From Mitsuaria sp. GD03876 (GTDB lineage Bacteria; Pseudomonadota; Gammaproteobacteria; Burkholderiales; Burkholderiaceae_C), in the NCBI RefSeq assembly GCF_029840635.1, contig NZ_JAOCCU010000017.1, forward strand, positions 1 through 64,000: a stretch of 64,000 nt of DNA, given 5' to 3'. The translations under genes and the position numbers were made by a program. Below the pieces are notes generated by a model. It was not told the origin of the DNA and ran no database searches. It was given only the letters and a program-made list of their open reading frames with translations. The stretch's first letter is position 1, and each line of letters begins with the position of its first letter. Of this stretch, positions 1 through 64,000 are shown one piece after another.

Positions 1-799
1 CGGCGCCGCCGCCGGCACGGTGGCGATGGCCCGCGGCCGCGTCGACGTCGAGGGCGGGCTGCTGCGGCTGTCGCCGGCGACGTCCGGCGTCGCGCAGCAG
101 GTGCTGGTCGCCGAAGGCCAGCGGATCAAGCGCGGCCAGACGCTGCTGACGCTGGACGGCCGGCTGGCCGACGCCGACGTGCAGGCCGCCGAGGCCGAGC
201 AGCGCGCGGCGCAGGTGCGGCTGCAGGTGCTGCGCGAGCGGCTGCCCGCGCTGCGCGGCGCCGCCGAGCGGCTGCGCAAGGCCGCGCAGGCCGGCGCGAC
301 CCAGGGCGTGCTGGCCGACGAGGCGCAGCAGAAGGTCGAGCAGGCCCAGTCGGAGGCGGCGATCGCCGAGGCCGACCTCGGCACCGCCAAGGCCCGGCTG
401 GCGCAGGCCACCGCGCGGCGCGACCAGCTGGTGCTGCGCGCGCCCGAGGACGGCGTCGTGCTGCAGGTGGCGGCGCACGCCGGCGCGCACGTGCCGTCGG
501 AAACGGCGGCGCTGGTGGTGATGCCGGCCCGCAAGCTGATCGTGCGGGCCGAGGTCAACGAGAGTTTCCTGTCGTCGATCCGCCCCGGCATGCGCGCCGT
601 GGTGCAGGGCGACGGCGAATCGGCGTCCACGCCGTTCCCCAAGGCGCGCGTGCTGCGGCTGAGCCCGCTGTTCGGCGCCAGCAAGCTGCAGGACGACCAG
701 CAGCGCGGCCCCGCGCGCACCGTCGAGTGCGTCATCGAATTCGAATCCGAACCCCAGGCCCGCGTGGGCCAGATCGTCCGAGTGAGCTTCCATGAGTAG
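1..799 (+). CDS. HlyD-family membrane fusion protein of an exporter (5' end outside window)
   Basis: The reading frame is open from base 2, so the N-terminal membrane anchor lies upstream of the window. What remains shows the membrane-fusion layout: a first lipoyl half (VEGGLLRLSP to LLTLDG), a long Ala/Glu/Gln-rich coiled-coil hairpin (about residues 60-145 of the visible part), the second lipoyl half (LRAPEDGVVLQV), and a beta-barrel ending in GQIVRVSF. Such proteins bridge an inner-membrane ABC or RND pump to the outer membrane. The stop overlaps the next start by 8 nt, so it begins or continues the operon reaching 4845. Its pump partner must lie upstream. A DevB-like ABC adaptor is the likeliest type, but this is inference. 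Confidence 0.85.
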   Translation, partial: GAAAGTVAMARGRVDVEGGLLRLSPATSGVAQQVLVAEGQRIKRGQTLLTLDGRLADADVQAAEAEQRAAQVRLQVLRERLPALRGAAERLRKAAQAGATQGVLADEAQQKVEQAQSEAAIAEADLGTAKARLAQATARRDQLVLRAPEDGVVLQVAAHAGAHVPSETAALVVMPARKLIVRAEVNESFLSSIRPGMRAVVQGDGESASTPFPKARVLRLSPLFGASKLQDDQQRGPARTVECVIEFESEPQARVGQIVRVSFHE

Positions 800-1559
800 T
801 CCCGTGCACCAGCCGACCACGCCCCCGACCTCGACCCAGGCCTCGATCCTGGCGTCCGACGACGCGACCCGTCCCGCCCCGCGGCTGGACTGGACGATCC
901 AGTGCGACTTCGACGGCACGATCAACCTGCGCGACGTCACCGACGCGCTGCTGCAGCGCTTCGGCCAGCCGGGCTGGGAAGCGCTCGAGGCCGAATGGGA
1001 GGCGGGCCGCATCGGCTCGCGCGAATGCATGCCGGGCCAGGTCGCGCTGATGGACATGAGCCGCGAGGAGTTCGACGCGGAGATCGGCGCGATGCGCATC
1101 GATCCCGGCTTCCCGGCCTTCGTCGCAGAGGCCGAGCGCCTGGGCATCCCGGTGCAGGTGATCAGCGACGGGCTGGACGTGGCGATCCGCGCGATCCTGA
1201 CGCGCCACGGCCTGGGCCACCTGCCGGTCATCGCCAACCACCTGGAGCAGGCCGCGCCGCGGCAGTGGCGGCTGCAGACGCCGTGGACCGATCCGGCCTG
1301 CGCCAAACGCAGCGCCAACTGCAAGTGCAACCGGCTGGCCGCGCAGCGCGAGACCAGCCGCCGCGTGCTGTTCGTCGGCGACGGCAGCTCGGACTTCTGC
1401 GTGTCGGGCAAGGCGGACTTCGTGCTCGCCAAGGCCCGGCTGATCGGCCATTGCGTCGACAACGACATCCCGCACGCCGCCTTCACCGACTTCGTCGAGG
1501 CGACCGCGCTGCTCACCGCCACCGTGGAGCGATTCCAGGCGGAGGAACTGGCCCAATGA
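792..1559 (+). CDS. HAD-IB family phosphatase (MtnX-like)
   Basis: 255 aa cytoplasmic HAD phosphatase. Motif I is DFDGT (residues 39-43, nucleophile Asp39), motif II is the Ser of VISDG (about 125), and the acidic motif is GDGSSD (196-201). A Cys-rich patch (CAKRSANCKC, about 170-179) precedes it, as in some MtnX-type 2,3-diketo-5-methylthiopentyl-phosphate phosphatases. No methionine-salvage neighbours are visible, so the substrate is unlikely to be that one. It overlaps the HlyD gene by 8 nt and its stop overlaps the ATG of the hydrolase (AATGA). The tight coupling suggests a dephosphorylation step in the same unknown pathway. Confidence 0.85.
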   Translation: MSSPVHQPTTPPTSTQASILASDDATRPAPRLDWTIQCDFDGTINLRDVTDALLQRFGQPGWEALEAEWEAGRIGSRECMPGQVALMDMSREEFDAEIGAMRIDPGFPAFVAEAERLGIPVQVISDGLDVAIRAILTRHGLGHLPVIANHLEQAAPRQWRLQTPWTDPACAKRSANCKCNRLAAQRETSRRVLFVGDGSSDFCVSGKADFVLAKARLIGHCVDNDIPHAAFTDFVEATALLTATVERFQAEELAQ

Positions 1560-2443
1560 CCCCGAACGAATTCCTGATGCGGGGCGAAGGCCCCAACGCG
1601 CGCACCGGCGTGCTGCTGATCCACGGCCTGTCGGGCACGCCCGCGGAGATGCGGGTGCTGGCGCGCGGCCTCAACAACGCCGGCTTCACCGTGTTCTCGG
1701 TCCAGCTGGCGGGGCACTGCGGCACGATGGAGGACCTGCTGAACTCGACCTGGGCGCAGTGGCTGGAGAGCGCCCGCGAGGGCCTGGACTGGCTGGGCGC
1801 GCAGGTGGACCGGGTCTTCGTCGGCGGCCTGTCGATGGGCTCGGTGCTGTCGCTGGCGCTGGCCGAGGAACGGCCGGCGCAGGTCGCTGGCGTGCTGGCG
1901 CTGTCGACCACCTTCCGCCATGACGGCTGGAGCATGCCGGTGTACTCGCGGCTGTCCTTCCTGATCCCGTTCCTGCGCTCGCTGGGCCTGTGCCGCGACC
2001 GCCAGTTCATGGAGCTGCCGCCCTACGGCATCAAGGACGAGGGCCTGCGCAACCGCGTGGTCGGCCAGATGCACGGCGGCGACAGCGCGGCGGCCGGCCT
2101 GCCCGGCAACCCGTGGTGGTCGGTGGCGGAGCTGCAGGCGCTGTCGTCCCACGTGCGGCGCCGGCTGGACCGCGTGCGCTCGCCCTGCCTGGTGATCCAC
2201 GCGCGCCACGACGACATCGCCAGCCTGTCCAACGCGCTCGACATCCAGCGCCGCGTGCGCCTCGCGCCGGTGGAGCTGCTGCTGCTGGACGACTGCTATC
2301 ACATGATCACGATCGACCGCGAGCGCCGCACGGTGATCGCGCGTTGCATCGAGTTCATGACCCGCATCGCGCCGCCGGCGGCGGCGGACGCGCGGCACGA
2401 GGACCTGCCGGCGCTGGCCGAGGTGGCGGGGAGCCCCGCATGA
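1556..2443 (+). CDS. alpha/beta hydrolase (carboxylesterase-like)
   Basis: 295 aa serine hydrolase. It has the oxyanion-hole LLIHGLSG (residues 20-27), nucleophile elbow GLSMGS with Ser93, acidic residue in ARHDD and catalytic His in DDCYHMI. This matches the monoglyceride-lipase/carboxylesterase subgroup with a short lid. The start is the ATG at 1556, which overlaps the previous stop; the frame runs open further upstream but that part is the shadow of the phosphatase gene. The stop overlaps the next ATG by 4 nt. Within this locus it could cleave an ester or thioester intermediate, but its substrate cannot be read from the sequence. Confidence 0.85.
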   Translation: MTPNEFLMRGEGPNARTGVLLIHGLSGTPAEMRVLARGLNNAGFTVFSVQLAGHCGTMEDLLNSTWAQWLESAREGLDWLGAQVDRVFVGGLSMGSVLSLALAEERPAQVAGVLALSTTFRHDGWSMPVYSRLSFLIPFLRSLGLCRDRQFMELPPYGIKDEGLRNRVVGQMHGGDSAAAGLPGNPWWSVAELQALSSHVRRRLDRVRSPCLVIHARHDDIASLSNALDIQRRVRLAPVELLLLDDCYHMITIDRERRTVIARCIEFMTRIAPPAAADARHEDLPALAEVAGSPA

Positions 2444-2808
2444 CACCGCTGGTGATGGTGCTCTGGATCCTCAACGTCGTGCTCGACAGCGTGGGCCAGA
2501 TCGCCTTCAAGGCGGCGGCCGCGGATCCGCGCGCGCATGCGCTGGACGGCGTCGCGCGCTGGCGCGCGATGGGCGCGCGGCCCTACCTGTGGATCGGCAT
2601 CGGCAGCTATGTCGCCGAGTTCCTGGTCTGGATCGCCTTCCTGTCGATGGTGCCGCTGTCGGACGGCGTGCTGCTGGGCTCGATCAACATCGTCGCGGTG
2701 ATGGTGCTGGGGCGCGTCCTGTTCAAGGAGAAGCTCACGCCGCTGCGCGTCACCGGCGTGGCGCTGGTGTCGATCGGCGTGGCGGTCGTCGGCCTGGGAG
2801 GGCGGTGA
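2440..2808 (+). CDS. SMR/EamA-type small membrane transporter, subunit 1
   Basis: 122 aa with four predicted membrane segments (LVMVLWILNVVLDSVGQ; YLWIGIGSYVAEFLVWIAF; DGVLLGSINIVAVMVLG; LRVTGVALVSIGVAVVGLG), the layout of the small multidrug resistance / half-size DMT superfamily. An ATGA overlap couples it to the hydrolase upstream, and a second SMR-like gene starts 1 nt after its stop. Paired SMR genes usually make an antiparallel heterodimer. The canonical SMR Glu in helix 1 is not obvious (helix 1 carries Asp in VVLDSVGQ), so ordinary cation/drug antiport is not assured. Flippase or metabolite export for the neighbouring pathway is equally possible. Confidence 0.8.
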   Translation: MTPLVMVLWILNVVLDSVGQIAFKAAAADPRAHALDGVARWRAMGARPYLWIGIGSYVAEFLVWIAFLSMVPLSDGVLLGSINIVAVMVLGRVLFKEKLTPLRVTGVALVSIGVAVVGLGGR

Positions 2809-2809
2809 G

Positions 2810-3334
2810 ATGCGGCGCTTCTACCTGCTCGGGTTCCTGCTGCTGCTGAGCTTCGACACGGTCGCGCAGCTGTGCCTGAAGTTCGTCGGCGACCAGGCGC
2901 TGCCGCTGGAGATGTCGACCGCCTGGGTCGCGCGGGTGCTCGGCGAGCCGTGGATCCTGGGCGCGCTGGCGGGCTACATCGGCGCGTTCTTCACCTGGAT
3001 GACGCTGCTCAAGCACGCGCCGATCGGGCCGGCGTTCGCCGCGTCGCACCTGGAGATCGTGACGGTGATGGGCGCCTCGGCGCTGATCTTCGGCGAGCGC
3101 CTGCATGGCGCGCAGCTGGTCGGCGCGGCGCTGATCCTGCTGGGCATCGTGGTGCTGGCGATGAGCGAGTCCGAGGACGCCGCGCATGCCGGGCAACTCC
3201 TGCGGGAGGAACCCGACGCGGACGTCGAGGCGGGTTCGGCGTCGGCATCCACGTCGACAGCGACAGCGACGTCCGCATCGGCAGCCGCGTCGCCCTCGGC
3301 ATCCGCGTCGGATCCCGCGGGGTCGCGCGCGTGA
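2810..3334 (+). CDS. SMR/EamA-type small membrane transporter, subunit 2, with Ser/Ala-rich tail
   Basis: 174 aa. The first ~115 residues form four membrane segments like the preceding protein (FYLLGFLLLLSFDTVAQ; ILGALAGYIGAFFTWM; PAFAASHLEIVTVMGASA; LVGAALILLGIVVLAM). Residues ~117-174 are an unusual hydrophilic tail made almost only of Ser, Ala, Thr and Asp, not seen in normal SMR proteins (~105-115 aa). It has the same Asp in helix 1 as its partner, supporting a heterodimer. The last codons overlap the GTG start of the DegT gene (GTGA). The tail may be non-functional drift or a cytoplasmic docking segment. Confidence 0.78.
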   Translation: MRRFYLLGFLLLLSFDTVAQLCLKFVGDQALPLEMSTAWVARVLGEPWILGALAGYIGAFFTWMTLLKHAPIGPAFAASHLEIVTVMGASALIFGERLHGAQLVGAALILLGIVVLAMSESEDAAHAGQLLREEPDADVEAGSASASTSTATATSASAAASPSASASDPAGSRA

Positions 3335-4845
3335 GCGCGCGGGCACCCGGCCGGCCTGCATCGTTCTCCGGGACGGTGCCGCCGACGGCCGGGTTGCCCC
3401 TGCTGGCCAGCGACTGGTGGCCGGGCGGCGGCGATTTCGAAGCCGCGCTCGCGCGGTTCATCGGTGTCGACGCGGTGCGGCTGTCGTGCTCCGGCACGGC
3501 CGCGTTCGTCGCGACGCTCGAGGCGCTGAAGCGCCGCTCGCCGGACCGCGATCGCGTGATCGTGCCGGCCTACACCTGCCCGCTGATGGCGCTCGCGATC
3601 GCGCATTGCGGCCTGGCGCTCGCGGTGTGCGACGTGCTGCCGGGCACGCTGGACCTGGATCCCGCGCACCTCGCGCGGCTGTGCGACGCCGACACGCTCG
3701 CCGTCGTGCCGACGCACCTGGCCGGCCGCGTGACCGACGTGGCGACCGCCTGCCGGATCGCCCGCGCCGCCGGCGCCTGGGTCATCGAGGACGCCGCGCA
3801 GGCGCTCGGCGCCCGTGTGGGCGCCGACATCGATGAAGGCGCAAGCGCACGCACAGGCGAGGGCGCCTCCGCTGAGGCCCTGCGCGAGGACCGCCGCTCC
3901 CAGGCCGTCGGCCTGCAGGGCGATGTCGGCTTCTTCAGCCTGGCGGTCGGCAAGGGGCTGTCGATCTTCGAAGGCGGCGTGCTGGTGGCGCGCGATCCGG
4001 CGCTGCGCGCCGAGATCGGCGCCCGGCTCGACGCGCAAGGCGGCCTCGGCTGGCGCGACCTGGCGTGGGACGCGCGCCGCACCGTCGAGCTGCTGGGCTA
4101 CTGGGCGCTGTACCGGCCGCGCGCGCTGGGCTGGGCCTATCGCCGGCCGCTGCGTGGCGCGCTCGCGCGCCGCGACTGGATCGCCGCCGCGGGCGACGAC
4201 TTCGATCCGCCGATCCCGCTGCATCCGGTTGGCGCCTGGCGGCGCAGCGTCGGCGCGCGCGCGCTCGAACGCCTGCCCGGGTTCCTTCAAACCACCGAGG
4301 ACCAGGCACGGCGCCGAATGAGCCAGCTGGCCGCGATCCCCGGCCTGACGCTGATCCGTGACAGCGCCGACGCCGTTGGCGCGCGAGGCACCTGGCCGGT
4401 GCTGCTGGCGCTGATGCCGACGGCGCGCGCCCGCGACGCGCTGTTGAACGCGCATTGGGGCGACGGCAGCGGCCTGGGCGTGCCCTTCGTGCACGCGCTG
4501 CCGGACTACGCCCGCTACGCGAAGGTGGTGCCGTCGATGGCGGCCAAGGAGATCCCGCACGCACGCGACCTGGCCGCGCGGGTGATCTCGATCAGCAACA
4601 GCCTCTGGCTGGACGATGCCCGCTTCGAGCAGGTGCTGGCCACCATCGTGGCGGCCATCTCGGCGGACGCTCAAAGCGGCGGGCCGGCGACTCCCACGAC
4701 CCCGGCGACCCTAGCAACCCAGGCAACCCCAGCAACCCAGGCGGCCCCAGCTACCCAGGCGGCCCCAGCAGTCCCGGCGGCCGGCGCGATGCCGGCCGGG
4801 CCGGTCACGGCCGGCGGGACAGCGCCGTCAGGATCCGCTGGTTGA
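3331..4845 (+). CDS. DegT/DnrJ/EryC1-like PLP-dependent aminotransferase with repetitive C-terminus
   Basis: 504 aa from a GTG start that overlaps the SMR stop by 4 nt. The fold-type I core is recognisable: SCSGTAAFVATL (phosphate-binding loop), VPAYTCPLMALAI, VVPTHLAGR, VIEDAAQALGA (PLP ring Asp) and the Schiff-base Lys208 in FFSLAVGKGLSIFEGG. A low-complexity insertion (~residues 168-198) sits just before the lysine, and the last ~55 residues are PATQAA-type repeats encoded by an 18-bp tandem repeat at 4714-4785. Family members transaminate keto-sugars or act on amino-acid-derived substrates. The 3' end runs 41 nt into the convergent arginase-like gene. Confidence 0.8.
   Translation: MSARAPGRPASFSGTVPPTAGLPLLASDWWPGGGDFEAALARFIGVDAVRLSCSGTAAFVATLEALKRRSPDRDRVIVPAYTCPLMALAIAHCGLALAVCDVLPGTLDLDPAHLARLCDADTLAVVPTHLAGRVTDVATACRIARAAGAWVIEDAAQALGARVGADIDEGASARTGEGASAEALREDRRSQAVGLQGDVGFFSLAVGKGLSIFEGGVLVARDPALRAEIGARLDAQGGLGWRDLAWDARRTVELLGYWALYRPRALGWAYRRPLRGALARRDWIAAAGDDFDPPIPLHPVGAWRRSVGARALERLPGFLQTTEDQARRRMSQLAAIPGLTLIRDSADAVGARGTWPVLLALMPTARARDALLNAHWGDGSGLGVPFVHALPDYARYAKVVPSMAAKEIPHARDLAARVISISNSLWLDDARFEQVLATIVAAISADAQSGGPATPTTPATLATQATPATQAAPATQAAPAVPAAGAMPAGPVTAGGTAPSGSAG
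4714..4785 (+). repeat. 18-bp tandem repeat inside the DegT-like gene
   Basis: Four consecutive 18-bp units begin at 4714, 4732, 4750 and 4768. The first three differ by only a few bases (core GCAACCCAGGCGGCCCCA); the fourth is degenerate. They encode a hexapeptide repeat (ATQAAP). They lie just before the overlap with the opposite gene. The period is a multiple of three, so copy-number change would keep the frame. Confidence 0.9.
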
Positions 4846-5704
4846 CCTCGCCCTGGCGCTGCTGCCAGGCCGCGAGCTCGGCGCCCGGCACCGGCGGCGC
4901 CTGACCGTCCGCCGCGCTCAGCCAGCGCTTCCAGCGGGTGCGGTAGTGCCAGCTGGAGACCTCCCCGCAGACATCGCTGCCGACCACGGTGCCCGCCAGC
5001 GCGGCGCAGATCGCGTCGAGGTGATGCAGCCGCATGTCGCCCTGGTCCCAGTTGGTCTGCAGCACCGCCTCGGCGAAGACGTCCTTGTCGATGCTCAGGT
5101 AGGTCGGCGCCCGGCTGTCCATCAGCGCGCGGCACAGCGCGTGGACCAGCGCGTCGAGGTCGTCGAAGGACCGGAACGCCGATCCCGCGCCCAGCCACCG
5201 CCCCCAGCGCGTGTCCACGCCGGCGCTCCAGTAGGTGAGCTTGCCCGCGCGCAGCGGCGCGAGGTAGTTCTCCCACGCGTGGCCCGGGCCGATGTCGCCC
5301 GAGGTGATGCCCGCGACATGCACATGCGCCACCTCCGGCATCAGCGCGACGCGCCGCACCCAGGAGCCGCAGTGCACGCCCCACGGGAAGCGCATGTTGT
5401 CGGGATGGTTGTCGAGCACCACCAGCCGCAGCGGCTCGGCCGAGGTCGCGCGCATCGCCGCGATGCAGCGCTGCACCAGCGGCCAGCTCAGGTGGTGGAA
5501 GTCGCCGCTGCCGAAGAACACGGTGCCGTGGTCCGCGAAGCGCGGCATGCGGCGGTCCAGGTCCTCGCGCAGCGCGCGCATGTCGCGGACGCGGCAGCCG
5601 AAGCGGTAGGTCTCGTGCGCCTCGTCGGAGAAGGGCAGGCGATGCTCCGCCGGCAGCGGCGGCACGGCGGCGTCGAAGTCCAGGACGACGGGAGGCGCGT
5701 TCAT
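4805..5704 (-). CDS. arginase-fold (ureohydrolase-like) metallohydrolase
   Basis: 299 aa. It shows the metal-ligand pattern of the arginase/agmatinase/deacetylase-fold superfamily: GDFHH (His70/71), DNHPD (Asp98, His100, Asp102) and SIDKDVF (Asp206, Asp208), which match the GxxxH, DxHxD and SxDxD signatures. Outside these motifs it is unlike classical arginases, with a conserved-looking TNWDQGDM segment where ureohydrolases carry substrate loops. The start ATG overlaps the acyltransferase stop (ATGA). It is the third gene of a minus-strand operon. A guanidino, amidine or N-acyl substrate is plausible; the product cannot be named. Confidence 0.75.
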   Translation of the reverse strand: MNAPPVVLDFDAAVPPLPAEHRLPFSDEAHETYRFGCRVRDMRALREDLDRRMPRFADHGTVFFGSGDFHHLSWPLVQRCIAAMRATSAEPLRLVVLDNHPDNMRFPWGVHCGSWVRRVALMPEVAHVHVAGITSGDIGPGHAWENYLAPLRAGKLTYWSAGVDTRWGRWLGAGSAFRSFDDLDALVHALCRALMDSRAPTYLSIDKDVFAEAVLQTNWDQGDMRLHHLDAICAALAGTVVGSDVCGEVSSWHYRTRWKRWLSAADGQAPPVPGAELAAWQQRQGEVNQRILTALSRRP

Positions 5705-6753
5705 GAGGTCTTGATCCGGTCGCTCTCGAAGTGGCGGGAGAAGCGCCGCGCGACCGCCCGCAGCAGCGGGTTGCGCACGAAGACCGCATGCCGCGTGAAG
5801 GTGAAGCGCGCGCCCAGGCTGGCCTTCACTTCCGGGTCGGTCCAGCCGGCGACGTAATGCGTGAGCCGGCGTTCGATCGCGTATTCCAGGTTCACCACCC
5901 AGCTGACGACGTAGAGGTTGAGGTCGCGCGCGGCAGGGTAGGACAGGCCGATGTACTTGTCGACCAGCCGGCCGCCCTGCTCGTAGCAGAGGTTCCATCC
6001 GACCAGCGCGTCGTCGTAGGCGCGGCGGTACTCGAAGACGACGCCGCCGCTCGCGCGGTCGCGCAGCACGCCCTCGAAGAAGGGCCGGGTCAGCTTGTCG
6101 AAGTGGATCTCGCTTTGCGCGTAGACGCCCTCGTAGAGCGCGAAGTAGGCGTCGACGATGGCCGGATGGTCGAAGTGCGCGCCGGTCGGGATGCGGCGGA
6201 TGGTGAGTTCCGCGCGGCTGCGCAGCTTGCGCCGGATGTTCTTGCGGCGGCTCGAGGAGAGGCGGGCCAGGTAGGTGTCGATGTCGTGGAAGTCGACCGC
6301 GACATAGGCCAGCGCCTGCCCCTCGACCAGGACGTAGCCGCGCCGCTCGCAGGCCTGGGCCAGCGCGCGCGCGTGGCGGTTGTCCTCGTCGAGCAGCAGC
6401 GGCGAGTCCTGCGGCAGGTCCTTCAGGATGGCCAGCGTGAAGCGGCGGCGCACGGCGGTGTCGGCCACCGCCGCGGCCAGGCCGTCGACATCGGCGTCCG
6501 CGGGCAGCGGCGCGTACTCGCTGACGGTGGTTCCGACGAACAGCGTGCGCACCGTCAACGCGCGCGACCACCACCGGAACAGCGGCAGCCGGCGCGCGGT
6601 GGCGCGCAGCGCGTCGTCGGCGGTGGTCAGCAGGTCGAACGGTGCCTCGAACGCCGGCGCGGCCAGCGTGTCCACGATGCGGAAGCCCTCCGGCGGGGCC
6701 GCGGCGAAGCGATCGAGCAGCGCCTGCGGCTCCAGCTGGTTGCGCCAGCGCAT
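5701..6753 (-). CDS. BioF2/FemAB-like N-acyltransferase (GNAT fold)
   Basis: 350 aa. A long N-terminal half precedes a GNAT-like C-terminal domain with SSSRRKNIRRKLR (about residue 215) and a strand-turn pattern ending VDKYIGLSYPAARDLNLYVVSWVVNLEYAI, typical of BioF2-like (Acetyltransf_6) and peptidoglycan FemAB-like enzymes. These join an acyl or aminoacyl group to an amine. The ATG at 6753 overlaps the aminotransferase stop by 1 nt (TGATG) and its own stop overlaps the arginase-like ATG by 4 nt, so the three genes are translationally coupled. The acyl donor is unknown. Confidence 0.78.
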   Translation of the reverse strand: MRWRNQLEPQALLDRFAAAPPEGFRIVDTLAAPAFEAPFDLLTTADDALRATARRLPLFRWWSRALTVRTLFVGTTVSEYAPLPADADVDGLAAAVADTAVRRRFTLAILKDLPQDSPLLLDEDNRHARALAQACERRGYVLVEGQALAYVAVDFHDIDTYLARLSSSRRKNIRRKLRSRAELTIRRIPTGAHFDHPAIVDAYFALYEGVYAQSEIHFDKLTRPFFEGVLRDRASGGVVFEYRRAYDDALVGWNLCYEQGGRLVDKYIGLSYPAARDLNLYVVSWVVNLEYAIERRLTHYVAGWTDPEVKASLGARFTFTRHAVFVRNPLLRAVARRFSRHFESDRIKTS

Positions 6754-8129
6754 CAGGCCTTCTTGGCGCGCGTCAGCAGCTGGTCGAGCAGCACCATCGC
6801 CTCGTCGATCTCGGCGCGGGTGATCATCAGCGAGGGCGCGAAGGTGATCACGTTCTTGTAGTAGCCGCCGACGTCCAGCACCAGGCCGCGACGCTGGCCC
6901 TGGTACTCGAGCGAGCCTTCCAGGCCGATGTCGACCATCTTGTCCAGCAGCGCGCGGTTGGGCGTGAAGCCGTCGGTGGTGCAGATCTCGGCGCGCAGCG
7001 CCAGGCCCATGCCGTCGACGTCGCCGATCTCGGGATGGCGCTTCTGCAGCTCGCGCAGGCCTTCCAGGAAGTAGGCGCCGCGTTCGCGCACCTGGGCGCC
7101 GAAGTCGATCTCGTGGGTCATCTTCATGACCTCCAGGCCGAGCGCCGTGCCCAGCGGGTTGGAGGCGAAGGTCGAGTGCGTCGAGCCGGGCGGGAAGATG
7201 GTCGGGTTGATCAGTTCCTCGCGGGCCCACAGGCCCGACAGCGCGTTCAGGCCGTTGGTCAGCGCCTTGGCGAAGACCAGCACGTCGGGCTTGACGCCGA
7301 AGTTCTCGACCGACCACAGCGTGCCGGTGCGCCAGAAGCCCATCTGGATCTCGTCCACGACCAGCAGGATGCCGTGCTGGTCCAGCACCTGCTTGAGGCC
7401 CTTGAAGAAGTTGGCCGGCGGGACGACGTAGCCGCCGGTGCCCTGGATCGGCTCGACGTAGAAGGCGGCGTACTCGCACTGGCCGGTCTTGGGGTCCCAG
7501 ATGGCGTGGTACTCGTTCTCGAACTTGCGGGCGAAGTCCTTGACGATCGCGTCCGAGTACTCCTCGGCCGTCATGCCCTTGGGGCGGCGGAAGGGGTAGG
7601 GGAAGGGGATGAACTGCGCGCGGTCGCCGAAGTGGCCGAAGCGGCGGCGGTAGCGGTAGCTGGAGGTGATGGACGAGGCGCCCAGCGTGCGGCCGTGGTA
7701 GCCGCCCTCGAAGGCGAACATCAGGCTCTTGCCGTTGCTGGCGTTGCGCACGACCTTGAGCGAGTCCTCGATCGCCTGCGCGCCGCCGACGTTGAAGTGC
7801 ACGCGGCCGGCGTTGCCCCACTTGCGCTGCGCGTCCTCGGCGATGAACTTGGCCAGTTCGATCTTGGTCGGGTGCAGGTACTGGCTGGCGACCTGGGGCA
7901 GCGTCTGGAGCTGCCGGATCATCGTTTCTTCCAGGCGCGGGTTCTTGTAGCCGAAGTTCACGGCGGAGTACCACATCTGGAGGTCCAGGTAGGGCGTGCC
8001 ATGGTCGTCGAACATGTAGCTGCCGTTGCAGTCGGTGAAGACCTTGGGCGGATTCACGTAATGGACGGTGTCCCCGTGGGAGCAGTACTTCGCTTCGTCG
8101 GCCAGCAGTTGTTCGAGGTCGAGGCTCAT
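6753..8129 (-). CDS. class III PLP-dependent aminotransferase
   Basis: 458 aa. The fold-type I, class III hallmarks are present: NVGGAQAIEDSL, EGGYHGRTLG (141-150), VEPIQGTGGY, VVDEIQMGFWRTG (Asp259 for the PLP ring) and Schiff-base Lys288 in LVFAKALTNGLN. Class III enzymes transfer omega-amino groups of ornithine, lysine, GABA or diamines. It is more like lysine-epsilon or diamine aminotransferases than classical ArgD, by inspection only. It is the first gene of the minus-strand trio and is divergent from a cationic amino acid permease, which suggests a basic amino acid or diamine substrate. There is no clear Shine-Dalgarno before the ATG. Confidence 0.88.
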   Translation of the reverse strand: MSLDLEQLLADEAKYCSHGDTVHYVNPPKVFTDCNGSYMFDDHGTPYLDLQMWYSAVNFGYKNPRLEETMIRQLQTLPQVASQYLHPTKIELAKFIAEDAQRKWGNAGRVHFNVGGAQAIEDSLKVVRNASNGKSLMFAFEGGYHGRTLGASSITSSYRYRRRFGHFGDRAQFIPFPYPFRRPKGMTAEEYSDAIVKDFARKFENEYHAIWDPKTGQCEYAAFYVEPIQGTGGYVVPPANFFKGLKQVLDQHGILLVVDEIQMGFWRTGTLWSVENFGVKPDVLVFAKALTNGLNALSGLWAREELINPTIFPPGSTHSTFASNPLGTALGLEVMKMTHEIDFGAQVRERGAYFLEGLRELQKRHPEIGDVDGMGLALRAEICTTDGFTPNRALLDKMVDIGLEGSLEYQGQRRGLVLDVGGYYKNVITFAPSLMITRAEIDEAMVLLDQLLTRAKKA

Positions 8130-8374
8130 GAAAAGTTTCTGGTTTATTGCTGAGGCGGGCGGAGTCTGAAATTCCTCTATGGAGATGCAGTCGCGAATTT
8201 GTGGAGGAAATGTGGAGGCGTGCCCCTGCGACCGAGGGGCGCCCCGGCCTGAACGCGGCCTGCACGGGGAGGGGCCGCCGGGTTGACGAAGGCGATCTGG
8301 TCCAATGCGACCCGTGTCAATTCGATGACGGTCCCGGCCCCCGCGCCTCCGACCCGCAGTACCTGGAGAAAGCC
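8130..8374. promoter_or_regulatory. divergent promoter region, aminotransferase / permease
   Basis: 245 bp between the minus-strand aminotransferase and the plus-strand permease. An AT-richer patch at 8130-8215 holds an imperfect inverted repeat, AAATTCCTC (8169-8177) and GAGGAAAT (8204-8211), which could bind a regulator of both units. The remainder (8220-8360) keeps an open frame into the permease but has coding-unlike composition and no membrane-protein features. Confidence 0.4.
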
Positions 8375-9793
8375 TTGAGCCTGTTCCGAACCAAGAATCT
8401 CGACGACCTGCTGGCGCAGGCGCGCGCGCCGGGCCACGGCCTGAAGAAGGTGCTGGGTCCGCTGGACCTGGTGCTGATCGGCATCGGCGCGATCGTCGGG
8501 ACGGGGATCTTCGTGCTGACCGGCACCGGCGCGCTGACGGCCGGGCCGGCGCTGACGGTGTCCTTCGTGATCGCGGCGCTGGCCTGCGCGTTCGCGGCGC
8601 TGTGCTACGCGGAGTTCGCCAGCTCGGTCCCGGTGGCGGGGTCGGTCTATACCTACAGCTACGCGACGCTGGGCGAGCTGGTGGCCTGGATCATCGGCTG
8701 GGACCTGATGCTGGAGTACGGGCTGGCGGTGTCGGCGGTGGCGGTGGGCTGGTCGGGCTACTTCCAGTCGCTGCTGTCGGGGCTGGGGGTGTCGCTGCCG
8801 GTGGCGCTGACGGCGGCGCCGGGCGCGGTGCCGGGGGCGCAGACCTGGTTCAACCTGCCGGCCTTCGCGATCGTGCTGGCGCTGACGGGGATGCTGTCGC
8901 TGGGAATGCGGGAGTCGAGCCGGCTCAACAACGTGATGGTGGCGGTGAAGATCGGCGTGGTGCTGCTGTTCATCGTCGTGGGCGCGCGGCACGTGCGTCC
9001 GGAAAACTGGCAGCCGTTCGCGCCGTTCGGCGTCAACGGGGTGCTGAGCGCGGCGGCGCTGGTGTTCTTCGCCTTCATCGGCTTCGACGCGGTGTCGTCG
9101 GCGGCGGAGGAGGTCAAGCGGCCGGAGCGGGACCTGCCGATCGGGATCATCGGGTCGTTGGCGGTGTGCGCGGCGCTCTACGTGGTGGTGTCGCTGATCA
9201 TGACGGGCATCGTGCCGTACCGGGAATTCCTGGGGGTGGACCATCCGGTGTCGCTGGCGCTGCAGCGGGCGGACGAGACCTGGTTCGCGGGTTTCGTCGA
9301 CCTGGGCGCGATCGTGGGGATGACGACGGTGATCCTGGTGATGGCGTATGGTCAGACGCGGATCATCTTCGCGATGTCGCGGGACGGGCTGCTGCCGCGG
9401 CGGTTGTCGGCGCTGCACCCGAGGCACGGGACGCCGTTCCTGGCGACCTGGCTGGTGGGCGGGGTGTTCGGGCTGATCGCGGCGCTGGTGCCGCTGAGCG
9501 TGCTGGCGGAGCTGATCAACATCGGCACGCTGGCGGCGTTCTGCCTGATCGCGGTGGCGGTGCTGGTGCTGCGCAAGACGCGGCCGGACCTGCCGCGGGC
9601 CTTCCGGTGCCCGGGGGTGCCGGTGGTGCCGTTGCTGGCGATCGCGTTGTGCGTGACCCTGATGACCTTCCTGCAGCCGACGACCTGGATCGCGTTCGGC
9701 GTGTGGGTGGCGCTGGGGCTGGTGGTGTACTTCGGGTATGCGCGGCGGCGGTCGTTGCTGGGGGGCGGCGGGCGCGGGGCGTCCGGGCGATGA
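8375..9793 (+). CDS. APC-superfamily cationic amino acid permease
   Basis: 472 aa from a TTG at 8375 preceded by GGAG at 8364-8367. Twelve or so hydrophobic segments are seen, starting with LGPLDLVLIGIGAIVGTGIFVLTGTG, the glycine-rich unwound helix 1 of APC amino acid transporters; a later segment reads ALVFFAFIGFDAVSSAAEEVKRPERDLP, characteristic of CAT/YfnA-type permeases. The frame extends upstream to 8147, but that stretch has no membrane or signal features and the TTG gives the usual family length. It likely imports arginine, lysine or ornithine. It is divergent from the aminotransferase operon, so it could supply that pathway. Confidence 0.88.
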   Translation: MSLFRTKNLDDLLAQARAPGHGLKKVLGPLDLVLIGIGAIVGTGIFVLTGTGALTAGPALTVSFVIAALACAFAALCYAEFASSVPVAGSVYTYSYATLGELVAWIIGWDLMLEYGLAVSAVAVGWSGYFQSLLSGLGVSLPVALTAAPGAVPGAQTWFNLPAFAIVLALTGMLSLGMRESSRLNNVMVAVKIGVVLLFIVVGARHVRPENWQPFAPFGVNGVLSAAALVFFAFIGFDAVSSAAEEVKRPERDLPIGIIGSLAVCAALYVVVSLIMTGIVPYREFLGVDHPVSLALQRADETWFAGFVDLGAIVGMTTVILVMAYGQTRIIFAMSRDGLLPRRLSALHPRHGTPFLATWLVGGVFGLIAALVPLSVLAELINIGTLAAFCLIAVAVLVLRKTRPDLPRAFRCPGVPVVPLLAIALCVTLMTFLQPTTWIAFGVWVALGLVVYFGYARRRSLLGGGGRGASGR

Positions 9794-9829
9794 ACGGGGA
9801 CTGTTAGAGTGCGCGGCATAGATTCGCGC

Positions 9830-9853
9830 AAGACCTTTCGTCCGAGGTCTTTT
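9830..9853 (+). terminator. intrinsic terminator after the permease
   Basis: Seven-base stem AAGACCT (9830-9836) / AGGTCTT (9845-9851) with an 8-nt loop, followed by TT. It lies 36 nt after the permease stop. Confidence 0.75.
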
Positions 9854-9943
9854 CCTGCAGCCCCGCTGGTCTTCTCCAGACCCTTGCCGCGAGCGGCCTG
9901 CATCAGCATCGTTCCCCCGCTGACTGCTCTTGAGTGTTTCTGT

Positions 9944-9967
9944 CCCGGTACGCGCTGGCGTGCCGGG
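9944..9967 (+). promoter_or_regulatory. 10-bp hairpin in the cold-shock mRNA leader
   Basis: Left arm CCCGGTACGC (9944-9953), loop GCTG, right arm GCGTGCCGGG (9958-9967), with all ten positions paired (one G-T). It ends 38 nt before the csp ATG, with a U/A-rich stretch and an AAAGGAA ribosome binding site after it. Cold-shock leaders commonly refold with temperature; this hairpin is a candidate element. Confidence 0.55.
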
Positions 9968-10005
9968 TGATCTTCCCCATTTACCGATTTTTCAAAGGAA
10001 CAGCC

Positions 10006-10221
10006 ATGACAACCAAGAAGACTGGCACCGTGAAGTGGTTCAGCAACGACAAGGGCTTCGGCTTCATCACGCCGGCCGATGGCACGAACGACCTGTTCGC
10101 GCACCACAGCGAGATCCGCAACGACGGCGGCTACCGCACGCTGCCGGAAGGCGCGCAAGTGGAATTCGAGACGAAGGAAGGCCCGAAGGGCCAACAGGCT
10201 GCGAACATCCGCGTGATCTGA
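10006..10221 (+). CDS. CspA-family cold-shock protein
   Basis: 71 aa single cold-shock domain that binds single-stranded RNA/DNA and melts mRNA structure. RNP1 is KGFGFI (16-21) and RNP2 is DLFAHHS (29-35); aromatic residues of the TVKWFSNDKGFGF start are intact. The start at 10006 is set by AAAGGAA at 9994-10000 and the family N-terminus; longer in-frame starts fall in the leader. It is preceded by a ~150-nt structured leader and followed by a small basic-protein gene at 10321, a pairing common in betaproteobacteria. Confidence 0.97.
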   Translation: MTTKKTGTVKWFSNDKGFGFITPADGTNDLFAHHSEIRNDGGYRTLPEGAQVEFETKEGPKGQQAANIRVI

Positions 10222-10229
10222 GCGTCCTT

Positions 10230-10289
10230 CGCGGCCGGCGCGAGGGGGACGGCGGGAGCCGATCCTGCAGTCCGAACCCGCCGGCCGCG
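10230..10289 (+). other. 11-bp perfect inverted repeat between csp and the 57-aa gene
   Basis: CGCGGCCGGCG at 10230-10240 pairs exactly with CGCCGGCCGCG at 10279-10289 (38-nt loop). No T-run follows, so it is more likely an mRNA-stability or attenuation stem than a strong terminator. Confidence 0.55.
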
Positions 10290-10320
10290 CGTGTCTGACC
10301 CCGTCGCCAAGGAGAGCTAG

Positions 10321-10494
10321 ATGGCCATGAAGCCCAACTACCAGTTCGAGAAACGTCAGCGGGAGCTGGCCAAGCAGAAGAAGAAGGAAGAGAAGGCGCA
10401 GCGCAAGTCGACCCCGTCGCCGTCGCCTGAGCCTTCTGGCGGCGACCAGCCGCAGCAGGACCACGACGCGCCGAAGGAATCCGGCGACGCGTGA
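10321..10494 (+). CDS. small basic/charged protein, 57 aa, downstream of csp
   Basis: 57 aa starting MAMKPNYQFEKRQRELAKQK, then Lys/Glu/Gln-rich and predicted helical, with a Pro/Ser/Asp-rich acidic tail. It has a clear AAGGAG 9-14 nt before the ATG. Short proteins with this start are widespread in betaproteobacteria and are annotated as hypothetical; a role in RNA binding or ribosome association is only a guess from the charge and the csp neighbour. It is probably cotranscribed with csp, possibly with attenuation at the inverted repeat between them. Confidence 0.85.
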   Translation: MAMKPNYQFEKRQRELAKQKKKEEKAQRKSTPSPSPEPSGGDQPQQDHDAPKESGDA

Positions 10495-10593
10495 GGCCCG
10501 GGTGCCGGGCGCCGGCGAGGCCGGCGGCTCGAGACACCGTCGATGCAGAGGCCGCGGCCGGCCCGCCGGACCAGGGCGGCGCAAGGAGTGGCG

Positions 10594-10986
10594 ATGATTC
10601 ATCACCTTGACCACCTCGTGCTGACGACGTCGCATGAGGCAGCGTGCATCCGTTTCTACGTGGACGTGCTGGGGATGCAGTTGGAAAGCTTCGTCGGAGG
10701 CACGCCGCCGGTGGAGCGCCGGGCGTTCAAGTTTGGCGAACAGAAGATCAATTTGCATGTCAAGGGCCGCGAGTTCGAGCCCAAGGCGCATACGCCGGTT
10801 CCCGGAGCGCTGGACCTGTGCTTCATCGCGGCGATCCCGCTGGATGAGGTGATCCGGAAGTTGGCCGCGGCGCAGGTCGACATCATCGAAGGCCCGGTGT
10901 TCCGCACCGGGGCGACCGGGAAGATCCGCTCGGTGTATGTCCGGGATCCGGATCTGAATCTGATCGAGATTTCGGAGCTGGCCTGA
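10594..10986 (+). CDS. VOC-family (glyoxalase/bleomycin-resistance-like) protein
   Basis: 130 aa single VOC module pair: IHHLDHLVLTT (first metal His) and the C-terminal SVYVRDPDLNLIEIS (metal Glu), with RFYVDVLGMQLESF between them. These proteins bind a divalent metal and act as isomerases, dioxygenases or antibiotic-binding proteins. The start is the ATG at 10594 after AAGGAG; an upstream in-frame ATG at 10543 lacks a site and adds an Arg-rich non-family extension. The substrate cannot be told. It stands alone. Confidence 0.88.
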   Translation: MIHHLDHLVLTTSHEAACIRFYVDVLGMQLESFVGGTPPVERRAFKFGEQKINLHVKGREFEPKAHTPVPGALDLCFIAAIPLDEVIRKLAAAQVDIIEGPVFRTGATGKIRSVYVRDPDLNLIEISELA

Positions 10987-11075
10987 CCCGTGGCGCCCCA
11001 CCATGCGCGACGCCGTGAGGCTCATTGAGTCGTTGGCGCTGCCAGCGCTTCCAGGCGAGCGACCCGCTGTCTGAT

Positions 11076-11915
11076 ATGAAGCGCCTCTTTTGGATCGGCG
11101 GCCTGGGAATTTGCGCGGTCTTGCTCGCGGGAGGTTGGGCAAGGTTTGCCATGCCGAGTGGTTCTGGCGAGGTCAGGCTCTCCAATTCCACGCGAACGCC
11201 ATCGCCCCATTCACCGAATAGCTCCCCAACCTCGCCATCCGAGGCATTCGCAGGTGGCACGAAACAGGAAAGTGCTCCGGCGCTTGAGACCCGCCGACCC
11301 AATGACTGGATTGCGGCGCTTGCTTCCAGCTCCCGCCCAGCGGATTGGCTCGAAGCGCATCAGGCTGTGCAGCGGTGCGTGATGCAGGAAACGTTGCGGA
11401 GAGAAAACCCTTCCGTGCCAGAGGAGCCGGTGATCCATTTGTCAGAGGGCAAGTCAGTGGATTGCAAATTGCTGACCGCGGAACAGCGCCGGGACCATCT
11501 GACGTGGCTCGCGAAAGCGGTTGCGAGCGAGGTGCCGGGTGCTGCAGTTCAACAGTGGATTGCCGGTCCAAATGGTCATCCGGAGGACCTCATGGCGCGG
11601 CGGGACGATCCGTTGGTTCGGGCGTGGATGCGGGACGCAGAAGCGGCTCTGATCGGCGCGGCCAAAAAGGGTGACGTCGAGGCCATCGCAGGCCTTTCTA
11701 CGATCTATGGAAACGGCGCCATCGCAGAAGCTGATGCGGAGAAGAGCGCGATGTTCGATGTCGTGCTTCTCAAGATCAAGGAATCGGAAGGAGTCGGAAC
11801 GCAGAACTTTGGCCGAGTCGTCGATGCGCACCGTCGTCGGCTCGGTACCGAGAAGATGCGGGCCATCGAACGGGAAGCCGATGCCTATTACCTGCAATGC
11901 TGCAAGGCGAAGTAG
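11076..11915 (+). CDS. hypothetical membrane-anchored protein with Sel1-like segment
   Basis: 279 aa. The start at 11076 gives MKRLFWIGGLGICAVLLAGG, an uncleaved anchor or signal sequence, then a Ser/Pro/Thr-rich linker (about 45-75) and a periplasmic domain. Near residue 185 AALIGAAKKGDVEAIAGLSTIYGNG resembles one degenerate Sel1/TPR-like repeat. There are no catalytic motifs. Codon choice and GC content are visibly lower than in neighbours (many AAG/GAA, T- and A-ending codons), suggesting recent acquisition. No function is proposed. It is convergent with the DUF4148 gene across a shared terminator. Confidence 0.7.
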   Translation: MKRLFWIGGLGICAVLLAGGWARFAMPSGSGEVRLSNSTRTPSPHSPNSSPTSPSEAFAGGTKQESAPALETRRPNDWIAALASSSRPADWLEAHQAVQRCVMQETLRRENPSVPEEPVIHLSEGKSVDCKLLTAEQRRDHLTWLAKAVASEVPGAAVQQWIAGPNGHPEDLMARRDDPLVRAWMRDAEAALIGAAKKGDVEAIAGLSTIYGNGAIAEADAEKSAMFDVVLLKIKESEGVGTQNFGRVVDAHRRRLGTEKMRAIEREADAYYLQCCKAK

Positions 11916-11990
11916 ATTCGCCGCTTCTTCAAGAAGCCCAGGCGGTTCGCAGATTCCTGAATAACCCCAAGCGGACGCGCGAAAAGCAAA

Positions 11991-12014
11991 AACGCCCGGC
12001 AAGCCGGGCGTTTC
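11991..12014. terminator. bidirectional intrinsic terminator
   Basis: Nine-base stem AACGCCCGG (11991-11999) / CCGGGCGTT (12004-12012) with loop CAAG, flanked by A-run on the left and TTT on the right, so it can end both convergent genes. The same 22-bp sequence recurs at 21219-21240. Confidence 0.9.
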
Positions 12015-12035
12015 GCATGAGGGTGATCGAATCGA

Positions 12036-12368
12036 TCAGCGGGCGGCGACGCCTTCGGTGACGGCACCCTTGCTTTCCTTCGCCGCGAATTTCTGAACCA
12101 GCGCCGCGTACTTCGGCGAGGCCTTCAGCTCGGCGTAGCGGGCTTCGGCCTTGGCGCGCTGGCCGGCATTCAACGAGAAGTCCTCGGTGCGGTCCACTGC
12201 GGCCAGGCCGGATTCGCGATAGATCTCCAGGTCGGCCAGCACTTCAGCGCGGGACTTCTGGCTCGCGGTGATCGGGTCGAGGTGGCTGTAGCTCTGCGCG
12301 AAGGCCGAAGAGCCCACGGCGGAAACTGCGATCAGGGCGGCGGCGATCAGGGTCTTGGTGGCGGTCAT
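12036..12368 (-). CDS. DUF4148 secreted small protein
   Basis: 110 aa. Signal peptide ~1-24 (TLIAAALIAVSAVGSSAFA, cleavage before QSYSHLD). The mature part contains the DUF4148 pattern LTRAEVLADLEIYRESGL-like and repeats of AxARYAELKASPKYA. DUF4148 proteins are abundant exported proteins of Burkholderiales with unknown function, often stress- or regulator-responsive. The start at 12368 follows GGAACC; longer upstream frames have no signal peptide. It shares the terminator at 11991-12014. Confidence 0.92.
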   Translation of the reverse strand: MTATKTLIAAALIAVSAVGSSAFAQSYSHLDPITASQKSRAEVLADLEIYRESGLAAVDRTEDFSLNAGQRAKAEARYAELKASPKYAALVQKFAAKESKGAVTEGVAAR

Positions 12369-12663
12369 GATGGTTCCTTTGAGAGAGCGGGTGAGGTCGG
12401 TATCCGGTGTCGAGAGCGGTTTTGTTCGCCCATGCCGGAACAATAGATGTCGAGCCATTCCGCATAAATGCAGCCGCCGCGAATGCGCTGTTGCTCGCGG
12501 AACAACAATCCCGGCCTGAATGGGCGCTTGCCCGCCTGCCTGCCAGCGAATGGCACCCTCCTCGCGAACAATCCCCTCGGTTTTCTCCCAGCTGTCGATT
12601 TCGCCCGTCGTCATTCGTCGTCCAAGGGGCGGCCCAGAGCCGCGCCGACAACCGGAGAACCGC
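12369..12663. promoter_or_regulatory. divergent intergenic region DUF4148 / DUF1428
   Basis: 295 bp holding both promoters. The middle (12420-12520) is AT-richer and has the inverted pair GCGAATGCGC / GCTCGCGGAAC around 12480-12500. No convincing gene, RNA or operator is seen. Confidence 0.3.
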
Positions 12664-13017
12664 ATGAACTACGTGGATGGATTCGTGATCGCTGTGCCGA
12701 CCGCCAAGCGCGAGGCCTATCTCCAACTGGCCAAGGACGCCTCGGCCGTGTTCAAGGACCACGGCGCGCTCAGCGTCGTCGAGTGCTGGGGCGACGACGT
12801 GCCCGAAGGCAAGGTGACCTCGTTCACGATGGCCGTGCAGCGCAAGCCCGACGAGACGGTGGTCTTCTCGTGGATCGTCTGGCCGTCGCGCCAGGCGCGC
12901 GACGAAGGCATGAAGAAGTCGATGGAAGACCCCCGCATGAACCACGATCCGAAGAACATGCCCTTCGACGGGCAGCGGATGATCTTCGGCGGCTTCGAGG
13001 TCATCGTCGACGCCTGA
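12664..13017 (+). CDS. DUF1428 (YbaA-like) protein
   Basis: 117 aa, starting MNYVDGFVIAVPTAKREAY and containing ECWGDDVPEGKVTSF and MPFDGQRMIFGGFEVIVD, the conserved start and end of the DUF1428 family (E. coli YbaA). It has a ferredoxin-like dimeric alpha/beta fold related to antibiotic-biosynthesis monooxygenase/stress-responsive barrels. The biochemical role is not established. The start at 12664 matches the family N-terminus. Confidence 0.93.
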   Translation: MNYVDGFVIAVPTAKREAYLQLAKDASAVFKDHGALSVVECWGDDVPEGKVTSFTMAVQRKPDETVVFSWIVWPSRQARDEGMKKSMEDPRMNHDPKNMPFDGQRMIFGGFEVIVDA

Positions 13018-13112
13018 TGGCGTGAGCGGATCGGCACCGAACTTGAGCGAGCGCGGCGCGCCGCCGTGGACGGCGCTTCCTACACTGGAGGCGTCATCCA
13101 CGAGGAGCGTTC

Positions 13113-13514
13113 ATGTTCAATCACATCGTCATCGGCACCAACGACATCGACCGCGCGCAGCGCTTCTATGACCAGGTGCTGGGCGTGCTGGGCGCCGGCG
13201 GCGCGATGCCGCATCAGTCCAAGACCGGTCACCGGCGCCTGTTCTATCGCCATGACGGCGGCACGCTGGGCATCGCGCAGCCGATCAACGACGAACCCGC
13301 GACCTGCGCCAACGGCGGCACGATCGCGTTCCGGTGCGTGTCGCCGGAGCAGGTCCAGGCCTTCCACGACACGGCGGTCGCGCAGGGTGGCGTCTCGATC
13401 GAGGAGCCGCCCGGCCTGCGCATCGATTCGCTCGGCCAGTTCTACCTGGCCTATGTCCGGGACCCGGATGGCAACAAGCTGTGCGCCGTCCATCGCGTGA
13501 AGACGCCGGCGTGA
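13113..13514 (+). CDS. VOC-family protein
   Basis: 133 aa. FNHIVIGTNDIDRAQRFYDQVLGVLG at the N-terminus and FYLAYVRDPDGNKLCAVH at the C-terminus mark a glyoxalase/VOC fold of the small lactoylglutathione-lyase-like subgroup. The usual C-terminal metal Glu is replaced around KLCAVH, as in non-metal or alternate-ligand members. RBS GAGGAG lies before 13113. Its stop overlaps the GTG start of the AraC regulator (GTGA), which suggests that the regulator responds to, or the enzyme acts on, the same small molecule. Confidence 0.9.
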   Translation: MFNHIVIGTNDIDRAQRFYDQVLGVLGAGGAMPHQSKTGHRRLFYRHDGGTLGIAQPINDEPATCANGGTIAFRCVSPEQVQAFHDTAVAQGGVSIEEPPGLRIDSLGQFYLAYVRDPDGNKLCAVHRVKTPA

Positions 13515-14389
13515 GCGCCGTGCGCGGCGGTGCGACCCTGCCCGCGGGTGCCGAGCTCGCGCGGACCCTGCATGTGCGGGCCGGGTTGGGCGTGGCCGCC
13601 CATGTCATGCAGGGCGAGGGCCTGGAGATCGTGCGGATCCGCGTCGATCGGCCCGCGGTGATCGTCGTGGACCGCGGCATCAAGACGGTCAAGCCCGCGC
13701 GCGGCGGCGCCGTCCGGGCCTTGCCCGGCCAGGTGCTGCTGCTGGCCGGCGGACAGACGGTCGACTTCTACAACCGCATCACCGATGGCGAGCGCTACGA
13801 GGCGCGTTGGCTGATGTTTGGTGGCACGGTGCTGGACGATCCCTACTACCTCGCCGCCGCGGAGCGCCTGTCCGCCGCCGATGCGGCGTTGCCGCCCGCC
13901 AGTGTGCTGAAACGCGTGTCGAGCGGCCTGGCCGAGGCTTTCGAGCGCGCGCGACATGCGTTGGCGCCGGATCCGTCGCGGCCGGAGGCGGTGGTGCGGC
14001 AACAGCTGCTGGAAGTGGCGCACTGGTTGCTCGCGGAAGGCCTGGTGCTGCGCGTGCCGCCCGATGACGCGCGGGTGTCCGGGCGCATACGGGCAATGCT
14101 GTCCACGCAGCTGGACGGCGACTGGAGCTCGGACGCCATCGCGAGCTCGCTGGCGATGTCGGAGGCGACGTTGCGGCGCCGTTTGGCGGCTGAAGGCGTC
14201 ACGCTGCGCGAGCTGATCGCCGATGTGCGCATGGCCTCCGCGCTGGTGCTGCTGCAGGCGACGACACGGCCGGTCTCCGAGATCGCGTCGGCGGTGGGGT
14301 ACGACTCGCCATCACGGTTCGCGGTGCGCTTCCGCGATCGCTTCGGCTTCGCGCCGACGGCGGTGCGGGGGCACGCGAGAGGGATGTGA
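13511..14389 (+). CDS. AraC-family transcription regulator
   Basis: 292 aa from GTG 13511, overlapping the VOC stop. The N-terminal ~170 residues resemble a cupin-like sensing domain (RPAVIVVDRGIKTVKP, GQVLLLAGGQTVDFYN). The C-terminal ~100 residues contain two helix-turn-helix motifs (SSDAIASSLAMSEATLRRRLAAEG and PVSEIASAVGYDSPSRFAVRFRDRFGFAPTAVR), the AraC DNA-binding signature. The effector is unknown; the coupled VOC enzyme and the cupin gene 64 nt downstream are the likely local targets. Confidence 0.92.
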   Translation: MSAVRGGATLPAGAELARTLHVRAGLGVAAHVMQGEGLEIVRIRVDRPAVIVVDRGIKTVKPARGGAVRALPGQVLLLAGGQTVDFYNRITDGERYEARWLMFGGTVLDDPYYLAAAERLSAADAALPPASVLKRVSSGLAEAFERARHALAPDPSRPEAVVRQQLLEVAHWLLAEGLVLRVPPDDARVSGRIRAMLSTQLDGDWSSDAIASSLAMSEATLRRRLAAEGVTLRELIADVRMASALVLLQATTRPVSEIASAVGYDSPSRFAVRFRDRFGFAPTAVRGHARGM

Positions 14390-14453
14390 GCGGGCGGGCG
14401 CGCCGGCCGGCGGCCGCAGAGAATGGCCTTCGTTCGAACGAGGAGTCACTTCA

Positions 14454-14915
14454 ATGCCAAAGCTCGACACCACCCTCTGGACCGACCATCCCGGCGCGGC
14501 CAATCGCCTCTCCGGACAGAACGATGGGCCGTACGCCGAACTGGTCCTCGGCGATCAGGCGCGGCTGACGCAATTCGGCGTGAGGCTCGAACGGCTGCCA
14601 CCGGGCTCCCGGTCGTCGCATAGGCACTGGCACGAAACGGAGGATGAATTCGTGTACGTGCTCGCCGGTGAACTGGTGCTCGTCGAAGACGAGACGTCCG
14701 TCCTGCGGGCCGGGGAAGCCGCCGGCTGGGCAGCAGGGGCGCCTGTGGGGCATTGCCTGGAGAATCGCTCCGCCTCGGAGGCCGTGTACCTCGTGGTCGG
14801 GAGTCGGGCGTCGAAGGGCGTCGTCCACTATCCGGATCACGACGTCGTCATGCATCACGACGGCACGGAGCGCCGATTCACGCGGGGCGATGGGTCGCCG
14901 ATCGAGCGCGAATAG
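14454..14915 (+). CDS. cupin-domain protein
   Basis: 153 aa. It has a cupin barrel with motif 1 LPPGSRSSHRHWHETEDEFVYVLAGE (metal His/His/Glu set) and motif 2 GEAAGWAAGAPVGHCLENRS. It belongs to the small metal-binding single-cupin group often acting on sugars or as detoxifying dioxygenases. The ribosome site GAGGAG precedes the ATG at 14454. It may share regulation with the AraC gene upstream, though a separate promoter is possible in the 64-nt gap. Confidence 0.88.
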   Translation: MPKLDTTLWTDHPGAANRLSGQNDGPYAELVLGDQARLTQFGVRLERLPPGSRSSHRHWHETEDEFVYVLAGELVLVEDETSVLRAGEAAGWAAGAPVGHCLENRSASEAVYLVVGSRASKGVVHYPDHDVVMHHDGTERRFTRGDGSPIERE

Positions 14916-14958
14916 AAGCCCGGCAATCTTCGGTCGCCTGCGTGGCGAAACCGGACCT

Positions 14959-15372
14959 ATGCTCGCGGGCATGTCCGAAACAGATCCCGCCTGGTACGAG
15001 CTTCGCGATGCCCTTTACGCGAAGGAATATGAGCGTTCCGAGACCCTCGTGGCAGCTCGGCCCGAGCTCATCCATCTCATGAACGGCATCGGAGAGACGG
15101 TGCTTCATTACCTCGCCGTGGAAGACGACGGCGCCGCGGTTGCCTGGTTGCATTCGCGTGGAGCGGACGTCAACACCATGAACTCGTTCGGCGAGGCGGT
15201 TGTTTTCGAGGTCGCGGCCCTCGGCTACAAGGATCTCTTCAACTGGCTCGTCGCTGCGGGCGCTGATCCGCTCGTCGTCGGATCCGACGGACAAGACCTC
15301 GTCGAGTACTTGCTTGAGTGCGACAACGAGGAAATGGCCAACTGGGTTCGTTCTCGGATTCCCGGCCTCTGA
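14959..15372 (+). CDS. small ankyrin-repeat protein
   Basis: 137 aa from ATG 14959 (133 aa if from 14971). It shows about three degenerate ankyrin repeats (NGIGETVLHYLAVEDDGAAVAWLHSRGADVN; NSFGEAVVFEVAALGYKDLFNWLVAAGADP; GSDGQDLVEYLLEC). There is no signal or membrane segment, so it is cytosolic and mediates protein binding. Such stand-alone small ankyrin proteins are frequent among immunity proteins of polymorphic toxins, but no toxin gene is seen here. Base composition is lower in GC than the surrounding genes. Confidence 0.8.
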   Translation: MLAGMSETDPAWYELRDALYAKEYERSETLVAARPELIHLMNGIGETVLHYLAVEDDGAAVAWLHSRGADVNTMNSFGEAVVFEVAALGYKDLFNWLVAAGADPLVVGSDGQDLVEYLLECDNEEMANWVRSRIPGL

Positions 15373-15532
15373 ATCGTCTTCGACCAACCGGCCGCCTCGT
15401 CAGACACGCCGCGGTCCGTCCGATCTCCATGCCTTCGGTTCACATCGACCTCCGGAGCGCCATCGCAGCGAGGTGGATACTCGGGCGCCCTTGGCTCAAC
15501 AGGCGCATTCGCCATCCCAAACTCGCCATCAC

Positions 15533-15949
15533 ATGAAAATCGCCGTCCTCGCATCCGCCGCCTCTTTCGAAGCAGAGATCGCCGTTGACTCGGGGCGACG
15601 GGCCTCGTTCGAGAACTCCGCGGAGGGCGTCCGGCTCTTCGAGCGATGGGCGCTCGATGGATATCGCCGAGGCGATGACATCACGGTCGTGCTTTGGGAC
15701 GCGGAGGTCGCCCTGTTCGCCACGCCTCTCGTCGAGCAGCTCCTCCAAGGGCGTCTCACGTTCCGGAGCTGGCTCCCTTGGCGCTCGGCGAATGGCGTGG
15801 TCTCCGTCGACCACGTCGGCCACTCGACGGCAACGGAGTACTCGCGACGGTTCGGGTATGAGGCGCTCTGCCTCGACGCCGTCGTCAGGCGGGCGAAGGG
15901 TGAATTCCCGTCCCGCCGCGATCTCGAGCCAGAGGCGCCACGAGGTTGA
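15533..15949 (+). CDS. hypothetical protein, 138 aa
   Basis: Starts MKIAVLASAASFEAEIAVDS. Predicted mixed alpha/beta with no signal peptide. The frame is open upstream to 15200 but that part overlaps the ankyrin gene; the ATG at 15533 is the first sensible start. The sequence is not one I recognise. It sits between two small genes of immunity-like character, with 4 nt to the next ATG, so the two are probably cotranscribed. Confidence 0.6.
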   Translation: MKIAVLASAASFEAEIAVDSGRRASFENSAEGVRLFERWALDGYRRGDDITVVLWDAEVALFATPLVEQLLQGRLTFRSWLPWRSANGVVSVDHVGHSTATEYSRRFGYEALCLDAVVRRAKGEFPSRRDLEPEAPRG

Positions 15950-15953
15950 CGCC

Positions 15954-16370
15954 ATGACGACGATGCCCACCCCTTTGCCCATTCCCCAACTGCTGGATGA
16001 ATGGCTCAAATGGGCCGAGTGGATCAGCACGCCGGAGCCCCGCGCGGATGGCTCCGCGCTCACGGGATGGGACGAGTTCGAATGGATCACGCGCGACCGC
16101 CCTGAGCACGCATGGGCCGCCATCCTGGCTGCCGTTCGCGATCCTCGTTGCACGCCCTACCTCAATACATTGGCCGCAGGCCCCATGGAGGATCTCCTCT
16201 CGTATCACGGCGCGCTCTTCATCGACCGGGTCGAAGCGCAAGCCCGCTCGGATCCTCGATTCGCCTCATTCCTGGGCGGCGTGTGGCGCTTCGAGATGAC
16301 GGACGACGTCTGGGCGCGGGTGCAGGCGGTTTGGGACCGCCGCGGCTGGGACGGCATCCCATCCGAATGA
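15954..16370 (+). CDS. DUF6869-like small protein
   Basis: 138 aa. LLDEWLKWAEWISTPEPR, PEHAWAAILAAVRDPRC and FEMTDDVWARVQAVWDRRGWDGIP resemble the small DUF6869 family, all-helical cytosolic proteins of unknown function found singly in many proteobacteria. It starts 4 nt after the preceding stop. Family assignment is by eye and moderately sure. It could be an orphan immunity-type or stress protein. Confidence 0.6.
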   Translation: MTTMPTPLPIPQLLDEWLKWAEWISTPEPRADGSALTGWDEFEWITRDRPEHAWAAILAAVRDPRCTPYLNTLAAGPMEDLLSYHGALFIDRVEAQARSDPRFASFLGGVWRFEMTDDVWARVQAVWDRRGWDGIPSE

Positions 16371-16399
16371 GCGCGCCCTCGCCGCCGCGCATGAACGTC

Positions 16400-16413
16400 T
16401 GAAAGCGCTCCCT
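16400..16413. promoter_or_regulatory. possible degenerate LacI-type operator before the GMC gene
   Basis: TGAAAGCGCTCCCT matches 11 of 14 positions of the perfect palindrome TGAAAGCGCTTTCA found before the GH16 gene (23176-23189). It lies 37 bp before the GMC start. One arm is intact, the other is not, so this is tentative. Confidence 0.3.
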
Positions 16414-16450
16414 CCAATGGCACACTCCGCCGACTCTTCCTGGAGGGCGC

Positions 16451-18262
16451 ATGGGTTTTGTGACGACGCGCACCATGGCGCGCGACTACGACGTCATCGT
16501 CGTCGGCTCGGGTGCCGGCGGGGGCCAGACGGCCTACACGCTGGCGCTGGAAGGCGTGAAGGTGCTGATGCTGGAAGCCGGCCGCTACTACGACTTCCGC
16601 ACCGAGACCCCGATGTTCCAGGCCTCGCACGACGCGCCGCTGCGCGGTGCCAGCACGCCGGACAAGCCCTTCGGTTTCTATGACGCCACCGTCGACGGCG
16701 GCTGGCAGGTGCCGGGCGAGCCCTACACCCAGGCCTCCGACAACGAGGAACAGCGCTTCGACTGGTGGCGCGCCCGCATGCTCGGCGGCCGCACCAACCA
16801 CTGGGGCCGCATCGCGCTGCGCAACGGCCCTTACGACTTCAAGCCGCATCGCCGCGATGGCCTGGGCTTCGACTGGCCCATCGGCTACGACGACCTCGCG
16901 CCGTACTACGACAAGGTCGAGATGCTCGTGGGCATCTACGGCAGCAACGAGGGCCTGGAGAACACACCCGATTCGCCCGACGGCTGCCTGCTGCCCGCAC
17001 CGGCCGCGCGCGTCGGGGAACGCCTCATCGCCCAGCGCGCCGGCCAGCTGGGCATTCCCGTCGTGCCGATCCACCGCGCTGTCCTGACCGCCAAGCTCGA
17101 CGACACCCGCATCCCCGCCTTGCTGCATCCCGGCAACACGCGCGCGCAGGCGCTGGTCGCGCAATCCATGCGCGATCGCGCCGCCTGCTTCTGGGCCACG
17201 CCCTGCCTGCGCGGCTGCTCCATCGGCGCGACCTATCAGAGCCCCGCCGTGCACCTGCCGCCGGCGCTCGCCAGCGGCCACCTCGACGTGCTGTGCGACG
17301 CCATGGTCTACGAGGTGACGACCAAGGACGGCAAGGCCAGCGGCGTGCGCTTCGTCGACCGCAAGAGCGGCAAGCACCTCGAGGCCAAGGGCCGCGCCGT
17401 GGTGCTCTCCGCCAGCGCCTGCGAGTCGGTGCGCATCCTGCTGAACAGCAAGTCAGGCGCGTATCCCCAAGGCCTGGCCAACAGCAGCGGCAAGGTCGGC
17501 AAGTACGTGATGGACACCGTTGGCAGCGACCTGTCCGGCCAGGTGCCGCTGCTGGAGAACCTGCCGCCGCACAACGAGGACGGCGCCGGCGGCTCCCACA
17601 TGTATGCCCCGTGGTGGCTGTACGGCAAGCAGGGCGCGAAATGGGCCGAGGGCCTCGGATTCCCTCGCGGTTATCACATCGAGCTGGGCACCGGCCGTCG
17701 CATGCCCGGCGCGAGCACCGGCGCGAATCTCGAGTGGCTGACGAAGGGCAGCTACGGCGCGAAGTTCAAGCAGGACGTGCGGCGCACCTTCGGCTCCTTC
17801 GTCTACTTCGCCGGCCGCGGCGAGATGATCCCCAACGAGGCGTCCTTCTGCGAGATCGACCCGACGACGAAGGACCGTTTCGGCATCCCCGTGCTGCGTT
17901 TCCACTGGCGATGGGCCGAGCACGAGACCCGCCAGGCCGCGCACATGCAGAAGACCTTCGCGGAGATCGTCGGCGCGATGGGCGGCCGGGTGCTCGACGG
18001 CGGGCCGGAGCTGGATGGCCGCAAGGCGATCGCCCCGGGCGGCTCGATCATTCACGAGGTCGGCGGCGCCATCATGGGCGCGGACGCCAGGACCTCCGTC
18101 ACCAACCGCTGGGGCCAGACCTGGGACGTGCCCAACCTGTTCCTCTCCGACGGGGCGCCCTTCGCCTCCAATGCGGACAAGAACCCCACGCTGACCATCA
18201 TGGCGCTGGCCTGGCGCCAGGCCGATCACATCGTCGACCGCTTCCGCCGGAAGGAGCTCTGA
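16451..18262 (+). CDS. GMC-family FAD oxidoreductase, candidate glucoside 3-dehydrogenase catalytic subunit
   Basis: 603 aa. The FAD dinucleotide motif is DYDVIVVGSGAGGGQTAYTLALEG (residues ~12-35), followed by MLEAGRYY, MLGGRTNHWGRIALR (GMC signature region) and C-terminal FLSDGAPFASNADKNPTLTIMALAWRQADHI with the catalytic His/Asn area. Length and the two following genes (gluconate-dehydrogenase-subunit-3-like and DUF1080) match periplasmic glucoside/disaccharide 3-dehydrogenase systems that oxidise the C3 hydroxyl of sugars. There is no signal peptide, as expected if the Tat signal is on the small subunit. Substrate is inferred from context. Confidence 0.82.
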   Translation: MGFVTTRTMARDYDVIVVGSGAGGGQTAYTLALEGVKVLMLEAGRYYDFRTETPMFQASHDAPLRGASTPDKPFGFYDATVDGGWQVPGEPYTQASDNEEQRFDWWRARMLGGRTNHWGRIALRNGPYDFKPHRRDGLGFDWPIGYDDLAPYYDKVEMLVGIYGSNEGLENTPDSPDGCLLPAPAARVGERLIAQRAGQLGIPVVPIHRAVLTAKLDDTRIPALLHPGNTRAQALVAQSMRDRAACFWATPCLRGCSIGATYQSPAVHLPPALASGHLDVLCDAMVYEVTTKDGKASGVRFVDRKSGKHLEAKGRAVVLSASACESVRILLNSKSGAYPQGLANSSGKVGKYVMDTVGSDLSGQVPLLENLPPHNEDGAGGSHMYAPWWLYGKQGAKWAEGLGFPRGYHIELGTGRRMPGASTGANLEWLTKGSYGAKFKQDVRRTFGSFVYFAGRGEMIPNEASFCEIDPTTKDRFGIPVLRFHWRWAEHETRQAAHMQKTFAEIVGAMGGRVLDGGPELDGRKAIAPGGSIIHEVGGAIMGADARTSVTNRWGQTWDVPNLFLSDGAPFASNADKNPTLTIMALAWRQADHIVDRFRRKEL

Positions 18263-18264
18263 GC

Positions 18265-18900
18265 ATGGACCGCAGAACGACCCTGCAATGGATGCTGGCC
18301 GCGAGCGCGGCCTCGAGCCTCGACGTGTCGGCCGGCGCCACGCCCGCGAAGCGCAAGGCCGGCAAGGGCGGCAAGCCCACCGGCTACGGCACGGACCCGT
18401 TGCTGACGAAGTCCTACCAGAGCGGCGACCTGTGGCCACTGACCTTCGACGCCGCGCAGAACCGCACCGCGCAGGTGCTGTGCGGCCTGATCATCCCGGC
18501 CGACGACCGGTCGCCCAGCGCGGCGCAGCTGCAGGTGCATCGCTTCATCGACGAATGGATCAGCGCGCCGTATCCCAAGCAGGCCAAGGACAAGCCCCTC
18601 ATCGTGGACGGCCTGGCCTGGCTGGAGGCCGAGAGCGCGAGGCGCTTCGGCGGCCTGCGCTTCGACCAGCTCGACGTGGCCCAGCAGTCGCGCATCGCCG
18701 ACGACATCTGCTGGACCGAGAGCGCCCGCCCCGAGTTCGCCGCCGCCGCGCATTTCTTCAAGCGTTTCCGCGACCTGACCGCCGGCGGTTTCTACACGAC
18801 GCCCGACGGCATGAAGGACGTGGGCTACGTCGGCAACATTCCCTCCGTCACCTTCGACGGCCCGCCCCTCAAGGTCCTGCAGATCGTTGGAGTCGCCTGA
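18265..18900 (+). CDS. gluconate 2-dehydrogenase subunit 3-like small subunit with Tat-type signal
   Basis: 211 aa. The N-terminus MDRRTTLQWMLAASAASSL is a short twin-arginine-like signal; the complex may be exported folded with the FAD subunit. The body contains AAQNRTAQVLCGLIIPADDRSPSA and HFFKRFRDLTAGGFYTTPDGMKDVGYVGN, typical of the subunit-3 family that stabilises GMC dehydrogenases. It begins 2 nt after the catalytic-subunit stop. A cytochrome c subunit, often third in such complexes, is absent here and must be encoded elsewhere if used. Confidence 0.85.
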   Translation: MDRRTTLQWMLAASAASSLDVSAGATPAKRKAGKGGKPTGYGTDPLLTKSYQSGDLWPLTFDAAQNRTAQVLCGLIIPADDRSPSAAQLQVHRFIDEWISAPYPKQAKDKPLIVDGLAWLEAESARRFGGLRFDQLDVAQQSRIADDICWTESARPEFAAAAHFFKRFRDLTAGGFYTTPDGMKDVGYVGNIPSVTFDGPPLKVLQIVGVA

Positions 18901-19562
18901 TGCGCCTTGCCCCCGTCGCGGCCGCCGCCGCCCTCATCCTGTCCGCCACCGCCCACGCCGCCGACATGCCCAACACGCTCACCGCCGAAGAATCCGCCGC
19001 CGGCTGGCAACTGCTGTTCGACGGCAAGAGCCTGGAGCACTGGCGCGCCAGCGACCAGCCCGGATCGTTCAGCGTGAAGGACGGCGCGATCGTCGTCCGC
19101 GGTCCGCGCTCGCACCTGTTCTACATGGGGCCGGTGCAGCAGCACGACTTCAGGAACTTCGAGCTGAAGGTCGACGTGATGACCTTCCCGAAGGCCAATT
19201 CGGGGGTGTACTTCCACACGAAGTGGCAGGAGGTGGGGTGGCCCGAACTCGGCTACGAGGTGCAGGTGAACAACTCCCACAGCGATCCCAGCCGCACGGG
19301 CGGGTTGTGGGGGGTGCAGGACTACCTGAAGGTCGTGTCGCCGGACCAGCAGTGGTTCACGCTGACCGTGCGCGTGGAGGGCAAGCACGTCACCACCTTC
19401 GTCAACAGCGAGAAGACGGCCGACTACACCGAGGAATCGCCGATCGTCCGCAAGAAGGGCCTGGAGAAGCGCTACCTGGCCAGCGGCACCTTCGCGCTGC
19501 AGGGCCACGACCCGGAGAGCGAGGCGCACTTCAGGAACATCAAGGTGAGGGTGCTGCCGTGA
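18900..19562 (+). CDS. DUF1080 (3-keto-disaccharide hydrolase-like) secreted protein
   Basis: 220 aa. Signal peptide 1-20 (LAPVAAAAALILSATAHA, cleaved before ADMPN). The mature protein is a concanavalin-like DUF1080 domain: GWQLLFDGKSLEHWR, GAIVVRGPRSHLFY, NFELKVDVMTFPKANSGVYFH, YEVQVNNSHSDPSRTGGLWG and FALQGHDPESEAHFRNIKVRVL. Members cleave 3-keto-glycosides made by glucoside 3-dehydrogenases. The ATG overlaps the small-subunit stop (TGATG), so oxidation and cleavage genes are coupled. The product would be a 3-keto-sugar plus aglycone. Confidence 0.88.
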   Translation: MRLAPVAAAAALILSATAHAADMPNTLTAEESAAGWQLLFDGKSLEHWRASDQPGSFSVKDGAIVVRGPRSHLFYMGPVQQHDFRNFELKVDVMTFPKANSGVYFHTKWQEVGWPELGYEVQVNNSHSDPSRTGGLWGVQDYLKVVSPDQQWFTLTVRVEGKHVTTFVNSEKTADYTEESPIVRKKGLEKRYLASGTFALQGHDPESEAHFRNIKVRVLP

Positions 19563-19581
19563 GAAGTGATCCAGCCTGACG

Positions 19582-19760
19582 ATGACCACGCTGGTTCTTC
19601 TCCCCGGCATGGATGGCACCGGGACGTTGTTCCAACCGCTCATCGACGCGTTGTCGGGGAGCATGGCCATCAAGGTAGTGGCTTACCCCCTGGCCGGGCC
19701 AAACGGATATGACGTCCTTCAAGGCTTTGCCGAGGAGGTGCTCCGGCTTCCTCATCGCTG
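19582..19760 (+). pseudogene. truncated alpha/beta hydrolase remnant
   Basis: The first ~59 codons read MTTLVLLPGMDGTGTLFQPL, then VVAYPLAGPNGYDVLQGFAEEVL, which is the N-terminal strand, HG-loop equivalent and first helix of a known alpha/beta-hydrolase group. The GxSxG nucleophile region that should follow is missing; after about 19760 the frame continues to 19968 as unrelated sequence antisense to the RRM gene. It appears to be a 3'-deleted gene, the break joining it to the RRM downstream region. Confidence 0.65.
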
Positions 19761-19840
19761 CCTGCTCACCAGCCATTCCGCCAAGTGCCCGCGACGCAAT
19801 GCCGACTCGAGAGAGCCGGCCCTTGCCGGGCCGATGCGCC

Positions 19841-20194
19841 TCAATAGCGGCCGCCGCCAAATCCGCCTGACCCGTATCCCACGTCGGAACGCTTGGTCGC
19901 GCGGAACTCCCCCTGCTGTGGGCGCGCGTCCGCACGCTTCTCCGCGTCGCGAGGGCGCGCCAGGCTGACCACGATCGAGCGTCCTTGCACCGACACGCCG
20001 TGCAAGCCCGCGATGGCCGCTTCGGCCCCTTCGGCCGACTTCATTTCCACGAACCCGAAGCCCTTCGAGGTGCCGGTGTCGCGGTCCATCATCACCTTGG
20101 CCGAGGCGACGTCGCCGAACTCCGAGAAGTTGCTGCGGAGGGTGTCGTCCGTCACCGAGTAGGGCAGGTTGCCCACGTAGATCTTGCTGCTCAT
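19841..20194 (-). CDS. RRM-domain RNA-binding protein
   Basis: 117 aa. One RRM with RNP2 IYVGNL (5-10) and RNP1 KGFGFVEM (44-51), then a basic linker and short Gly-rich tail (YGSGGFGGGRY). Bacterial RRM proteins of this size are common in betaproteobacteria and cyanobacteria, bind single-stranded RNA and are often cold- or stress-induced. It follows a long structured leader. A GC-rich hairpin (19817-19833) lies just downstream without a T-run. Confidence 0.93.
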   Translation of the reverse strand: MSSKIYVGNLPYSVTDDTLRSNFSEFGDVASAKVMMDRDTGTSKGFGFVEMKSAEGAEAAIAGLHGVSVQGRSIVVSLARPRDAEKRADARPQQGEFRATKRSDVGYGSGGFGGGRY

Positions 20195-20528
20195 GCAAAG
20201 AGCCTTTCTTCATGCTTGATTGGCGTGCCGCTGGGATCGATGTCCCCGTCGTGTTGGTGACGTGCGGGAGGCCGGGCGGCGAGGCGCCGGGCGGCATCAC
20301 GGGACGCAAACGTCCCGGGCATCGGTGCGATGCAGGGTGGTGCATCGAATGCGTTCAGCCGAACCCCGTGGGGTCGAATGACGCGAGGCATTGAAACACG
20401 GATCCGATCGTCGCGAGATTTATCTTTTTCGGGTCGAAGCAGCAAAGACCCGTGGCCAGCCAAGCGGTGATCTGGGCGTCATACGCGCTGGATAGGCTGT
20501 CCGTGACGAACGGCTCCTTGGAGGTGCG
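20195..20528. promoter_or_regulatory. intergenic region: leader of the RRM gene and promoter of the HlyIII gene
   Basis: 334 bp with no gene. On the RRM side it contains a perfect hairpin, CGGGACG (20300-20306) / CGTCCCG (20311-20317) with a CAAA loop, and further GC-rich stems, so the RRM mRNA probably has a long structured leader. An AT-rich patch (20390-20430) may hold promoters. TTGGAGG at 20518-20524 is the ribosome site of the HlyIII gene. Confidence 0.45.
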
Positions 20529-21143
20529 ATGTACCGCGGCGAGCGCCTGAATGCTGCGACCCACCTGGCCGGCCTGCTCGCGGCGTTGCCGGCGACGGCC
20601 TGGTTGGTGGTTCAAGCGCTGGACACCGGCAGCCTGCGTCGCGTCGCGGCGGTGGGTGTCTTCGGCGCGGCGCTCGTCGCCGTCTTCGCGGCATCGACCT
20701 TGTGCCACAGCACCCGGGGGCGCGCGCAGCAATTCTGGGCACGCGCCGACCACTGCGCGATCTTCCTGCTGATCGCCGGCACCGCGACGCCGTTCGCGCT
20801 GCTGTCGGGGCGTGGCTCGGCGGACTGGGCGCTGCTTGCCGGCGTGTGGGCCGTGGCGCTCACCGGATCGGTGCTCTCGCTGTTTGGCCGACGGGAGCGG
20901 CCCATGCTCGGGGTGTACCTCGCGAGCGGATGGATGGCGACCCTCGCCTGCGTTCCGGCGCTGGCGCAGGCCTCGCGCGGCTCGCTGGGGCTGTTCCTGG
21001 CGGGCGCGGGTCTCTACACCGCAGGCACCTACTTCTTCGTCAATCCCGGCCGGAGGCAGCACGCGCACGGCATCTGGCACCTCTTCGTCGTCGCCGGAAG
21101 CGGCGCGCACTTTGGCGCTGTCATGGCTTGCGTGCTGCCTTAG
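20529..21143 (+). CDS. hemolysin III / PAQR-family membrane protein
   Basis: 204 aa with seven predicted membrane helices. Motifs of the HlyIII/PAQR family are seen: ERLNAATHLAGLLAAL at the N-terminus, STLCHSTRG, ADHCAIFLLIAGTATPFALL and the C-terminal HGIWHLFVVAGSGAHF, which carry the three zinc-binding His and the Ser/Asp hydrolase residues. Family members are ceramidase-like membrane hydrolases or stress proteins; the haemolysin name is historical. It ends at a bidirectional terminator. Confidence 0.92.
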   Translation: MYRGERLNAATHLAGLLAALPATAWLVVQALDTGSLRRVAAVGVFGAALVAVFAASTLCHSTRGRAQQFWARADHCAIFLLIAGTATPFALLSGRGSADWALLAGVWAVALTGSVLSLFGRRERPMLGVYLASGWMATLACVPALAQASRGSLGLFLAGAGLYTAGTYFFVNPGRRQHAHGIWHLFVVAGSGAHFGAVMACVLP

Positions 21144-21218
21144 CGTCGATGGACGCAGGTCGATGAGCCTCCGGACGCCGCGCGTTCATGGGGATGTTCA
21201 GCGCCATCCAAACGCAAG

Positions 21219-21243
21219 AACGCCCGGCAAGCCGGGCGTTCCA
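21219..21243. terminator. bidirectional intrinsic terminator, copy 2
   Basis: Stem AACGCCCGG (21219-21227) / CCGGGCGTT (21232-21240), loop CAAG, identical over 22 bp to the one at 11991-12012. It lies between the convergent HlyIII and GH16 genes. Confidence 0.88.
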
Positions 21244-21275
21244 CTTGATGCGGTCGCGACGCGACGAGCGCCGCC

Positions 21276-23042
21276 TTACTTCAGCGTGTAGCTCTGCTGC
21301 GCCGAGTCATACGCCCCGTTGCGCACCGGATCCCAGTACGTGAAGCTGTAGCGCACGACGTCGCCCTTCTTCAGTCCGGTGACCGTGTACGCGTTCCCGC
21401 TGCCTTCCTTGAGCATCCGCACGTTCAGCTGGCCACCGCCGTTGACCGTGTAATGCACGTCCGCCCAGGTCCCCGTCGGCTCCGTGAACTTCACCGTCGT
21501 GGCCGTCGGCTGCGTGATGCCTGCAGGCGTCGGCTGGGTCGGCGGCTCCGTCGTCGTCGTGCCCGAGTCCCACACCACGTCGTCGATCGCGAACTGGAAC
21601 GCCGAGGCCGGCATCCGGTTGTTGTCGCTCGAGATCATGAAGATGTCCGCGATCGACTGCAGCGCCACCTTCGGCCCGATCAGCGTCGACACCGGGATCG
21701 TCGCCGTCGCCCACTCGCCGTTGCGCACCAGCCCGAACGCCGTCGTGTTGGCCGGGAAGTTCACCCACGACTGATTCGTGTAGGTGTCCCCGATGCCGAT
21801 GTTGAACGACACGTCCGCCGGGATCTTGATCCGGAACTTCACGTTGCCGTTGCGGAAGTTGGTCAGGTCCCGGATCTGCCGCGACTGGATGCCGCCGCCG
21901 AACCACTGCCCCGGCGTGTTGTAGCTCCACGCGATCACGTTCGTGCCCTCGTACGGCTGGATGTTGCCGGCCCCGGACGACGCGGCATTCCACAGGAAGA
22001 TGTCGGACGTGCTGCCCGCCACCAGCTTGTTGTTCACCACTGTGTTGTCGGTGAACACGCCGAACTTTCCGACCTCCGGCACCACCTGGCTGCCCAGCTT
22101 CACCTCGCCCTTGCCGTCGAGCTCATACACGCGGACATAGTCCACGTACATCGTCGCCGGCAGCGGCGCGCTGACCTGCGACGGATTCGCCGCGTCGGTG
22201 AAGTTGCCGCCCACCGCCAGGTTCAGCAGCAGGTAGAACGGCGCCTGCAGCGCCGGCGAGTTCACCGGCAGCGGCGCGTCGTACATGTCGTGCTCGCCGT
22301 CGTTGTCCACGACCGTGAAGCGCATCTGCGTGTCGGTCCAGTAGAAGCGGTACTTGACGAAGCGATTCGCCAGCGACACCTGCGGCTTGTACCAATTCTT
22401 GGTCTGCCACGCCGTCGAGGCCGCGCACGACTCGTTGCCCGGCACGCAGGCCGCCTGCGCCCAGGTGATCACGTTGGAGCCGATGAAGTAGTCCGCCGAC
22501 GGCGCCCCCGCGGCCGCCCAGGCCGACGCGCGGTGGCCCTGCTCCATGATGTCGATCTCGCCCTTGCGCGGCCAGGTCTGCGGGCTGGTGCCCAGCATCC
22601 ACGCCGCCGGCCACAGGCCCGTCGTCACCTGCGGCGAGGCCATGCGGATCTCGATCATCCCGTACTGCACCTGCACCTTGCCGTAGGAATCGACCTTGCC
22701 CGAGGTGAACTGGTTGCTGCCGATCGTCTCCCGCAACGCGCGGATCGCCAGCGCCCGCGTGCCGGGCTCGAAGGGCACGTCGGCGATCGACAGGTTGTTG
22801 GGCCGGTAGTACTCGAGCTCCGCGTTGCCGTAGCCGCAGAGGTTGATCTGGCAGCCGTTGCCGTCGAAGGTCGTCCACACGTTCGTGTTCAACGACGCCC
22901 CGTTGAACTCCTCCGACCACAGCAGGCGGCCGATGGTCGGGTTGGTGACGCTGGCCGTGGCCTGCGCGCCCGCGGTGACCAGCAAGCCCAACGCGGCGGC
23001 GCGCAGCAATCCCTGCGCGTCAAGGCGGTTCTGAAGTCCCAT
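21276..23042 (-). CDS. secreted modular GH16 endo-beta-1,3-glucanase with two accessory domains
   Basis: 588 aa. Signal peptide ~1-30 (LLRAAALGLLVTAGAQATA). GH16 domain ~35-310 with KGEIDIMEQGH: nucleophile Glu162, Asp164, acid/base Glu167, as in laminarinases/lichenases. A second beta-sandwich (~320-500, FGVFTDNTVVNNKLVAGS to FAIDDVVWDSG) resembles the galactose-binding domain appended to bacterial glucanases. After a TTTEPPTQPTP linker, the last ~75 residues (TWADVHYTVNGGGQLNVRML) look like a CBM56-type beta-1,3-glucan-binding module. It would attack fungal or oomycete wall glucan. A perfect LacI-type operator is 134 bp upstream. Confidence 0.9.
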   Translation of the reverse strand: MGLQNRLDAQGLLRAAALGLLVTAGAQATASVTNPTIGRLLWSEEFNGASLNTNVWTTFDGNGCQINLCGYGNAELEYYRPNNLSIADVPFEPGTRALAIRALRETIGSNQFTSGKVDSYGKVQVQYGMIEIRMASPQVTTGLWPAAWMLGTSPQTWPRKGEIDIMEQGHRASAWAAAGAPSADYFIGSNVITWAQAACVPGNESCAASTAWQTKNWYKPQVSLANRFVKYRFYWTDTQMRFTVVDNDGEHDMYDAPLPVNSPALQAPFYLLLNLAVGGNFTDAANPSQVSAPLPATMYVDYVRVYELDGKGEVKLGSQVVPEVGKFGVFTDNTVVNNKLVAGSTSDIFLWNAASSGAGNIQPYEGTNVIAWSYNTPGQWFGGGIQSRQIRDLTNFRNGNVKFRIKIPADVSFNIGIGDTYTNQSWVNFPANTTAFGLVRNGEWATATIPVSTLIGPKVALQSIADIFMISSDNNRMPASAFQFAIDDVVWDSGTTTTEPPTQPTPAGITQPTATTVKFTEPTGTWADVHYTVNGGGQLNVRMLKEGSGNAYTVTGLKKGDVVRYSFTYWDPVRNGAYDSAQQSYTLK

Positions 23043-23175
23043 TCATGTCTCCAAGAAATGTTGTCGATGTGTGCGGGAGGGCACCGATCGGCGCGATCCG
23101 GCCAGCGTTCTGCGACGCTCGTCCAGGTCCGCGACTTCTCCAGCCGTGGCAATCCTAGGCAAGATCGGCGAATTC

Positions 23176-23189
23176 TGAAAGCGCTTTCA
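23176..23189. promoter_or_regulatory. palindromic LacI-family operator before GH16
   Basis: TGAAAGCGCTTTCA is a perfect 14-bp palindrome with the central CG step of LacI/CcpA-type operators. On the minus strand a TTGAAA hexamer overlaps its edge (23185-23190) and may be the -35 of the GH16 promoter, so binding would block transcription. The cognate regulator is not certain; the LacI protein at 41.6 kb is the only one in view. Confidence 0.65.
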
Positions 23190-23257
23190 AGAATTTGGGG
23201 TTTTCGATTGCAACGGCTTGAAAGCCAGCCCTCCCGGTCGACGGCGTCGCGTGGATA

Positions 23258-23281
23258 GAATGCGAACAATCCATCGCATTC
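23258..23281. promoter_or_regulatory. TetR operator, copy 1 (autoregulation)
   Basis: GAATGCGA (23258-23265), 8-bp spacer, TCGCATTC (23274-23281): an 8-bp perfect inverted repeat ending 10 bp before the tetR start. The inner 7-bp arms with the same spacing recur at 31825-31846 before the O-methyltransferase-efflux operon. Confidence 0.75.
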
Positions 23282-23291
23282 GAGCCCGCCC

Positions 23292-23990
23292 ATGTCCACG
23301 CGCCAGCCCCCGCAGATCTCGTCCCGGAAGCAGCCGAAGCAGGCGCGCTCGACCGAGCTGGTCGCCACCATCCTGGAGGCCGCCATCCAGGTCCTGGCCA
23401 AGGAAGGCGCCGCCCGCTTCACCACCGCGCGCGTCGCGGAGAAGGCGGGGGTCAGCGTGGGGTCGGTCTACCAGTACTTCCCCAACAAGGCCGCCATCCT
23501 GTTCCGGCTGCAGGCCGACGAATGGCGGGAGACTGCCGACCGGCTCGGCGGCATCCTCGAGGACGGGAAGAAACCGCCGCTGGAGCGGCTGCGGGTACTC
23601 GTGCAGGCCTTCATCAAGTCCGAGTGCGAGGAAGCCGACATGCGCGTCGCGCTGAACGACGCCGCCCCGCTGTACCGCGACGCGCCGGAAGCGCAGGAGG
23701 CCAAGTCGGCCATCCGCCTGATGATGGGCCGCTTCATGCGGGAAGCCGCGCCGCTGGCGTCCGAGCCCGAGCGGGACCTGGCCGGCGAGCTGGTGCTGAC
23801 CACGCTGAGCATGGTGGGCCACGACTTCTCGGCCAGCCCGCGCACGGCCGCGGAGATCAAGGCCTACGCCAACGCGGTCTCGGACATGTTCTGCGCCTAC
23901 ATCGGCAGCCTCGGGGCCGCGAAGCCCGCGGCCGCCGAGAAGGCCGCGGTCACCGCGAAGCCGAAGCCCAGCCGCCGCCCAAAGCCTTGA
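23292..23990 (+). CDS. TetR/AcrR-family repressor of the adjacent efflux operon
   Basis: 232 aa. The N-terminal HTH is complete (ATILEAAIQVLAKEGAARFTTARVAEKAGVSVGSVYQYFPNKAAIL), the family signature with the recognition helix GSVYQYF. The C-terminal ~160 residues are the ligand-binding helical domain, with a TetR_C-like pattern, and the last 25 residues are Lys/Pro/Ala-rich. The gene is convergent with the NodT gene and overlaps its end by 41 nt. The shared inverted repeat upstream of it and of the operon start makes local repression very likely; the ligand is probably a pump substrate. Confidence 0.92.
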   Translation: MSTRQPPQISSRKQPKQARSTELVATILEAAIQVLAKEGAARFTTARVAEKAGVSVGSVYQYFPNKAAILFRLQADEWRETADRLGGILEDGKKPPLERLRVLVQAFIKSECEEADMRVALNDAAPLYRDAPEAQEAKSAIRLMMGRFMREAAPLASEPERDLAGELVLTTLSMVGHDFSASPRTAAEIKAYANAVSDMFCAYIGSLGAAKPAAAEKAAVTAKPKPSRRPKP

Positions 23991-25419
23991 ACACGTCGAC
24001 ACGGGTCGAGCCGACCCGTTGCTCGACCGATGCGACCTGCGCGGCGATCGACGTCAGGTCGGCCCGCGCGAGGTCCAGTTCCAGCTCGCTGGCGGCGCCG
24101 GCCTCGTAGCGCTTGCGCGCCACCTCGAACACGGCGGCGGCCTTGTCCTGGGCCACGGCCAGCGCGTCCTTCTGCGCCATCGCGGACGCGTAGGCCGCCA
24201 GCGTGGTCTCCGTCTCCTTGAGCGCCGTCAGCACGGTGCTGTCGAAGCGCGCCAGCGAGGCCGCGCCGTCGGCCTTCGCCTGCGCCAGCCGCGCCTGGAC
24301 GGCGACGCGATTGGGGAAGGTCCACGACACCAGCGGGCCGATGCCGAAGGACCAGCTGCGGCTGCCCCGCAGGCTGTCGTTGCGCGTGTAGCCGCCGGAC
24401 GCGCCGATCGTCACCCGGGGATAGAGCTCCGCCGTGGCGATGCCCACGCGGGCGAGGTCGCCGGCCAGGTGGCGTTCGGCCTGGCGCACGTCGGGCCGGC
24501 GGCGGAGCAGCCCGGCGCCGTCGCCCACCGGCAGCGGGCCAAGTGGCGTCGGCACGGTCGAGCACTGGCGCGCCGCCTCTGGAATCTCCGCCGGCGTGCG
24601 GCCCATCAACGCCGCGAGCGCCAGGAGCGCCGCCGCCTGCTGGCCTTCCCATTGCGGCAGCTGCGCCCGTGCCTGGGCGACCGCCAGGTCGGCGCGCTGG
24701 ACGTCGATCTCCGGCGCGGCGCCGATCTCGTGACGCCGCCGCGCCATCGCCAGCACGCGGCCCGCGATGTCCAGGGACTGCCGCGAGACCGCCGCCGACG
24801 CCGCGGCCGCGCAGGCATCGGAGTAGGCGCGGGTCACCTCGGACACGACCACGACGATCGCCGCGTCCCGCGCGCCTTCGCTGGCCTCGCGGTCCGACCG
24901 GGCCGCCTTCAGCGTCTGGTCCACGCGGTCGAACAGGTCGACCTCGTACGACAGGTTCACCTGGCCGGTGTAGGTCCATTGGACCGGCGGCAAGCCGGTG
25001 CCGCCGGACGCCGCGGGATTGCGGCCCGAGGACGCGCCGGCCGAGACCGCGGTGCCCGGCCACAGGCCCGCCCGCGCCTCGGCCTCGACGGCCTGGGCGC
25101 GGCGGAGGTGGGCCACGGCCTCGCGCAAGGTCGTGTTCGCGGCCAGCGCGTCGGCGATCAGCCGGTCCAGCACCGGGTCGTCATACAGGCGCCACCAGTC
25201 GTCCGGCGGCTCGGCGGCGGACTCGACAGGATCGGACCGGTGGACGAAGGCGCCGTGCGCGGACGACGGGACGGCCGGGGCTTGGTCGACCGGTCCGCTG
25301 GCGCAGCCGCTGATCGCGACCGCCAGCGTGGCCGCGGCGAAGCCGGCACCGCGTGGGTCCGGACGTGACCGTGAGCCCGCACGTGGCCGGGAGCGCGGGA
25401 AGGGGGCGTGTTCAAACAT
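23950..25419 (-). CDS. NodT-family outer-membrane efflux lipoprotein
   Basis: 489 aa. Lipoprotein signal with lipobox AISGC (Cys ~39), then WWRLYDDPVLDRLIADALAANTTLREAVAHLRRAQAVEAEARAGLWP, the conserved start of RND outer-membrane factors; two repeated OEP halves with long helices follow. It forms a trimeric TolC-like channel for the RND pump. Its start overlaps the RND stop by 8 nt. It is the last gene of the operon, and its 3' end overlaps tetR on the other strand. Confidence 0.95.
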   Translation of the reverse strand: MFEHAPFPRSRPRAGSRSRPDPRGAGFAAATLAVAISGCASGPVDQAPAVPSSAHGAFVHRSDPVESAAEPPDDWWRLYDDPVLDRLIADALAANTTLREAVAHLRRAQAVEAEARAGLWPGTAVSAGASSGRNPAASGGTGLPPVQWTYTGQVNLSYEVDLFDRVDQTLKAARSDREASEGARDAAIVVVVSEVTRAYSDACAAAASAAVSRQSLDIAGRVLAMARRRHEIGAAPEIDVQRADLAVAQARAQLPQWEGQQAAALLALAALMGRTPAEIPEAARQCSTVPTPLGPLPVGDGAGLLRRRPDVRQAERHLAGDLARVGIATAELYPRVTIGASGGYTRNDSLRGSRSWSFGIGPLVSWTFPNRVAVQARLAQAKADGAASLARFDSTVLTALKETETTLAAYASAMAQKDALAVAQDKAAAVFEVARKRYEAGAASELELDLARADLTSIAAQVASVEQRVGSTRVDVFKALGGGWASASR

Positions 25420-28400
25420 GCTGCGCCTCCGTGGCGGCCAGTTCCTGCTCGCGGGCGCTGCGGGCCGCGGGCCGGTGGTCCTTCGCGACGAAGCTGTAGA
25501 CCGTGGGCAGCACGAACAGCGTGAAGAGCGTGCCCACCAGCATGCCCATCACGACGACGATGCCGATGGAGAAGCGGCTCGCCGAGCCCGCGCCGGTCGC
25601 GAACAGCAGCGGCACCAGGCCGGCCACCATCGCGGCGGTGGTCATCAGGACCGGGCGCATGCGCACCTCGGCCGCCTTGCGGATGGCCTCCACGCGGGAG
25701 AGGCCCTCCAGTGCCTGGATGTGATTGGCGAAGCTGACCATCAGGATCCCGTGCTTGGAGATCAGGCCGATCAAGGTGACCAGACCGATCTGGGTGTAGA
25801 TGTTGAGCGTGGCGAAACCGAGCCACAGCGGCAGCAGCGCGCCGCAGACCGCCAGCGGCACCGTGACGAGGATGACCAGCGGATCGCGCAGGCTTTCGAA
25901 CTGCGCCGCCAGCACCAGGAAGATCACGATCAGCGCCAGCCCGAAGGAGACGACCAGGCGGTTGCCCTCCTGGACGAACTGCCGGCTGTCGCTGAGCCAG
26001 TCCACGCTGGTGCCCACCGGCAGCGGCTGCGACTGCAGGAAGGCCACCGCCTCGCCCATGCTGACGGTGGGCCGGGGCAGCATCTCCAGCGTCACGGAGT
26101 TCAGCTGGTTGAACTGCGTCAGCTGGTTGGCCTGCGGCCGCCGGTCGATGCGCGCCACCGTGGACAGCGGCACCATCGCGCCCGAGGCCGTCTTGACCTG
26201 GAAGCGGCCGATGTCCTCGGGCGACGCGCGGTCGCCGCCGCGGACCTGCGGGATCACGTCGTACGAGCGGTCGTGGAAGTTGAAGCGCGAGACGAAGTTC
26301 TCCCCCACCAGCACCGCCAGCGTGTCCGCGATGGCCTGCATGCTGACGCCGAGCTCGCCGGCCTTGGCGTTGTCGATGCGTACATGCGCCTGCGGGCTGT
26401 CGTAGGCCAGGTTGTTCTGCACGAACACGAACAGCCCGCTCTTGTAGGCCGCGGTGCGCAGCTTCTCGGCGGTCTCGTACAGCGCCGAGAAGTCGTCCGA
26501 CGAGCGCAGCACGAGCTGCACCGGCAAGCCGCCGCTGGAGCCCGGCAGCGGCGGCAGCTGGACCGCGGTGAAGGTCTGCCCGTCGATGCCGGCGCCAGCG
26601 GCCTGCAGCTGCTTCTGGATGTCGATCGAGCTGCGATCCCGCGCCGCCCAGTCCTTCAGGATCGCGCCGCCGAACATCTGGTTCTGGCCGCGGCCGGTGC
26701 CGCCGATGTGCATGAAGCTGCTGTCGAACTCGGGCAGCGACTCGAAGATCCGCGCGATCTGGCGGGCGTAGCGGGCCGTGTAGCCGACGCCGGCGTACTG
26801 CGGCGCCTTGTTGATGACGACGACCAGGCCCTGGTCCTCGGTCGGCGCGAGCTCCTGCCGCGTGCCCAGGAACAGCACGACGATCGCCGCCAGCATCGCC
26901 GCGCCGACCAGCAGCACCACGCCGCGCGCCGCCAGCGTCCAGCCGAGCAGGCGGCCATAGGCGTGCGCCAGCCGCTCCATGGCGCGCTCGACGAGCCGCG
27001 CCAGCCGCGATTCGGAGTCCTTCCCCTTGAGCAGCGTCGAACTCATCATCGGCGACAGCGTCAGCGCGACCACGCCGGACACCACCACCGAGCCGGCCAG
27101 CGTGAAGGCGAACTCCTTGAAGAGCGCGCCGGTCAGCCCGCCCATCATCCCGATCGGCGCGTACACGGCGGCCAGCGTGATCGTCATCGCGATGACCGGC
27201 CCGACGATCTCCCGCGCGCCCACCAGGGCGGCGCGGATCGGGGACAGGCCCTCCTCGACGTGCCGGTGGATGTTCTCGACGACGACGATCGCGTCGTCGA
27301 CCACCAGCCCGATCGCCAGCACCATCGCCAGCAGCGTGAGCAGGTTGATCGAGAAGCCGAAGGCCAGCATCAGCGCCGCGGTCCCGACCAGCGACAGCGG
27401 AATCGTGACCACCGGGATCACCACCGCGCGCAGGGTGCCCAGGAACAGGAAGATGACGACGACCACGATGGCGATCGCCTCGACCAGCGTATGGCGGACT
27501 TCCTCGATGGAGGCGTTGACGAAGCGCGCCACGTCGTAGTTGGGCCGCACCGTCAGGCCGGGCGGGGCCATCTCGCGGATGCGCGGCACCAGCTCGCCGG
27601 CGCGGCGGACGATGTCCACCGGGTTGCCGTCGGGCGTCGGGTAGATCGACACGAAGATCGCCGGCACGCCGCTGGCGAAGGACGCGTTGTCGTAGTTCTG
27701 GCCGCCGATCTCGACGGTGGCGACATCGGACAGCCGGACGATGCCGCCGGTCCCGCCGCCCTTGATCACCATGTTGCGGAAGTCCTCGACGTCGCGCAGG
27801 TCGGTGGCGGCGCTGATGCCGGTGACGGTCAGCGCGCTCTTGAGCTGGCCCGGCGCGGCCTGGACGTTGTTGGCGCGCAGCGCCGCGGCGACCTCGCCGG
27901 CCGACAGGCCGCGGGCGGCGAGCCGCACCGGGTCGATCCACAGCCGCATGGCCAGCGTCTGGCCGCCGTTGATGTCGACGGAACCGACGCCCGGGATGCC
28001 GCTGAACATCGGCACGGCGACGCGGGTCGCGAAGTCCGTGACCTGCGGGATGGTCAGCGTGTCGCTGAAGAAGGCCACGTACTGGACGGCGGTGCCGCCC
28101 TCGGTGGACTTGCCGATGACGGGGTCGGTGATGCCGGCGGGCAGCTTGGACTTCACCTGCTGCACCTTGGCCAGGATCTCGGTCATGGCGCGGTCGGCGT
28201 TGGCGTTGATCACCAGCCGCGCCTTGATGTCGCTCTTGCCTTGGGTGGTGGTGGAGCTCAGGTACTCGATGCCGGTCGCGGTGGCGATGGCCTGCGCGAT
28301 CGGCGTGGTGACGAAGCCCTGCATGACGTCCTGCGTCGCGCCGGGCAGCGTGGTGCTCACGGTGATGGTCGCGTTCTCCAGGTAGGGGTACTGCCGCACG

Positions 28401-28498
28401 GGCAGCGCGAACGCCGCGTACAGCCCTACCAGCAGGATCAGGCAGCTGGCGACGATCGCCAGGATGGGGCGGCGGATGAAGAGGTCGGTGAACCGCAT
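25412..28498 (-). CDS. RND-family multidrug efflux inner-membrane pump (HAE1 type)
   Basis: 1028 aa, the full length of HAE1 RND pumps. MRFTDLFIRRPILAIVASCLILLVG is helix 1, and the proton relay sits in helix 4 at LVVDDAIVVVENIHR (tandem Asp, about residues 400-415). Two large periplasmic loops and twelve membrane helices are seen. Sequence style is closest to the MexF/MdtB-like drug pumps rather than metal exporters (no heavy-metal CzcA motif). It starts 9 nt after the adaptor stop and overlaps NodT by 8 nt. It exports hydrophobic or amphiphilic compounds with proton antiport. Confidence 0.96.
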   Translation of the reverse strand: MRFTDLFIRRPILAIVASCLILLVGLYAAFALPVRQYPYLENATITVSTTLPGATQDVMQGFVTTPIAQAIATATGIEYLSSTTTQGKSDIKARLVINANADRAMTEILAKVQQVKSKLPAGITDPVIGKSTEGGTAVQYVAFFSDTLTIPQVTDFATRVAVPMFSGIPGVGSVDINGGQTLAMRLWIDPVRLAARGLSAGEVAAALRANNVQAAPGQLKSALTVTGISAATDLRDVEDFRNMVIKGGGTGGIVRLSDVATVEIGGQNYDNASFASGVPAIFVSIYPTPDGNPVDIVRRAGELVPRIREMAPPGLTVRPNYDVARFVNASIEEVRHTLVEAIAIVVVVIFLFLGTLRAVVIPVVTIPLSLVGTAALMLAFGFSINLLTLLAMVLAIGLVVDDAIVVVENIHRHVEEGLSPIRAALVGAREIVGPVIAMTITLAAVYAPIGMMGGLTGALFKEFAFTLAGSVVVSGVVALTLSPMMSSTLLKGKDSESRLARLVERAMERLAHAYGRLLGWTLAARGVVLLVGAAMLAAIVVLFLGTRQELAPTEDQGLVVVINKAPQYAGVGYTARYARQIARIFESLPEFDSSFMHIGGTGRGQNQMFGGAILKDWAARDRSSIDIQKQLQAAGAGIDGQTFTAVQLPPLPGSSGGLPVQLVLRSSDDFSALYETAEKLRTAAYKSGLFVFVQNNLAYDSPQAHVRIDNAKAGELGVSMQAIADTLAVLVGENFVSRFNFHDRSYDVIPQVRGGDRASPEDIGRFQVKTASGAMVPLSTVARIDRRPQANQLTQFNQLNSVTLEMLPRPTVSMGEAVAFLQSQPLPVGTSVDWLSDSRQFVQEGNRLVVSFGLALIVIFLVLAAQFESLRDPLVILVTVPLAVCGALLPLWLGFATLNIYTQIGLVTLIGLISKHGILMVSFANHIQALEGLSRVEAIRKAAEVRMRPVLMTTAAMVAGLVPLLFATGAGSASRFSIGIVVVMGMLVGTLFTLFVLPTVYSFVAKDHRPAARSAREQELAATEAQHV

Positions 28499-28507
28499 CG
28501 GGATCTC

Positions 28508-29737
28508 TCAGCGGGAGGGCGCGGACGGCGCGCCCGAGGCCATCGGCGACGAAGCGGCCGGACCGGACGAGGCGGCCGGCCTGGACGGCGCGGGCGGCGC
28601 GGCGTCGGGGGATCGCGCGGGACCGGTGCGCACCTTCGCGCCCGGCCGCAGGCGGTTCTGGCCGGCGACGATCACGAGGTCGCCGGCGGCCAGGCCGTCC
28701 TTGAGCAGGGCCTCGTCGCCCACCGTGCGCAGCACCTGGACGGGCACGACCTCGATGCCGCCGACGCCCTGCGCGTCCACGTCGCGGACGCGGACGACGG
28801 TGTCGCCGGAGGCGGTCGTGACCACGGCGGTCAGCGGGACGACCGCGGCCTGCGTCGCGGCCGGCGCGGCGGTCGACGCCGCCGACGGCACGCGCACCGT
28901 CGCGTACATGCCGGACTTGAGCGACCGGTCCGGGTTGGGCAGCAGCGCCTGCACGGTGACGTTGCGCGTCGTGCCCTCGACGCGGGGTTCGATGGCGCTG
29001 ACCTTCGCGACGAAGGTCCGGCCCGGCAGGCCGTCGACCGCCACCTGCACGGGCCGGCCCACCGCCAGCTCCGCCAGCCGCTGCTGCGGCACGGTGAAGT
29101 TGACGTGCAGCGGATCCAGCTGCGTCAGCGTCGCGATGGCCTGGCCGGCGTTCAGGTACTGGCCGGGATTGACGCGTCGCAGGCCGAGCTGTCCGGCGAA
29201 CGGCGCGCGCACCGTCTTCTGCTCGATGCGGGCATCGAGCTGCCGGACTGCGGCGCGCGCCTGGTCCGCCTCGGACTGGCGCAGCTCCAGCGTCTCGCGC
29301 GATTCGGCGCCGCTCGGGACGAGCTGCCGGGTGCGCGCCAGGTGCTGCTCGGCGAAGGCGGCCTTGGCCTCGGCGGCGACGCGGTCCGCGCGCTCGGGCG
29401 CGTCGTAGAGCTGCAGCAGCACGGCGCCGGCCGGAACGGACTGTCCCGGCTCGAAGGCGATCGCCGTCACCCGGCCGGCCGTGTCGGGCGCGACCAGCAC
29501 CTCGCGCACCGCCTCCAGGCTGCCGATGGCCTGGATGTCGGCGCCGGCGTCGCGCATCGTCACGCGCGTGGTGGCCACCTGCGTCGGTCCAGGCGGCGGG
29601 GGCGGCGGCGCGGCCTGTCGATGCGCGCGCCAGGCGTAGAGCGGGCCCATGACGGCCGCCAGCGCGACGGCGGTCAGGGCCACCGGCACCGCCCGGCGGG
29701 CGAGGGGACGGGGGGACGTGCGGACGGTGTCAGCCAC
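28508..29737 (-). CDS. RND periplasmic adaptor (HlyD/AcrA family)
   Basis: 409 aa. An N-terminal membrane anchor (VPVALTAVALAAVMGPLYAW) is followed by a poly-Pro stretch (APPPPPPG), the lipoyl halves (VREVLVAPDTAGRVTAIAFEPGQSVPAGAVLLQLYD; KTVRAPFAGQLGLRRVNPGQYLNAG), a short coiled-coil hairpin and beta-barrel/membrane-proximal domains. The last ~45 residues are Pro/Ala/Ser-rich. It joins the RND pump to the NodT channel. It overlaps the MFS stop by 8 nt. Confidence 0.95.
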   Translation of the reverse strand: MADTVRTSPRPLARRAVPVALTAVALAAVMGPLYAWRAHRQAAPPPPPPGPTQVATTRVTMRDAGADIQAIGSLEAVREVLVAPDTAGRVTAIAFEPGQSVPAGAVLLQLYDAPERADRVAAEAKAAFAEQHLARTRQLVPSGAESRETLELRQSEADQARAAVRQLDARIEQKTVRAPFAGQLGLRRVNPGQYLNAGQAIATLTQLDPLHVNFTVPQQRLAELAVGRPVQVAVDGLPGRTFVAKVSAIEPRVEGTTRNVTVQALLPNPDRSLKSGMYATVRVPSAASTAAPAATQAAVVPLTAVVTTASGDTVVRVRDVDAQGVGGIEVVPVQVLRTVGDEALLKDGLAAGDLVIVAGQNRLRPGAKVRTGPARSPDAAPPAPSRPAASSGPAASSPMASGAPSAPSR

Positions 29738-30998
29738 GGGCGGCTCCCTGCGGCTTGGACACCAGCAGCGCGAACGCCACCAGGGCGGACAGCGCGACGG
29801 CGACGGCGCCCGCGAGGTAGACGGCGTCGACCGTGTAGGCCTTGGCCAGCGCGCCGGCCGCCGGGCTGACGATGCCGAGCGACAGGTCCAGGAACGCGAC
29901 GTAGGCGCCCATCGCCAGGCTGCGCGCCTGGGGCGGCGCGCGCCGGACGGCCTCCACGCCGAAGCCGGGGAACGCCAGCGAGTAGCCGAACGCGGTGATC
30001 GCCGTGCCGAGGTAGGCCATGGCCGCCGAGTCCGCCTGCCAGATCATCAGCAGGCCGACGGCCTCGATGACGACGCAGACCAGCGCCACCTTGGCGCCGC
30101 CGATCTTGTCGGGCAGGTGGCTGAAGAAGATGCGCGCGCCGATGAAGGCGACGCCGAAGGCGGTGAACGCCATCGACGAATCGCCCCAGCGCTTGGACGC
30201 GAACAGCAGCGCGATGAAGGCGGTGATCACGCCGAAGCCGACGCTGCACAGCGCCAGGCCGAGGCCGGGACCGCTGACGGCGCTCAGCACCGAGTAGAAC
30301 GGCGTGCGGCGGCTGGCCAACGGCGGCAGCGCGGCGACGCGCGAGACGATGCCGATCGCCACGACCGGGATCACCAGGATCGCCGCGGCGATGCCGACGA
30401 AGCCGCGGCTGGCGTTCAGGGCGACGCCCAGCGGCGCGCCGACCGCGAAGGCGCCATAGATGGCGGTGCCGATCCAGGCCATCACCTTGCCGGCGTTCTG
30501 CGGGCCGACGAGCCCGATGCCCCAGCCGATCGCGCCGGTGACGAGCAGGCTTTCGCCGAGCGCGAGCAGCAGGCGGCCGGCGACCAGGATCCAGAGCGAG
30601 GTCGACGGACTCGGCAGGAAGGCCAGCGACAGCAGGTAGACGAAGCCGGAGCTGGCGGACAGCGCCAGGCCCAGGCGGACCGCGCGATGCGTGCCGCGGA
30701 GGTCGGCGAAGTTGCCGGCCCAGGCGCGCGAGAGCAGGGCGGCCGCGAACTGGGAGCCGATAACCAGGCCGACGACCAGCTCGTCCATGCCCAGCGTGCG
30801 ATGCACGTGCAGGGGCAGGACGGGCAGCTGGATGCCGATGGTCAGGAAGCCGATGAACACGGTCAGCGTCAGCGGCAGCAGGGTCCGGAAGACGGTGCTG
30901 CCGGCCTGCCCGGGGGAGGCGCCGGGGGACGTGCCGGGGGATGTTCCGGAGGATGTTCCCGGAGATGGGCCGGAGGTCGCGTCGATGGAGCGGGTCAT
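29730..30998 (-). CDS. MFS transporter (YhhS/arabinose-efflux-like)
   Basis: 422 aa with twelve helices after an unusual 32-residue N-terminal extension of PGTSPGTSPGASPG repeats (12-bp DNA repeats at 30912-30959). VGLVIGSQFAAALLSRAWAGNFADLRGTHRAVRLGL holds the MFS motif A loop. It resembles the YfcJ/YhhS proton-driven exporter group. It is translationally coupled to the RND adaptor, an uncommon arrangement that would give a single-component and a tripartite pump from the same mRNA. It follows the O-methyltransferase gene after a 124-nt gap. Confidence 0.9.
   Translation of the reverse strand: MTRSIDATSGPSPGTSSGTSPGTSPGASPGQAGSTVFRTLLPLTLTVFIGFLTIGIQLPVLPLHVHRTLGMDELVVGLVIGSQFAAALLSRAWAGNFADLRGTHRAVRLGLALSASSGFVYLLSLAFLPSPSTSLWILVAGRLLLALGESLLVTGAIGWGIGLVGPQNAGKVMAWIGTAIYGAFAVGAPLGVALNASRGFVGIAAAILVIPVVAIGIVSRVAALPPLASRRTPFYSVLSAVSGPGLGLALCSVGFGVITAFIALLFASKRWGDSSMAFTAFGVAFIGARIFFSHLPDKIGGAKVALVCVVIEAVGLLMIWQADSAAMAYLGTAITAFGYSLAFPGFGVEAVRRAPPQARSLAMGAYVAFLDLSLGIVSPAAGALAKAYTVDAVYLAGAVAVALSALVAFALLVSKPQGAARG
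30912..30959 (-). repeat. 12-bp tandem repeat in the MFS gene
   Basis: Four 12-bp units start at 30912, 30924, 30936 and 30948 (core GGGGGATGTTCC and variants). On the coding strand they encode the SPGT/SSGT repeats of the N-terminal extension. The in-frame period allows length variation. Confidence 0.85.
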
Positions 30999-31122
30999 GG
31001 TGTGTACGGAGGAAAGGGGTCGCGCCCAGGCGTGGCGATGCCGGCCGCCGGATCGGGCGGCCGTGGCCGGGGTGGGATCGACCCGGAAGCCGGGGAGGCC
31101 GGGAAGGCCGGAGAGGCGGCGC

Positions 31123-31782
31123 TCAGCCGACGCGGATCGACAGCTCGACGTCGTCGCCGACCGGCACCGAGAGGTAGCCGCCGCCGGGACGGCGGACGCG
31201 CTCGAGGTACTCGGGGCAGTAGTCGGTGTTGTCGGCCGCGATCAGCGCGCCGGGTCGCAGCCGGCTTTCGAGCAGGTCCAGCACGTCGGCGTACAGCGAC
31301 TTGGCGCCGTCGAGCAGGACGAGGTCGATGGTGTCGGGCAGGTCCACGGCCAGCGTCTGCAGCGCGTCACCGGCGCGGATCTCCACCAGGTCGGCGAGGC
31401 CGCCCTCGACGAGGTGCTCGCGGGCCTTGGCCACCTTGGCGGGTTCGAACTCGCTGGTGATCAGGCGGCCGCCGCCGTTGTCGCGCAGCGCGGCGGCCAG
31501 GTGCAGCGTGGAGATGCCGAAGGAGGTGCCGAACTCGACGATGTGGCGGGCGCCGGAGCTGCGCGCCAGGAGGTAGAGCAGCGTGCCGGTCTCGCGGGAC
31601 ACCGGCAGCCACAGGTCCTTGAGGCGGCCGTAGAGGTCCAGGTAGTCGGTCTTGCTGCGCATGAGGCGCAGACGCTCCTCGCGGCTGATGTCCGCCAGCG
31701 CGGGGCTGGTGGCGGCATCGGCCTGCGTGAACAGGCGCTCGAGCAGGGCGAGAAGGGGGGGCGTGGCCAGGGTGGTCGTCAT
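31123..31782 (-). CDS. class I SAM-dependent O-methyltransferase
   Basis: 219 aa. SAM motif I is HIVEFGTSFGISTLHLAAAL, followed by LITSEFEPAKVAKAREHL and DLVLLDGAKSLYADVLDLLESRLRPGALIAADN, the catechol/caffeoyl-CoA O-methyltransferase-like pattern. I place the start at 31782 because the longer frame would run through the inverted repeat at 31825-31846. It heads the efflux operon and shares its predicted TetR operator, so it may modify the exported or inducing phenolic compound. There is a 124-nt gap before the MFS gene with no terminator. Confidence 0.88.
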   Translation of the reverse strand: MTTTLATPPLLALLERLFTQADAATSPALADISREERLRLMRSKTDYLDLYGRLKDLWLPVSRETGTLLYLLARSSGARHIVEFGTSFGISTLHLAAALRDNGGGRLITSEFEPAKVAKAREHLVEGGLADLVEIRAGDALQTLAVDLPDTIDLVLLDGAKSLYADVLDLLESRLRPGALIAADNTDYCPEYLERVRRPGGGYLSVPVGDDVELSIRVG

Positions 31783-31824
31783 CGCATCGGGGGCGGCGCG
31801 GGGCCGCGTTGGGTTGTTCGTGGA

Positions 31825-31846
31825 AATGCGATCAAGTCGTCGCATT
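31825..31846. promoter_or_regulatory. TetR operator, copy 2, before the efflux operon
   Basis: AATGCGA (31825-31831), 8-bp spacer, TCGCATT (31840-31846). Arms and spacing are identical to the repeat before tetR (23259-23280), while the spacer differs, as expected for a true operator. It lies 43 bp before the O-methyltransferase ATG. Another lone TCGCATT half-site is at 31884-31890. Confidence 0.75.
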
Positions 31847-32068
31847 GGCGAGAAGAATACGACGAATGGTTCGCGTTTTCTATTCGCATTCCGGGAGCGA
31901 TGGGGGCTTGGGTCCTGGTGGGCGGAGTTCCCTGGGGGCGGGCGCGCGATCCGGGGGCGGCGGCGGCGTTGGAGCGTGCAATCGAGACGGACGGGTTCGC
32001 GTTTTCAGTTCAACCCCCCATTTCTGCACTTCGTCGCCGTTCGCTAGTTGATCGAGGTGGGTGATTGC

Positions 32069-32095
32069 TATGGTGTGCTACATCAGCAACACACC
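32069..32095 (+). promoter_or_regulatory. extended -10 promoter and inverted repeat before the GntR gene
   Basis: TGCTATGGT (32066-32074) is an extended -10 element. Overlapping it, GGTGTG (32072-32077) and CACACC (32090-32095) form an inverted repeat with 12-bp spacing. YtrA-type GntR regulators bind such repeats at their own operon promoters. Confidence 0.5.
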
Positions 32096-32116
32096 GGCGC
32101 CCCGGCGCCTCGCGTC

Positions 32117-32467
32117 ATGCACAGCTGGAACGATCAAGCGCCGATCTACCAGCAGCTCGCCGACCGCCTCGCGTCGCAGCTGCTCGACGGCGATCCTCCC
32201 GAAGGCGAGGCGCTGCCGTCCGTGCGCGCGCTCGCCAGCCAGTACCTGATCAACCCCCTGACCGTCAGCCGCGCCCTGCAGGCCCTGGTCGACGAGGGGC
32301 TGCTCGAGAGCCGGCGCGGCATGGGCATGTACGTCCGCGACGGCGCCCGCATCCGCTTGCTGCACTCCGAGCGCGAACAGTTCCTCCAGGAGGAATGGCC
32401 GCGCCTGCGGGAAAAGATCCGCCGCCTGGGCCTCTCGCCCTCGGACCTGAATTGGGAGGACGCATGA
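32117..32467 (+). CDS. GntR-family regulator, YtrA subfamily
   Basis: 116 aa. WNDQAPIYQQLADRLASQLL, then the winged HTH PSVRALASQYLINPLTVSRALQALVDEGLLESRRGMGMYV, and a short C-terminal helix pair: the minimal YtrA architecture without a large effector domain. Such proteins repress ABC-transporter operons they head. Its stop overlaps the ATPase ATG by 4 nt. The start at 32117 removes an upstream stretch that lies over the putative operator. Confidence 0.92.
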   Translation: MHSWNDQAPIYQQLADRLASQLLDGDPPEGEALPSVRALASQYLINPLTVSRALQALVDEGLLESRRGMGMYVRDGARIRLLHSEREQFLQEEWPRLREKIRRLGLSPSDLNWEDA

Positions 32468-33345
32468 ACACGCTCATCGAGGCCAAGGGCCTCAGCCTGC
32501 GCTACGGCCGCAAGGCGGCCTTGCAGGACCTGACCTTCACCATCCCCGCCGGCCGCGTCGTCGGACTGCTCGGCCACAACGGCGCCGGCAAGACCTCGCT
32601 GATGAAGGCCCTCGTCGGCCTCAAGCGCCCCGAGGGCGAGCTCCGCGTCCTCGGCCTGGACCCCAGCAGCCACCGCGGCCAGCTGCTCACCTCGCTGTGC
32701 TACATCCCCGACGTCGCCGTGCTGCCGCGCTGGGCCCGCGTCTCGGAACTGATCCGCCTGATGCAGGGCCTGCAGCCGAAGTTCTCCGCCGACCGCGCCC
32801 GCCAGCTGCTCAAGCGAACCTCGGTCACCGAGAACGACAAGGTCAAGCAGCTCTCCAAGGGCATGGTCACGCAGCTGCACCTCGCGCTGGTCGCCGCCAT
32901 CGACGCCCGGCTCATGATCCTGGACGAGCCCACGCTCGGCCTGGACGTGATGTCCCGCAAGAGCTTCTACGAGATGCTCATCGACGAGTGGTGCGACGGC
33001 GAGCGCTCCGTGCTCATCTCCACCCACCAGGTCGAGGAAGTCGAGTCGCTGCTGTCCGACGTCCTGATGCTCGACGAGGGCCGGCTGGTGCTGGACATCT
33101 CGCTGGCCGACATGGACGAGCGCTTCGTCGCGCTGTCCCACGACCCGGAAGCCGCCGAGGCCGTCGCCGCCAACCACCCGCTGCTGCGCTACCGCGTGCA
33201 GGGCCGCCCCGCCGCGCTGTTCGACGGCGTCCTGCCCGACACCGTCGCCCACCTCGGCCAGCGCGTGCGCCCCAGCCTGGTCGACCTCTTCATGGCCCTG
33301 ACCCGCAAGCCGGAGATCCAGGCCCGCACGCCCGAGTCGGCCTGA
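32464..33345 (+). CDS. ABC transporter ATP-binding protein
   Basis: 293 aa. Walker A GHNGAGKTS (37-45), signature LSKGM (130-134; the canonical LSGGQ is altered), Walker B LMILDEPT (150-157) and switch His in ISTHQVEEVESL. A C-terminal ~70-residue extension follows. It is the YtrB/BcrA-like exporter ATPase type that pairs with a separate permease. Genes on both sides are in the same operon; substrates of this class include peptide antibiotics and unknown metabolites. Confidence 0.93.
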   Translation: MNTLIEAKGLSLRYGRKAALQDLTFTIPAGRVVGLLGHNGAGKTSLMKALVGLKRPEGELRVLGLDPSSHRGQLLTSLCYIPDVAVLPRWARVSELIRLMQGLQPKFSADRARQLLKRTSVTENDKVKQLSKGMVTQLHLALVAAIDARLMILDEPTLGLDVMSRKSFYEMLIDEWCDGERSVLISTHQVEEVESLLSDVLMLDEGRLVLDISLADMDERFVALSHDPEAAEAVAANHPLLRYRVQGRPAALFDGVLPDTVAHLGQRVRPSLVDLFMALTRKPEIQARTPESA

Positions 33346-33373
33346 CCGCCCCGAACCCCTCGAAGGACATCCC

Positions 33374-34267
33374 ATGACGCTCTTCAACACGCTGCTGCTG
33401 CGCGAATGGCTGCAACACAAGTGGGCCTGGATCGGCATCGTGCTCGCGCCGATCCTGCTGATGCTGGTCCTGGTGCCGATCAGCCAGGTGGAGGGCATCA
33501 ACGTGCCCAGCCCCGAACCGGTCGCGCTGATCGCCGGCCTGATGACGGCGGGCCTCGTGATGGTGCTGGCGCTGTCGGTCTCCGGCTACCAGTTGCTGGG
33601 CCTGGCCCGGCGCGACCAGCAGGACCGCTCGATCGAGTTCTGGTCCTCGCTGCCCGGCAGCCACGCGGCCGCCCTGGGCGCGCCGATCCTGGCGCACGGC
33701 GTGCTGATGCCGATCGTCGCCATCGTGCTGGGCATCGCCGGCGGCGCGGTCGTCGGCACGGCCATGGCGTTCAAGGAATTCGGCGTCGCCGCGCTGCACC
33801 AGACGCAGTGGAGCGCGCTCATCCAGGCCGCCGTCTGGCTGGCGGTGCGGACCTCCGTCGGCGTGGTGATGGCCTCGCTCTGGATCGCGCCGATCGCGCT
33901 GGCGCTGATGGCCGCGTCCGCCTGGCTCAAGCGCTGGGGCGCGCCGCTGCTGGTCGTGCTGGTCGGCGGCTTCCTGAAGATCTACAAGGACACGCCGATC
34001 GCCGACGCCATCGTGCACACCCTCAAGGTGCAGATGGACGGCGTCGCCAGCGCCTGGATCCAGAGCGGCACCCGCATGATCATGACGAATGACGACGGCC
34101 TGGACATGCAGGACTTCTTCAACACGCTGTTCGCCTTCCCCGACTACGCCCGCGACGGCCTGCCGCAGGTGTTCCAGGCCGCGCTGGAGCCGCAGTTCTT
34201 CGGTGGCCTGGTGGTGGCGGGGCTCTGCTTCTGGCTGCTGGTGCTGCAGCGCAAGCGCAGCCTGTGA
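33374..34267 (+). CDS. ABC-2-like permease subunit
   Basis: 297 aa with six or so membrane helices (WAWIGIVLAPILLMLVLVPI; LIAGLMTAGLVMVLALSVSGYQLL; ILAHGVLMPIVAIVLGIAGGAVVG; LAVRTSVGVVMASLWIAPIALALMAA; WGAPLLVVLVGGFLKI; FFGGLVVAGLCFWLLVL). The hydrophilic RRDQQDRSIEFWSSLPGS between helices 2 and 3 is typical of ABC-2 permeases in YtrA-type operons. It starts 28 nt after the ATPase stop with GAAGGACATCCC before it, and ends at a hairpin terminator. Confidence 0.85.
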   Translation: MTLFNTLLLREWLQHKWAWIGIVLAPILLMLVLVPISQVEGINVPSPEPVALIAGLMTAGLVMVLALSVSGYQLLGLARRDQQDRSIEFWSSLPGSHAAALGAPILAHGVLMPIVAIVLGIAGGAVVGTAMAFKEFGVAALHQTQWSALIQAAVWLAVRTSVGVVMASLWIAPIALALMAASAWLKRWGAPLLVVLVGGFLKIYKDTPIADAIVHTLKVQMDGVASAWIQSGTRMIMTNDDGLDMQDFFNTLFAFPDYARDGLPQVFQAALEPQFFGGLVVAGLCFWLLVLQRKRSL

Positions 34268-34311
34268 GGCGACGCCGAGACCGCGCCCGGACGGCGCGGC
34301 GGCGAGGGACC

Positions 34312-34331
34312 AGGGCCGGGCGACCGGCCCT
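34312..34331. terminator. hairpin between convergent ABC permease and NnrU genes
   Basis: AGGGCCGG (34312-34319), loop GCGA, CCGGCCCT (34324-34331), followed by TTGTCGTT. GC-rich 8-bp stem in the convergent gap; a short T-run makes it moderate. Confidence 0.6.
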
Positions 34332-34343
34332 TGTCGTTGGCGC

Positions 34344-34919
34344 TCAGCCCATCGTCGGAAACGGGCTGACGCCGATGATCAGCCGGTGCAGGCCCAGGAC
34401 CAGCGCGATCCAGGCGACCACGCCGATCGCCACCGAGATCGCCGTCCCCTTCGCGGTGCCCGCGGGCGGCGGCGTCTCGCGGCGGCGAGCCGAGAGGTAG
34501 TCCAGCACCGCCCAGGCCAGGAAGGCGCCGAACAGCGCCACGTCCGCGACGGTGTTGTTGGCCGCCAGGTGCCCGGCGGCCCACAGCATCACGGCGATCA
34601 GCATCGGATGACGCAGGCCCGCCTTGAAGTGGTTGCGCGGCACATGCGAGGCCGCCAGCAGCACCAGCGACGGCAGCATGAGCAGCCCGGCCAGGTGGTT
34701 CATGCCGCGCGGCGTGGCCCACAGCGGATGCGGATCGAGCCGCGCCTGCCCATAGCCCCAGATGATCAGCACGAGGCCGATCGCCGAGACCAGGCTGTAG
34801 CTCAGCTTCCAGCGTTTCTCGCCCCAGGCGGCGAAGCGGGCGTCGCGCCAGGCCGGCGCGACGAGGCGGACCGAGTGCGGTCCGAGGAAGAGGATCAGTC
34901 CGAGGATGAGGGCCCACAT
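34344..34919 (-). CDS. NnrU-family membrane protein
   Basis: 191 aa with five to six helices. LGPHSVRLVAPAWR at the N-terminus, LWATPRGMNHLAGLLMLPSLVLLAASHVPRNHFKAGLRHPMLIAVMLWAAGHLAANN in the middle are the hallmark of NnrU, an isoprenylcysteine-methyltransferase-like membrane fold originally tied to nitrite/NO reductase expression. No denitrification genes are nearby, so its role here is open. Two small single-helix protein genes lie upstream on the same strand. Confidence 0.9.
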   Translation of the reverse strand: MWALILGLILFLGPHSVRLVAPAWRDARFAAWGEKRWKLSYSLVSAIGLVLIIWGYGQARLDPHPLWATPRGMNHLAGLLMLPSLVLLAASHVPRNHFKAGLRHPMLIAVMLWAAGHLAANNTVADVALFGAFLAWAVLDYLSARRRETPPPAGTAKGTAISVAIGVVAWIALVLGLHRLIIGVSPFPTMG

Positions 34920-34986
34920 GGTGAAGTCGCTCCTTTGCGGCGCGGACTATGCCCGCGCCCGGAGGACCGCACCAGTGCGCTTCGGA

Positions 34987-35226
34987 TCAAGAGAGCGTTG
35001 TCGCCGACGGCGCGAATGCCGAGGGCGCGAACGACGGCGACGAGGACGGCGCCTGGACCAGGCGCAGGTCGCCTTCGGCGTGGTCGAGCCAGGCCATCGC
35101 GGCCAGCAGCGCCAGCACGGCGACGACGAGGCCGATCGCGCGCAGCAGCATGCGGCGCCACCGGTGGCCGGCGGCGGGGCGGACGCGGGGCGGCGCGACG
35201 CCGCCCGGATGGGCAGGGGCTTTCAT
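34987..35226 (-). CDS. small single-pass membrane protein, 79 aa
   Basis: MKAPAHPGGVAPP start, then RWRRMLLRAIGLVVAVLALLAAMAWLDHA, a clear membrane segment with positive residues before it, and a Ser/Pro/Ala-rich tail. ATG at 35226 follows a GGAG site. No family is recognised. It lies between NnrU and a 44-aa membrane protein in one direction, so the three may be cotranscribed. Confidence 0.6.
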   Translation of the reverse strand: MKAPAHPGGVAPPRVRPAAGHRWRRMLLRAIGLVVAVLALLAAMAWLDHAEGDLRLVQAPSSSPSFAPSAFAPSATTLS

Positions 35227-35264
35227 GGCGGACTCCGGAGTGAGGGCAGAAGTCGCCGCCGGGC

Positions 35265-35399
35265 TCAGGGCAGCACCGCGCCCAGTCCCCACAGCAACGC
35301 CGGATAGAGCGCGCCCCAGGCCACCGCGAGGATCGCGAGGGCCTTCATGCCGAGGACGATCGGCGGGACGTGGGGGGCGGTGACGGGACGCTTGGACAT
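35265..35399 (-). CDS. small membrane protein, 44 aa
   Basis: MSKRPVTAPHVPPIVLGMKA start, then a hydrophobic segment (LAILAVAWGALYPALLWGLGAVL) ending at the C-terminus. A CAGGAG site sits 6-11 nt before the ATG at 35399. No family is recognised. It heads the NnrU group on the minus strand. Confidence 0.55.
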   Translation of the reverse strand: MSKRPVTAPHVPPIVLGMKALAILAVAWGALYPALLWGLGAVLP

Positions 35400-35523
35400 G
35401 GTGCGCTCCTGGAGCTGGCGACACATCCCGTGCAAACGGCATGCCAACCGGCCGCGTTGACGCCCGCCGGCCCCCGGAACATGGCGTTACCCGCGCTCAA
35501 CGAAGCCGACATGCCGCGCGCGC

Positions 35524-36045
35524 TCAGGCGCCGCGGTCCACGCGCAGCGCCAGCAGCACCGAGGTGTGGGTCTTGATGACGCCCTCGATCTCGCCGATCT
35601 CGTCCAGCAGCGCGTCCAGCCGCGCGGTGCTGTCGGCCCGCAGCGTGGCCATGTAGTCGAACTCGCCGCTGACCGACGCCAGTTGCAGCAACTCCGGCAG
35701 CCGCGACAGCCGCTTCACCACCTCCCGCCCCGCGCGCGGCTGCACCGTGATGCCGACGAAGGCCTGCACGCCGCGCTCCACCGCCTCGCCGCCCAGCCGC
35801 ACGGTGTAGCCGGCGATCAGGCCGTCGGCCTCCAGCCGCGCCAGCCGCGCCACCACCGTGGTGCGGGCCACGCCCAACTTGCGTGCGAGGTCCGCGGTGC
35901 TCTCCCGCGCGTTGGCCTGCAGCAGCGCGATCAGGTCGCGGTCGGTCCGGTCGCGCAGCGTCGCGGTGGGAGCGGGCGTCGCGTCGGCCGCGGGGGAAAC
36001 GGAGGCCGAGGGAATGGATGCCGGGGCAGTCTTCTTCGCGTTCAT
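35524..36045 (-). CDS. Lrp/AsnC-family regulator of the lysine operon
   Basis: 173 aa. A ~35-residue Ala/Pro-rich N-terminal extension precedes the HTH (DRDLIALLQANARESTADLARKLGVARTTVVARLARLEADGLIAGY) and the RAM ligand-binding domain (VERGVQAFVGITVQPRAGREVVKRLSRLPELLQLASVSGEFDYMATLRADS). The start at 36045 is chosen as the first ATG outside the promoter region; ATGs further up read through the putative operator. It is divergent from the lysine catabolism operon, so lysine or a product is its likely effector. Confidence 0.9.
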   Translation of the reverse strand: MNAKKTAPASIPSASVSPAADATPAPTATLRDRTDRDLIALLQANARESTADLARKLGVARTTVVARLARLEADGLIAGYTVRLGGEAVERGVQAFVGITVQPRAGREVVKRLSRLPELLQLASVSGEFDYMATLRADSTARLDALLDEIGEIEGVIKTHTSVLLALRVDRGA

Positions 36046-36093
36046 GGGGAGCTCGGGATAAACCCTTGTTTTCGCCGGAATGAATGAATCGGA

Positions 36094-36106
36094 TGACGAA
36101 TCGTCA
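36094..36106. promoter_or_regulatory. palindromic candidate Lrp operator
   Basis: TGACGAATCGTCA (5-bp arms, AAT centre) lies midway between the divergent Lrp and lysine-operon genes (36046-36217). Lrp/AsnC proteins bind such short imperfect palindromes. The neighbouring GAATGAATGAATC is a short tandem repeat. Confidence 0.5.
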
Positions 36107-36217
36107 GCATAGAGGTGTTTTTCGTCGAACTCGCGCTTTCTTTCGTCGGAGGAGCTTCGGACACTGCGGCCATCGCATCTCACAACTCTTCCTCTTCAGG
36201 ATCACAAGGAGCACGAC

Positions 36218-37312
36218 ATGAAAGTGGCACTGCTGGGCGCCGGACACATCGGCCAGACGATCGCGCGACTGCTGCAGGGCAGCGGCGACTACCAGGTCAC
36301 CGTGATGGACAAGAGCGAGGGCGCGCTGAAGCTGCTCGCCGGCCAGGGCGTGGCGACCAAGGCCGTGGACACCGAGGACAAGGCCCAGCTGGCCGCCGCG
36401 CTGCGCGGGCATGACGTCGTCGTCAACGCGCTGCCGTACCACCTGGCGATCACCGCGGCGCACATGGCGCTGGAAGCCGGCTGCCACTACTTCGACCTGA
36501 CCGAGGACGTCGCCGCGACCAAGGAGATCAAGCGCATCGCCGAAGGCGCCAAGACCGCCTTCATGCCGCAATGCGGCCTGGCGCCCGGCTTCATCGGCAT
36601 CGTCGCGCACCACCTGGCCAAGAGCTTCGACACGCTGCAGGACGTGAAGATGCGCGTCGGCGCGCTGCCGGCCTTCCCGACCAACGCGCTGAAGTACAAC
36701 CTGACCTGGTCGGTCGACGGCCTGATCAACGAGTACTGCCACCCCTGCGAGGCGATCCACGACGGCGAGACCATCGCCGCGCTGCCGCTGGAAGGCCTGG
36801 AGCACTTCTCGCTGGACGGCGTCGAGTACGAGGCCTTCAACACCTCCGGCGGCCTGGGCACGCTGTGCGAGACCTGGGACAGCAAGGTCCGCAACCTGGA
36901 CTACAAGACCGTGCGCTACCCGGGTCACCGCGACCTGATGATGTTCCTGCTGGACGACCTGGCGCTGAAGAACGACCAGGAGAAGCTCAAGGACATCATG
37001 CGCAAGAGCATGCCGGCGACGATGCAGGACGTGGTGCTGGTGTTCGTGACCGTGTCGGGCATGAAGAACGGCGTGCTGCTGCAGGAAGTCTTCGCCCGCA
37101 AGATCTTCGCGCAGCGCGACGGCGCGCATCCGCTGTCGGCGATCCAGATCACCACCGCCGCCGGCATCTGCGCCGCGGTCGACCTGTTCCGCGAAGGCAA
37201 GCTGCCGCAGAAGGGCTTCATCCGCCAGGAAGAAGTGGCGCTGCCGGACTTCCTCGCCAACCGCTTCGGCATGGCGTACCAGCAATCGCGTCAGGTTGAG
37301 TCCATCGGCTGA
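36218..37312 (+). CDS. saccharopine-dehydrogenase-family enzyme, candidate L-lysine 6-dehydrogenase
   Basis: 364 aa. Rossmann start VALLGAGHIGQTIARLL, then LPYHLAITAAHMALEAGCHYFDLTEDV and MPQCGLAPGFIGIVAHHLAKSF, signature segments of the saccharopine dehydrogenase superfamily that includes lysine 6-dehydrogenase. The short length, single domain and direct coupling to an aminoadipate-semialdehyde dehydrogenase fit oxidation of lysine to 2-aminoadipate semialdehyde without a lysine-ketoglutarate reductase partner. A saccharopine dehydrogenase (glutamate-forming) is the alternative. AAGGAGC precedes the ATG. Confidence 0.8.
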   Translation: MKVALLGAGHIGQTIARLLQGSGDYQVTVMDKSEGALKLLAGQGVATKAVDTEDKAQLAAALRGHDVVVNALPYHLAITAAHMALEAGCHYFDLTEDVAATKEIKRIAEGAKTAFMPQCGLAPGFIGIVAHHLAKSFDTLQDVKMRVGALPAFPTNALKYNLTWSVDGLINEYCHPCEAIHDGETIAALPLEGLEHFSLDGVEYEAFNTSGGLGTLCETWDSKVRNLDYKTVRYPGHRDLMMFLLDDLALKNDQEKLKDIMRKSMPATMQDVVLVFVTVSGMKNGVLLQEVFARKIFAQRDGAHPLSAIQITTAAGICAAVDLFREGKLPQKGFIRQEEVALPDFLANRFGMAYQQSRQVESIG

Positions 37313-37326
37313 AGGAGAATTCCGCG

Positions 37327-38829
37327 ATGACTACCACCACCGACCTGCTGGCCGCCCTGGGCGTGCCGGCCGCCGCCTTCACCGGCGGCTCCATGACCGT
37401 CCGCAGCCCGATCGACGGCGCCGTCATCGGCGCGGTCCACGAGGCCAAGGCCGCCGACATGACCGCGGCGATCGCCAAGGCGCAGACGGCCTTCCTGGCC
37501 TGGCGCACCGTGCCGGCGCCCAAGCGCGGCGAACTGGTCCGCCTGTTCGGCGAGGAACTGCGCGCCAACAAGGCCGCGCTGGCCCGCCTGGTCTCGCTGG
37601 AAGCCGGCAAGGTGACCAGCGAGGGCGAAGGCGAAGTGCAGGAAATGATCGACATCTGCGACTTCGCCGTCGGCCTGTCGCGCCAGCTGCACGGCCTGAC
37701 CATCGCCAGCGAGCGCCCCGGCCACCGGATGATGGAGCAGTACCTGCCGCTGGGCGTGGTGGGCATCATCTCGGCCTTCAACTTCCCGGTCGCGGTGTGG
37801 GCCTGGAACTCGGCGCTGGCGCTGGTCTGCGGCGACACCTGCCTCTGGAAGCCCAGCGAGAAGACCCCGCTGACGGCGCTCGCCACGCAGGCGCTGTTCG
37901 AGAAGGCCGTCGCCCGCTACGCCGGCGCGCCCGCCCACCTGTCGCAAGTCGTCATCGGCGGCGCCGCCGTCGGCGAGGCCCTGGTCGACGACCCGCGCGT
38001 CGCGCTGGTCTCGGCCACCGGCTCGACCCGCATGGGCCGCGCCGTCGGCCCGCGCGTCGCGGCGCGCTTCGGCCGCTGCCTGCTCGAACTGGGCGGCAAC
38101 AACGCGATCGTCGTCACCCCGAGCGCCGACCTGGACCTGGCCGTGCGCGGCATCCTGTTCGGCGCCTACGGCACGGCCGGCCAGCGCTGCACGACCACCC
38201 GCCGCGTCATCGCCCATGAATCGATCCATGACGAACTGGTCGCCCGCCTGGACCGCGCCCGCGCGCAGCTCAAGATCGGCAGCCCGGTCGAGCCCGGCAA
38301 CCTGATCGGCCCGCTGATCGACCAGGGCGCCTTCGACGCGATGCAATCGGCGCTGAAGGCCGCGCGCGAGCAGGGCGGCGAGGTCAGCGGCGGCGAACGC
38401 GCGCTGGCGTCGCAGTACCCGGAGGCGTTCTACGCGGTGCCGGCGCTGGTCCGCATGCCGGCGCAGACCGAGATCGTGAAGCACGAGACCTTCGCGCCCA
38501 TCCTGTACACGCTGAAGTACAAGACGCTGGACGAGGCGATCGCGCTGCAGAACGACGTGCCGCAGGGCCTGTCCTCGGCGATCTTCACCAACGACATCCG
38601 CGAGGCCGAGACCTTCGTCAGCGCCAGCGGGTCCGATTGCGGCATCGCCAACGTGAACATCGGCACCTCGGGCGCGGAGATCGGCGGCGCCTTCGGCGGC
38701 GAGAAGGAGACCGGCGGCGGCCGCGAATCCGGCTCCGACGCCTGGAAGGCCTACATGCGCCGTACGACCAACACCGTCAACTACTCGCGCGAACTGCCGC
38801 TGGCGCAAGGCGTGAAGTTCGATGTCTGA
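37327..38829 (+). CDS. aldehyde dehydrogenase, 2-aminoadipate semialdehyde type (ALDH7-like)
   Basis: 500 aa. Catalytic Cys in AYGTAGQRCTTTRR, general-base Glu in LLELGGNNAIVV, NAD site GSTRMGRAVG, and FNFPVAVWAWNSALALVCG, all typical of ALDH7/AmaB that oxidises 2-aminoadipate semialdehyde (or L-piperidine-6-carboxylate) to 2-aminoadipate. It starts 14 nt after the preceding stop, and its own stop overlaps the next ATG by 8 nt. Context strongly supports lysine degradation. Confidence 0.92.
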   Translation: MTTTTDLLAALGVPAAAFTGGSMTVRSPIDGAVIGAVHEAKAADMTAAIAKAQTAFLAWRTVPAPKRGELVRLFGEELRANKAALARLVSLEAGKVTSEGEGEVQEMIDICDFAVGLSRQLHGLTIASERPGHRMMEQYLPLGVVGIISAFNFPVAVWAWNSALALVCGDTCLWKPSEKTPLTALATQALFEKAVARYAGAPAHLSQVVIGGAAVGEALVDDPRVALVSATGSTRMGRAVGPRVAARFGRCLLELGGNNAIVVTPSADLDLAVRGILFGAYGTAGQRCTTTRRVIAHESIHDELVARLDRARAQLKIGSPVEPGNLIGPLIDQGAFDAMQSALKAAREQGGEVSGGERALASQYPEAFYAVPALVRMPAQTEIVKHETFAPILYTLKYKTLDEAIALQNDVPQGLSSAIFTNDIREAETFVSASGSDCGIANVNIGTSGAEIGGAFGGEKETGGGRESGSDAWKAYMRRTTNTVNYSRELPLAQGVKFDV

Positions 38830-39925
38830 GCGCGCGGCGGAGCTGAAGGCGCAGAACGCGCTGAACCTGCGCATCGCCGAGGCCGCCGGCAGCGGCGTCT
38901 ACCGGCTGCTGCGCGGCGCGCTCGGCGACGAGGCGGCGCAGGCCGCCTTCGCGCGGCTGCGCGTGGTGCCGGGCCTGCTGCGGCCGGCCGGCGAGCGCGT
39001 GTCGCGCGCCGAGCTGGCGCAGGCGCTGAACATGGCGCTGTTCCTCGACGTGACGCAGCGCGTGCCGATGGCGGCCGCCTACGTCGCCGACCTGCAGCGC
39101 GAGGGCCAGCCGCTGGTCTTCGACCACGGCGCGCTGCGCACGGTGGCGTGGCCCTCGGGCGCGCTGCCGCCCGGCGAGGCCGCGATCACCCGCGTGCTGC
39201 GGCCGCTGGGCTTCACGATGGCGGCGACCTATCCGCTGCCGCGCCTGAAGATGACCGGCCGCGCCTGGCGCCATGCCGACTTCCCCGAGGACATCGCGCA
39301 GTTCTTCGTCTCGGAGCTGCATCCGGAGCGTTTCTCCGGCAGCTTCCAGGGCGCGGTGACGCGCGTGCTGGCGACGTCACGGGATCCGCTGTCGCCGGCC
39401 GACCTGGCGATGCTGGAGCACCTCGCCCGCGACGGCGACCTGGCGACGGACGCGGCGATCGCGCTGCTGCCGGGCCTGGTCGGCTGCTTCGCGCGCCAGC
39501 ACGGGCTGTTCGAGGCCGACGACTACCACGCGCTGCTGGCCGAATCGGCCGAGATGGCCTGGATCGCGACCGAGGGCAACGCCTTCAACCATGCGACCGA
39601 CCGCGTGGCCGACATCGAGGCCGTCGTCGCGGCGCAGCGCGCGCTGGACCGGCCGGTGAAGGACACGATCGAGACCTCGGCCACCGGGCGCGTGCGCCAG
39701 ACCGCGTTCAAGGCGGCGCGCGTGATGCGCGAGTTCCTGGACCGCGGCCAGCGCGTGATGCTCGAGGTGCCGGGCAGCTTCCACGAATTCATCCAGCGCG
39801 CGCCGCTGGACGAGGGCGGGGCGCTGGACCTGGCCTTCGACGCGGGCAACGCCACCGGCATCTTCAAGATGACGGCGGGCGCGGCCACGGACGCCGACAC
39901 GGCCGGCGAGGCCGCGGCGTGCTGA
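38822..39925 (+). CDS. DUF1338 protein, candidate 2-oxoadipate dioxygenase/decarboxylase (short form)
   Basis: 367 aa. DUF1338 proteins convert 2-oxoadipate to D-2-hydroxyglutarate using Fe(II), as established for HglS. Candidate residues here: DHGALR (His102, Arg106), FNHATDR (His257, Arg261) and GSFHEFIQR (Glu322; Glu315 is an alternative), the HxxxR-H-E layout expected of the vicinal-oxygen-chelate-like site. It is about 100 residues shorter than HglS. It overlaps the ALDH gene by 8 nt and the next gene, a likely D-2-hydroxyglutarate dehydrogenase, by 7 nt, which completes the pathway. Confidence 0.82.
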   Translation: MSERAAELKAQNALNLRIAEAAGSGVYRLLRGALGDEAAQAAFARLRVVPGLLRPAGERVSRAELAQALNMALFLDVTQRVPMAAAYVADLQREGQPLVFDHGALRTVAWPSGALPPGEAAITRVLRPLGFTMAATYPLPRLKMTGRAWRHADFPEDIAQFFVSELHPERFSGSFQGAVTRVLATSRDPLSPADLAMLEHLARDGDLATDAAIALLPGLVGCFARQHGLFEADDYHALLAESAEMAWIATEGNAFNHATDRVADIEAVVAAQRALDRPVKDTIETSATGRVRQTAFKAARVMREFLDRGQRVMLEVPGSFHEFIQRAPLDEGGALDLAFDAGNATGIFKMTAGAATDADTAGEAAAC

Positions 39926-41343
39926 CCCTGTCGAGCGCGCAGGGCTTCGTCGCCGAGGCCCGCGCGGTCTGCGGCGACGCCTTCGTCCAGGACGGCCCGT
40001 TCATCGAGCCCCGCTACCTGCAGCCCGCGCGCTACGCCGCCGGGCAGGCCGCGGCGCTGGTGCGGCCCGGCAGCCGCGACGAGGCGGCGCGCGTGCTGGC
40101 GCTGGCCGTCGCCGCCGGCCTGCGCGTGGTGGTGCAGGGCGCCCACACCGGCCTGGTGCGCGCCGGCACGCCGGACGACGCCGCGGGCGAGGTGCTGCTC
40201 AGCACCGAGCGGTTGCGCGAGGTCTTCGAGCTGGACCTGCTCGACCGCACGCTGCGCGTGTCGTCGGGCTTCAAGCTCTCCGAGATCAATGAGCGGCTGG
40301 CGCCGCACGGCCTGTGGTTCCCGGTCGACCTGAGCGCCGATCCGTCGATCGGCGGCATGGTCGCGCACAACACCGGCGGCACGCGGATGCTGCGCTACGG
40401 CGACGTGCGGGCCAACACGCTGGCGCTCGAGGTCGTGCTCGCCGAGCCCGCGGGCCAGGTGTTGCGGCTCGGGCAAGGGCTGCAGAAGGACAACTCGGCG
40501 TTGGCGCTGGGGCAGCTGTTCATCGGCTCCTCCGGCAGCCTGGGGTTGGTCAGCGAGGTCACGATCAAGCTCGCGCCGCTGCCCCGGCAACGCGCCGTCG
40601 CGCTGGTGGCGCCGGCGTCGCTGGACGCGGTCTTCCCGCTCTACGCGGACGTGATGCAGCGCTGGGGCGGCCTGGTCTCGGCCTTCGAGGGCATCAGCCG
40701 CGCGGCGCTCGAGGCTGGCCTGCACGGCCAGGACGTGGCGCGGTGGTTCGACGGGCAACTGCCGGACTACGCGATGCTCATCGAGCTCAGCAGCGAGCTG
40801 CCGGCCGATCAACTGGCGCTGGGCGGCCTGCTGCAGGGCTGGCTGGAGGCGGAATTCGACTCGGGACGGGTGCGGGACGCGGTCCTCGACGCCGACGAGG
40901 CGATCTGGGGCCTGCGCCATCGCATCAGCGAAGGGCTGCGGGTGCAGGGCAAGGTGATCGGGCTCGATCTCTCGCTGCCGCGGCGGCACTTCATGGCCTT
41001 CCGCGAGCGCGGCGCGGCCTGGCTGGCCGAGCGCTTCCCGCAGGTGCGGCTGGCCGACTTCGGACACCTCGGCGACGGGGGCATGCACTTCAACATGGTC
41101 TGGCCGACCGAGGCCGGCGCGTTGACCGGGGCGCAAGAACTGGCCCTGCGCGAGGGGCTGTACGCGCTGGTGGCGGAGCTGGGCGGGTCGATCAGCGCGG
41201 AGCACGGGGTCGGGCCGCAGTTGCAGGCGGCGTACCGGGCGCATTGGGCGGCGGTGGAGCCGGGCACGCTGGATTGGGCGCGGAGAGTACAGATGTTGTG
41301 GGATCCGCACGCTCGTCTTGGAAAAGTGAACTGGGGCGGCTGA
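39919..41343 (+). CDS. FAD-linked oxidase, candidate D-2-hydroxyglutarate dehydrogenase
   Basis: 474 aa from GTG 39919, overlapping the DUF1338 stop by 7 nt. FAD_binding_4 domain (ALVRPGSRDEAARVLALAVAAGLRVVVQGAHTGL; DPSIGGMVAHNTGGTRMLRYGDVRANTLALEVV) and FAD-oxidase C-terminal domain with FGHLGDGGMHFNM and SISAEHGVG, the metal/substrate motifs of D-lactate and D-2-hydroxyglutarate dehydrogenases. Position right after the DUF1338 gene makes D-2-hydroxyglutarate the expected substrate, giving 2-oxoglutarate. D-lactate is an alternative from sequence alone. Confidence 0.85.
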   Translation: MLTLSSAQGFVAEARAVCGDAFVQDGPFIEPRYLQPARYAAGQAAALVRPGSRDEAARVLALAVAAGLRVVVQGAHTGLVRAGTPDDAAGEVLLSTERLREVFELDLLDRTLRVSSGFKLSEINERLAPHGLWFPVDLSADPSIGGMVAHNTGGTRMLRYGDVRANTLALEVVLAEPAGQVLRLGQGLQKDNSALALGQLFIGSSGSLGLVSEVTIKLAPLPRQRAVALVAPASLDAVFPLYADVMQRWGGLVSAFEGISRAALEAGLHGQDVARWFDGQLPDYAMLIELSSELPADQLALGGLLQGWLEAEFDSGRVRDAVLDADEAIWGLRHRISEGLRVQGKVIGLDLSLPRRHFMAFRERGAAWLAERFPQVRLADFGHLGDGGMHFNMVWPTEAGALTGAQELALREGLYALVAELGGSISAEHGVGPQLQAAYRAHWAAVEPGTLDWARRVQMLWDPHARLGKVNWGG

Positions 41344-41348
41344 ACCGC

Positions 41349-41376
41349 TTGCCAGTTCCCAAAACCGTGCTACAGT
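41349..41376 (+). promoter_or_regulatory. promoter of tRNA-Leu
   Basis: -35 TTGCCA (41349-41354), 16-bp spacer, -10 TACAGT (41371-41376); predicted start about 41383, 40 nt before the tRNA. Confidence 0.55.
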
Positions 41377-41422
41377 CCAATTCTTCGCTGCAACGCAGTT
41401 GACGCGAAGACAAATCCTGAAA

Positions 41423-41507
<85 letters not shown>

Positions 41508-41517
41508 AATACGAAAA

Positions 41518-41538
41518 GCCGGCCTCGCGCCGGCTTTT
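41518..41538 (+). terminator. intrinsic terminator after tRNA-Leu
   Basis: GCCGGC (41518-41523), loop CTCGC, GCCGGC (41529-41534), then TTTT; an AAAA run on the left extends the stem by pairing with the T-run. Confidence 0.9.
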
Positions 41539-41590
41539 CTCATTGGCGCCCAGGTTCGGACTCGACCGCGCGCTCCGGCTTCGTGTCCAT

Positions 41591-42688
41591 ATGGCAAAGT
41601 CCGGCGAGCTTTCCGGACCGTTCATGCCGCCAATCAAACCCGCCACCATCATCGACGTCGCGCGCGAAGCCGGCGTTTCCATCAAGACGGTTTCCCGGGT
41701 GCTGAATCAGGAGCCGGGCGTTCACAGCGAGACGCGGGAAGCGGTGCTGAAGGTCGTGGCCGACCTGAAGTACCGGCCCAAGCAGTCCGCGCGCAGCCTG
41801 GCTGGCGGGCGTTCCTTCCTGATCGGGCTGCTGTACTACGACCCGTCCGCCGCCTTCGTCGGCGGCGTGCAGCAAGGCGCGACGCTGCGCTGCCGCGAGG
41901 CCGGTTATCACCTCGTCGTCGAGTCCCTGCACAACGACGCCCCCGATCTCCCGATGCAGGTCGACCGCATGGTCTCGGCGCTGCGTCCGGACGGCATGAT
42001 CCTGACCCCGCCGCTGTGCGACAACCCGCAGGTGCTGAGCGCGCTGCGCGAGAGCCAGACCCCGTGCGTGCTGATCTCCCCGGCCGCCGACGAGCCCGAG
42101 CATCCCAGCGTGCGCATGGACGACGTGCATGCCGCCGAGGAGATTACCAACCTGCTGATCAGCCTGGGCCACACGCGGATCGCGATCATCAAGGGCGCGA
42201 AGGAGCAGGTCGCCTCCAGGCGTCGTTACCAGGGCTACCTCGCCGCGCTGAAGGCCCACAAGATCGCGCTGGACAAGGACTTGGTGGTGCAGGGCGACTT
42301 CACCTTCGACACCGGCGTCGAGGCGGCCTACCAGCTGCTGAGCCGCCGCCAGCGCCCCACGGCCGTGTTCGCGAGCAACGACGACATGGCGCTGGGCGTG
42401 CTGGCCGCCGCGCAGCGCCTGGGCCTGTCGGTGCCCGGCGATCTCTCGATCGCGGGCTTCGACGATTCCCCGGCCGCGGCGCGGGTCTGGCCGCCGCTGA
42501 CGACGGTCCGCCAGCCGATGGACGACATGGCGCGCGCCGCGGTCGAGCTGCTCATCGGCCCGCCGCGCGACGCGGAGCCGGACGAGGCCGCGAAGGTGCG
42601 CCACCGCGTGCTCCCGCACGAGCTGGTGGTGCGCGACTCCACCGCCGCGCTGGGCGCCAAGACGGCGCCGCGCGCGAAGAAGGCCTGA
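41591..42688 (+). CDS. LacI-family regulator of the beta-glucoside locus
   Basis: 365 aa. The HTH is ATIIDVAREAGVSIKTVSRVLNQEPGVHSETREAVLKVVADLKYRPKQSARSLAGGRS with hinge helix residues, then a periplasmic-binding-protein-like sugar-sensing core (IGLLYYDPSAAFVGGVQQG; FDDSPAAARVWPPLTTVRQPMDDMAR). A later ATG at 41624 (MPPIKP) is an alternative start. It faces the halogenase gene with only 12 nt between stops. Paired LacI-type palindromes at the halogenase/TonB-receptor promoters are its likely sites, sugar release inducing the operon. Confidence 0.92.
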   Translation: MAKSGELSGPFMPPIKPATIIDVAREAGVSIKTVSRVLNQEPGVHSETREAVLKVVADLKYRPKQSARSLAGGRSFLIGLLYYDPSAAFVGGVQQGATLRCREAGYHLVVESLHNDAPDLPMQVDRMVSALRPDGMILTPPLCDNPQVLSALRESQTPCVLISPAADEPEHPSVRMDDVHAAEEITNLLISLGHTRIAIIKGAKEQVASRRRYQGYLAALKAHKIALDKDLVVQGDFTFDTGVEAAYQLLSRRQRPTAVFASNDDMALGVLAAAQRLGLSVPGDLSIAGFDDSPAAARVWPPLTTVRQPMDDMARAAVELLIGPPRDAEPDEAAKVRHRVLPHELVVRDSTAALGAKTAPRAKKA

Positions 42689-42700
42689 CGGGCGGCGGCC

Positions 42701-44254
42701 TCAGGCCGCGCGCCGGTCCCGGTTCCCGAGCATCTGCTCGATCAAGGCCCGGTGCGGCGGCAGGTCCCGCAGCGCGTGCGCACCCAGCTGCGCGATCGTC
42801 GCGAACTCCCGGCGCGCCTCCTCGCCGCGCGACAGCGCCGCCGTCGCGGCCCCGAGCGTCGTCTTGAATTCCATCCCGTAGAGCACGTACTGCCAGCTCG
42901 CGGGCGGGTACATCTCGACGTCGGTGATGAAGTCCAGCCGCTGCGGCGGCCGGCAGCGCCACATCGCGAGCTGCGCCTTCAGGGATTCGGTCCATGACGC
43001 CGGATCGGCGTTGTCGCGCCAGAACGCGCTGTCGGTGCGCTGCGTCAGCGCGTAGTGCAGCTTGATGAAGTCGACGACCCGCGCGTAGCGCTCCTTCATG
43101 AACGCGTTGAAGTGGCGGGCCACCGGCGCCATGTCGCCGTCGAACGGGAACAGCTGGCCGATCAGGTAGGCCGCCGTCTCGATGAGCCCGATCCCCGACG
43201 ACTCCAGCGGCTCCAGGAAGCCGCCGGACAGCCCCACCGCCACGCAGTTCTTCACCCACTGCGTCTCGCGATACCCGATGTCCAGCGTGAGCTTGCGCGG
43301 CGTCAGCGCGTCGCCGGCCGGGCCGACGTAGCGGCGCAGCGTGCGTTCCGCCTCCTCGTCGTCGCCATGCCGGCTGCTGTAGACATGGCCGATGCCGCGG
43401 CGCTCCTGCAGCCCGATGTCCCAGATCCAGCCGTGCTGTTGGGCGCTGGCGATCGTGTACGAGGCGATCGGCGCGTCGGGTCGCGCGTACGGCACCTGCA
43501 TCGCCATCGCGCGGTCGACGAAGAGCACGTCGCGCATCGACTTGAACGGCGATCCGAGCGCCTCCCCGATCAGCCGCGCGCGGAAGCCGCTGCAATCGAT
43601 GTAGAGCCCGGCCGTCAGCGTGCCGGCCTCGCGCGTGTGGACCGCGGCGATCGCGCCCTGGTCATCGAGGTCGACGCGATCCACCGTCGCGATCACCCGC
43701 TTCACGCCGAGCGCCTGGCCGTGCTCCGCGAGCAGCGCCGCGAATCGTCCGGCGTCGAAGTGATAGGCGTAGTTCAGCGGACCGAGGTAGTCGCCGTCGG
43801 CCGCGCGCTTGGGGCCGTGCCGCGCGTCGGCCACCGCCTTCTGCAGCGTCGCCGCCTCGGCGAAGGCGCGTCCCTCGCCCGCCTCGCCCATCAACCAGTA
43901 CGGCAGCAGCTCCGGCGCGCCGGGGCGCTGGCTCGGGAAGCTGAAGGGGTGGAAGTAGTGATCGGCGCCGGGTGTCCCCGGCGCGCGCACCCAATGCTCG
44001 AAGCGGATGCCCTGCTTGTAGGTCGCCGAGCAGGCCTCGAGGAAACGCGACTCCGGGATCCCGATCGCCGACAGCGTCCCCCGGATCGAGGGGAAGGTCC
44101 CTTCGCCGACGCCGATGATGCCGATGTCGCTGGACTCCACCAGCGTGATGCGCACGCCGCCGCGCGCGGTGCCGAGTTGCCGCGCGAGGAACGCGGCGGT
44201 CAGCCAGCCGGCGGTGCCGCCGCCGACGATGAGGATGTCCTGGATCGCTTGCAT
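42701..44254 (-). CDS. flavin-dependent tryptophan-halogenase-family enzyme
   Basis: 517 aa. FAD motif GGGTAGW (11-17), catalytic Lys80 in SATYKQGIRF, the halogenase WxWxI motif at WIWDI (276-280) and Glu351 in LEPLESSGIGL, matching PrnA Lys79/Glu346. The family adds Cl or Br to indole-type substrates using reduced FAD from a partner reductase (none here). The ATG at 44254 follows AAGGAGA. It is divergent from the TonB receptor, sharing operators, an arrangement also seen in other TonB-receptor sugar loci of proteobacteria. Its true substrate is unknown. Confidence 0.93.
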   Translation of the reverse strand: MQAIQDILIVGGGTAGWLTAAFLARQLGTARGGVRITLVESSDIGIIGVGEGTFPSIRGTLSAIGIPESRFLEACSATYKQGIRFEHWVRAPGTPGADHYFHPFSFPSQRPGAPELLPYWLMGEAGEGRAFAEAATLQKAVADARHGPKRAADGDYLGPLNYAYHFDAGRFAALLAEHGQALGVKRVIATVDRVDLDDQGAIAAVHTREAGTLTAGLYIDCSGFRARLIGEALGSPFKSMRDVLFVDRAMAMQVPYARPDAPIASYTIASAQQHGWIWDIGLQERRGIGHVYSSRHGDDEEAERTLRRYVGPAGDALTPRKLTLDIGYRETQWVKNCVAVGLSGGFLEPLESSGIGLIETAAYLIGQLFPFDGDMAPVARHFNAFMKERYARVVDFIKLHYALTQRTDSAFWRDNADPASWTESLKAQLAMWRCRPPQRLDFITDVEMYPPASWQYVLYGMEFKTTLGAATAALSRGEEARREFATIAQLGAHALRDLPPHRALIEQMLGNRDRRAA

Positions 44255-44349
44255 GGCGCTGTCTCCTTGGGGGCCTGTGCCGGCCCTCGATGCATGGGGG
44301 GTGTGCGCGGGATGCTCGATGAACAGCGGCTCGCCGGCACTACGGGTAA

Positions 44350-44380
44350 ATGATAGTGAGCAAAATGACAACGATGTCAA
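44350..44380 (-). promoter_or_regulatory. promoter of the halogenase gene
   Basis: On the minus strand, -35 TTGACA (complement of 44375-44380), 19-bp spacer, -10 TATCAT (complement of 44350-44355). The -35 overlaps operator 1. Confidence 0.55.
44366..44379. promoter_or_regulatory. LacI-type operator 1
   Basis: TGACAACGATGTCA, a near-perfect 14-bp palindrome (one mismatched pair). Its centre is 24 bp from that of operator 2. Confidence 0.75.
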
Positions 44381-44388
44381 CCGACCCG

Positions 44389-44418
44389 TTGACAACGTTG
44401 TCATGCGTTGCCTACGAT
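44389..44418 (+). promoter_or_regulatory. promoter of the TonB-receptor operon
   Basis: -35 TTGACA (44389-44394) within operator 2, 18-bp spacer, -10 TACGAT (44413-44418); start about 44425, so the mRNA leader is ~60 nt. Confidence 0.65.
44390..44403. promoter_or_regulatory. LacI-type operator 2
   Basis: TGACAACGTTGTCA, a perfect 14-bp palindrome overlapping the -35 box of the TonB-receptor promoter. Repression by occlusion is the simplest reading. Confidence 0.8.
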
Positions 44419-44485
44419 GTACTCAAACTACAAGAACAAGCCCCCGGAACAGAGCTTCACTTCAAGAGCCCACCCTGGAGACAAC

Positions 44486-46933
<2,448 letters not shown>

Positions 46934-46944
46934 GCGACGTGACG

Positions 46945-48225
46945 ATGGGCCACGTGCATCGGCGGACCGCGGCGCGCGCGCTGCTGGCCGCCGGCCTCGC
47001 GGCCGCCGTGCCCGGCACGGCCTTCCCCGCGACGCGCGCGCCGGACACGGTGCTGCGCGTCGCCACCTTTCCCGATCTCGACCGCGCCGCGATCGCGGCC
47101 GCGCCGCGCTGGCGCGCGCTGCATCCGGCGGTCGAGCTCAAGCTGCTGTCGATGCAGTACGCCGACCACCACCTGTCGATGACGACCGCGCTGGCCACCG
47201 GCTCCGGCCTGCCCGACGTGATGGCGATCGACCTGCGCTACATCGGCAAGTTCGCCGGCTCCGGCGGCTTCCTCGACCTGAACCAGGCGCCGTTCCATGC
47301 CGCCGCGCACGCCGACGAGTACGTCCGCTTCGCGATGGCGCAGGGCGCCGGCCCGGGCGGCGCGCAGGTCGCGATCCCGGCCGACATCGGCCCGGGCACG
47401 CTGATCTACCGCAAGGACCTGCTGGACCGCGCCGGCGTGTCGGAGGCGGAGATCACCCGCGACTGGTCCGCCTACCTGGCCGCCGGCGAGCGCATCCGCA
47501 AGGCCACCGGCGCCTACCTGATGGCCGACGCGGCGGACCTGCGCGACATCGCGCTGCGCCAGGGCCTGCAGGACGGCGAGGGCCTGTACTTCGACGCCGA
47601 GGGCCGCGTGCTGGTCGAGTCGGCGCGCTTCCGTCACGCCTTCGAGCTCGGCCGCGCGGCGCGCCGTGCCGGCCTGGACGCGCGCGCGATCGCGTGGACC
47701 AACGACTGGGCGGCCGGCTTCAAGCAGGGCCGCATCGCCACGCAGATGATGGGCGCCTGGCTGGTCGGCCAGCTGCGCAACTGGATCGCGCCCGGCACGG
47801 CGGGTCTGTGGCGCTCGGCGCCGCTGCCCGGCGGCGTGCGGGCGGCCTACGGCGGCTCGTTCTACGCGATCCCGAAGAAGGCCGCGAACCCGGCGGCCGC
47901 CTGGGACTTCATCCGGCTGATGACGGCCGATCCGCAGGTCCAGCTCGAGTCGCTGAAGGTGCTCGACAGCTTCCCCGCGCTGCGCTCGGCGCATCTCGAC
48001 CCGGTGATGGACGAGCCGATCGCCTTCCTCGGCGGACAGCGCGCGCGCCAGCTCTGGCGCGAGACCGCCGCGCGGATCCCGGCGATCCCGGTCAACCGCT
48101 TCGACGCGCTGGCCACGACGGTGATCCGCGACGAGTTCGAGCGCGTCGTCGCCAAGGGCAAGGCCATCGCCGAGGCCCTGGCCGACGCGCGTTTCCTGAT
48201 CGAGCGCCGCGCGCGCCGCCGCTGA
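46945..48225 (+). CDS. ABC sugar-importer solute-binding protein
   Basis: 426 aa, ATG 46945, 11 nt after the receptor stop. It has an RR-containing signal (HRRTAARALLAAGLAAAVPGTAFP) and the cluster B extracellular-binding fold: DTVLRVATFPDLD, MTTALATGSGLPDVMAIDLRYIGKF, GTLIYRKDLLDRAGVSEAEITRDWSAYLAAGERI and AYGGSFYAIPKKAANPAAAWDFIRLMT. It delivers oligosaccharide in the periplasm to the two permeases that follow. An in-frame GTG at 46939 is an alternative start. Confidence 0.92.
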   Translation: MGHVHRRTAARALLAAGLAAAVPGTAFPATRAPDTVLRVATFPDLDRAAIAAAPRWRALHPAVELKLLSMQYADHHLSMTTALATGSGLPDVMAIDLRYIGKFAGSGGFLDLNQAPFHAAAHADEYVRFAMAQGAGPGGAQVAIPADIGPGTLIYRKDLLDRAGVSEAEITRDWSAYLAAGERIRKATGAYLMADAADLRDIALRQGLQDGEGLYFDAEGRVLVESARFRHAFELGRAARRAGLDARAIAWTNDWAAGFKQGRIATQMMGAWLVGQLRNWIAPGTAGLWRSAPLPGGVRAAYGGSFYAIPKKAANPAAAWDFIRLMTADPQVQLESLKVLDSFPALRSAHLDPVMDEPIAFLGGQRARQLWRETAARIPAIPVNRFDALATTVIRDEFERVVAKGKAIAEALADARFLIERRARRR

Positions 48226-48234
48226 AGGCCCCCG

Positions 48235-49233
48235 ATGCGTGCGCTCCGCTCCCTGCTGCTCCGCCTCGCGTCGCCGCGCCTGCCCGCGCTGCGCTCGCGC
48301 AAGCTCGCGCCCTACCTGTTCATCGCGCCGTTCTTCGCGCTGTTCCTGGTCTTCAGCCTGTTCCCGCTGCTGTTCTCGATCTTCCTGTCGCTGCAGCAGT
48401 GGAATCCGGCCGAGGGCCTGCACACGATGCATTGGGTCGGCCTGGAGAACTACGGCTACGCGCTCACCGACCCGTGGTTCTGGGACGCGCTCTACAACAC
48501 CGCCTGGTTCGCGCTGGTCGCGGGCCTGCCGCAGCACCTGGTGGCGCTGCCGCTGGCCTTCTTCATCCACCGCCGGATCAAGCGCGGCCGCGACCTGGTC
48601 GTCGGCGCCTACTTCGTCCCGTACATCACCTCCAGCGTCGCGATCGCGCTGATCTTCTCCACGCTGTACTCGAAGGACTACGGCCTGATCAACGCCGCGC
48701 TGGCGGAGCTGACGCGCATCCCGTTCATCGGCAGCCCGCTGGCCGCGCTGACGGCGGTGAAGGACGGCGGCATCGACTGGCTCGGCGACGCCGACGTGAC
48801 GCGGCCGGCGGTGGCCTTCGTCGTGTTCTGGCGCTACCTGGGCTGGAACCTGGTGCTCTACCTGTCGGGCCTGCAGGTCATCGACAAGGACCTCTACGAG
48901 GCCGCGACGCTGGACGGCGCGAGCGAGTGGCAGCAGTTCCGCCACGTCACGCTGCCGCTGCTCAAGCCGATGATGTTCTTCGCGGTGACGCTGACGATCG
49001 TGGGCAACCTGCAGCTGTTCGAGGAGCCCTTCATCCTCGTCGACGGCGAGAAGGGCGTCGCCTCGTCGGTGATGACGACGGCGATCTTCATGTACCGGAC
49101 TGCGTTCTCGGACGGCGACTTCGGCACCGCGTCGGCGATGTCGTGGCTGATGTTCGTGCTGATCGCCGCGCTGACCTGGGTCAACGCGAAGCTGTTCGGA
49201 CGCGACGCGGGAGGCGGCCATGGCGCGCGCTGA
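48235..49233 (+). CDS. ABC sugar permease (MalF-like)
   Basis: 332 aa with six helices. YLFIAPFFALFLVFSLFPLLFSIFLSLQQW is the first, and the EAA loop YEAATLDGASEWQQFRHVTLPLLKP contacts the ATPase. CUT1-type carbohydrate permease. The end overlaps the second permease by 14 nt. No ATP-binding subunit gene is found in the locus, so a shared MsmX/UgpC-like ATPase must be encoded elsewhere. Confidence 0.94.
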   Translation: MRALRSLLLRLASPRLPALRSRKLAPYLFIAPFFALFLVFSLFPLLFSIFLSLQQWNPAEGLHTMHWVGLENYGYALTDPWFWDALYNTAWFALVAGLPQHLVALPLAFFIHRRIKRGRDLVVGAYFVPYITSSVAIALIFSTLYSKDYGLINAALAELTRIPFIGSPLAALTAVKDGGIDWLGDADVTRPAVAFVVFWRYLGWNLVLYLSGLQVIDKDLYEAATLDGASEWQQFRHVTLPLLKPMMFFAVTLTIVGNLQLFEEPFILVDGEKGVASSVMTTAIFMYRTAFSDGDFGTASAMSWLMFVLIAALTWVNAKLFGRDAGGGHGAR

Positions 49234-50101
49234 CATCGCCCGCCCGATCGTCGGCACCACCGTCCGGCGTGGCGCCGGATCGACGGCGCGCCGGCCCTGG
49301 CTGGCCTGGCTGATCGTCGCGGCCGGCGCGCTGGTGCTGGTGTCGCCGCTGTACTTCACCTTCGTCTTCGCGACGCACGGCCGCGCGGAGATCTTCGACA
49401 CGCCGCCGCCGCTGTGGTTCGGCGACGCCGCGCCGTCCAACCTGCGGCTGCTCGAGGAGCGCCTGCCGTTCTGGCGCAACCTCGGCATGAGCCTGTACGT
49501 CGCGTCGATGACGACCGCGCTGAACCTGCTGCTGTGCGCGCTGGCCGGCTACGCCTTCGCGATCTACCGCTTCCGCTTCCAGCGCGCGCTGTTCGCGGTC
49601 GTGCTGGGCTCGATGATGCTGCCGGCCTTCCTGCACATGATCCCCAGCTTCATGGTCATGGACGCGTTGGGCTGGATCGACGAGCCGCGCGCGCTGTACG
49701 TGCCGGCGGCGGCCAGCGCGCTGGGCATCTTCCTGATGCGGCAGTACATCGGCTCGGCCATCCCGCGCGACCTGATCGACGCCGCGCGCATCGACGGCTG
49801 CGGCGAGTTCCGCATCTTCTGGTCCGTCGTGCTGCCGCTGCTGACGCCGGCGCTGGGCACGCTGGGACTGATCACCTTCATCGCCAGCTGGAACAACTTC
49901 GTCGCGCCGCTGGTGGTGATGCGTTCGGCCGAGCACTACACGCTGCCGCTGGCGCTGCGCTCGATGCAGGCGCCCAACAACACCGAATGGGGCGCGCTGA
50001 TGATCGGCAGCGCCATCGCGATGGCGCCGCTGCTGGTCGCCTATTTCTTCAGCGCCCGGCGCCTGGTCGCCGGGCTCACCTCGGGGGCGGTGCGCGGCTA
50101 G
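49220..50101 (+). CDS. ABC sugar permease (MalG-like)
   Basis: 293 aa with six helices. The EAA loop is IPRDLIDAARIDGCGEFRIFWSVVLPLLTPAL, near the usual MalG position, and LYVASMTTALNLLLCALAGYAFAIYRF is a core helix. It pairs with the preceding permease (14-nt overlap) to form the CUT1 channel. It is followed by the GH1 gene after 38 nt. Confidence 0.94.
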   Translation: MARADIARPIVGTTVRRGAGSTARRPWLAWLIVAAGALVLVSPLYFTFVFATHGRAEIFDTPPPLWFGDAAPSNLRLLEERLPFWRNLGMSLYVASMTTALNLLLCALAGYAFAIYRFRFQRALFAVVLGSMMLPAFLHMIPSFMVMDALGWIDEPRALYVPAAASALGIFLMRQYIGSAIPRDLIDAARIDGCGEFRIFWSVVLPLLTPALGTLGLITFIASWNNFVAPLVVMRSAEHYTLPLALRSMQAPNNTEWGALMIGSAIAMAPLLVAYFFSARRLVAGLTSGAVRG

Positions 50102-50139
50102 GGCCGCGCCGCGCCCCCCGCTCCGGACGCGCCCACGCC

Positions 50140-51585
50140 ATGTCCTCCTCTTCCTCCCCGACCCCGTCGTCCCCGACGACATCGACGACCTCGACCCTCA
50201 CCACCATGCACGCGAACGACGCCACTCCCGCCGCCGACACCGCCACCCTCCAATCGCTGATCCAGTCGCTGCCGGCGGACTTCCAGTGGGGGTCCGCCAC
50301 CAGCGCCGCGCAGATCGAGGGCGCGGCCCGCGAGGACGGCAAGGGCGAATCGATCTGGGACCGCTTCTGCGCCCAGCCCGGCCGCATCAAGGACGCCTCC
50401 ACGATCGACGTGGCCTGCGACCACTACCGCCGCTATCCGGAGGACGTGAAGCTGATGCAGTGGCTGGGCCTGGAGTCCTACCGCTTCTCGTTCTCCTGGC
50501 CGCGGGTGCAGCCGCTGGGCCGCGGCGCGTGGAACGAGGCCGGCTTCGCCTTCTACGACCGGCTGATCGACGAGCTGCTGGCCGCCGGCATCAAGCCCAA
50601 CGCGACGCTGTACCACTGGGACCTGCCGCAGGCGCTGGACGACTCGATCGGCGGGCTGCTGTCGCGCGACGTGGTGCCGCTGTTCGCGGAGTACGCGGCC
50701 GAGATCGCGCGGCGCTTCGGCGACCGCCTGGCGACGATCGCGACGCTGAACGAGCCGTGGTGCTCGGCCACGCTCGGCTACGAGACGGCGCAGTTCGCGC
50801 CCGGCCACACGAATCGCGCCGAGGCCTACCAGGTCTCGCACCACCTGCTGATGATGCATGGCGCGGCGATCCAGGCGATGCGCGCGGTGGGCTCGTCCGC
50901 GCAGTTGGGCATCGTGCTGAACCACACGCCGTCCTTCCCGGCCGATCCGCTGAGCGAGGCGGACCGACGCGCCGCGCGCATCGACGACGGCACCAACGTG
51001 CGCTGGTACATGGACCCGGTGTTCCGCGGCCAGTACCCGGCCGACATCGTCGAGCACCTGGGCGCCGACGCGCCGGTGATCGAGGCCGGCGACCTCGCGC
51101 TGATCCAGCAGCCGCTGGACTTCCTGGGCATCAACTTCTACACGCGCAGCGTGCTCAACGGGCGGCAGCAGTTCGTGACGCCGCCGGGGGAGCTGGGCTT
51201 CACCGACATGGGCTGGGAGATCTACCCGCAGGCGCTGACGCAGCACCTGCTGCGCATCACCCGCGAGTACACGCCGCCGCCGATCGTCATCACCGAGAAC
51301 GGCATGGCCAACGCCGACGCGGTCGTCGACGGCCGCGTGCCGGACCAGGCGCGCATCGCCTACCTGCGCGGCCACCTGGAGGCGCTGGCGCAGGCGGTGG
51401 CGCTGGGCGCGGACGTGCGGGGCTACTTCTACTGGAGCCTGCTGGACAACTTCGAGTGGAACTCCGGCTACCAGAAGCGCTTCGGGCTGTTCCATGTCGA
51501 CTACGCGACCCAGCAGCGCCTGGCCAAGGACAGCGCCCACTGGTACCGGGACCTGATCGCGGCCTTCCGCGCGGCGCCGCGCTGA
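50140..51585 (+). CDS. GH1 beta-glucosidase
   Basis: 481 aa. FQWGSATSAAQIEGA start, acid/base Glu205 in ATLNEPW, nucleophile Glu386 in VITENGM, and YFYWSLLDNFEWNSGYQKRFGLFHVDY, the full GH1 set. No signal peptide, so it acts in the cytoplasm on imported cellobiose/gentio- or laminari-oligosaccharides. The first ~23 residues are a Ser/Thr/Pro-rich low-complexity run; ATG 50206 (MHAND) would give a normal 459-aa enzyme and is the alternative start. It lies in the same operon as the importer. Confidence 0.96.
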   Translation: MSSSSSPTPSSPTTSTTSTLTTMHANDATPAADTATLQSLIQSLPADFQWGSATSAAQIEGAAREDGKGESIWDRFCAQPGRIKDASTIDVACDHYRRYPEDVKLMQWLGLESYRFSFSWPRVQPLGRGAWNEAGFAFYDRLIDELLAAGIKPNATLYHWDLPQALDDSIGGLLSRDVVPLFAEYAAEIARRFGDRLATIATLNEPWCSATLGYETAQFAPGHTNRAEAYQVSHHLLMMHGAAIQAMRAVGSSAQLGIVLNHTPSFPADPLSEADRRAARIDDGTNVRWYMDPVFRGQYPADIVEHLGADAPVIEAGDLALIQQPLDFLGINFYTRSVLNGRQQFVTPPGELGFTDMGWEIYPQALTQHLLRITREYTPPPIVITENGMANADAVVDGRVPDQARIAYLRGHLEALAQAVALGADVRGYFYWSLLDNFEWNSGYQKRFGLFHVDYATQQRLAKDSAHWYRDLIAAFRAAPR

Positions 51586-51786
51586 AGGGCGGCATGGCGG
51601 CGGCGGCGCCGAGGCGGCGTCGCGGAGGCGCTGCGTTGCGCGGCGCCCGCTAAACACCGGTCGGGCGCGCGGTCGTGGCCGGGGAACGGCGGACGGACTG
51701 TGGCAGCATCCGGGGCTTTCGGCGGCGCGCCCGTGACCTCACGGCGGCGCCGCGCGACAGGACGGACCGGTGAAGGAGCACGAGGC

Positions 51787-52782
51787 ATGAGTCAGGGCGA
51801 CATGGCGCCGACGCGGTTGCTGGCGGACGTGGGCGCGACGCACGTGCGCTTCGCCAGCCAGGGCGGCGAGGCGGAACCGCTCGAGCACCTGGCCCGGTAT
51901 CCCTGCCGGGACTTCGACACGCTGGCCGACGCGATCTTCTATCACCTGCATCGCGAGGGCCTGCCGACGCCGCGCAGCTGCGCGATCGGCATCGCGACGG
52001 CGATCACCGGCGACCATGTCCGGATGACCAACCACCACTGGAGCTTCTCCACCCGCGCGCTGCAGTCGGCGCTGGGGGCGGAGCGGCTGCTGGTGCTCAA
52101 CGACTTCACCGCGCTGGCGCTGGCGCTGCCTGCGCTCGGGCCGGAGGCGGTGCGGCGCGTCGGGGGCGGCGAGGTCGTCGCCGGGGCGGCGATGGGGCTG
52201 GTGGGACCGGGCACCGGGCTCGGGGTGTCGGGCCTGCTGCCGTCGGAGGACGGCACGACGATGGTCGCCGTCGGCGGCGAGGGCGGGCATGCCACGCTCG
52301 CGTCGTACGTGCCCGAGGAGCGGGCCGTGCTGGACCTGCTGCACGCGCGCTTCGGCCATGTGTCGGCGGAGCGCGCGGTGTCCGGGCCGGGGCTGGAGAA
52401 CCTCTACATGGCGCTGGCCGAGTTGCGCGGGCTGCGGCTCGCGCCGGGCGAGGGCCGGGCGGCGCCGGCGATCACCGCGGCGGCGCTGGCGGGCGAGCCG
52501 TTCAGCAGCGACGTCGTGGCGATGTTCTGCGCGCTGCTGGGCGACATCGCGGCGCATGTTGCGCTGACGCTGGGCGCGCGCGGCGGGATGTACATCGGCG
52601 GCGGCATCGTGCCGCGCCTGGGCGAGTGGTTCGACCGCAGCCCGTTCCGGGCGCGCTTCGAGGCGGGCGGCCGGCTGACCTCCTACCTGCGCGCGATCCC
52701 GACCTTCGTCGTGCAGCAGGCCGACCAGGCGCCGCTGCTCGGCGCGAGCCGCGCGCTGGACCGGGACGGTCTCGCGCACTGA
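51787..52782 (+). CDS. glk: glucokinase
   Basis: 331 aa. LLADVGATHVRFA (phosphate-1-like motif; usually GGTNARFA), LNDFTALALALPAL (catalytic Asp), GPGTGLGVSGLLP, and VGGEGGHATLASY with EERAVLDLLHARFGHVSAERAVSGPGLENLY, matching the bacterial Glk family. It phosphorylates the glucose that GH1 releases. AAGGAG lies 12-17 nt before the ATG. A 201-nt GC-rich gap separates it from GH1, so it may have its own promoter. It ends at a strong terminator. Confidence 0.92.
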   Translation: MSQGDMAPTRLLADVGATHVRFASQGGEAEPLEHLARYPCRDFDTLADAIFYHLHREGLPTPRSCAIGIATAITGDHVRMTNHHWSFSTRALQSALGAERLLVLNDFTALALALPALGPEAVRRVGGGEVVAGAAMGLVGPGTGLGVSGLLPSEDGTTMVAVGGEGGHATLASYVPEERAVLDLLHARFGHVSAERAVSGPGLENLYMALAELRGLRLAPGEGRAAPAITAAALAGEPFSSDVVAMFCALLGDIAAHVALTLGARGGMYIGGGIVPRLGEWFDRSPFRARFEAGGRLTSYLRAIPTFVVQQADQAPLLGASRALDRDGLAH

Positions 52783-52789
52783 AAAAAAA

Positions 52790-52810
52790 GCGGCCGGGAT
52801 GACCGGCCGC
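52790..52810. terminator. bidirectional terminator, glk / M13 peptidase
   Basis: GCGGCCGG (52790-52797), loop GATGA, CCGGCCGC (52803-52810), with eight A before it (T-run for the minus-strand gene) and TT after. Confidence 0.9.
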
Positions 52811-52829
52811 TTCGTCGTCAGGGATCCGA

Positions 52830-54860
52830 TCACCAGATCCGGATGCGGTCCTCGCTGGACTTGAACATCTTGTCGCCCGGCTTGGTCTTGAAGGCCTCGT
52901 GGAAGCCGTCGTGGTTGATCGCGGCACCGTTGGCGCGGAACTCGGCCGGCGAGTGCGGATCCACCGTCAGCAGCTGCAGCCGGCGTTCCTCGCGCGACTT
53001 CTCGCGCCAGGCCTGCGACCAGCCCATGAAGAAGCGCTGCTCGCCGGTGAAGCCGTCGATCACCGGCGCGGGCTTGCCGCCCAGCGAGCGCAGGTAGGCC
53101 TTGTAGGCGATCTGCAGGCCCGACAGGTCGGCGATGTTCTCGCCCAGCGTCAGCTTGCCGTTCAGGTGCTTGCCGGGGATCGGCTCGTAGCCCTCGTACT
53201 GCGCGACCAGCTTCGCGCCGATGGCCTCGAAGGCCTTGCGGTCCTCGTCGGTCCACCAGTTGCGCAGCGCGCCGGTGCCGTCGAACTGGCTGCCCTGGTC
53301 GTCGAAGCCGTGGCTGATCTCATGCCCGATCACCGCGCCGATGGCGCCGTAGTTGGTCGCGTCGTCCGCCTTCGTGTTGTAGAAGGGCGGCTGCAGGATC
53401 GCGGCCGGGAAGACGATCTCGTTGAGCGTCGGGTTGTAGTAGGCGTTGACGGTCTGCGGCGTCATCAGCCATTCGCGGCGGTCGACCGGCTTGCTGGCCT
53501 TGGCGGCCTGGCGCTGCCATTCGAAGCGGGCCGAGCGCAGGCCGTTGCCCACCGGGTCGCCGGCGCGGACTTCCAGCTTGCCGTAGTCGCGCCAGACGTC
53601 CGGGTAGCCGATCTTCACCATGTACTTGGACAGCTTGTCCTGCGCCTGCGCCTTGGTGGCCGGCGTCATCCAGGTCAGCTTGTCGATCGAGTCCTTGTAC
53701 GAGGCCAGCAGGTTGTTGACCAGCTCCAGCATCCGCGCCTTGTCGGCGGCCGGGAAGTAGCGCTTGACGTAGACCTCGCCGACGGCCTCGCCCAGCGCGC
53801 CGTTGACGTTGTCCACGGCCTGCTGCCAGCGCGGCTTCTCGCTCTTGGCGCCCGTCAGCGCGGTGCCGTGGAAGGCGAAGTGCGCGTCGCGGTAGGCCTT
53901 GGGCAGCGTGTCCGCCGCGCCGTCCAGCACGCGGATGGTCAGGTAGGTCTTGATGTCGTCCAGCGGCACGTCGTTGAGCAGCTTGGCCACGCCGACCAGG
54001 TAGCTCGGCTGCGAGGCCGACAGCTTGTCCAGGCCCGGCAGCGAGGCCGCCTCGAAGAAGGCCGCCCAGTCGAAGCCCGGCGCCTTCTGCGCCAGCTCCG
54101 CCGGCGTCATCGGGTTGTAGAGCTTGACCGGGTCGCGGTTCTCGACCTTGTCCCACTGCACCTCGGCCAGGCCGTGCTCGAAGGCCATCACGCGATCGGC
54201 CACCGCGGCCGGATCCTTCAGGCCCGCCGCCTTGGCCAGCGTCTGGACATAGGCCTTGTAGGCGTCGCGCGCCTTGGACAGGCGCTCGTCGTCCTTCTTG
54301 AGGTAGTAGTCGCGGTCCGGCAGGCCGATGCCGCCTTGCCAGGTCAGCAGCCGGTTGACGGTCGGCTCCTTGAAGTCGGCCTCGATGGCCAGCGGCACCG
54401 GGGTGTCGACCACGCCCATCTGCTTGCCCAGCCACGCGGCCAGCTGCTGGCGCGTCTGGATCGCGGCGATGCTGTCGAGCTGCGGCTGGATCGGCGCCAG
54501 GCCGGCCTTGTCGATGGCCGCCGTGTTCATGTAGGACGCGTAGTAGTCGCCGATCTTCTGCTCGACGCTGCCCGCCTGGCCCTTCTTCTTCGCCAGCTCC
54601 TCGATGATGCCGCGCGCGCGCTTGTCGGACAGGTCGCGCAGCTGCACGAAGGCGCCGTACGAGGCCTTGTCCGCCGGGATCTCGGTGGTGGACAGCCAGT
54701 GGCCGTTGGCGGCGCGGAACAGGTCGTCCTGCGGGCGGACCTGCTTGTCGAAGCTCTTGAGCTCGAGGCCCGATTGCGGCGGGGCCGCCATCGCGAGACC
54801 GCCCAGCTGCATCAGCAGGGCGAGGGTGGTGAGGCGCAGTGCGTTCTTCATCGCTGTCAT
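52830..54860 (-). CDS. M13-family (neprilysin/PepO-like) zinc metalloendopeptidase
   Basis: 676 aa. Signal peptide (LRLTTLALLMQLGGLAMA), then M13_N helical domain and a C-terminal catalytic domain with zinc motif HEISH, ENIAD (third ligand Glu) and NAYYNPTLNEIVFPAAILQPPF, the conserved PepO sequence. Secreted or periplasmic peptidase of small peptides. Start at 54860; MKNAL at 54851 is an alternative. Single gene with its own terminator. Confidence 0.95.
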   Translation of the reverse strand: MTAMKNALRLTTLALLMQLGGLAMAAPPQSGLELKSFDKQVRPQDDLFRAANGHWLSTTEIPADKASYGAFVQLRDLSDKRARGIIEELAKKKGQAGSVEQKIGDYYASYMNTAAIDKAGLAPIQPQLDSIAAIQTRQQLAAWLGKQMGVVDTPVPLAIEADFKEPTVNRLLTWQGGIGLPDRDYYLKKDDERLSKARDAYKAYVQTLAKAAGLKDPAAVADRVMAFEHGLAEVQWDKVENRDPVKLYNPMTPAELAQKAPGFDWAAFFEAASLPGLDKLSASQPSYLVGVAKLLNDVPLDDIKTYLTIRVLDGAADTLPKAYRDAHFAFHGTALTGAKSEKPRWQQAVDNVNGALGEAVGEVYVKRYFPAADKARMLELVNNLLASYKDSIDKLTWMTPATKAQAQDKLSKYMVKIGYPDVWRDYGKLEVRAGDPVGNGLRSARFEWQRQAAKASKPVDRREWLMTPQTVNAYYNPTLNEIVFPAAILQPPFYNTKADDATNYGAIGAVIGHEISHGFDDQGSQFDGTGALRNWWTDEDRKAFEAIGAKLVAQYEGYEPIPGKHLNGKLTLGENIADLSGLQIAYKAYLRSLGGKPAPVIDGFTGEQRFFMGWSQAWREKSREERRLQLLTVDPHSPAEFRANGAAINHDGFHEAFKTKPGDKMFKSSEDRIRIW

Positions 54861-55008
54861 GTCTGGAGTGCCGGCCTGGCTCGGCGAGGCCGTCAGCCTA
54901 TGCCAAAGGCACCCCCATGACGAAAGGCATGACCCCCGGGGAAATACCACGCGGCGCGCGTCTTCACGCCGCGTTCACGCCGCTCGCGGAGGAGGCGGCC
55001 AGGACGGC

Positions 55009-56115
55009 TCAGAGCGCCAGGTACGGCGGCAGCTTGCCATCCTGCGGCCGGACCGCGGCGAAGCGCGCGGCGAGCTTGGACTGCAGCGCCACCGGCAGCG
55101 GCGCGAAGCCGGTGCCGCGGGTCAGGTCGTCGCCGTGCATGAAGCACCAGTAGAGGAAGCTCATCACCGGGCCGGCGCTCTCGCCCTTGGCCGGCGACGC
55201 GTCGATCAGCACGAAGCTGGTCATCGTGATGGGCCAGCTGTCGTTGCCTTCGCGGTCCATCAGCGAGGCCAGGTCGTCGCCCTTGCGCGAGAGGTCGCTG
55301 TTGGCGATGGCGGACTTGAAGCCGGCTTCGCCGGCGGCGACCCACTGGCCCGCCGCGTTGCGCAGCCGCACGCCGTTGAGCTTGTCGCGCTGCACGCGGT
55401 CGTAGCTGACGTAGGCCAGCGTGCCGGCCGCGGCCTTGAGCGCCTTGGCCATGCCGTCGTTGCCCTCGGCGGCCTCGACCTCGCCGGGCCACTTCGGCAG
55501 CGGGCTCGCGCCGACGTCCTTGGCGAAGGCCGGGGAGACGGCGCTCAGGTATTTGGTGAAGCCCTCGGTCGTGCCCGACTTGTCGGCGCGCACGATGCGC
55601 CGGACCGGCAGCGCCGGCAGCGCGACGCCCGGGTTGAGCGCGGCGATGCGGCCGTCGTTCCACTTCGCGATGCGGCCCGCCATCAGCTCGGCCAGCAGGT
55701 CGCCGGAGAGCTGCAGCCGGCCCTCGGGCACGCCCGGCAGGTTCACGACCGGCACGATGCCGCCGACCAGCATCGGGATCTGGATCAGCCGGCGCTTGGC
55801 CAGGTCGTCGGCCACCAGCGGCGAATCGCTGCCGCCGAAGGCCACGCTGCGCGCGGTGATCTGCTTGACGCCGTCGCCGGAGCCGGTCGGCTTGTAGGCC
55901 ACGGGCTGGCCCTTGGATTTCTCGTAGGCCGCGGCCCAGCGCGTGTACACGAGCGACGGGAACGAGGCGCCCGCCCCGGCCAGCGCGGCGGCGGCCTGCG
56001 CGGACGCGGCGGCCGGGCCGAAGGCGGCGGCGAGCGGGACGGTGAGCGGGGCGAAGGGCAGGGCGGCGGTCAGGCGCAGCAGCGCGCGACGCGGGAGGGA
56101 GCGTTGGACAGGCAC
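55009..56115 (-). CDS. pstS: phosphate ABC transporter substrate-binding protein
   Basis: 368 aa. Long signal with RR (LPRRALLRLTAALPFAPLTVPLAAAFG), then AGASFPSLVYTRWAAAYEK, GSGDGVKQITARSVAFGGSDSPL, and VRADKSGTTEGFTKYL, the phosphate-binding signatures of PstS. It delivers phosphate to PstCAB, which is not next to it here (the neighbour is an M13 peptidase). No clear Pho box is seen upstream. Confidence 0.92.
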   Translation of the reverse strand: MPVQRSLPRRALLRLTAALPFAPLTVPLAAAFGPAAASAQAAAALAGAGASFPSLVYTRWAAAYEKSKGQPVAYKPTGSGDGVKQITARSVAFGGSDSPLVADDLAKRRLIQIPMLVGGIVPVVNLPGVPEGRLQLSGDLLAELMAGRIAKWNDGRIAALNPGVALPALPVRRIVRADKSGTTEGFTKYLSAVSPAFAKDVGASPLPKWPGEVEAAEGNDGMAKALKAAAGTLAYVSYDRVQRDKLNGVRLRNAAGQWVAAGEAGFKSAIANSDLSRKGDDLASLMDREGNDSWPITMTSFVLIDASPAKGESAGPVMSFLYWCFMHGDDLTRGTGFAPLPVALQSKLAARFAAVRPQDGKLPPYLAL

Positions 56116-56439
56116 GGTGGGAGGCTCAGGGCTTGGACGAGGGCGGGCGGGATTCTAGTGAGCGCGTTCCTCGCCCGCCGTGACCGATGCACGGCTGCGC
56201 GCACTTGCCGTCCGATCTCGGGGGATCGCTCTAACTTGAGGGCAAATCCCGATGCGCGCTTCATCGCGTGCATGGGCGATTGCCATCTTTGCATGGGAGT
56301 TAAAGCTGAATTCATCGCGTCGCGGGAAGCGCAGGATTAAGCTCGGCGCCCCCCGGCACCGTTACCGGACGATTACAGGCGCCTTCCCTGCGCGCCACCG
56401 GACGCCGCCGGGGCCCCTTTCATCGCGACGGAGATTTGC
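56116..56439. promoter_or_regulatory. divergent region pstS / maeB
   Basis: 324 bp without a gene. TGCATGGG occurs twice (56269-56276 and 56290-56297), exactly 21 bp apart, i.e. on the same DNA face, within an AT-richer zone; it may be a regulator site for maeB. TTAC repeats (GTTACCGGACGATTACA, near 56360) lie closer to maeB. The remaining sequence shows nothing I can name. Confidence 0.4.
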
Positions 56440-58761
56440 ATGACCGACAAGAACGACGGCCTTGGCCTGAGCCCCGCCGAGGCCGCACTGCGCGAGGCGG
56501 CGCTGGACTATCACCGCACCCCGACGCGCGGCAAGATCGCGGTCACCCCGACCAAGCCGCTGGCCAACCAGCGCGACCTGTCGCTGGCCTATTCCCCGGG
56601 CGTGGCCTATCCCTGCCTGGACATCGAGAAGGACCCGTCGCTGGCGGCGGAGTACACCTCGCGCGGCAACCTGGTCGGCGTGGTCACCAACGGCACCGCG
56701 GTGCTGGGCCTGGGCGACATCGGCCCGCTGGCCGCCAAGCCGGTGATGGAAGGCAAGGGCTGCCTGTTCAAGAAGTTCGCCGGCATCGACGTCTTCGACA
56801 TCGAGCTCGCCGAGCGCGATCCCGACAAGCTGGTCGAGATCATCGCGGCGATGGAGCCGACGCTGGGCGGCGTGAACCTGGAGGACATCAAGGCGCCGGA
56901 GTGCTTCTACATCGAGAAGCAGCTGAGCGCGCGGATGAACATCCCCGTCTTCCACGACGACCAGCACGGCACGGCGATCATCTCGAGCTCGGCGCTGCTC
57001 AACGGCCTGGAGCTGGTGGGCAAGGACATCGGCGCGGTGAAGGTGGCGGTGTCGGGCGCCGGCGCCGCGGCCATCGCCTGCCTGGACGTGATGGTCGGCC
57101 TGGGCGTGAAGCGCGAGAACGTCTTCGTCGTCGACTCCAAGGGCGTGATCCACAGCGAGCGCGCCGATGCCGCCAAGCTCGATGAGTCCAAGCGCCGCTA
57201 CTGCCAGATCACGCCGGCCCGCACGCTGGCCGACGTGGTCAAGGACGCCGACGTGTTCCTGGGTTGCTCGGCCGCCGGCGTGCTGACCGGCGAGATGGTC
57301 AAGACCATGGCGCGCCAGCCGATCATCCTGGCGCTGGCGAATCCGGAGCCGGAGATCCGTCCGGAGCTGGCCAAGGAAGCGCGGCCGGATTGCATCGTGG
57401 CGACCGGCCGCTCGGACTATCCGAACCAGGTCAACAACGTCCTGTGCTTCCCGTACATCTTCCGCGGCGCGCTGGATTGCGGCGCGACCAAGATCACCGA
57501 GGCGATGAAGCTGGCCTGCGTGCGCGAGATCGCGGCGCTGGCCAAGGCCGAGACGCCGCCGGAAGTCGCCGCCGCGTACCCGGGCCAGGACCTGGCCTTC
57601 GGCGCCGACTACATCATTCCCAAGCCCTTCGACAGCCGGCTGATCCTGCGCATCGCGCCGGCGGTGGCCAAGGCGGCGGAGGAGTCCGGCGTCGCGACGC
57701 GGCCGATCCAGGACATGGCGGCCTACCGCGAGCAGCTCTCGCGCTTCGTCTACCAGACCGGCATGTTCATGCGTCCGGTCTTCGCCGAGGCCAAGGCCCA
57801 TCCGGCGCGCGTCATCTACGCCGAGGGCGAGGATGAACGCGTGCTGCGCGCGGTGCAGGTGGCGCTGGACGAAGGCCTGGCCCGCCCGACGCTGATCGGC
57901 CGGCCCGAGGTCATCGCGATGCGCCTGAAGCGCGCGGGCCTGCGCCTGAAGCTGGGCGAGGACGCGGCGGTGATCGACCCCGAGAACGATCACCGCTTCC
58001 GCCAGTACTGGGAGGCGTACCACCACGCGATGGGCCGCAACGGCTTCACGCCGGAGATGGCCAAGGCGGCGGTGCGGCGCTCCAACACGACGATCGGCGC
58101 GCTGGCGATCCAGCTCGGCGACGCGGACGCGATGATCTGCGGCCTGGTGGGCCGGTTCGACTCGCACCTGGAGCATGTGAAGGACCTGATCGGCCTGAAG
58201 GCGGAGGTGTCGAACTTCGCGACGATGAACGCGCTGATGCTGGAGCAGCGCACGCTGTTCATCGCGGACACCTTCGTCAACGACGACCCGACCGCGGAAC
58301 AGCTGGCCGACATCGCCGCGCAGGCGGCCGAGGAGCTGCAGCGCTTCGGCCTGCCGCCGAAGGTGGCGTTCCTGTCGCACTCGATGTTCGGCAGCAGCAA
58401 GCGGCCGTCGGCGATCAAGATGCGGCAGGCGCGCGACCTGTTCGCGGCCCGTCATCCGGACATCGAATGCGACGGCGAGATGCACGGCGACGCGGCCTTG
58501 TCGGAGGACGTGCGCGGCACCTTCCTGCCGGACTCGACGCTGAAGGGTGCGGCCAACCTGCTGGTGCTGCCGACGCTGGATGCCGCGAACATCCTGTTCA
58601 ACGTGCTGAAGATCGTCGGTGGCCAGGGCGTGACGGTGGGTCCGATCCTGCTGGGCGCGAAGCGTCCGGTGCACATCCTGACGCCGTCGGCGACGGTGCG
58701 CCGGATCGTCAACATGACGGCGCTGGCCAGTGCCGACGTGAAGGCGCAAGGCGTGAAGTGA
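56440..58761 (+). CDS. maeB: NADP-dependent malic enzyme with phosphotransacetylase-like domain
   Basis: 773 aa two-domain protein. Malic domain (~1-430): [58 protein letters not shown] and the NAD(P) site [15 protein letters not shown]. Phosphotransacetylase-like domain (~440-770), e.g. [18 protein letters not shown], which in MaeB serves acetyl-CoA regulation rather than catalysis. It decarboxylates malate to pyruvate. Pyruvate kinase lies 306 bp downstream, and a palindromic element fills the gap. Confidence 0.95.
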
Positions 58762-58782
58762 CGCGAAGCTCGGTGCTGCTGG

Positions 58783-58944
58783 GGAGGCATGGCCACCCCC
58801 GGCGACGAGCTGAGCGAGGGGCGCGCGGAGCGCGCCTTCAAGACTGACTGGGCGCGGACTGTTTGAGGGCAGAGAGCCGAAGGCGAGCGGACCGAGTTGG
58901 GCGCCCCTCGCGAGGGACGAGTCGCCGGGGGTGGACATGCCTCC
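58783..58944. repeat. 162-bp palindromic intergenic element
   Basis: Outer arms 58783-58806 and 58921-58944 are 24-bp inverted repeats with one mismatch. Inside, GCGAGGGGCGC (58814-58824) pairs with GCGCCCCTCGC (58901-58911). The centre (58850-58900) includes GGCGCGGACTGTTTGAGGGC and an AGCCGAAGGCGAGCGG segment, resembling dispersed extragenic repeats known from Burkholderiales genomes. It may act as a terminator for maeB or a structured RNA. The remaining 58762-59067 holds the pyk promoter. Confidence 0.75.
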
Positions 58945-59025
58945 GGCGCCTGGCCGATGCAGGAGGCGACCGTTGGAAACCGTTCCGTAACTCCCGGAAA
59001 CCGTCCCACGGTCGCATTAGCGCCT

Positions 59026-59053
59026 CATAATCGACCGCTGTAACTAAATTTCA
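59026..59053 (+). promoter_or_regulatory. pyk promoter region with HexR-like operator
   Basis: CATAAT at 59026-59031 is a possible -10. TGTAACTAAATTTCA (59039-59053) matches the HexR-type palindrome TGTAATTAAATTACA at 13 of 15 positions and would overlap the transcription start. HexR controls pyk and other central carbon genes in many proteobacteria. The ATG is at 59068. Confidence 0.5.
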
Positions 59054-59067
59054 GACAGAGACAAGTC

Positions 59068-60498
59068 ATGTCCCGAGCCACCAAGATTGTTGCCACCCTG
59101 GGTCCTGCGTCTTCTTCGCCGGAGGTGCTGGAGAGGATGATTCAAGCGGGTGTCGACGTGGTGCGGCTGAATTTTTCGCACGGCAAGGCGCAGGATCACA
59201 TTGACCGGGCGCGGATGGTGCGTGAGGCGGCTGCGCGGGCGGGGAAGCAGGTGGCGATCATGGCGGACCTGCAGGGTCCGAAGATCCGGGTGGGCAAGTT
59301 CGAGAACGGCAAGATCGAGTTGGTGAACGGCACGCCGTTCGTGCTCGACGCCGATCGCACCGAGCCCGGCAACGAGATGGTGGTGGGCCTGGACTACAAG
59401 GAGCTGCCCCGCGACGTGAAGCCGGGCGACACGCTGCTGCTCAACGATGGTTTGCTGGTGCTGACGGTCGAGGCGGTGCGCGGTTCGCAGGTGCACACGA
59501 TCGTGAAGCAGGGTGGTGAGCTGTCCAACAACAAGGGCATCAACAAGCAGGGCGGCGGCCTGACGGCGCCGGCGCTGACCGGCAAGGACATGGAGGACAT
59601 CAAGACCGCGATGTCGTTCCAGTGCGAGTACCTGGCGGTGTCCTTCCCGAAGAACGCGACGGACATGGAGATGGCGCGCCAGCTGGCCAACGTGGCCGGC
59701 GAGCCGTATCGCCACAAGCCGGGGATGATCGCCAAGATCGAGCGCTACGAGGCGATCCCGCACCTGGAGGCGATCCTGAAGGCGTCCGACGGCATCATGG
59801 TCGCCCGCGGCGACCTGGCGGTGGAAGTCGGCAACGCCGCGGTGCCCGCGCTGCAGAAGCGCATGATCAAGATGGCGCTGGAGCTCGACAAGGTCTGCAT
59901 CACCGCGACGCAGATGATGGAGTCGATGATCGTGAACCCGGTGCCGACGCGCGCCGAGGTCTCGGACGTCGCCAACGCGGTGCTGGACGGCACCGACGCG
60001 GTGATGCTGAGCGCCGAGACCGCCGCGGGCCGCTTCCCGGTGGAGACGATCCAGCAGATGGCCGCGATCGCGCTCGAGGCGGAGAACGCCGAGTTCGTGA
60101 CGCTGGACACCGATTTCGCCAACCGCCAGTTCGGCCGCATCGACCAGTCGATCGCGATGGGCGCGCTGTTCACGGCGCACCACCTGGGCTGCAAGGCGAT
60201 CGTGGCGCTGACCGAGTCCGGTTCCACCGCGCTGTGGATGAGCCGCCACCGCATCCACGTGCCGATCTTCGCGCTGACCTCGCAGGTACTGACGCAGCGC
60301 AAGATGGCGCTGTATCGCAACGTCACGCCGCTGCTGATGCCCAACTTCAACGACCGCGACGAGGCGCTCAAGGCGGCCGAGGACCTGCTGATCGAGCGCG
60401 GCGTGCTGATGCCGGGCGATACCTACGCGATCACCTGCGGCGAGCCGATGGGCTACCCGGGCGGCACCAACATGCTGAAGGTCTGCCGCGTCGCCTGA
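59068..60498 (+). CDS. pyk: pyruvate kinase
   Basis: 476 aa. RATKIVATLGPASSSPEVL, NFSHGKAQDHIDRA, MADLQGPKIRVG, MIAKIERYEAIPHL (catalytic Lys), DGIMVARGDLAVE, CITATQMMESM, VMLSAETAAGRFP: all pyruvate kinase signatures. It makes ATP and pyruvate from PEP. The start follows CAGACAGAGACAAGTC with no strong Shine-Dalgarno but the family N-terminus. A HexR-like site overlaps its promoter. Confidence 0.97.
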   Translation: MSRATKIVATLGPASSSPEVLERMIQAGVDVVRLNFSHGKAQDHIDRARMVREAAARAGKQVAIMADLQGPKIRVGKFENGKIELVNGTPFVLDADRTEPGNEMVVGLDYKELPRDVKPGDTLLLNDGLLVLTVEAVRGSQVHTIVKQGGELSNNKGINKQGGGLTAPALTGKDMEDIKTAMSFQCEYLAVSFPKNATDMEMARQLANVAGEPYRHKPGMIAKIERYEAIPHLEAILKASDGIMVARGDLAVEVGNAAVPALQKRMIKMALELDKVCITATQMMESMIVNPVPTRAEVSDVANAVLDGTDAVMLSAETAAGRFPVETIQQMAAIALEAENAEFVTLDTDFANRQFGRIDQSIAMGALFTAHHLGCKAIVALTESGSTALWMSRHRIHVPIFALTSQVLTQRKMALYRNVTPLLMPNFNDRDEALKAAEDLLIERGVLMPGDTYAITCGEPMGYPGGTNMLKVCRVA

Positions 60499-60514
60499 CG
60501 CCCCGGGGGATGCC

Positions 60515-61279
60515 ATGCCAGCGCTGCGCCGCCGCGATCTGCTGATCGGTGGCGCGGCCGCGGCGGCAGGCCTGGACGGCGCCCGCGCGCAACCGGGCGC
60601 GCCCGGCGCGCGGCCCGCCGCTCCACCGAAGGAACTGGTCCGGCTCGCCATCAGCGACCAGACCCACAAGCCCTTCGTCCTGCCGCTGCTCAAGCTGATC
60701 GCCGAGTCCGCCGGCCTGCAATGGGAATTGCTGCTGCTGCCCTGGCCGCGCGCGCTGCTGGGCGGGGAGCTCGGCCAGCACCTGGTCTTCGGCCTGTCGC
60801 GCAGCCCGGCGCGGGACAAGGTCTTCGCCTACAGCCAGCCGGCTTTCGTCAGCCGCGGCTGGCTGGTCGTGACGAAGGCGCGGCCCATCCCGTTCGAACG
60901 GCTCGAGGACCTGCGCGGCCGCACGCTGTGCGTGTCGCGCGGCGCGACCTATGGCGCGGCCTTCGAGGAGGCACGCCGGGAGCTGTTCCGCGTCGAGACC
61001 GGCGGCAACGACCTCGACACCCGCGCGCGCATGCTCGCGGCGGGACGCTGCGACGCGATGCTCGCGACCCATCGCGGCAGCGCCGCCGCGCTGGAGCGCC
61101 GCCTGCGCGGGCTGCGGGGCGGCGACCAGTTCCGCGTGCTGCCGACGCCGCTGGTGGAGGAAGGCATCGTCTTCGGCGCCGCCCGGGGCAGCGAGGCCGC
61201 GGCGCTGCTGCCGCGCCTGGACGACGCGATCCACCGCGCCCGCGCCGCGATCCAGACGCTGGTGGACAGCGAGCTCTGA
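60515..61279 (+). CDS. periplasmic solute-binding-like protein with Tat signal
   Basis: 254 aa. LRRRDLLIGGAAAAAGLDGARAQ is a twin-arginine signal, followed by a Pro/Ala spacer and a small SBP_bac_3-type domain (LVRLAISDQTHKPFVLPLLKLIAE; RGRTLCVSRGATYGAAFEEAR; MLAAGRCDAMLATHRG). It resembles orphan amino-acid-binding-like proteins found without permeases. It starts 16 nt after pyk and may share its mRNA. Ligand unknown. Confidence 0.78.
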   Translation: MPALRRRDLLIGGAAAAAGLDGARAQPGAPGARPAAPPKELVRLAISDQTHKPFVLPLLKLIAESAGLQWELLLLPWPRALLGGELGQHLVFGLSRSPARDKVFAYSQPAFVSRGWLVVTKARPIPFERLEDLRGRTLCVSRGATYGAAFEEARRELFRVETGGNDLDTRARMLAAGRCDAMLATHRGSAAALERRLRGLRGGDQFRVLPTPLVEEGIVFGAARGSEAAALLPRLDDAIHRARAAIQTLVDSEL

Positions 61280-61346
61280 GCCGCGCGGACAGGCCGGCCG
61301 GCGATCCGTCTCGGAGGGGCGGCCGCCGAGCGGCGACGCCCGGCGG

Positions 61347-62366
61347 TCAGCCGTTGCGCGCCGCCTGCACCAGCGCGGCGATGCGCGGCGTCATGTTCAG
61401 GGGCACGAGTTCCACTTCCTGGTGCGCCCGCGCGAAGACGCGGAACAGCTCGTCGGCGAAGGCATGGCCGACGTCGTCCACGCCGGCGAAATCGACCTCG
61501 GCCCGCTTGAACTGCGGCAGCCGCGCCGCCACCCGCCGCGCCTGCGCGCGCGAGTCCAGCATCTGCCCCGTGCCCACCACCAGGTTCAGCATCACCCGGG
61601 TCTGGTCGAAGGCGATGCCGCTGCCGTCCACGCTCCACTGCTCCAGCACCTGCTCCAGCGTGCGGGTGCTTTCCAGCGCGATCGCCATGTAGATCGAGCT
61701 GCCCTGGCGCGGCAGGCCCTTGCCGTCCTTCCAGGCGTTGCCTTCCCAGGCGCGGCGCTGGAACGCGCGGCCGTTGGCGTGGATGTCGAAGACGTCGGCC
61801 AGCTGCGAGCTGAAGAACAGTCCCCGCCCGGTATGCGCCTGCGGCTGCGTCGTCAGCCGGCCCTTGCTGAGCTCCAGCATCGCGTGACGCGCGTCGGTCA
61901 GCTCGTAGGTGTCGCGGATGCGCTCGAACACGCCGCAGCCGTCGTCGGAGATCAGCAGCTGCGCATGGGTCGGCGTCTGGCGCAGCGACACGGTGACGCT
62001 GGTGCCGCCGCTGTGGTCGATGGCGTTGTTCACCAGCTCGGTGAAGCCGTGCTGGATCATCCGCGCGACCGGGCGCGGCAGGGTGAAGTGGGGCGCGAAG
62101 TCGCGCTGCCACGCGACGTCCTCCATCAGCCCGTGCAGCGTGTAGCTGCGCGCGACCTGGCGCAGCGCGCCCGGGCCGAAGACCGGCCGGCGCGAGGTGC
62201 CGCCGCGGGTCAGCCACTGGGCCTCGACCAGCCGGCGCAGCGCGGCCAGCGTCGCGCGGTGGCTGGCGCCGGTGCGCTCCTCGACGTACGCGGGCAGGTC
62301 CAGCGAATGCTCGTTGGCGGCGGCGGTGATCCACAGCGTCAGCTGGTCGATCGCGAGGCGGGTCAT
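61347..62366 (-). CDS. wHTH-HATPase-STAS-like regulator (DUF4325-type)
   Basis: 339 aa. Residues ~1-70 look like a winged helix (LAALRRLVEAQWLTRGGTSRRPVF). A GHKL ATPase follows: N-box ELVNNAIDHS (110-119), G1 DDGCGVF (141-147), G2 HTGRGLFFS (178-186). The last ~105 residues (GTGQMLDSRAQARRVAARLPQFKRAEVDFAGVDDVGHAFADELFRVFARAHQE) match the STAS-like DUF4325 domain. Combines DNA-binding, anti-sigma-kinase-like and anti-anti-sigma-like modules. CAGGAG site before ATG 62366. Confidence 0.85.
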   Translation of the reverse strand: MTRLAIDQLTLWITAAANEHSLDLPAYVEERTGASHRATLAALRRLVEAQWLTRGGTSRRPVFGPGALRQVARSYTLHGLMEDVAWQRDFAPHFTLPRPVARMIQHGFTELVNNAIDHSGGTSVTVSLRQTPTHAQLLISDDGCGVFERIRDTYELTDARHAMLELSKGRLTTQPQAHTGRGLFFSSQLADVFDIHANGRAFQRRAWEGNAWKDGKGLPRQGSSIYMAIALESTRTLEQVLEQWSVDGSGIAFDQTRVMLNLVVGTGQMLDSRAQARRVAARLPQFKRAEVDFAGVDDVGHAFADELFRVFARAHQEVELVPLNMTPRIAALVQAARNG

Positions 62367-62683
62367 GAGGCTCCTGGAGAACGCGGGCGCGGGACAAGGC
62401 ACGGCACTTGCTCCGCCGGGGCGAAGCCTACCGGCCGCCTCCGCCGCCACGCAACCGCGAAGACCCCCGTCCAGGGGGAGCCGCGGTCGGCGGGCCCCCG
62501 GCCGGGGCGCCTTTCGCCCGCCGGGCGGGGGCGCTGGTATGGCACCAGTTCAGGGGGAACCCCAGGTTCGTTACAGAGCCGGTCATGTCGGCTGGCTAGA
62601 ATCCCGCCCAGTTACGGCGCGGTTACGGCGAGGCAGGGTCGCCGCCCGCGGCACAGGATTTTTCACTTCCTCGGAGAACTCTC
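62367..62683. promoter_or_regulatory. fba upstream region
   Basis: 317 bp without a gene. The left part is GC-rich with stable stems. CTGGT/ACCAG (62534-62548) forms a small hairpin. TAGAAT (62597-62602) may be the fba -10. The 11-bp direct repeat GTTACGGCG at 62611 and 62622 lies just after it and could be a regulator site. Confidence 0.4.
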
Positions 62684-63748
62684 ATGGCACTCGTCTCGAT
62701 GCGCCAGCTGCTGGACCACGCGGCCGAAAACGGCTACGGCATTCCGGCGTTCAACGTCAACAACCTGGAGCAGGTGCAGGCCGTGATGGCCGCCGCCGAC
62801 GAGGTCGGCGCTCCGGTGATCCTGCAGGCCAGCGCCGGCGCCCGCAAGTACGCCGGCGAACCGTTCATCAAGCACCTGATCCAGGCCGCGGTCGAGGCCT
62901 ACCCGCACATCCCGCTGGTGATGCACCAGGACCACGGCACCAGCCCCAAGGTCTGCGAGGGCGCGATCAACCTGGGCTTCGGCTCGGTGATGATGGACGG
63001 CTCGCTGATGGACGACGGCAAGACGCCGGCGAGCTTCGACTACAACGTGGACGTGACCCGCCGCGTCGTCGAGATGGCGCACAAGGTCGGCGTCACCGTC
63101 GAGGGCGAGCTGGGCTGCCTGGGCAACCTGGAGACCGGCGACGCGGGCGAGGAAGACGGCATCGGCGCCGTCGGCAAGCTGGACCACAGCCAGATGCTGA
63201 CCGACCCGGAAGAGGCCGCGGTCTTCGTCAAGGCCACGCAGCTGGACGCGCTGGCCATCGCCATCGGCACCAGCCACGGCGCCTACAAGTTCTCGCGCAA
63301 GCCCACCGGCGACATCCTGGCGATCTCCCGCGTCAAGGAGATCCACAAGCGCATTCCCAACACCCACCTGGTGATGCACGGCTCGTCGAGCGTGCCGCAG
63401 GAACTGCTGGCGATCATCAACCAGTACGGCGGCCAGATGAAGGAGACCTTCGGCGTGCCGGTCGAGGAGATCCAGGAAGCGATCAAGCACGGCGTGCGCA
63501 AGATCAACATCGACACCGACATCCGCCTGGCGATGACCGGCGCGGTGCGCAAGTTCCTGGCCGAGAACCCCGACAAGTTCGACGCCCGCGAGTGGCTCAA
63601 GCCCGCCCGCGAGGCCGCCAAGCTGGTCTGCAAGGCGCGTTACCTGGAGTTCGGCTGCGAAGGCCAGGCATCGAAGATCAAGCCGCGTCCGCTGACCGAG
63701 GTCGCGACCGCCTACGCCCGCGGCGAGCTGGCGCAAGTCGTCCAGTAA
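62684..63748 (+). CDS. fba: class II fructose-bisphosphate aldolase
   Basis: 354 aa. [33 protein letters not shown] (zinc His/Asp), [52 protein letters not shown] (Calvin-cycle-subtype insertion), [31 protein letters not shown] and [20 protein letters not shown]. Class IIB, zinc-dependent, in glycolysis/gluconeogenesis. TCGGAGAAC precedes the ATG. It ends at an intrinsic terminator. Confidence 0.97.
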
Positions 63749-63758
63749 GGCGCTTCCC

Positions 63759-63782
63759 GGACCGGCCCCGCGCCGGTCCTTT
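63759..63782 (+). terminator. intrinsic terminator after fba
   Basis: GGACCGGC (63759-63766), loop CCCGC, GCCGGTCC (63772-63779), TTT. Confidence 0.88.
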
Positions 63783-63817
63783 CATTTCCGGCCCGCACAG
63801 GGCCCGTCCGCACGTCG

Positions 63818-64000
63818 ATGGCTCACGTCTTCACCTACGGCACGCTGATGTGGCCGGACATCATGGCCCGCGTCTGCGGCGAGGGGGGCTCGCCCTTCGC
63901 GCCGCCGCTGGCCGCGACGCTGGCCGACCACGCGCGCCATCCGGTGCGCGGCCACGACTATCCCGCGATGATTCCCTCGGCCGGCCACCAGGTCGTCGGC
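63818..64000 (+). CDS. gamma-glutamylcyclotransferase/AIG2-like protein (3' end outside window)
   Basis: Visible 61 codons start MAHVFTYGTLMWPDIMARVC, the YGTL motif that forms the substrate loop of the GGCT/AIG2 family, and continue past a RHPVRGHDYPAMIPS segment, as in family members. The gene runs off the window; its catalytic Glu lies outside. It starts 69 nt after the fba stop, beyond the terminator. Confidence 0.8.
   Translation, partial: MAHVFTYGTLMWPDIMARVCGEGGSPFAPPLAATLADHARHPVRGHDYPAMIPSAGHQVVG

Follow-up and report, generated by a model that had tools for sequence, protein, structure and literature searches.

A conserved two-operon gene cluster in Mitsuaria sp. GD03876 and its relatives that may build and export an amine-bearing envelope lipid

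Introduction

The described systems closest to the locus reported here each resemble a part of it. In the heterocysts of Anabaena, DevBCA-HgdD, composed of a separate ATPase, an FtsX-type permease, a HlyD-type adaptor and an outer-membrane channel, exports glycolipids, as stated in parts of PMC6161253 and PMC5985334. MacB-type tripartite pumps are also described, in a part of PMC5985334, as exporters of a siderophore and peptides, i.e., of non-lipids. In the aminoarabinose pathway, a DegT enzyme (ArnB) adjoins a two-subunit transporter of the EamA type (ArnE/ArnF). MprF joins a lysyl-phosphatidylglycerol synthase to a flippase, and aminoacyl-tRNA transferases of the FemX/Sba18 type act on substrates of their own (peptidoglycan precursor, streptothrisamine). 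Finally, the ureohydrolases comprise arginase, agmatinase and metformin hydrolase. Our literature searches on the gene set and its product found no description among the matches listed, which were open-licence PMC papers; a subscription paper could exist.

Results

The window is the whole stretch of 64,000 nucleotides of the Mitsuaria sp. GD03876 genome that was analysed. The initial annotation had described nine genes in two convergent, coupled operons, and the ORF coordinates and measured junctions agree with it, the ORFs having been chosen by a heuristic in the analysis scripts. In the plus arm, HlyD, HAD, EST, SMR1, SMR2 and DEGT are separated, in this order, by overlaps of 8 nt, 4 nt and 4 nt, a 1-nt gap and an overlap of 4 nt. 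In the minus arm, AT3 overlaps ACYL by 1 nt, and ACYL overlaps ARG by 4 nt. The 3' ends of the two arms overlap by 41 bp. Scans of positions 8000-8600 for promoters and terminators found none.

HlyD (2..799, plus strand) encodes a periplasmic adaptor of the DevB/RND-like type (PF13437, 46.8 bits). It has no start codon and lacks its 5' part because the window begins at base 1 of its contig (C9), and this truncated protein scored 63.9 bits against the DevB-family model TIGR02971 (cut-off 129). A search for the pump partners of HlyD, proposed in the initial annotation, located candidates at the end of another contig of the same assembly (C23), where genes for an outer-membrane channel (OMF), an FtsX-type permease and an ATPase are found. 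These are likely the partners of HlyD in the same pump, the genes of which are split over two contigs in this genome and contiguous in relatives. Domains PF00005, PF02687, PF13437 and PF02321 occur together on separate genes, which is the composition of a DevBCA-type pump. DevA was the best model for the ATPase (228 bits, cut-off 295.8), which also scored 157.5 bits against the model of the darobactin exporter (cut-off 375), and DevC was the sole model for the permease at E <= 1e-10 (50.7 bits, cut-off 290.35). The pump differs from DevBCA-HgdD in that all its model scores lie under the cut-offs, and in that it accompanies aminotransferases and a transferase.

The "paired SMR transporter" of the initial annotation stood as two small transporters, while their family match proved to be EamA (PF00892, cut-off 28.2 bits). 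Both SMR1 (2440..2808, plus strand; 29.8 bits) and SMR2 (2810..3334, plus strand; 32.4 bits), the latter with a repetitive C-terminal tail, are EamA-type half transporters, SMR1 being ArnF/ArnE-like. The best NCBIfam model for both was ArnF, yet their scores (28 and 27 bits, respectively) were far under its cut-off of 99, and ArnE gave at most 24.2 of 92 bits. The adjoining DEGT (3331..4845, plus strand) is a PLP aminotransferase of the DegT/ArnB family (PF01041, 128.8 bits), likewise with a repetitive C-terminal tail, and belongs to a sugar aminotransferase family; it scored 45.7 bits on the ArnB model (cut-off 631). The cluster reached no model cut-off of the aminoarabinose pathway, and no sugar pathway was found among the window proteins scanned.

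Catalytic residues were counted at 99 loci with one match per locus, matches of AT3 below 50%, DEGT below 40% and KS (ketosynthase) below 38% identity being dropped. The PLP-binding Lys and Asp of DEGT are present in 67 of 68 matched copies, the remaining one lying outside the alignment. AT3 (6753..8129, minus strand), a class III PLP aminotransferase (PF00202, 240.3 bits), keeps its catalytic, PLP-binding Lys in every one of the 78 matched copies, all of them at least 50% identical. HAD (792..1559, plus strand) is an MtnX-like phosphatase of the HAD-IB type that scored above the TIGR01489 cut-off (84.2 bits vs 81.55) and under that of the MtnX equivalog (72.1 vs 303.2 bits); its DxD residues were found in 63 of 64 matched copies, one being outside the alignment. 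EST (1556..2443, plus strand) is an alpha/beta hydrolase of the carboxylesterase/thioesterase type (PF12146, 65.8 bits), in which the Asp and His of the triad are kept in 80/80 matched copies and the Ser in 79, with Cys in the other. EST-like hydrolases at E <= 1e-40 occur in 33 of 300 genomes and are commoner than the cluster; the 188-bit line used for EST was set after we had seen the list of these hydrolases.

ACYL (5701..6753, minus strand; 350 aa) matches PF04339 (41 bits) and PF13480 (37.1 bits). Its predicted structure (pLDDT 90.8) has the tandem-GNAT synthase fold and resembles FemX and the synthase domain of MprF, as judged from structure-comparison rows that listed known families. 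Residues 1 to about 340 align with the MprF synthase domain, and no fused flippase domain is present. Among the families listed, the nearest folds are those of tRNA-dependent aminoacyl transferases, not of acyl-ACP enzymes. The initial annotation had named a "BioF2/FemAB-like acyltransferase"; BioF2 turned out to be just a GNAT family name, and the predicted fold is the FemX/MprF-like one. If the model is correct, ACYL shares with MprF the fold of one domain at about 13% identity, differing in the missing flippase and in the company of AT3, HAD and EST. COG3146 is a wider family to which the Pfam relatives of ACYL belong. One prediction for COG3146, as a pterin-dependent enzyme, failed according to a part of PMC3223725.

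ARG (4805..5704, minus strand) scored 21.2 bits on PF00491, just under the cut-off of 22; the same domain is precomputed on many ARG homologues. Its predicted structure (pLDDT 81.3) matches ureohydrolases and has the arginase/deacetylase fold. Residues H70/H71, D98, H100, D102, D206 and D208 are kept in 93/93 matched copies (99 loci given, six without ARG), and we take them, by alignment, to be the binuclear metal ligands (H; D-x-H-x-D; D-x-D). By contrast with ureohydrolases, where the guanidine-binding Glu follows the D-V motif (Glu277 in rat arginase I), the residue aligned at this position is Gly in all 93 copies, in a register taken from a weak sequence alignment; the following residue is Glu in 49 copies and Asp in 44. 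ARG retains the arginase fold and metal ligands and has apparently lost this Glu, which would point to an amide substrate rather than the arginine side chain. The earlier proposal of an amidino hydrolase is consequently not borne out, given the register of that weak alignment, and conversion of arginine to ornithine by ARG was given a low rank, since this Glu is missing.

The gene diverging from the minus arm was initially called a cationic amino acid permease. Its product passed the NCBIfam model for BcaP, a branched-chain transporter (725.2 bits vs 690), and fell under the cut-off of the cationic permease model (353.8 bits vs 681.7). Participation of this amino-acid permease was not supported either, as it lies beside 1 of 80 related loci and is therefore a bystander.

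These related loci were the 80 best of 401 by ARG similarity, 18 of them without full flanks, and the identity cut-offs for gene presence were our own choice. DEGT-SMR2-SMR1-EST converges on the ARG arm in 57/80 loci, AT3-ACYL-ARG is compact in 50/80, and the nine genes from DEGT to OMF are all in order in 29/80; all twelve genes are kept in 31 of the 62 loci with full flanks. The cluster was found in Comamonas, Delftia, Variovorax, Acidovorax, Rhodanobacter, Dyella and Pseudomonas luteola, and its core also in distant genomes of the phylum. Among the carriers are the laboratory strains Comamonas testosteroni ATCC 11996 and Delftia acidovorans NBRC 14950. Genes related to lipids join the core variably and differ by lineage: KS and ACP lie beside 26/80 loci, a cyclopropane-synthase-like gene beside 18/80, a fatty-acid hydroxylase beside 1/80 as well as in L025 and L026, MlaC in L162 and MipA in L137. 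Two-component regulators stand beside many copies of the cluster, and that of L025 scored best on PmrA (237.4 bits, cut-off 330).

Co-occurrence was counted over 398 genomes of the phylum, which were not chosen by locus, share ancestry and include the window's own genome, with E-value cut-offs varying between searches. AT3 and ACYL occur together in 22 of these, AT3 alone in three and ACYL alone in two, also when the two genes are unlinked (Fisher 8e-31 by genome and 1e-17 by genus, the genomes not being independent). ARG was detected in 16 genomes, all within the AT3 and ACYL sets; nine of the 25 genomes having AT3 are without it. When 13 genomes were searched whole, AT3 was missing from the ARG locus in seven and present elsewhere in five of these, and EST was missing from the ARG locus in nine and present elsewhere in all nine. 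Taken with the synteny, these counts clearly contradict the possibility that the two arms never co-occur, and the initial proposal of one locus holds.

Exceptions were also noticed. In two Rudaea genomes, which carry ACYL-ARG and EST, AT3 was not found at 1e-100. L161 keeps AT3, HAD, EST, the SMR pair and the pump at a locus without ACYL, ARG and DEGT, and an ACYL profile search of its genome found none. Among the nine genomes with AT3 and without ARG, three loci are ordered ACP-KS-HAD-AT3-EST and a fourth, at a contig end, lacks only ACP; we would guess that this deep-branching group is the Magnetococcales. HAD, AT3, EST, ACYL and the small transporters persist in distant relatives, where ACYL is directly preceded by an SMR-like gene in 4/7 distant loci and no SMR neighbour was seen in 3/7. 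Several of the steps proposed below are not universal at the locus, because the pump and DEGT had no match in the most distant ARG loci, ARG is absent from the nine AT3 genomes above, and HAD was found at 48/80 loci.

Discussion

The reading we favour, with about even confidence, is that the two operons form one conserved system, in which an amine-bearing envelope lipid is made, flipped by SMR1/SMR2 and exported via a DevBCA-like ABC pump. The broader initial proposal of an acylated or aminoacylated amine or modified lipid, served by a HlyD pump and paired small transporters, is probable in light of the conserved locus and the co-occurrence. We infer all chemical steps of the pathway. HAD would dephosphorylate a small precursor of the head group, and AT3 would add an amino group. 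A fatty acyl chain could come from general fatty-acid synthesis, or from the dedicated ACP and ketosynthase where present, and EST might release or transfer it. ACYL would then form an amide between the amine and an activated acyl or aminoacyl group, ARG may hydrolyse a C-N bond during trimming, and DEGT, in the lineages having it, could supply a second amino group. SMR1/SMR2, resembling ArnE/ArnF, would translocate the lipid into the periplasmic leaflet, from which the pump, made up of the ATPase, the FtsX permease, the HlyD adaptor and the outer-membrane channel, would carry it onward. The neighbouring two-component regulators may activate the system, envelope stress being a possible trigger. 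A serinol head group, made by HAD and AT3 from dihydroxyacetone phosphate, was also considered; a literature search gave no support for it.

The strongest competitor, possible and clearly less probable than an envelope lipid, is a small secreted metabolite, such as a modified amino acid, polyamine or short peptide, leaving via a MacB-like tripartite pump, with the amine itself carried by the small transporters. The non-lipid cargoes of MacB-type pumps and the score of the ATPase on the darobactin exporter model are both consistent with this. On the other hand, ketosynthase, ACP, cyclopropane synthase, fatty-acid hydroxylase, MlaC and MipA stand beside the core in different lineages, and distant ARG loci lack the pump. 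We regard as unlikely an Arn-type modification of lipid A or of an undecaprenyl-linked sugar, with DEGT making an amino sugar and SMR1/SMR2 flipping the lipid carrier. The sugar aminotransferase family of DEGT, the rank of ArnF among the models of both small transporters and the PmrA-like regulator of L025 would fit such a route, but no glycosyltransferase or sugar-nucleotide enzyme was found among the ten window proteins scanned, the ArnB score is remote from its cut-off, and the most distant ARG loci have no DEGT match.

It is also conceivable that two unrelated operons converge by chance in this genome, since the arms are separate transcription units running towards each other and one arm is missing from the fetched loci of some genomes. 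Against this, the convergent arrangement recurs in most of the 80 loci, missing genes were located elsewhere in most genomes tested, and AT3 and ACYL co-occur over genomes not chosen by locus; we reject a chance neighbourhood because of these co-occurrence counts, and consider it highly improbable.

Within the envelope-lipid reading, it is tempting to speculate, at rather low confidence, that the cluster is a split MprF. ACYL would load a tRNA-borne amino acid onto a lipid with an amine installed by HAD and AT3, SMR1/SMR2 would correspond to the flippase half of MprF, ARG would trim the added group, and the DevBCA-like pump, controlled by a regulator of the PmrA or BaeR type, would bring the cationic lipid to the outer membrane. 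If true, this would mean a new, widespread class of envelope lipids and a novel way of making the cell surface less negative.

The carrier genera, Comamonas, Delftia, Variovorax and others, are well-known environmental and plant-associated bacteria, and descriptions of species of this kind list 'unidentified aminolipids'. If its product is an envelope lipid that is cationic or bears an amine, the cluster would provide a gene set for part of these aminolipids. With its transferase, flippase and pump all encoded at one locus, such a lipid may also offer a tractable system for the transport of non-LPS lipids to the outer membrane.

Gene content and arrangement

The assembly of Mitsuaria sp. GD03876 comprises 6.36 Mb in 94 contigs, and the window starts at base 1 of contig C9. 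All nine genes named in the initial annotation are present, their start and stop codons having been checked. The plus strand carries genes for an HlyD adaptor (2-799, cut by the contig edge), a HAD phosphatase (792-1559), an alpha/beta hydrolase (EST, 1556-2443), two EamA-type half transporters (SMR1, 2440-2808; SMR2, 2810-3334) and a PLP aminotransferase (DEGT, 3331-4845), whose junctions are, in order, overlaps of 8, 4 and 4 nt, a 1-nt gap and a 4-nt overlap. On the minus strand, a second PLP aminotransferase (AT3, 8129-6753), a transferase (ACYL, 6753-5701) and a hydrolase (ARG, 5704-4805) follow one another with overlaps of 1 and 4 nt, and the ends of the two arms overlap by 41 bp. Tandem repeats of 18 bp at 4684-4782 and 3242-3309 give DEGT and SMR2, respectively, C-terminal tails of low complexity.

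On their models, ACYL is predicted to adopt the tandem-GNAT fold of FemX and the MprF synthase, and ARG the arginase fold. AT3 belongs to the class III aminotransferases. Its closest sequence relatives of solved structure are a hypothetical 4-aminobutyrate aminotransferase and an alanine/serine racemase, which are no guide to its substrate; DEGT is closest to sugar aminotransferases, at low similarity. HAD scored above the cut-off of the MtnX-like subfamily model and below that of the MtnX equivalog model. The catalytic Ser-Asp-His triad of EST is intact in the 80 matched copies, save one with Cys for Ser. A second EST-like hydrolase, 41% identical, is encoded on another contig of the same genome (G000:C67:35810-36634).

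Beyond AT3, a BcaP-type amino-acid permease is encoded at 8147-9793 (+); its true start may lie near 8375 (TTG), because the ORF aligns with the BcaP model only from residue 79 onward. This permease is not conserved with the cluster (one of the best 80 of 401 ARG stretches). The frame at 9934-10221 (+) resembles, by eye, a cold-shock protein.

The initial annotation also proposed a search for the partner pump of HlyD. With the permease of a relative as query, the single match in the genome lay at the end of contig C23, where we found an outer-membrane channel (L108:5050-6825, PF02321), an FtsX permease (6822-7955, PF02687) and an ABC ATPase (7952-8827, PF00005). Contig C23 runs out about where HlyD would be expected to begin. 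The join between C23 and C9 rests on gene order in relatives, because the two contig ends share no exact sequence overlap. Among NCBIfam models, DevA scored highest for the ATPase (228 bits, below the cut-off of 295.8), DevC alone matched the permease at E <= 1e-10 (50.7 bits, below 290.35), and DevB ranked second for the truncated HlyD (63.9 bits, below 129); the channel exceeded the cut-off of a NodT-type efflux model (219.6 vs 210.05). Two-component genes of the kind that neighbour the cluster in relatives had no match in the C23 stretch adjoining the pump. Upstream of the pump (737-5031 of L108, G000:C23:203000-211892), GlnE-like, rhombosortase-like and EamA-like proteins were named by eye.

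Conservation of the cluster

ARG homologues were found in ten of 300 genomes of the order, counting the Mitsuaria genome and one weak match (G107). EST-like matches at E <= 1e-40 occurred in 33 of these 300; nine genomes reached 188 bits, a line set after the list was seen, and all of them belong to the ten ARG genomes, the one left over being G107. Scanning a single genome from each species yielded 401 ARG stretches confirmed by tblastn, and the 80 best of these were retrieved. Among these 80, ARG (the bait) and ACYL were present in all, SMR2 in 65, SMR1 and EST in 63 each, AT3 and DEGT in 61 each, HAD, HlyD and the ATPase in 48 each, and the permease and channel in 45 each; all twelve genes occurred in 31 of the 62 loci with full flanks. 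The proposed synteny of AT3 with ACYL and ARG was borne out, the three being compact and in order in 50/80, and so was the co-occurrence of the two arms, with DEGT-SMR2-SMR1-EST in order and convergent in 57/80. The full nine-gene order from DEGT to the channel appeared in 29/80. Named genera with the cluster include Xylophilus, Acidovorax, Paracidovorax, Variovorax, Delftia, Comamonas, Rhodanobacter, Dyella, Luteibacter and Pseudomonas.

Thirteen genomes, in each of which the fetched ARG locus lacked some cluster genes, were searched whole. AT3 was missing at seven loci (L079, L080, L082, L094, L106, L131, L134); five of these genomes carry a copy at another site, in one case ~12 kb away from ARG within a single contig. 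Both Rudaea genomes (L094, L106) had no AT3 at 1e-100 but kept ACYL-ARG and had EST, a reduced or different version of the cluster. EST was missing at nine of the thirteen loci and found elsewhere in all nine genomes, twice only some kilobases beyond the fetched stretch. Among 398 genomes of the phylum, ARG was detected in 16, AT3 (E <= 1e-120) in 25 and ACYL (E <= 1e-8) in 24. All 16 ARG genomes carry both AT3 and ACYL, which occur together in 22 genomes; AT3 alone was found in three (G302, G328, G440) and ACYL alone in two (G442, G459). Fisher's exact test gave p = 8e-31 by genome and p = 1e-17 by genus (12 shared, 13 each, of 213), both values being too small as shared ancestry is involved; the pattern is clear despite this.

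The ARG loci furthest removed (L135, L136 and L137, with L138 truncated at a contig end) hold HAD, AT3 (about 71% identity), EST, SMR1, SMR2, ARG and a diverged ACYL, accompanied by two-component genes and a MipA-like protein (a MipA gene in L137), with no match in the L135-L137 regions to DEGT or to the pump permease, adaptor or channel. Nine genomes have AT3 without an ARG match. Four of their loci (L163, L164, L165, L168) show the order ACP-KS-HAD-AT3-EST (acyl carrier protein, ketosynthase), one of them, at a contig end, minus ACP; HAD-AT3-EST occurs in L162, L166 and L169, and the only gene of the set in L167 is a more distant AT3. The ninth (L161:7259-15320) combines AT3, the SMR pair, EST, HAD, a full pump and a two-component system, with no ACYL, ARG or DEGT in that stretch and no ACYL found elsewhere in its genome. 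In six of these nine genomes, a profile search detected ACYL on contigs other than that of AT3. An SMR-like gene lies directly upstream of ACYL in four of seven distant ACYL loci and is absent there from three; one of the seven is from an ACYL-only genome. Genome G524 holds two ACYL genes (L131 and L170): a close copy accompanied by ARG and the SMR pair, and a more diverged one beside HAD-AT3-EST.

Putative function

Several companions are lipid-related. Among the best 80 of 401 stretches, KS and ACP (PF00109/PF02801; PF00550) were found in 26 and a cyclopropane-synthase-like gene (PF02353, 291.2 bits) in 18; in the loci read, they sit between the arms. A fatty-acid hydroxylase (PF04116) is encoded in L025, with a homologue in L026 and in one of the 80. 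MlaC (L162:4046-4687) directly follows an NtrC-type regulator beside HAD-AT3-EST. Regulators like those of L089 and L085 occurred in 29 and 11 of the 80, respectively, in generic families of which some members may be unrelated. The best models, all below their cut-offs, were PmrA for the L025 response regulator, AdeR followed by BaeR for that of L089, and QseC followed by PmrB for the L085 kinase. We read the product as a lipid mainly because the fatty-acid enzymes vary by lineage, while HAD, AT3, EST, ACYL and the small transporters recur.

Searches of the literature on the gene set and its product, on DevBCA and on the ACYL family gave, among the matches listed, none describing the set. The parts are of known kinds, and their combination appears undescribed in those matches.

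The boldest reading compatible with the evidence is a split MprF, in which a free-standing ACYL would load an amino acid from tRNA onto a lipid, and SMR1/SMR2 would replace the flippase half; we consider this rather unlikely. For envelope lipid synthesis served by a flippase and a tripartite pump, we put the chances at about even. Gene content, order and co-occurrence, the preserved catalytic residues, the folds modelled for ARG and ACYL, and the companion genes are observations; each chemical step, the transport direction and the regulation we infer, as follows: HAD and AT3 would install an amine; ACP/KS or general synthesis, together with EST, would supply the acyl group; ACYL would form the amide, which ARG might trim; SMR1/SMR2 would flip the product, and the DevBCA-like pump would export it. 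The precedent for this last step is DevBCA-HgdD, described as an exporter of heterocyst glycolipids (PMC6161253; PMC5985334).
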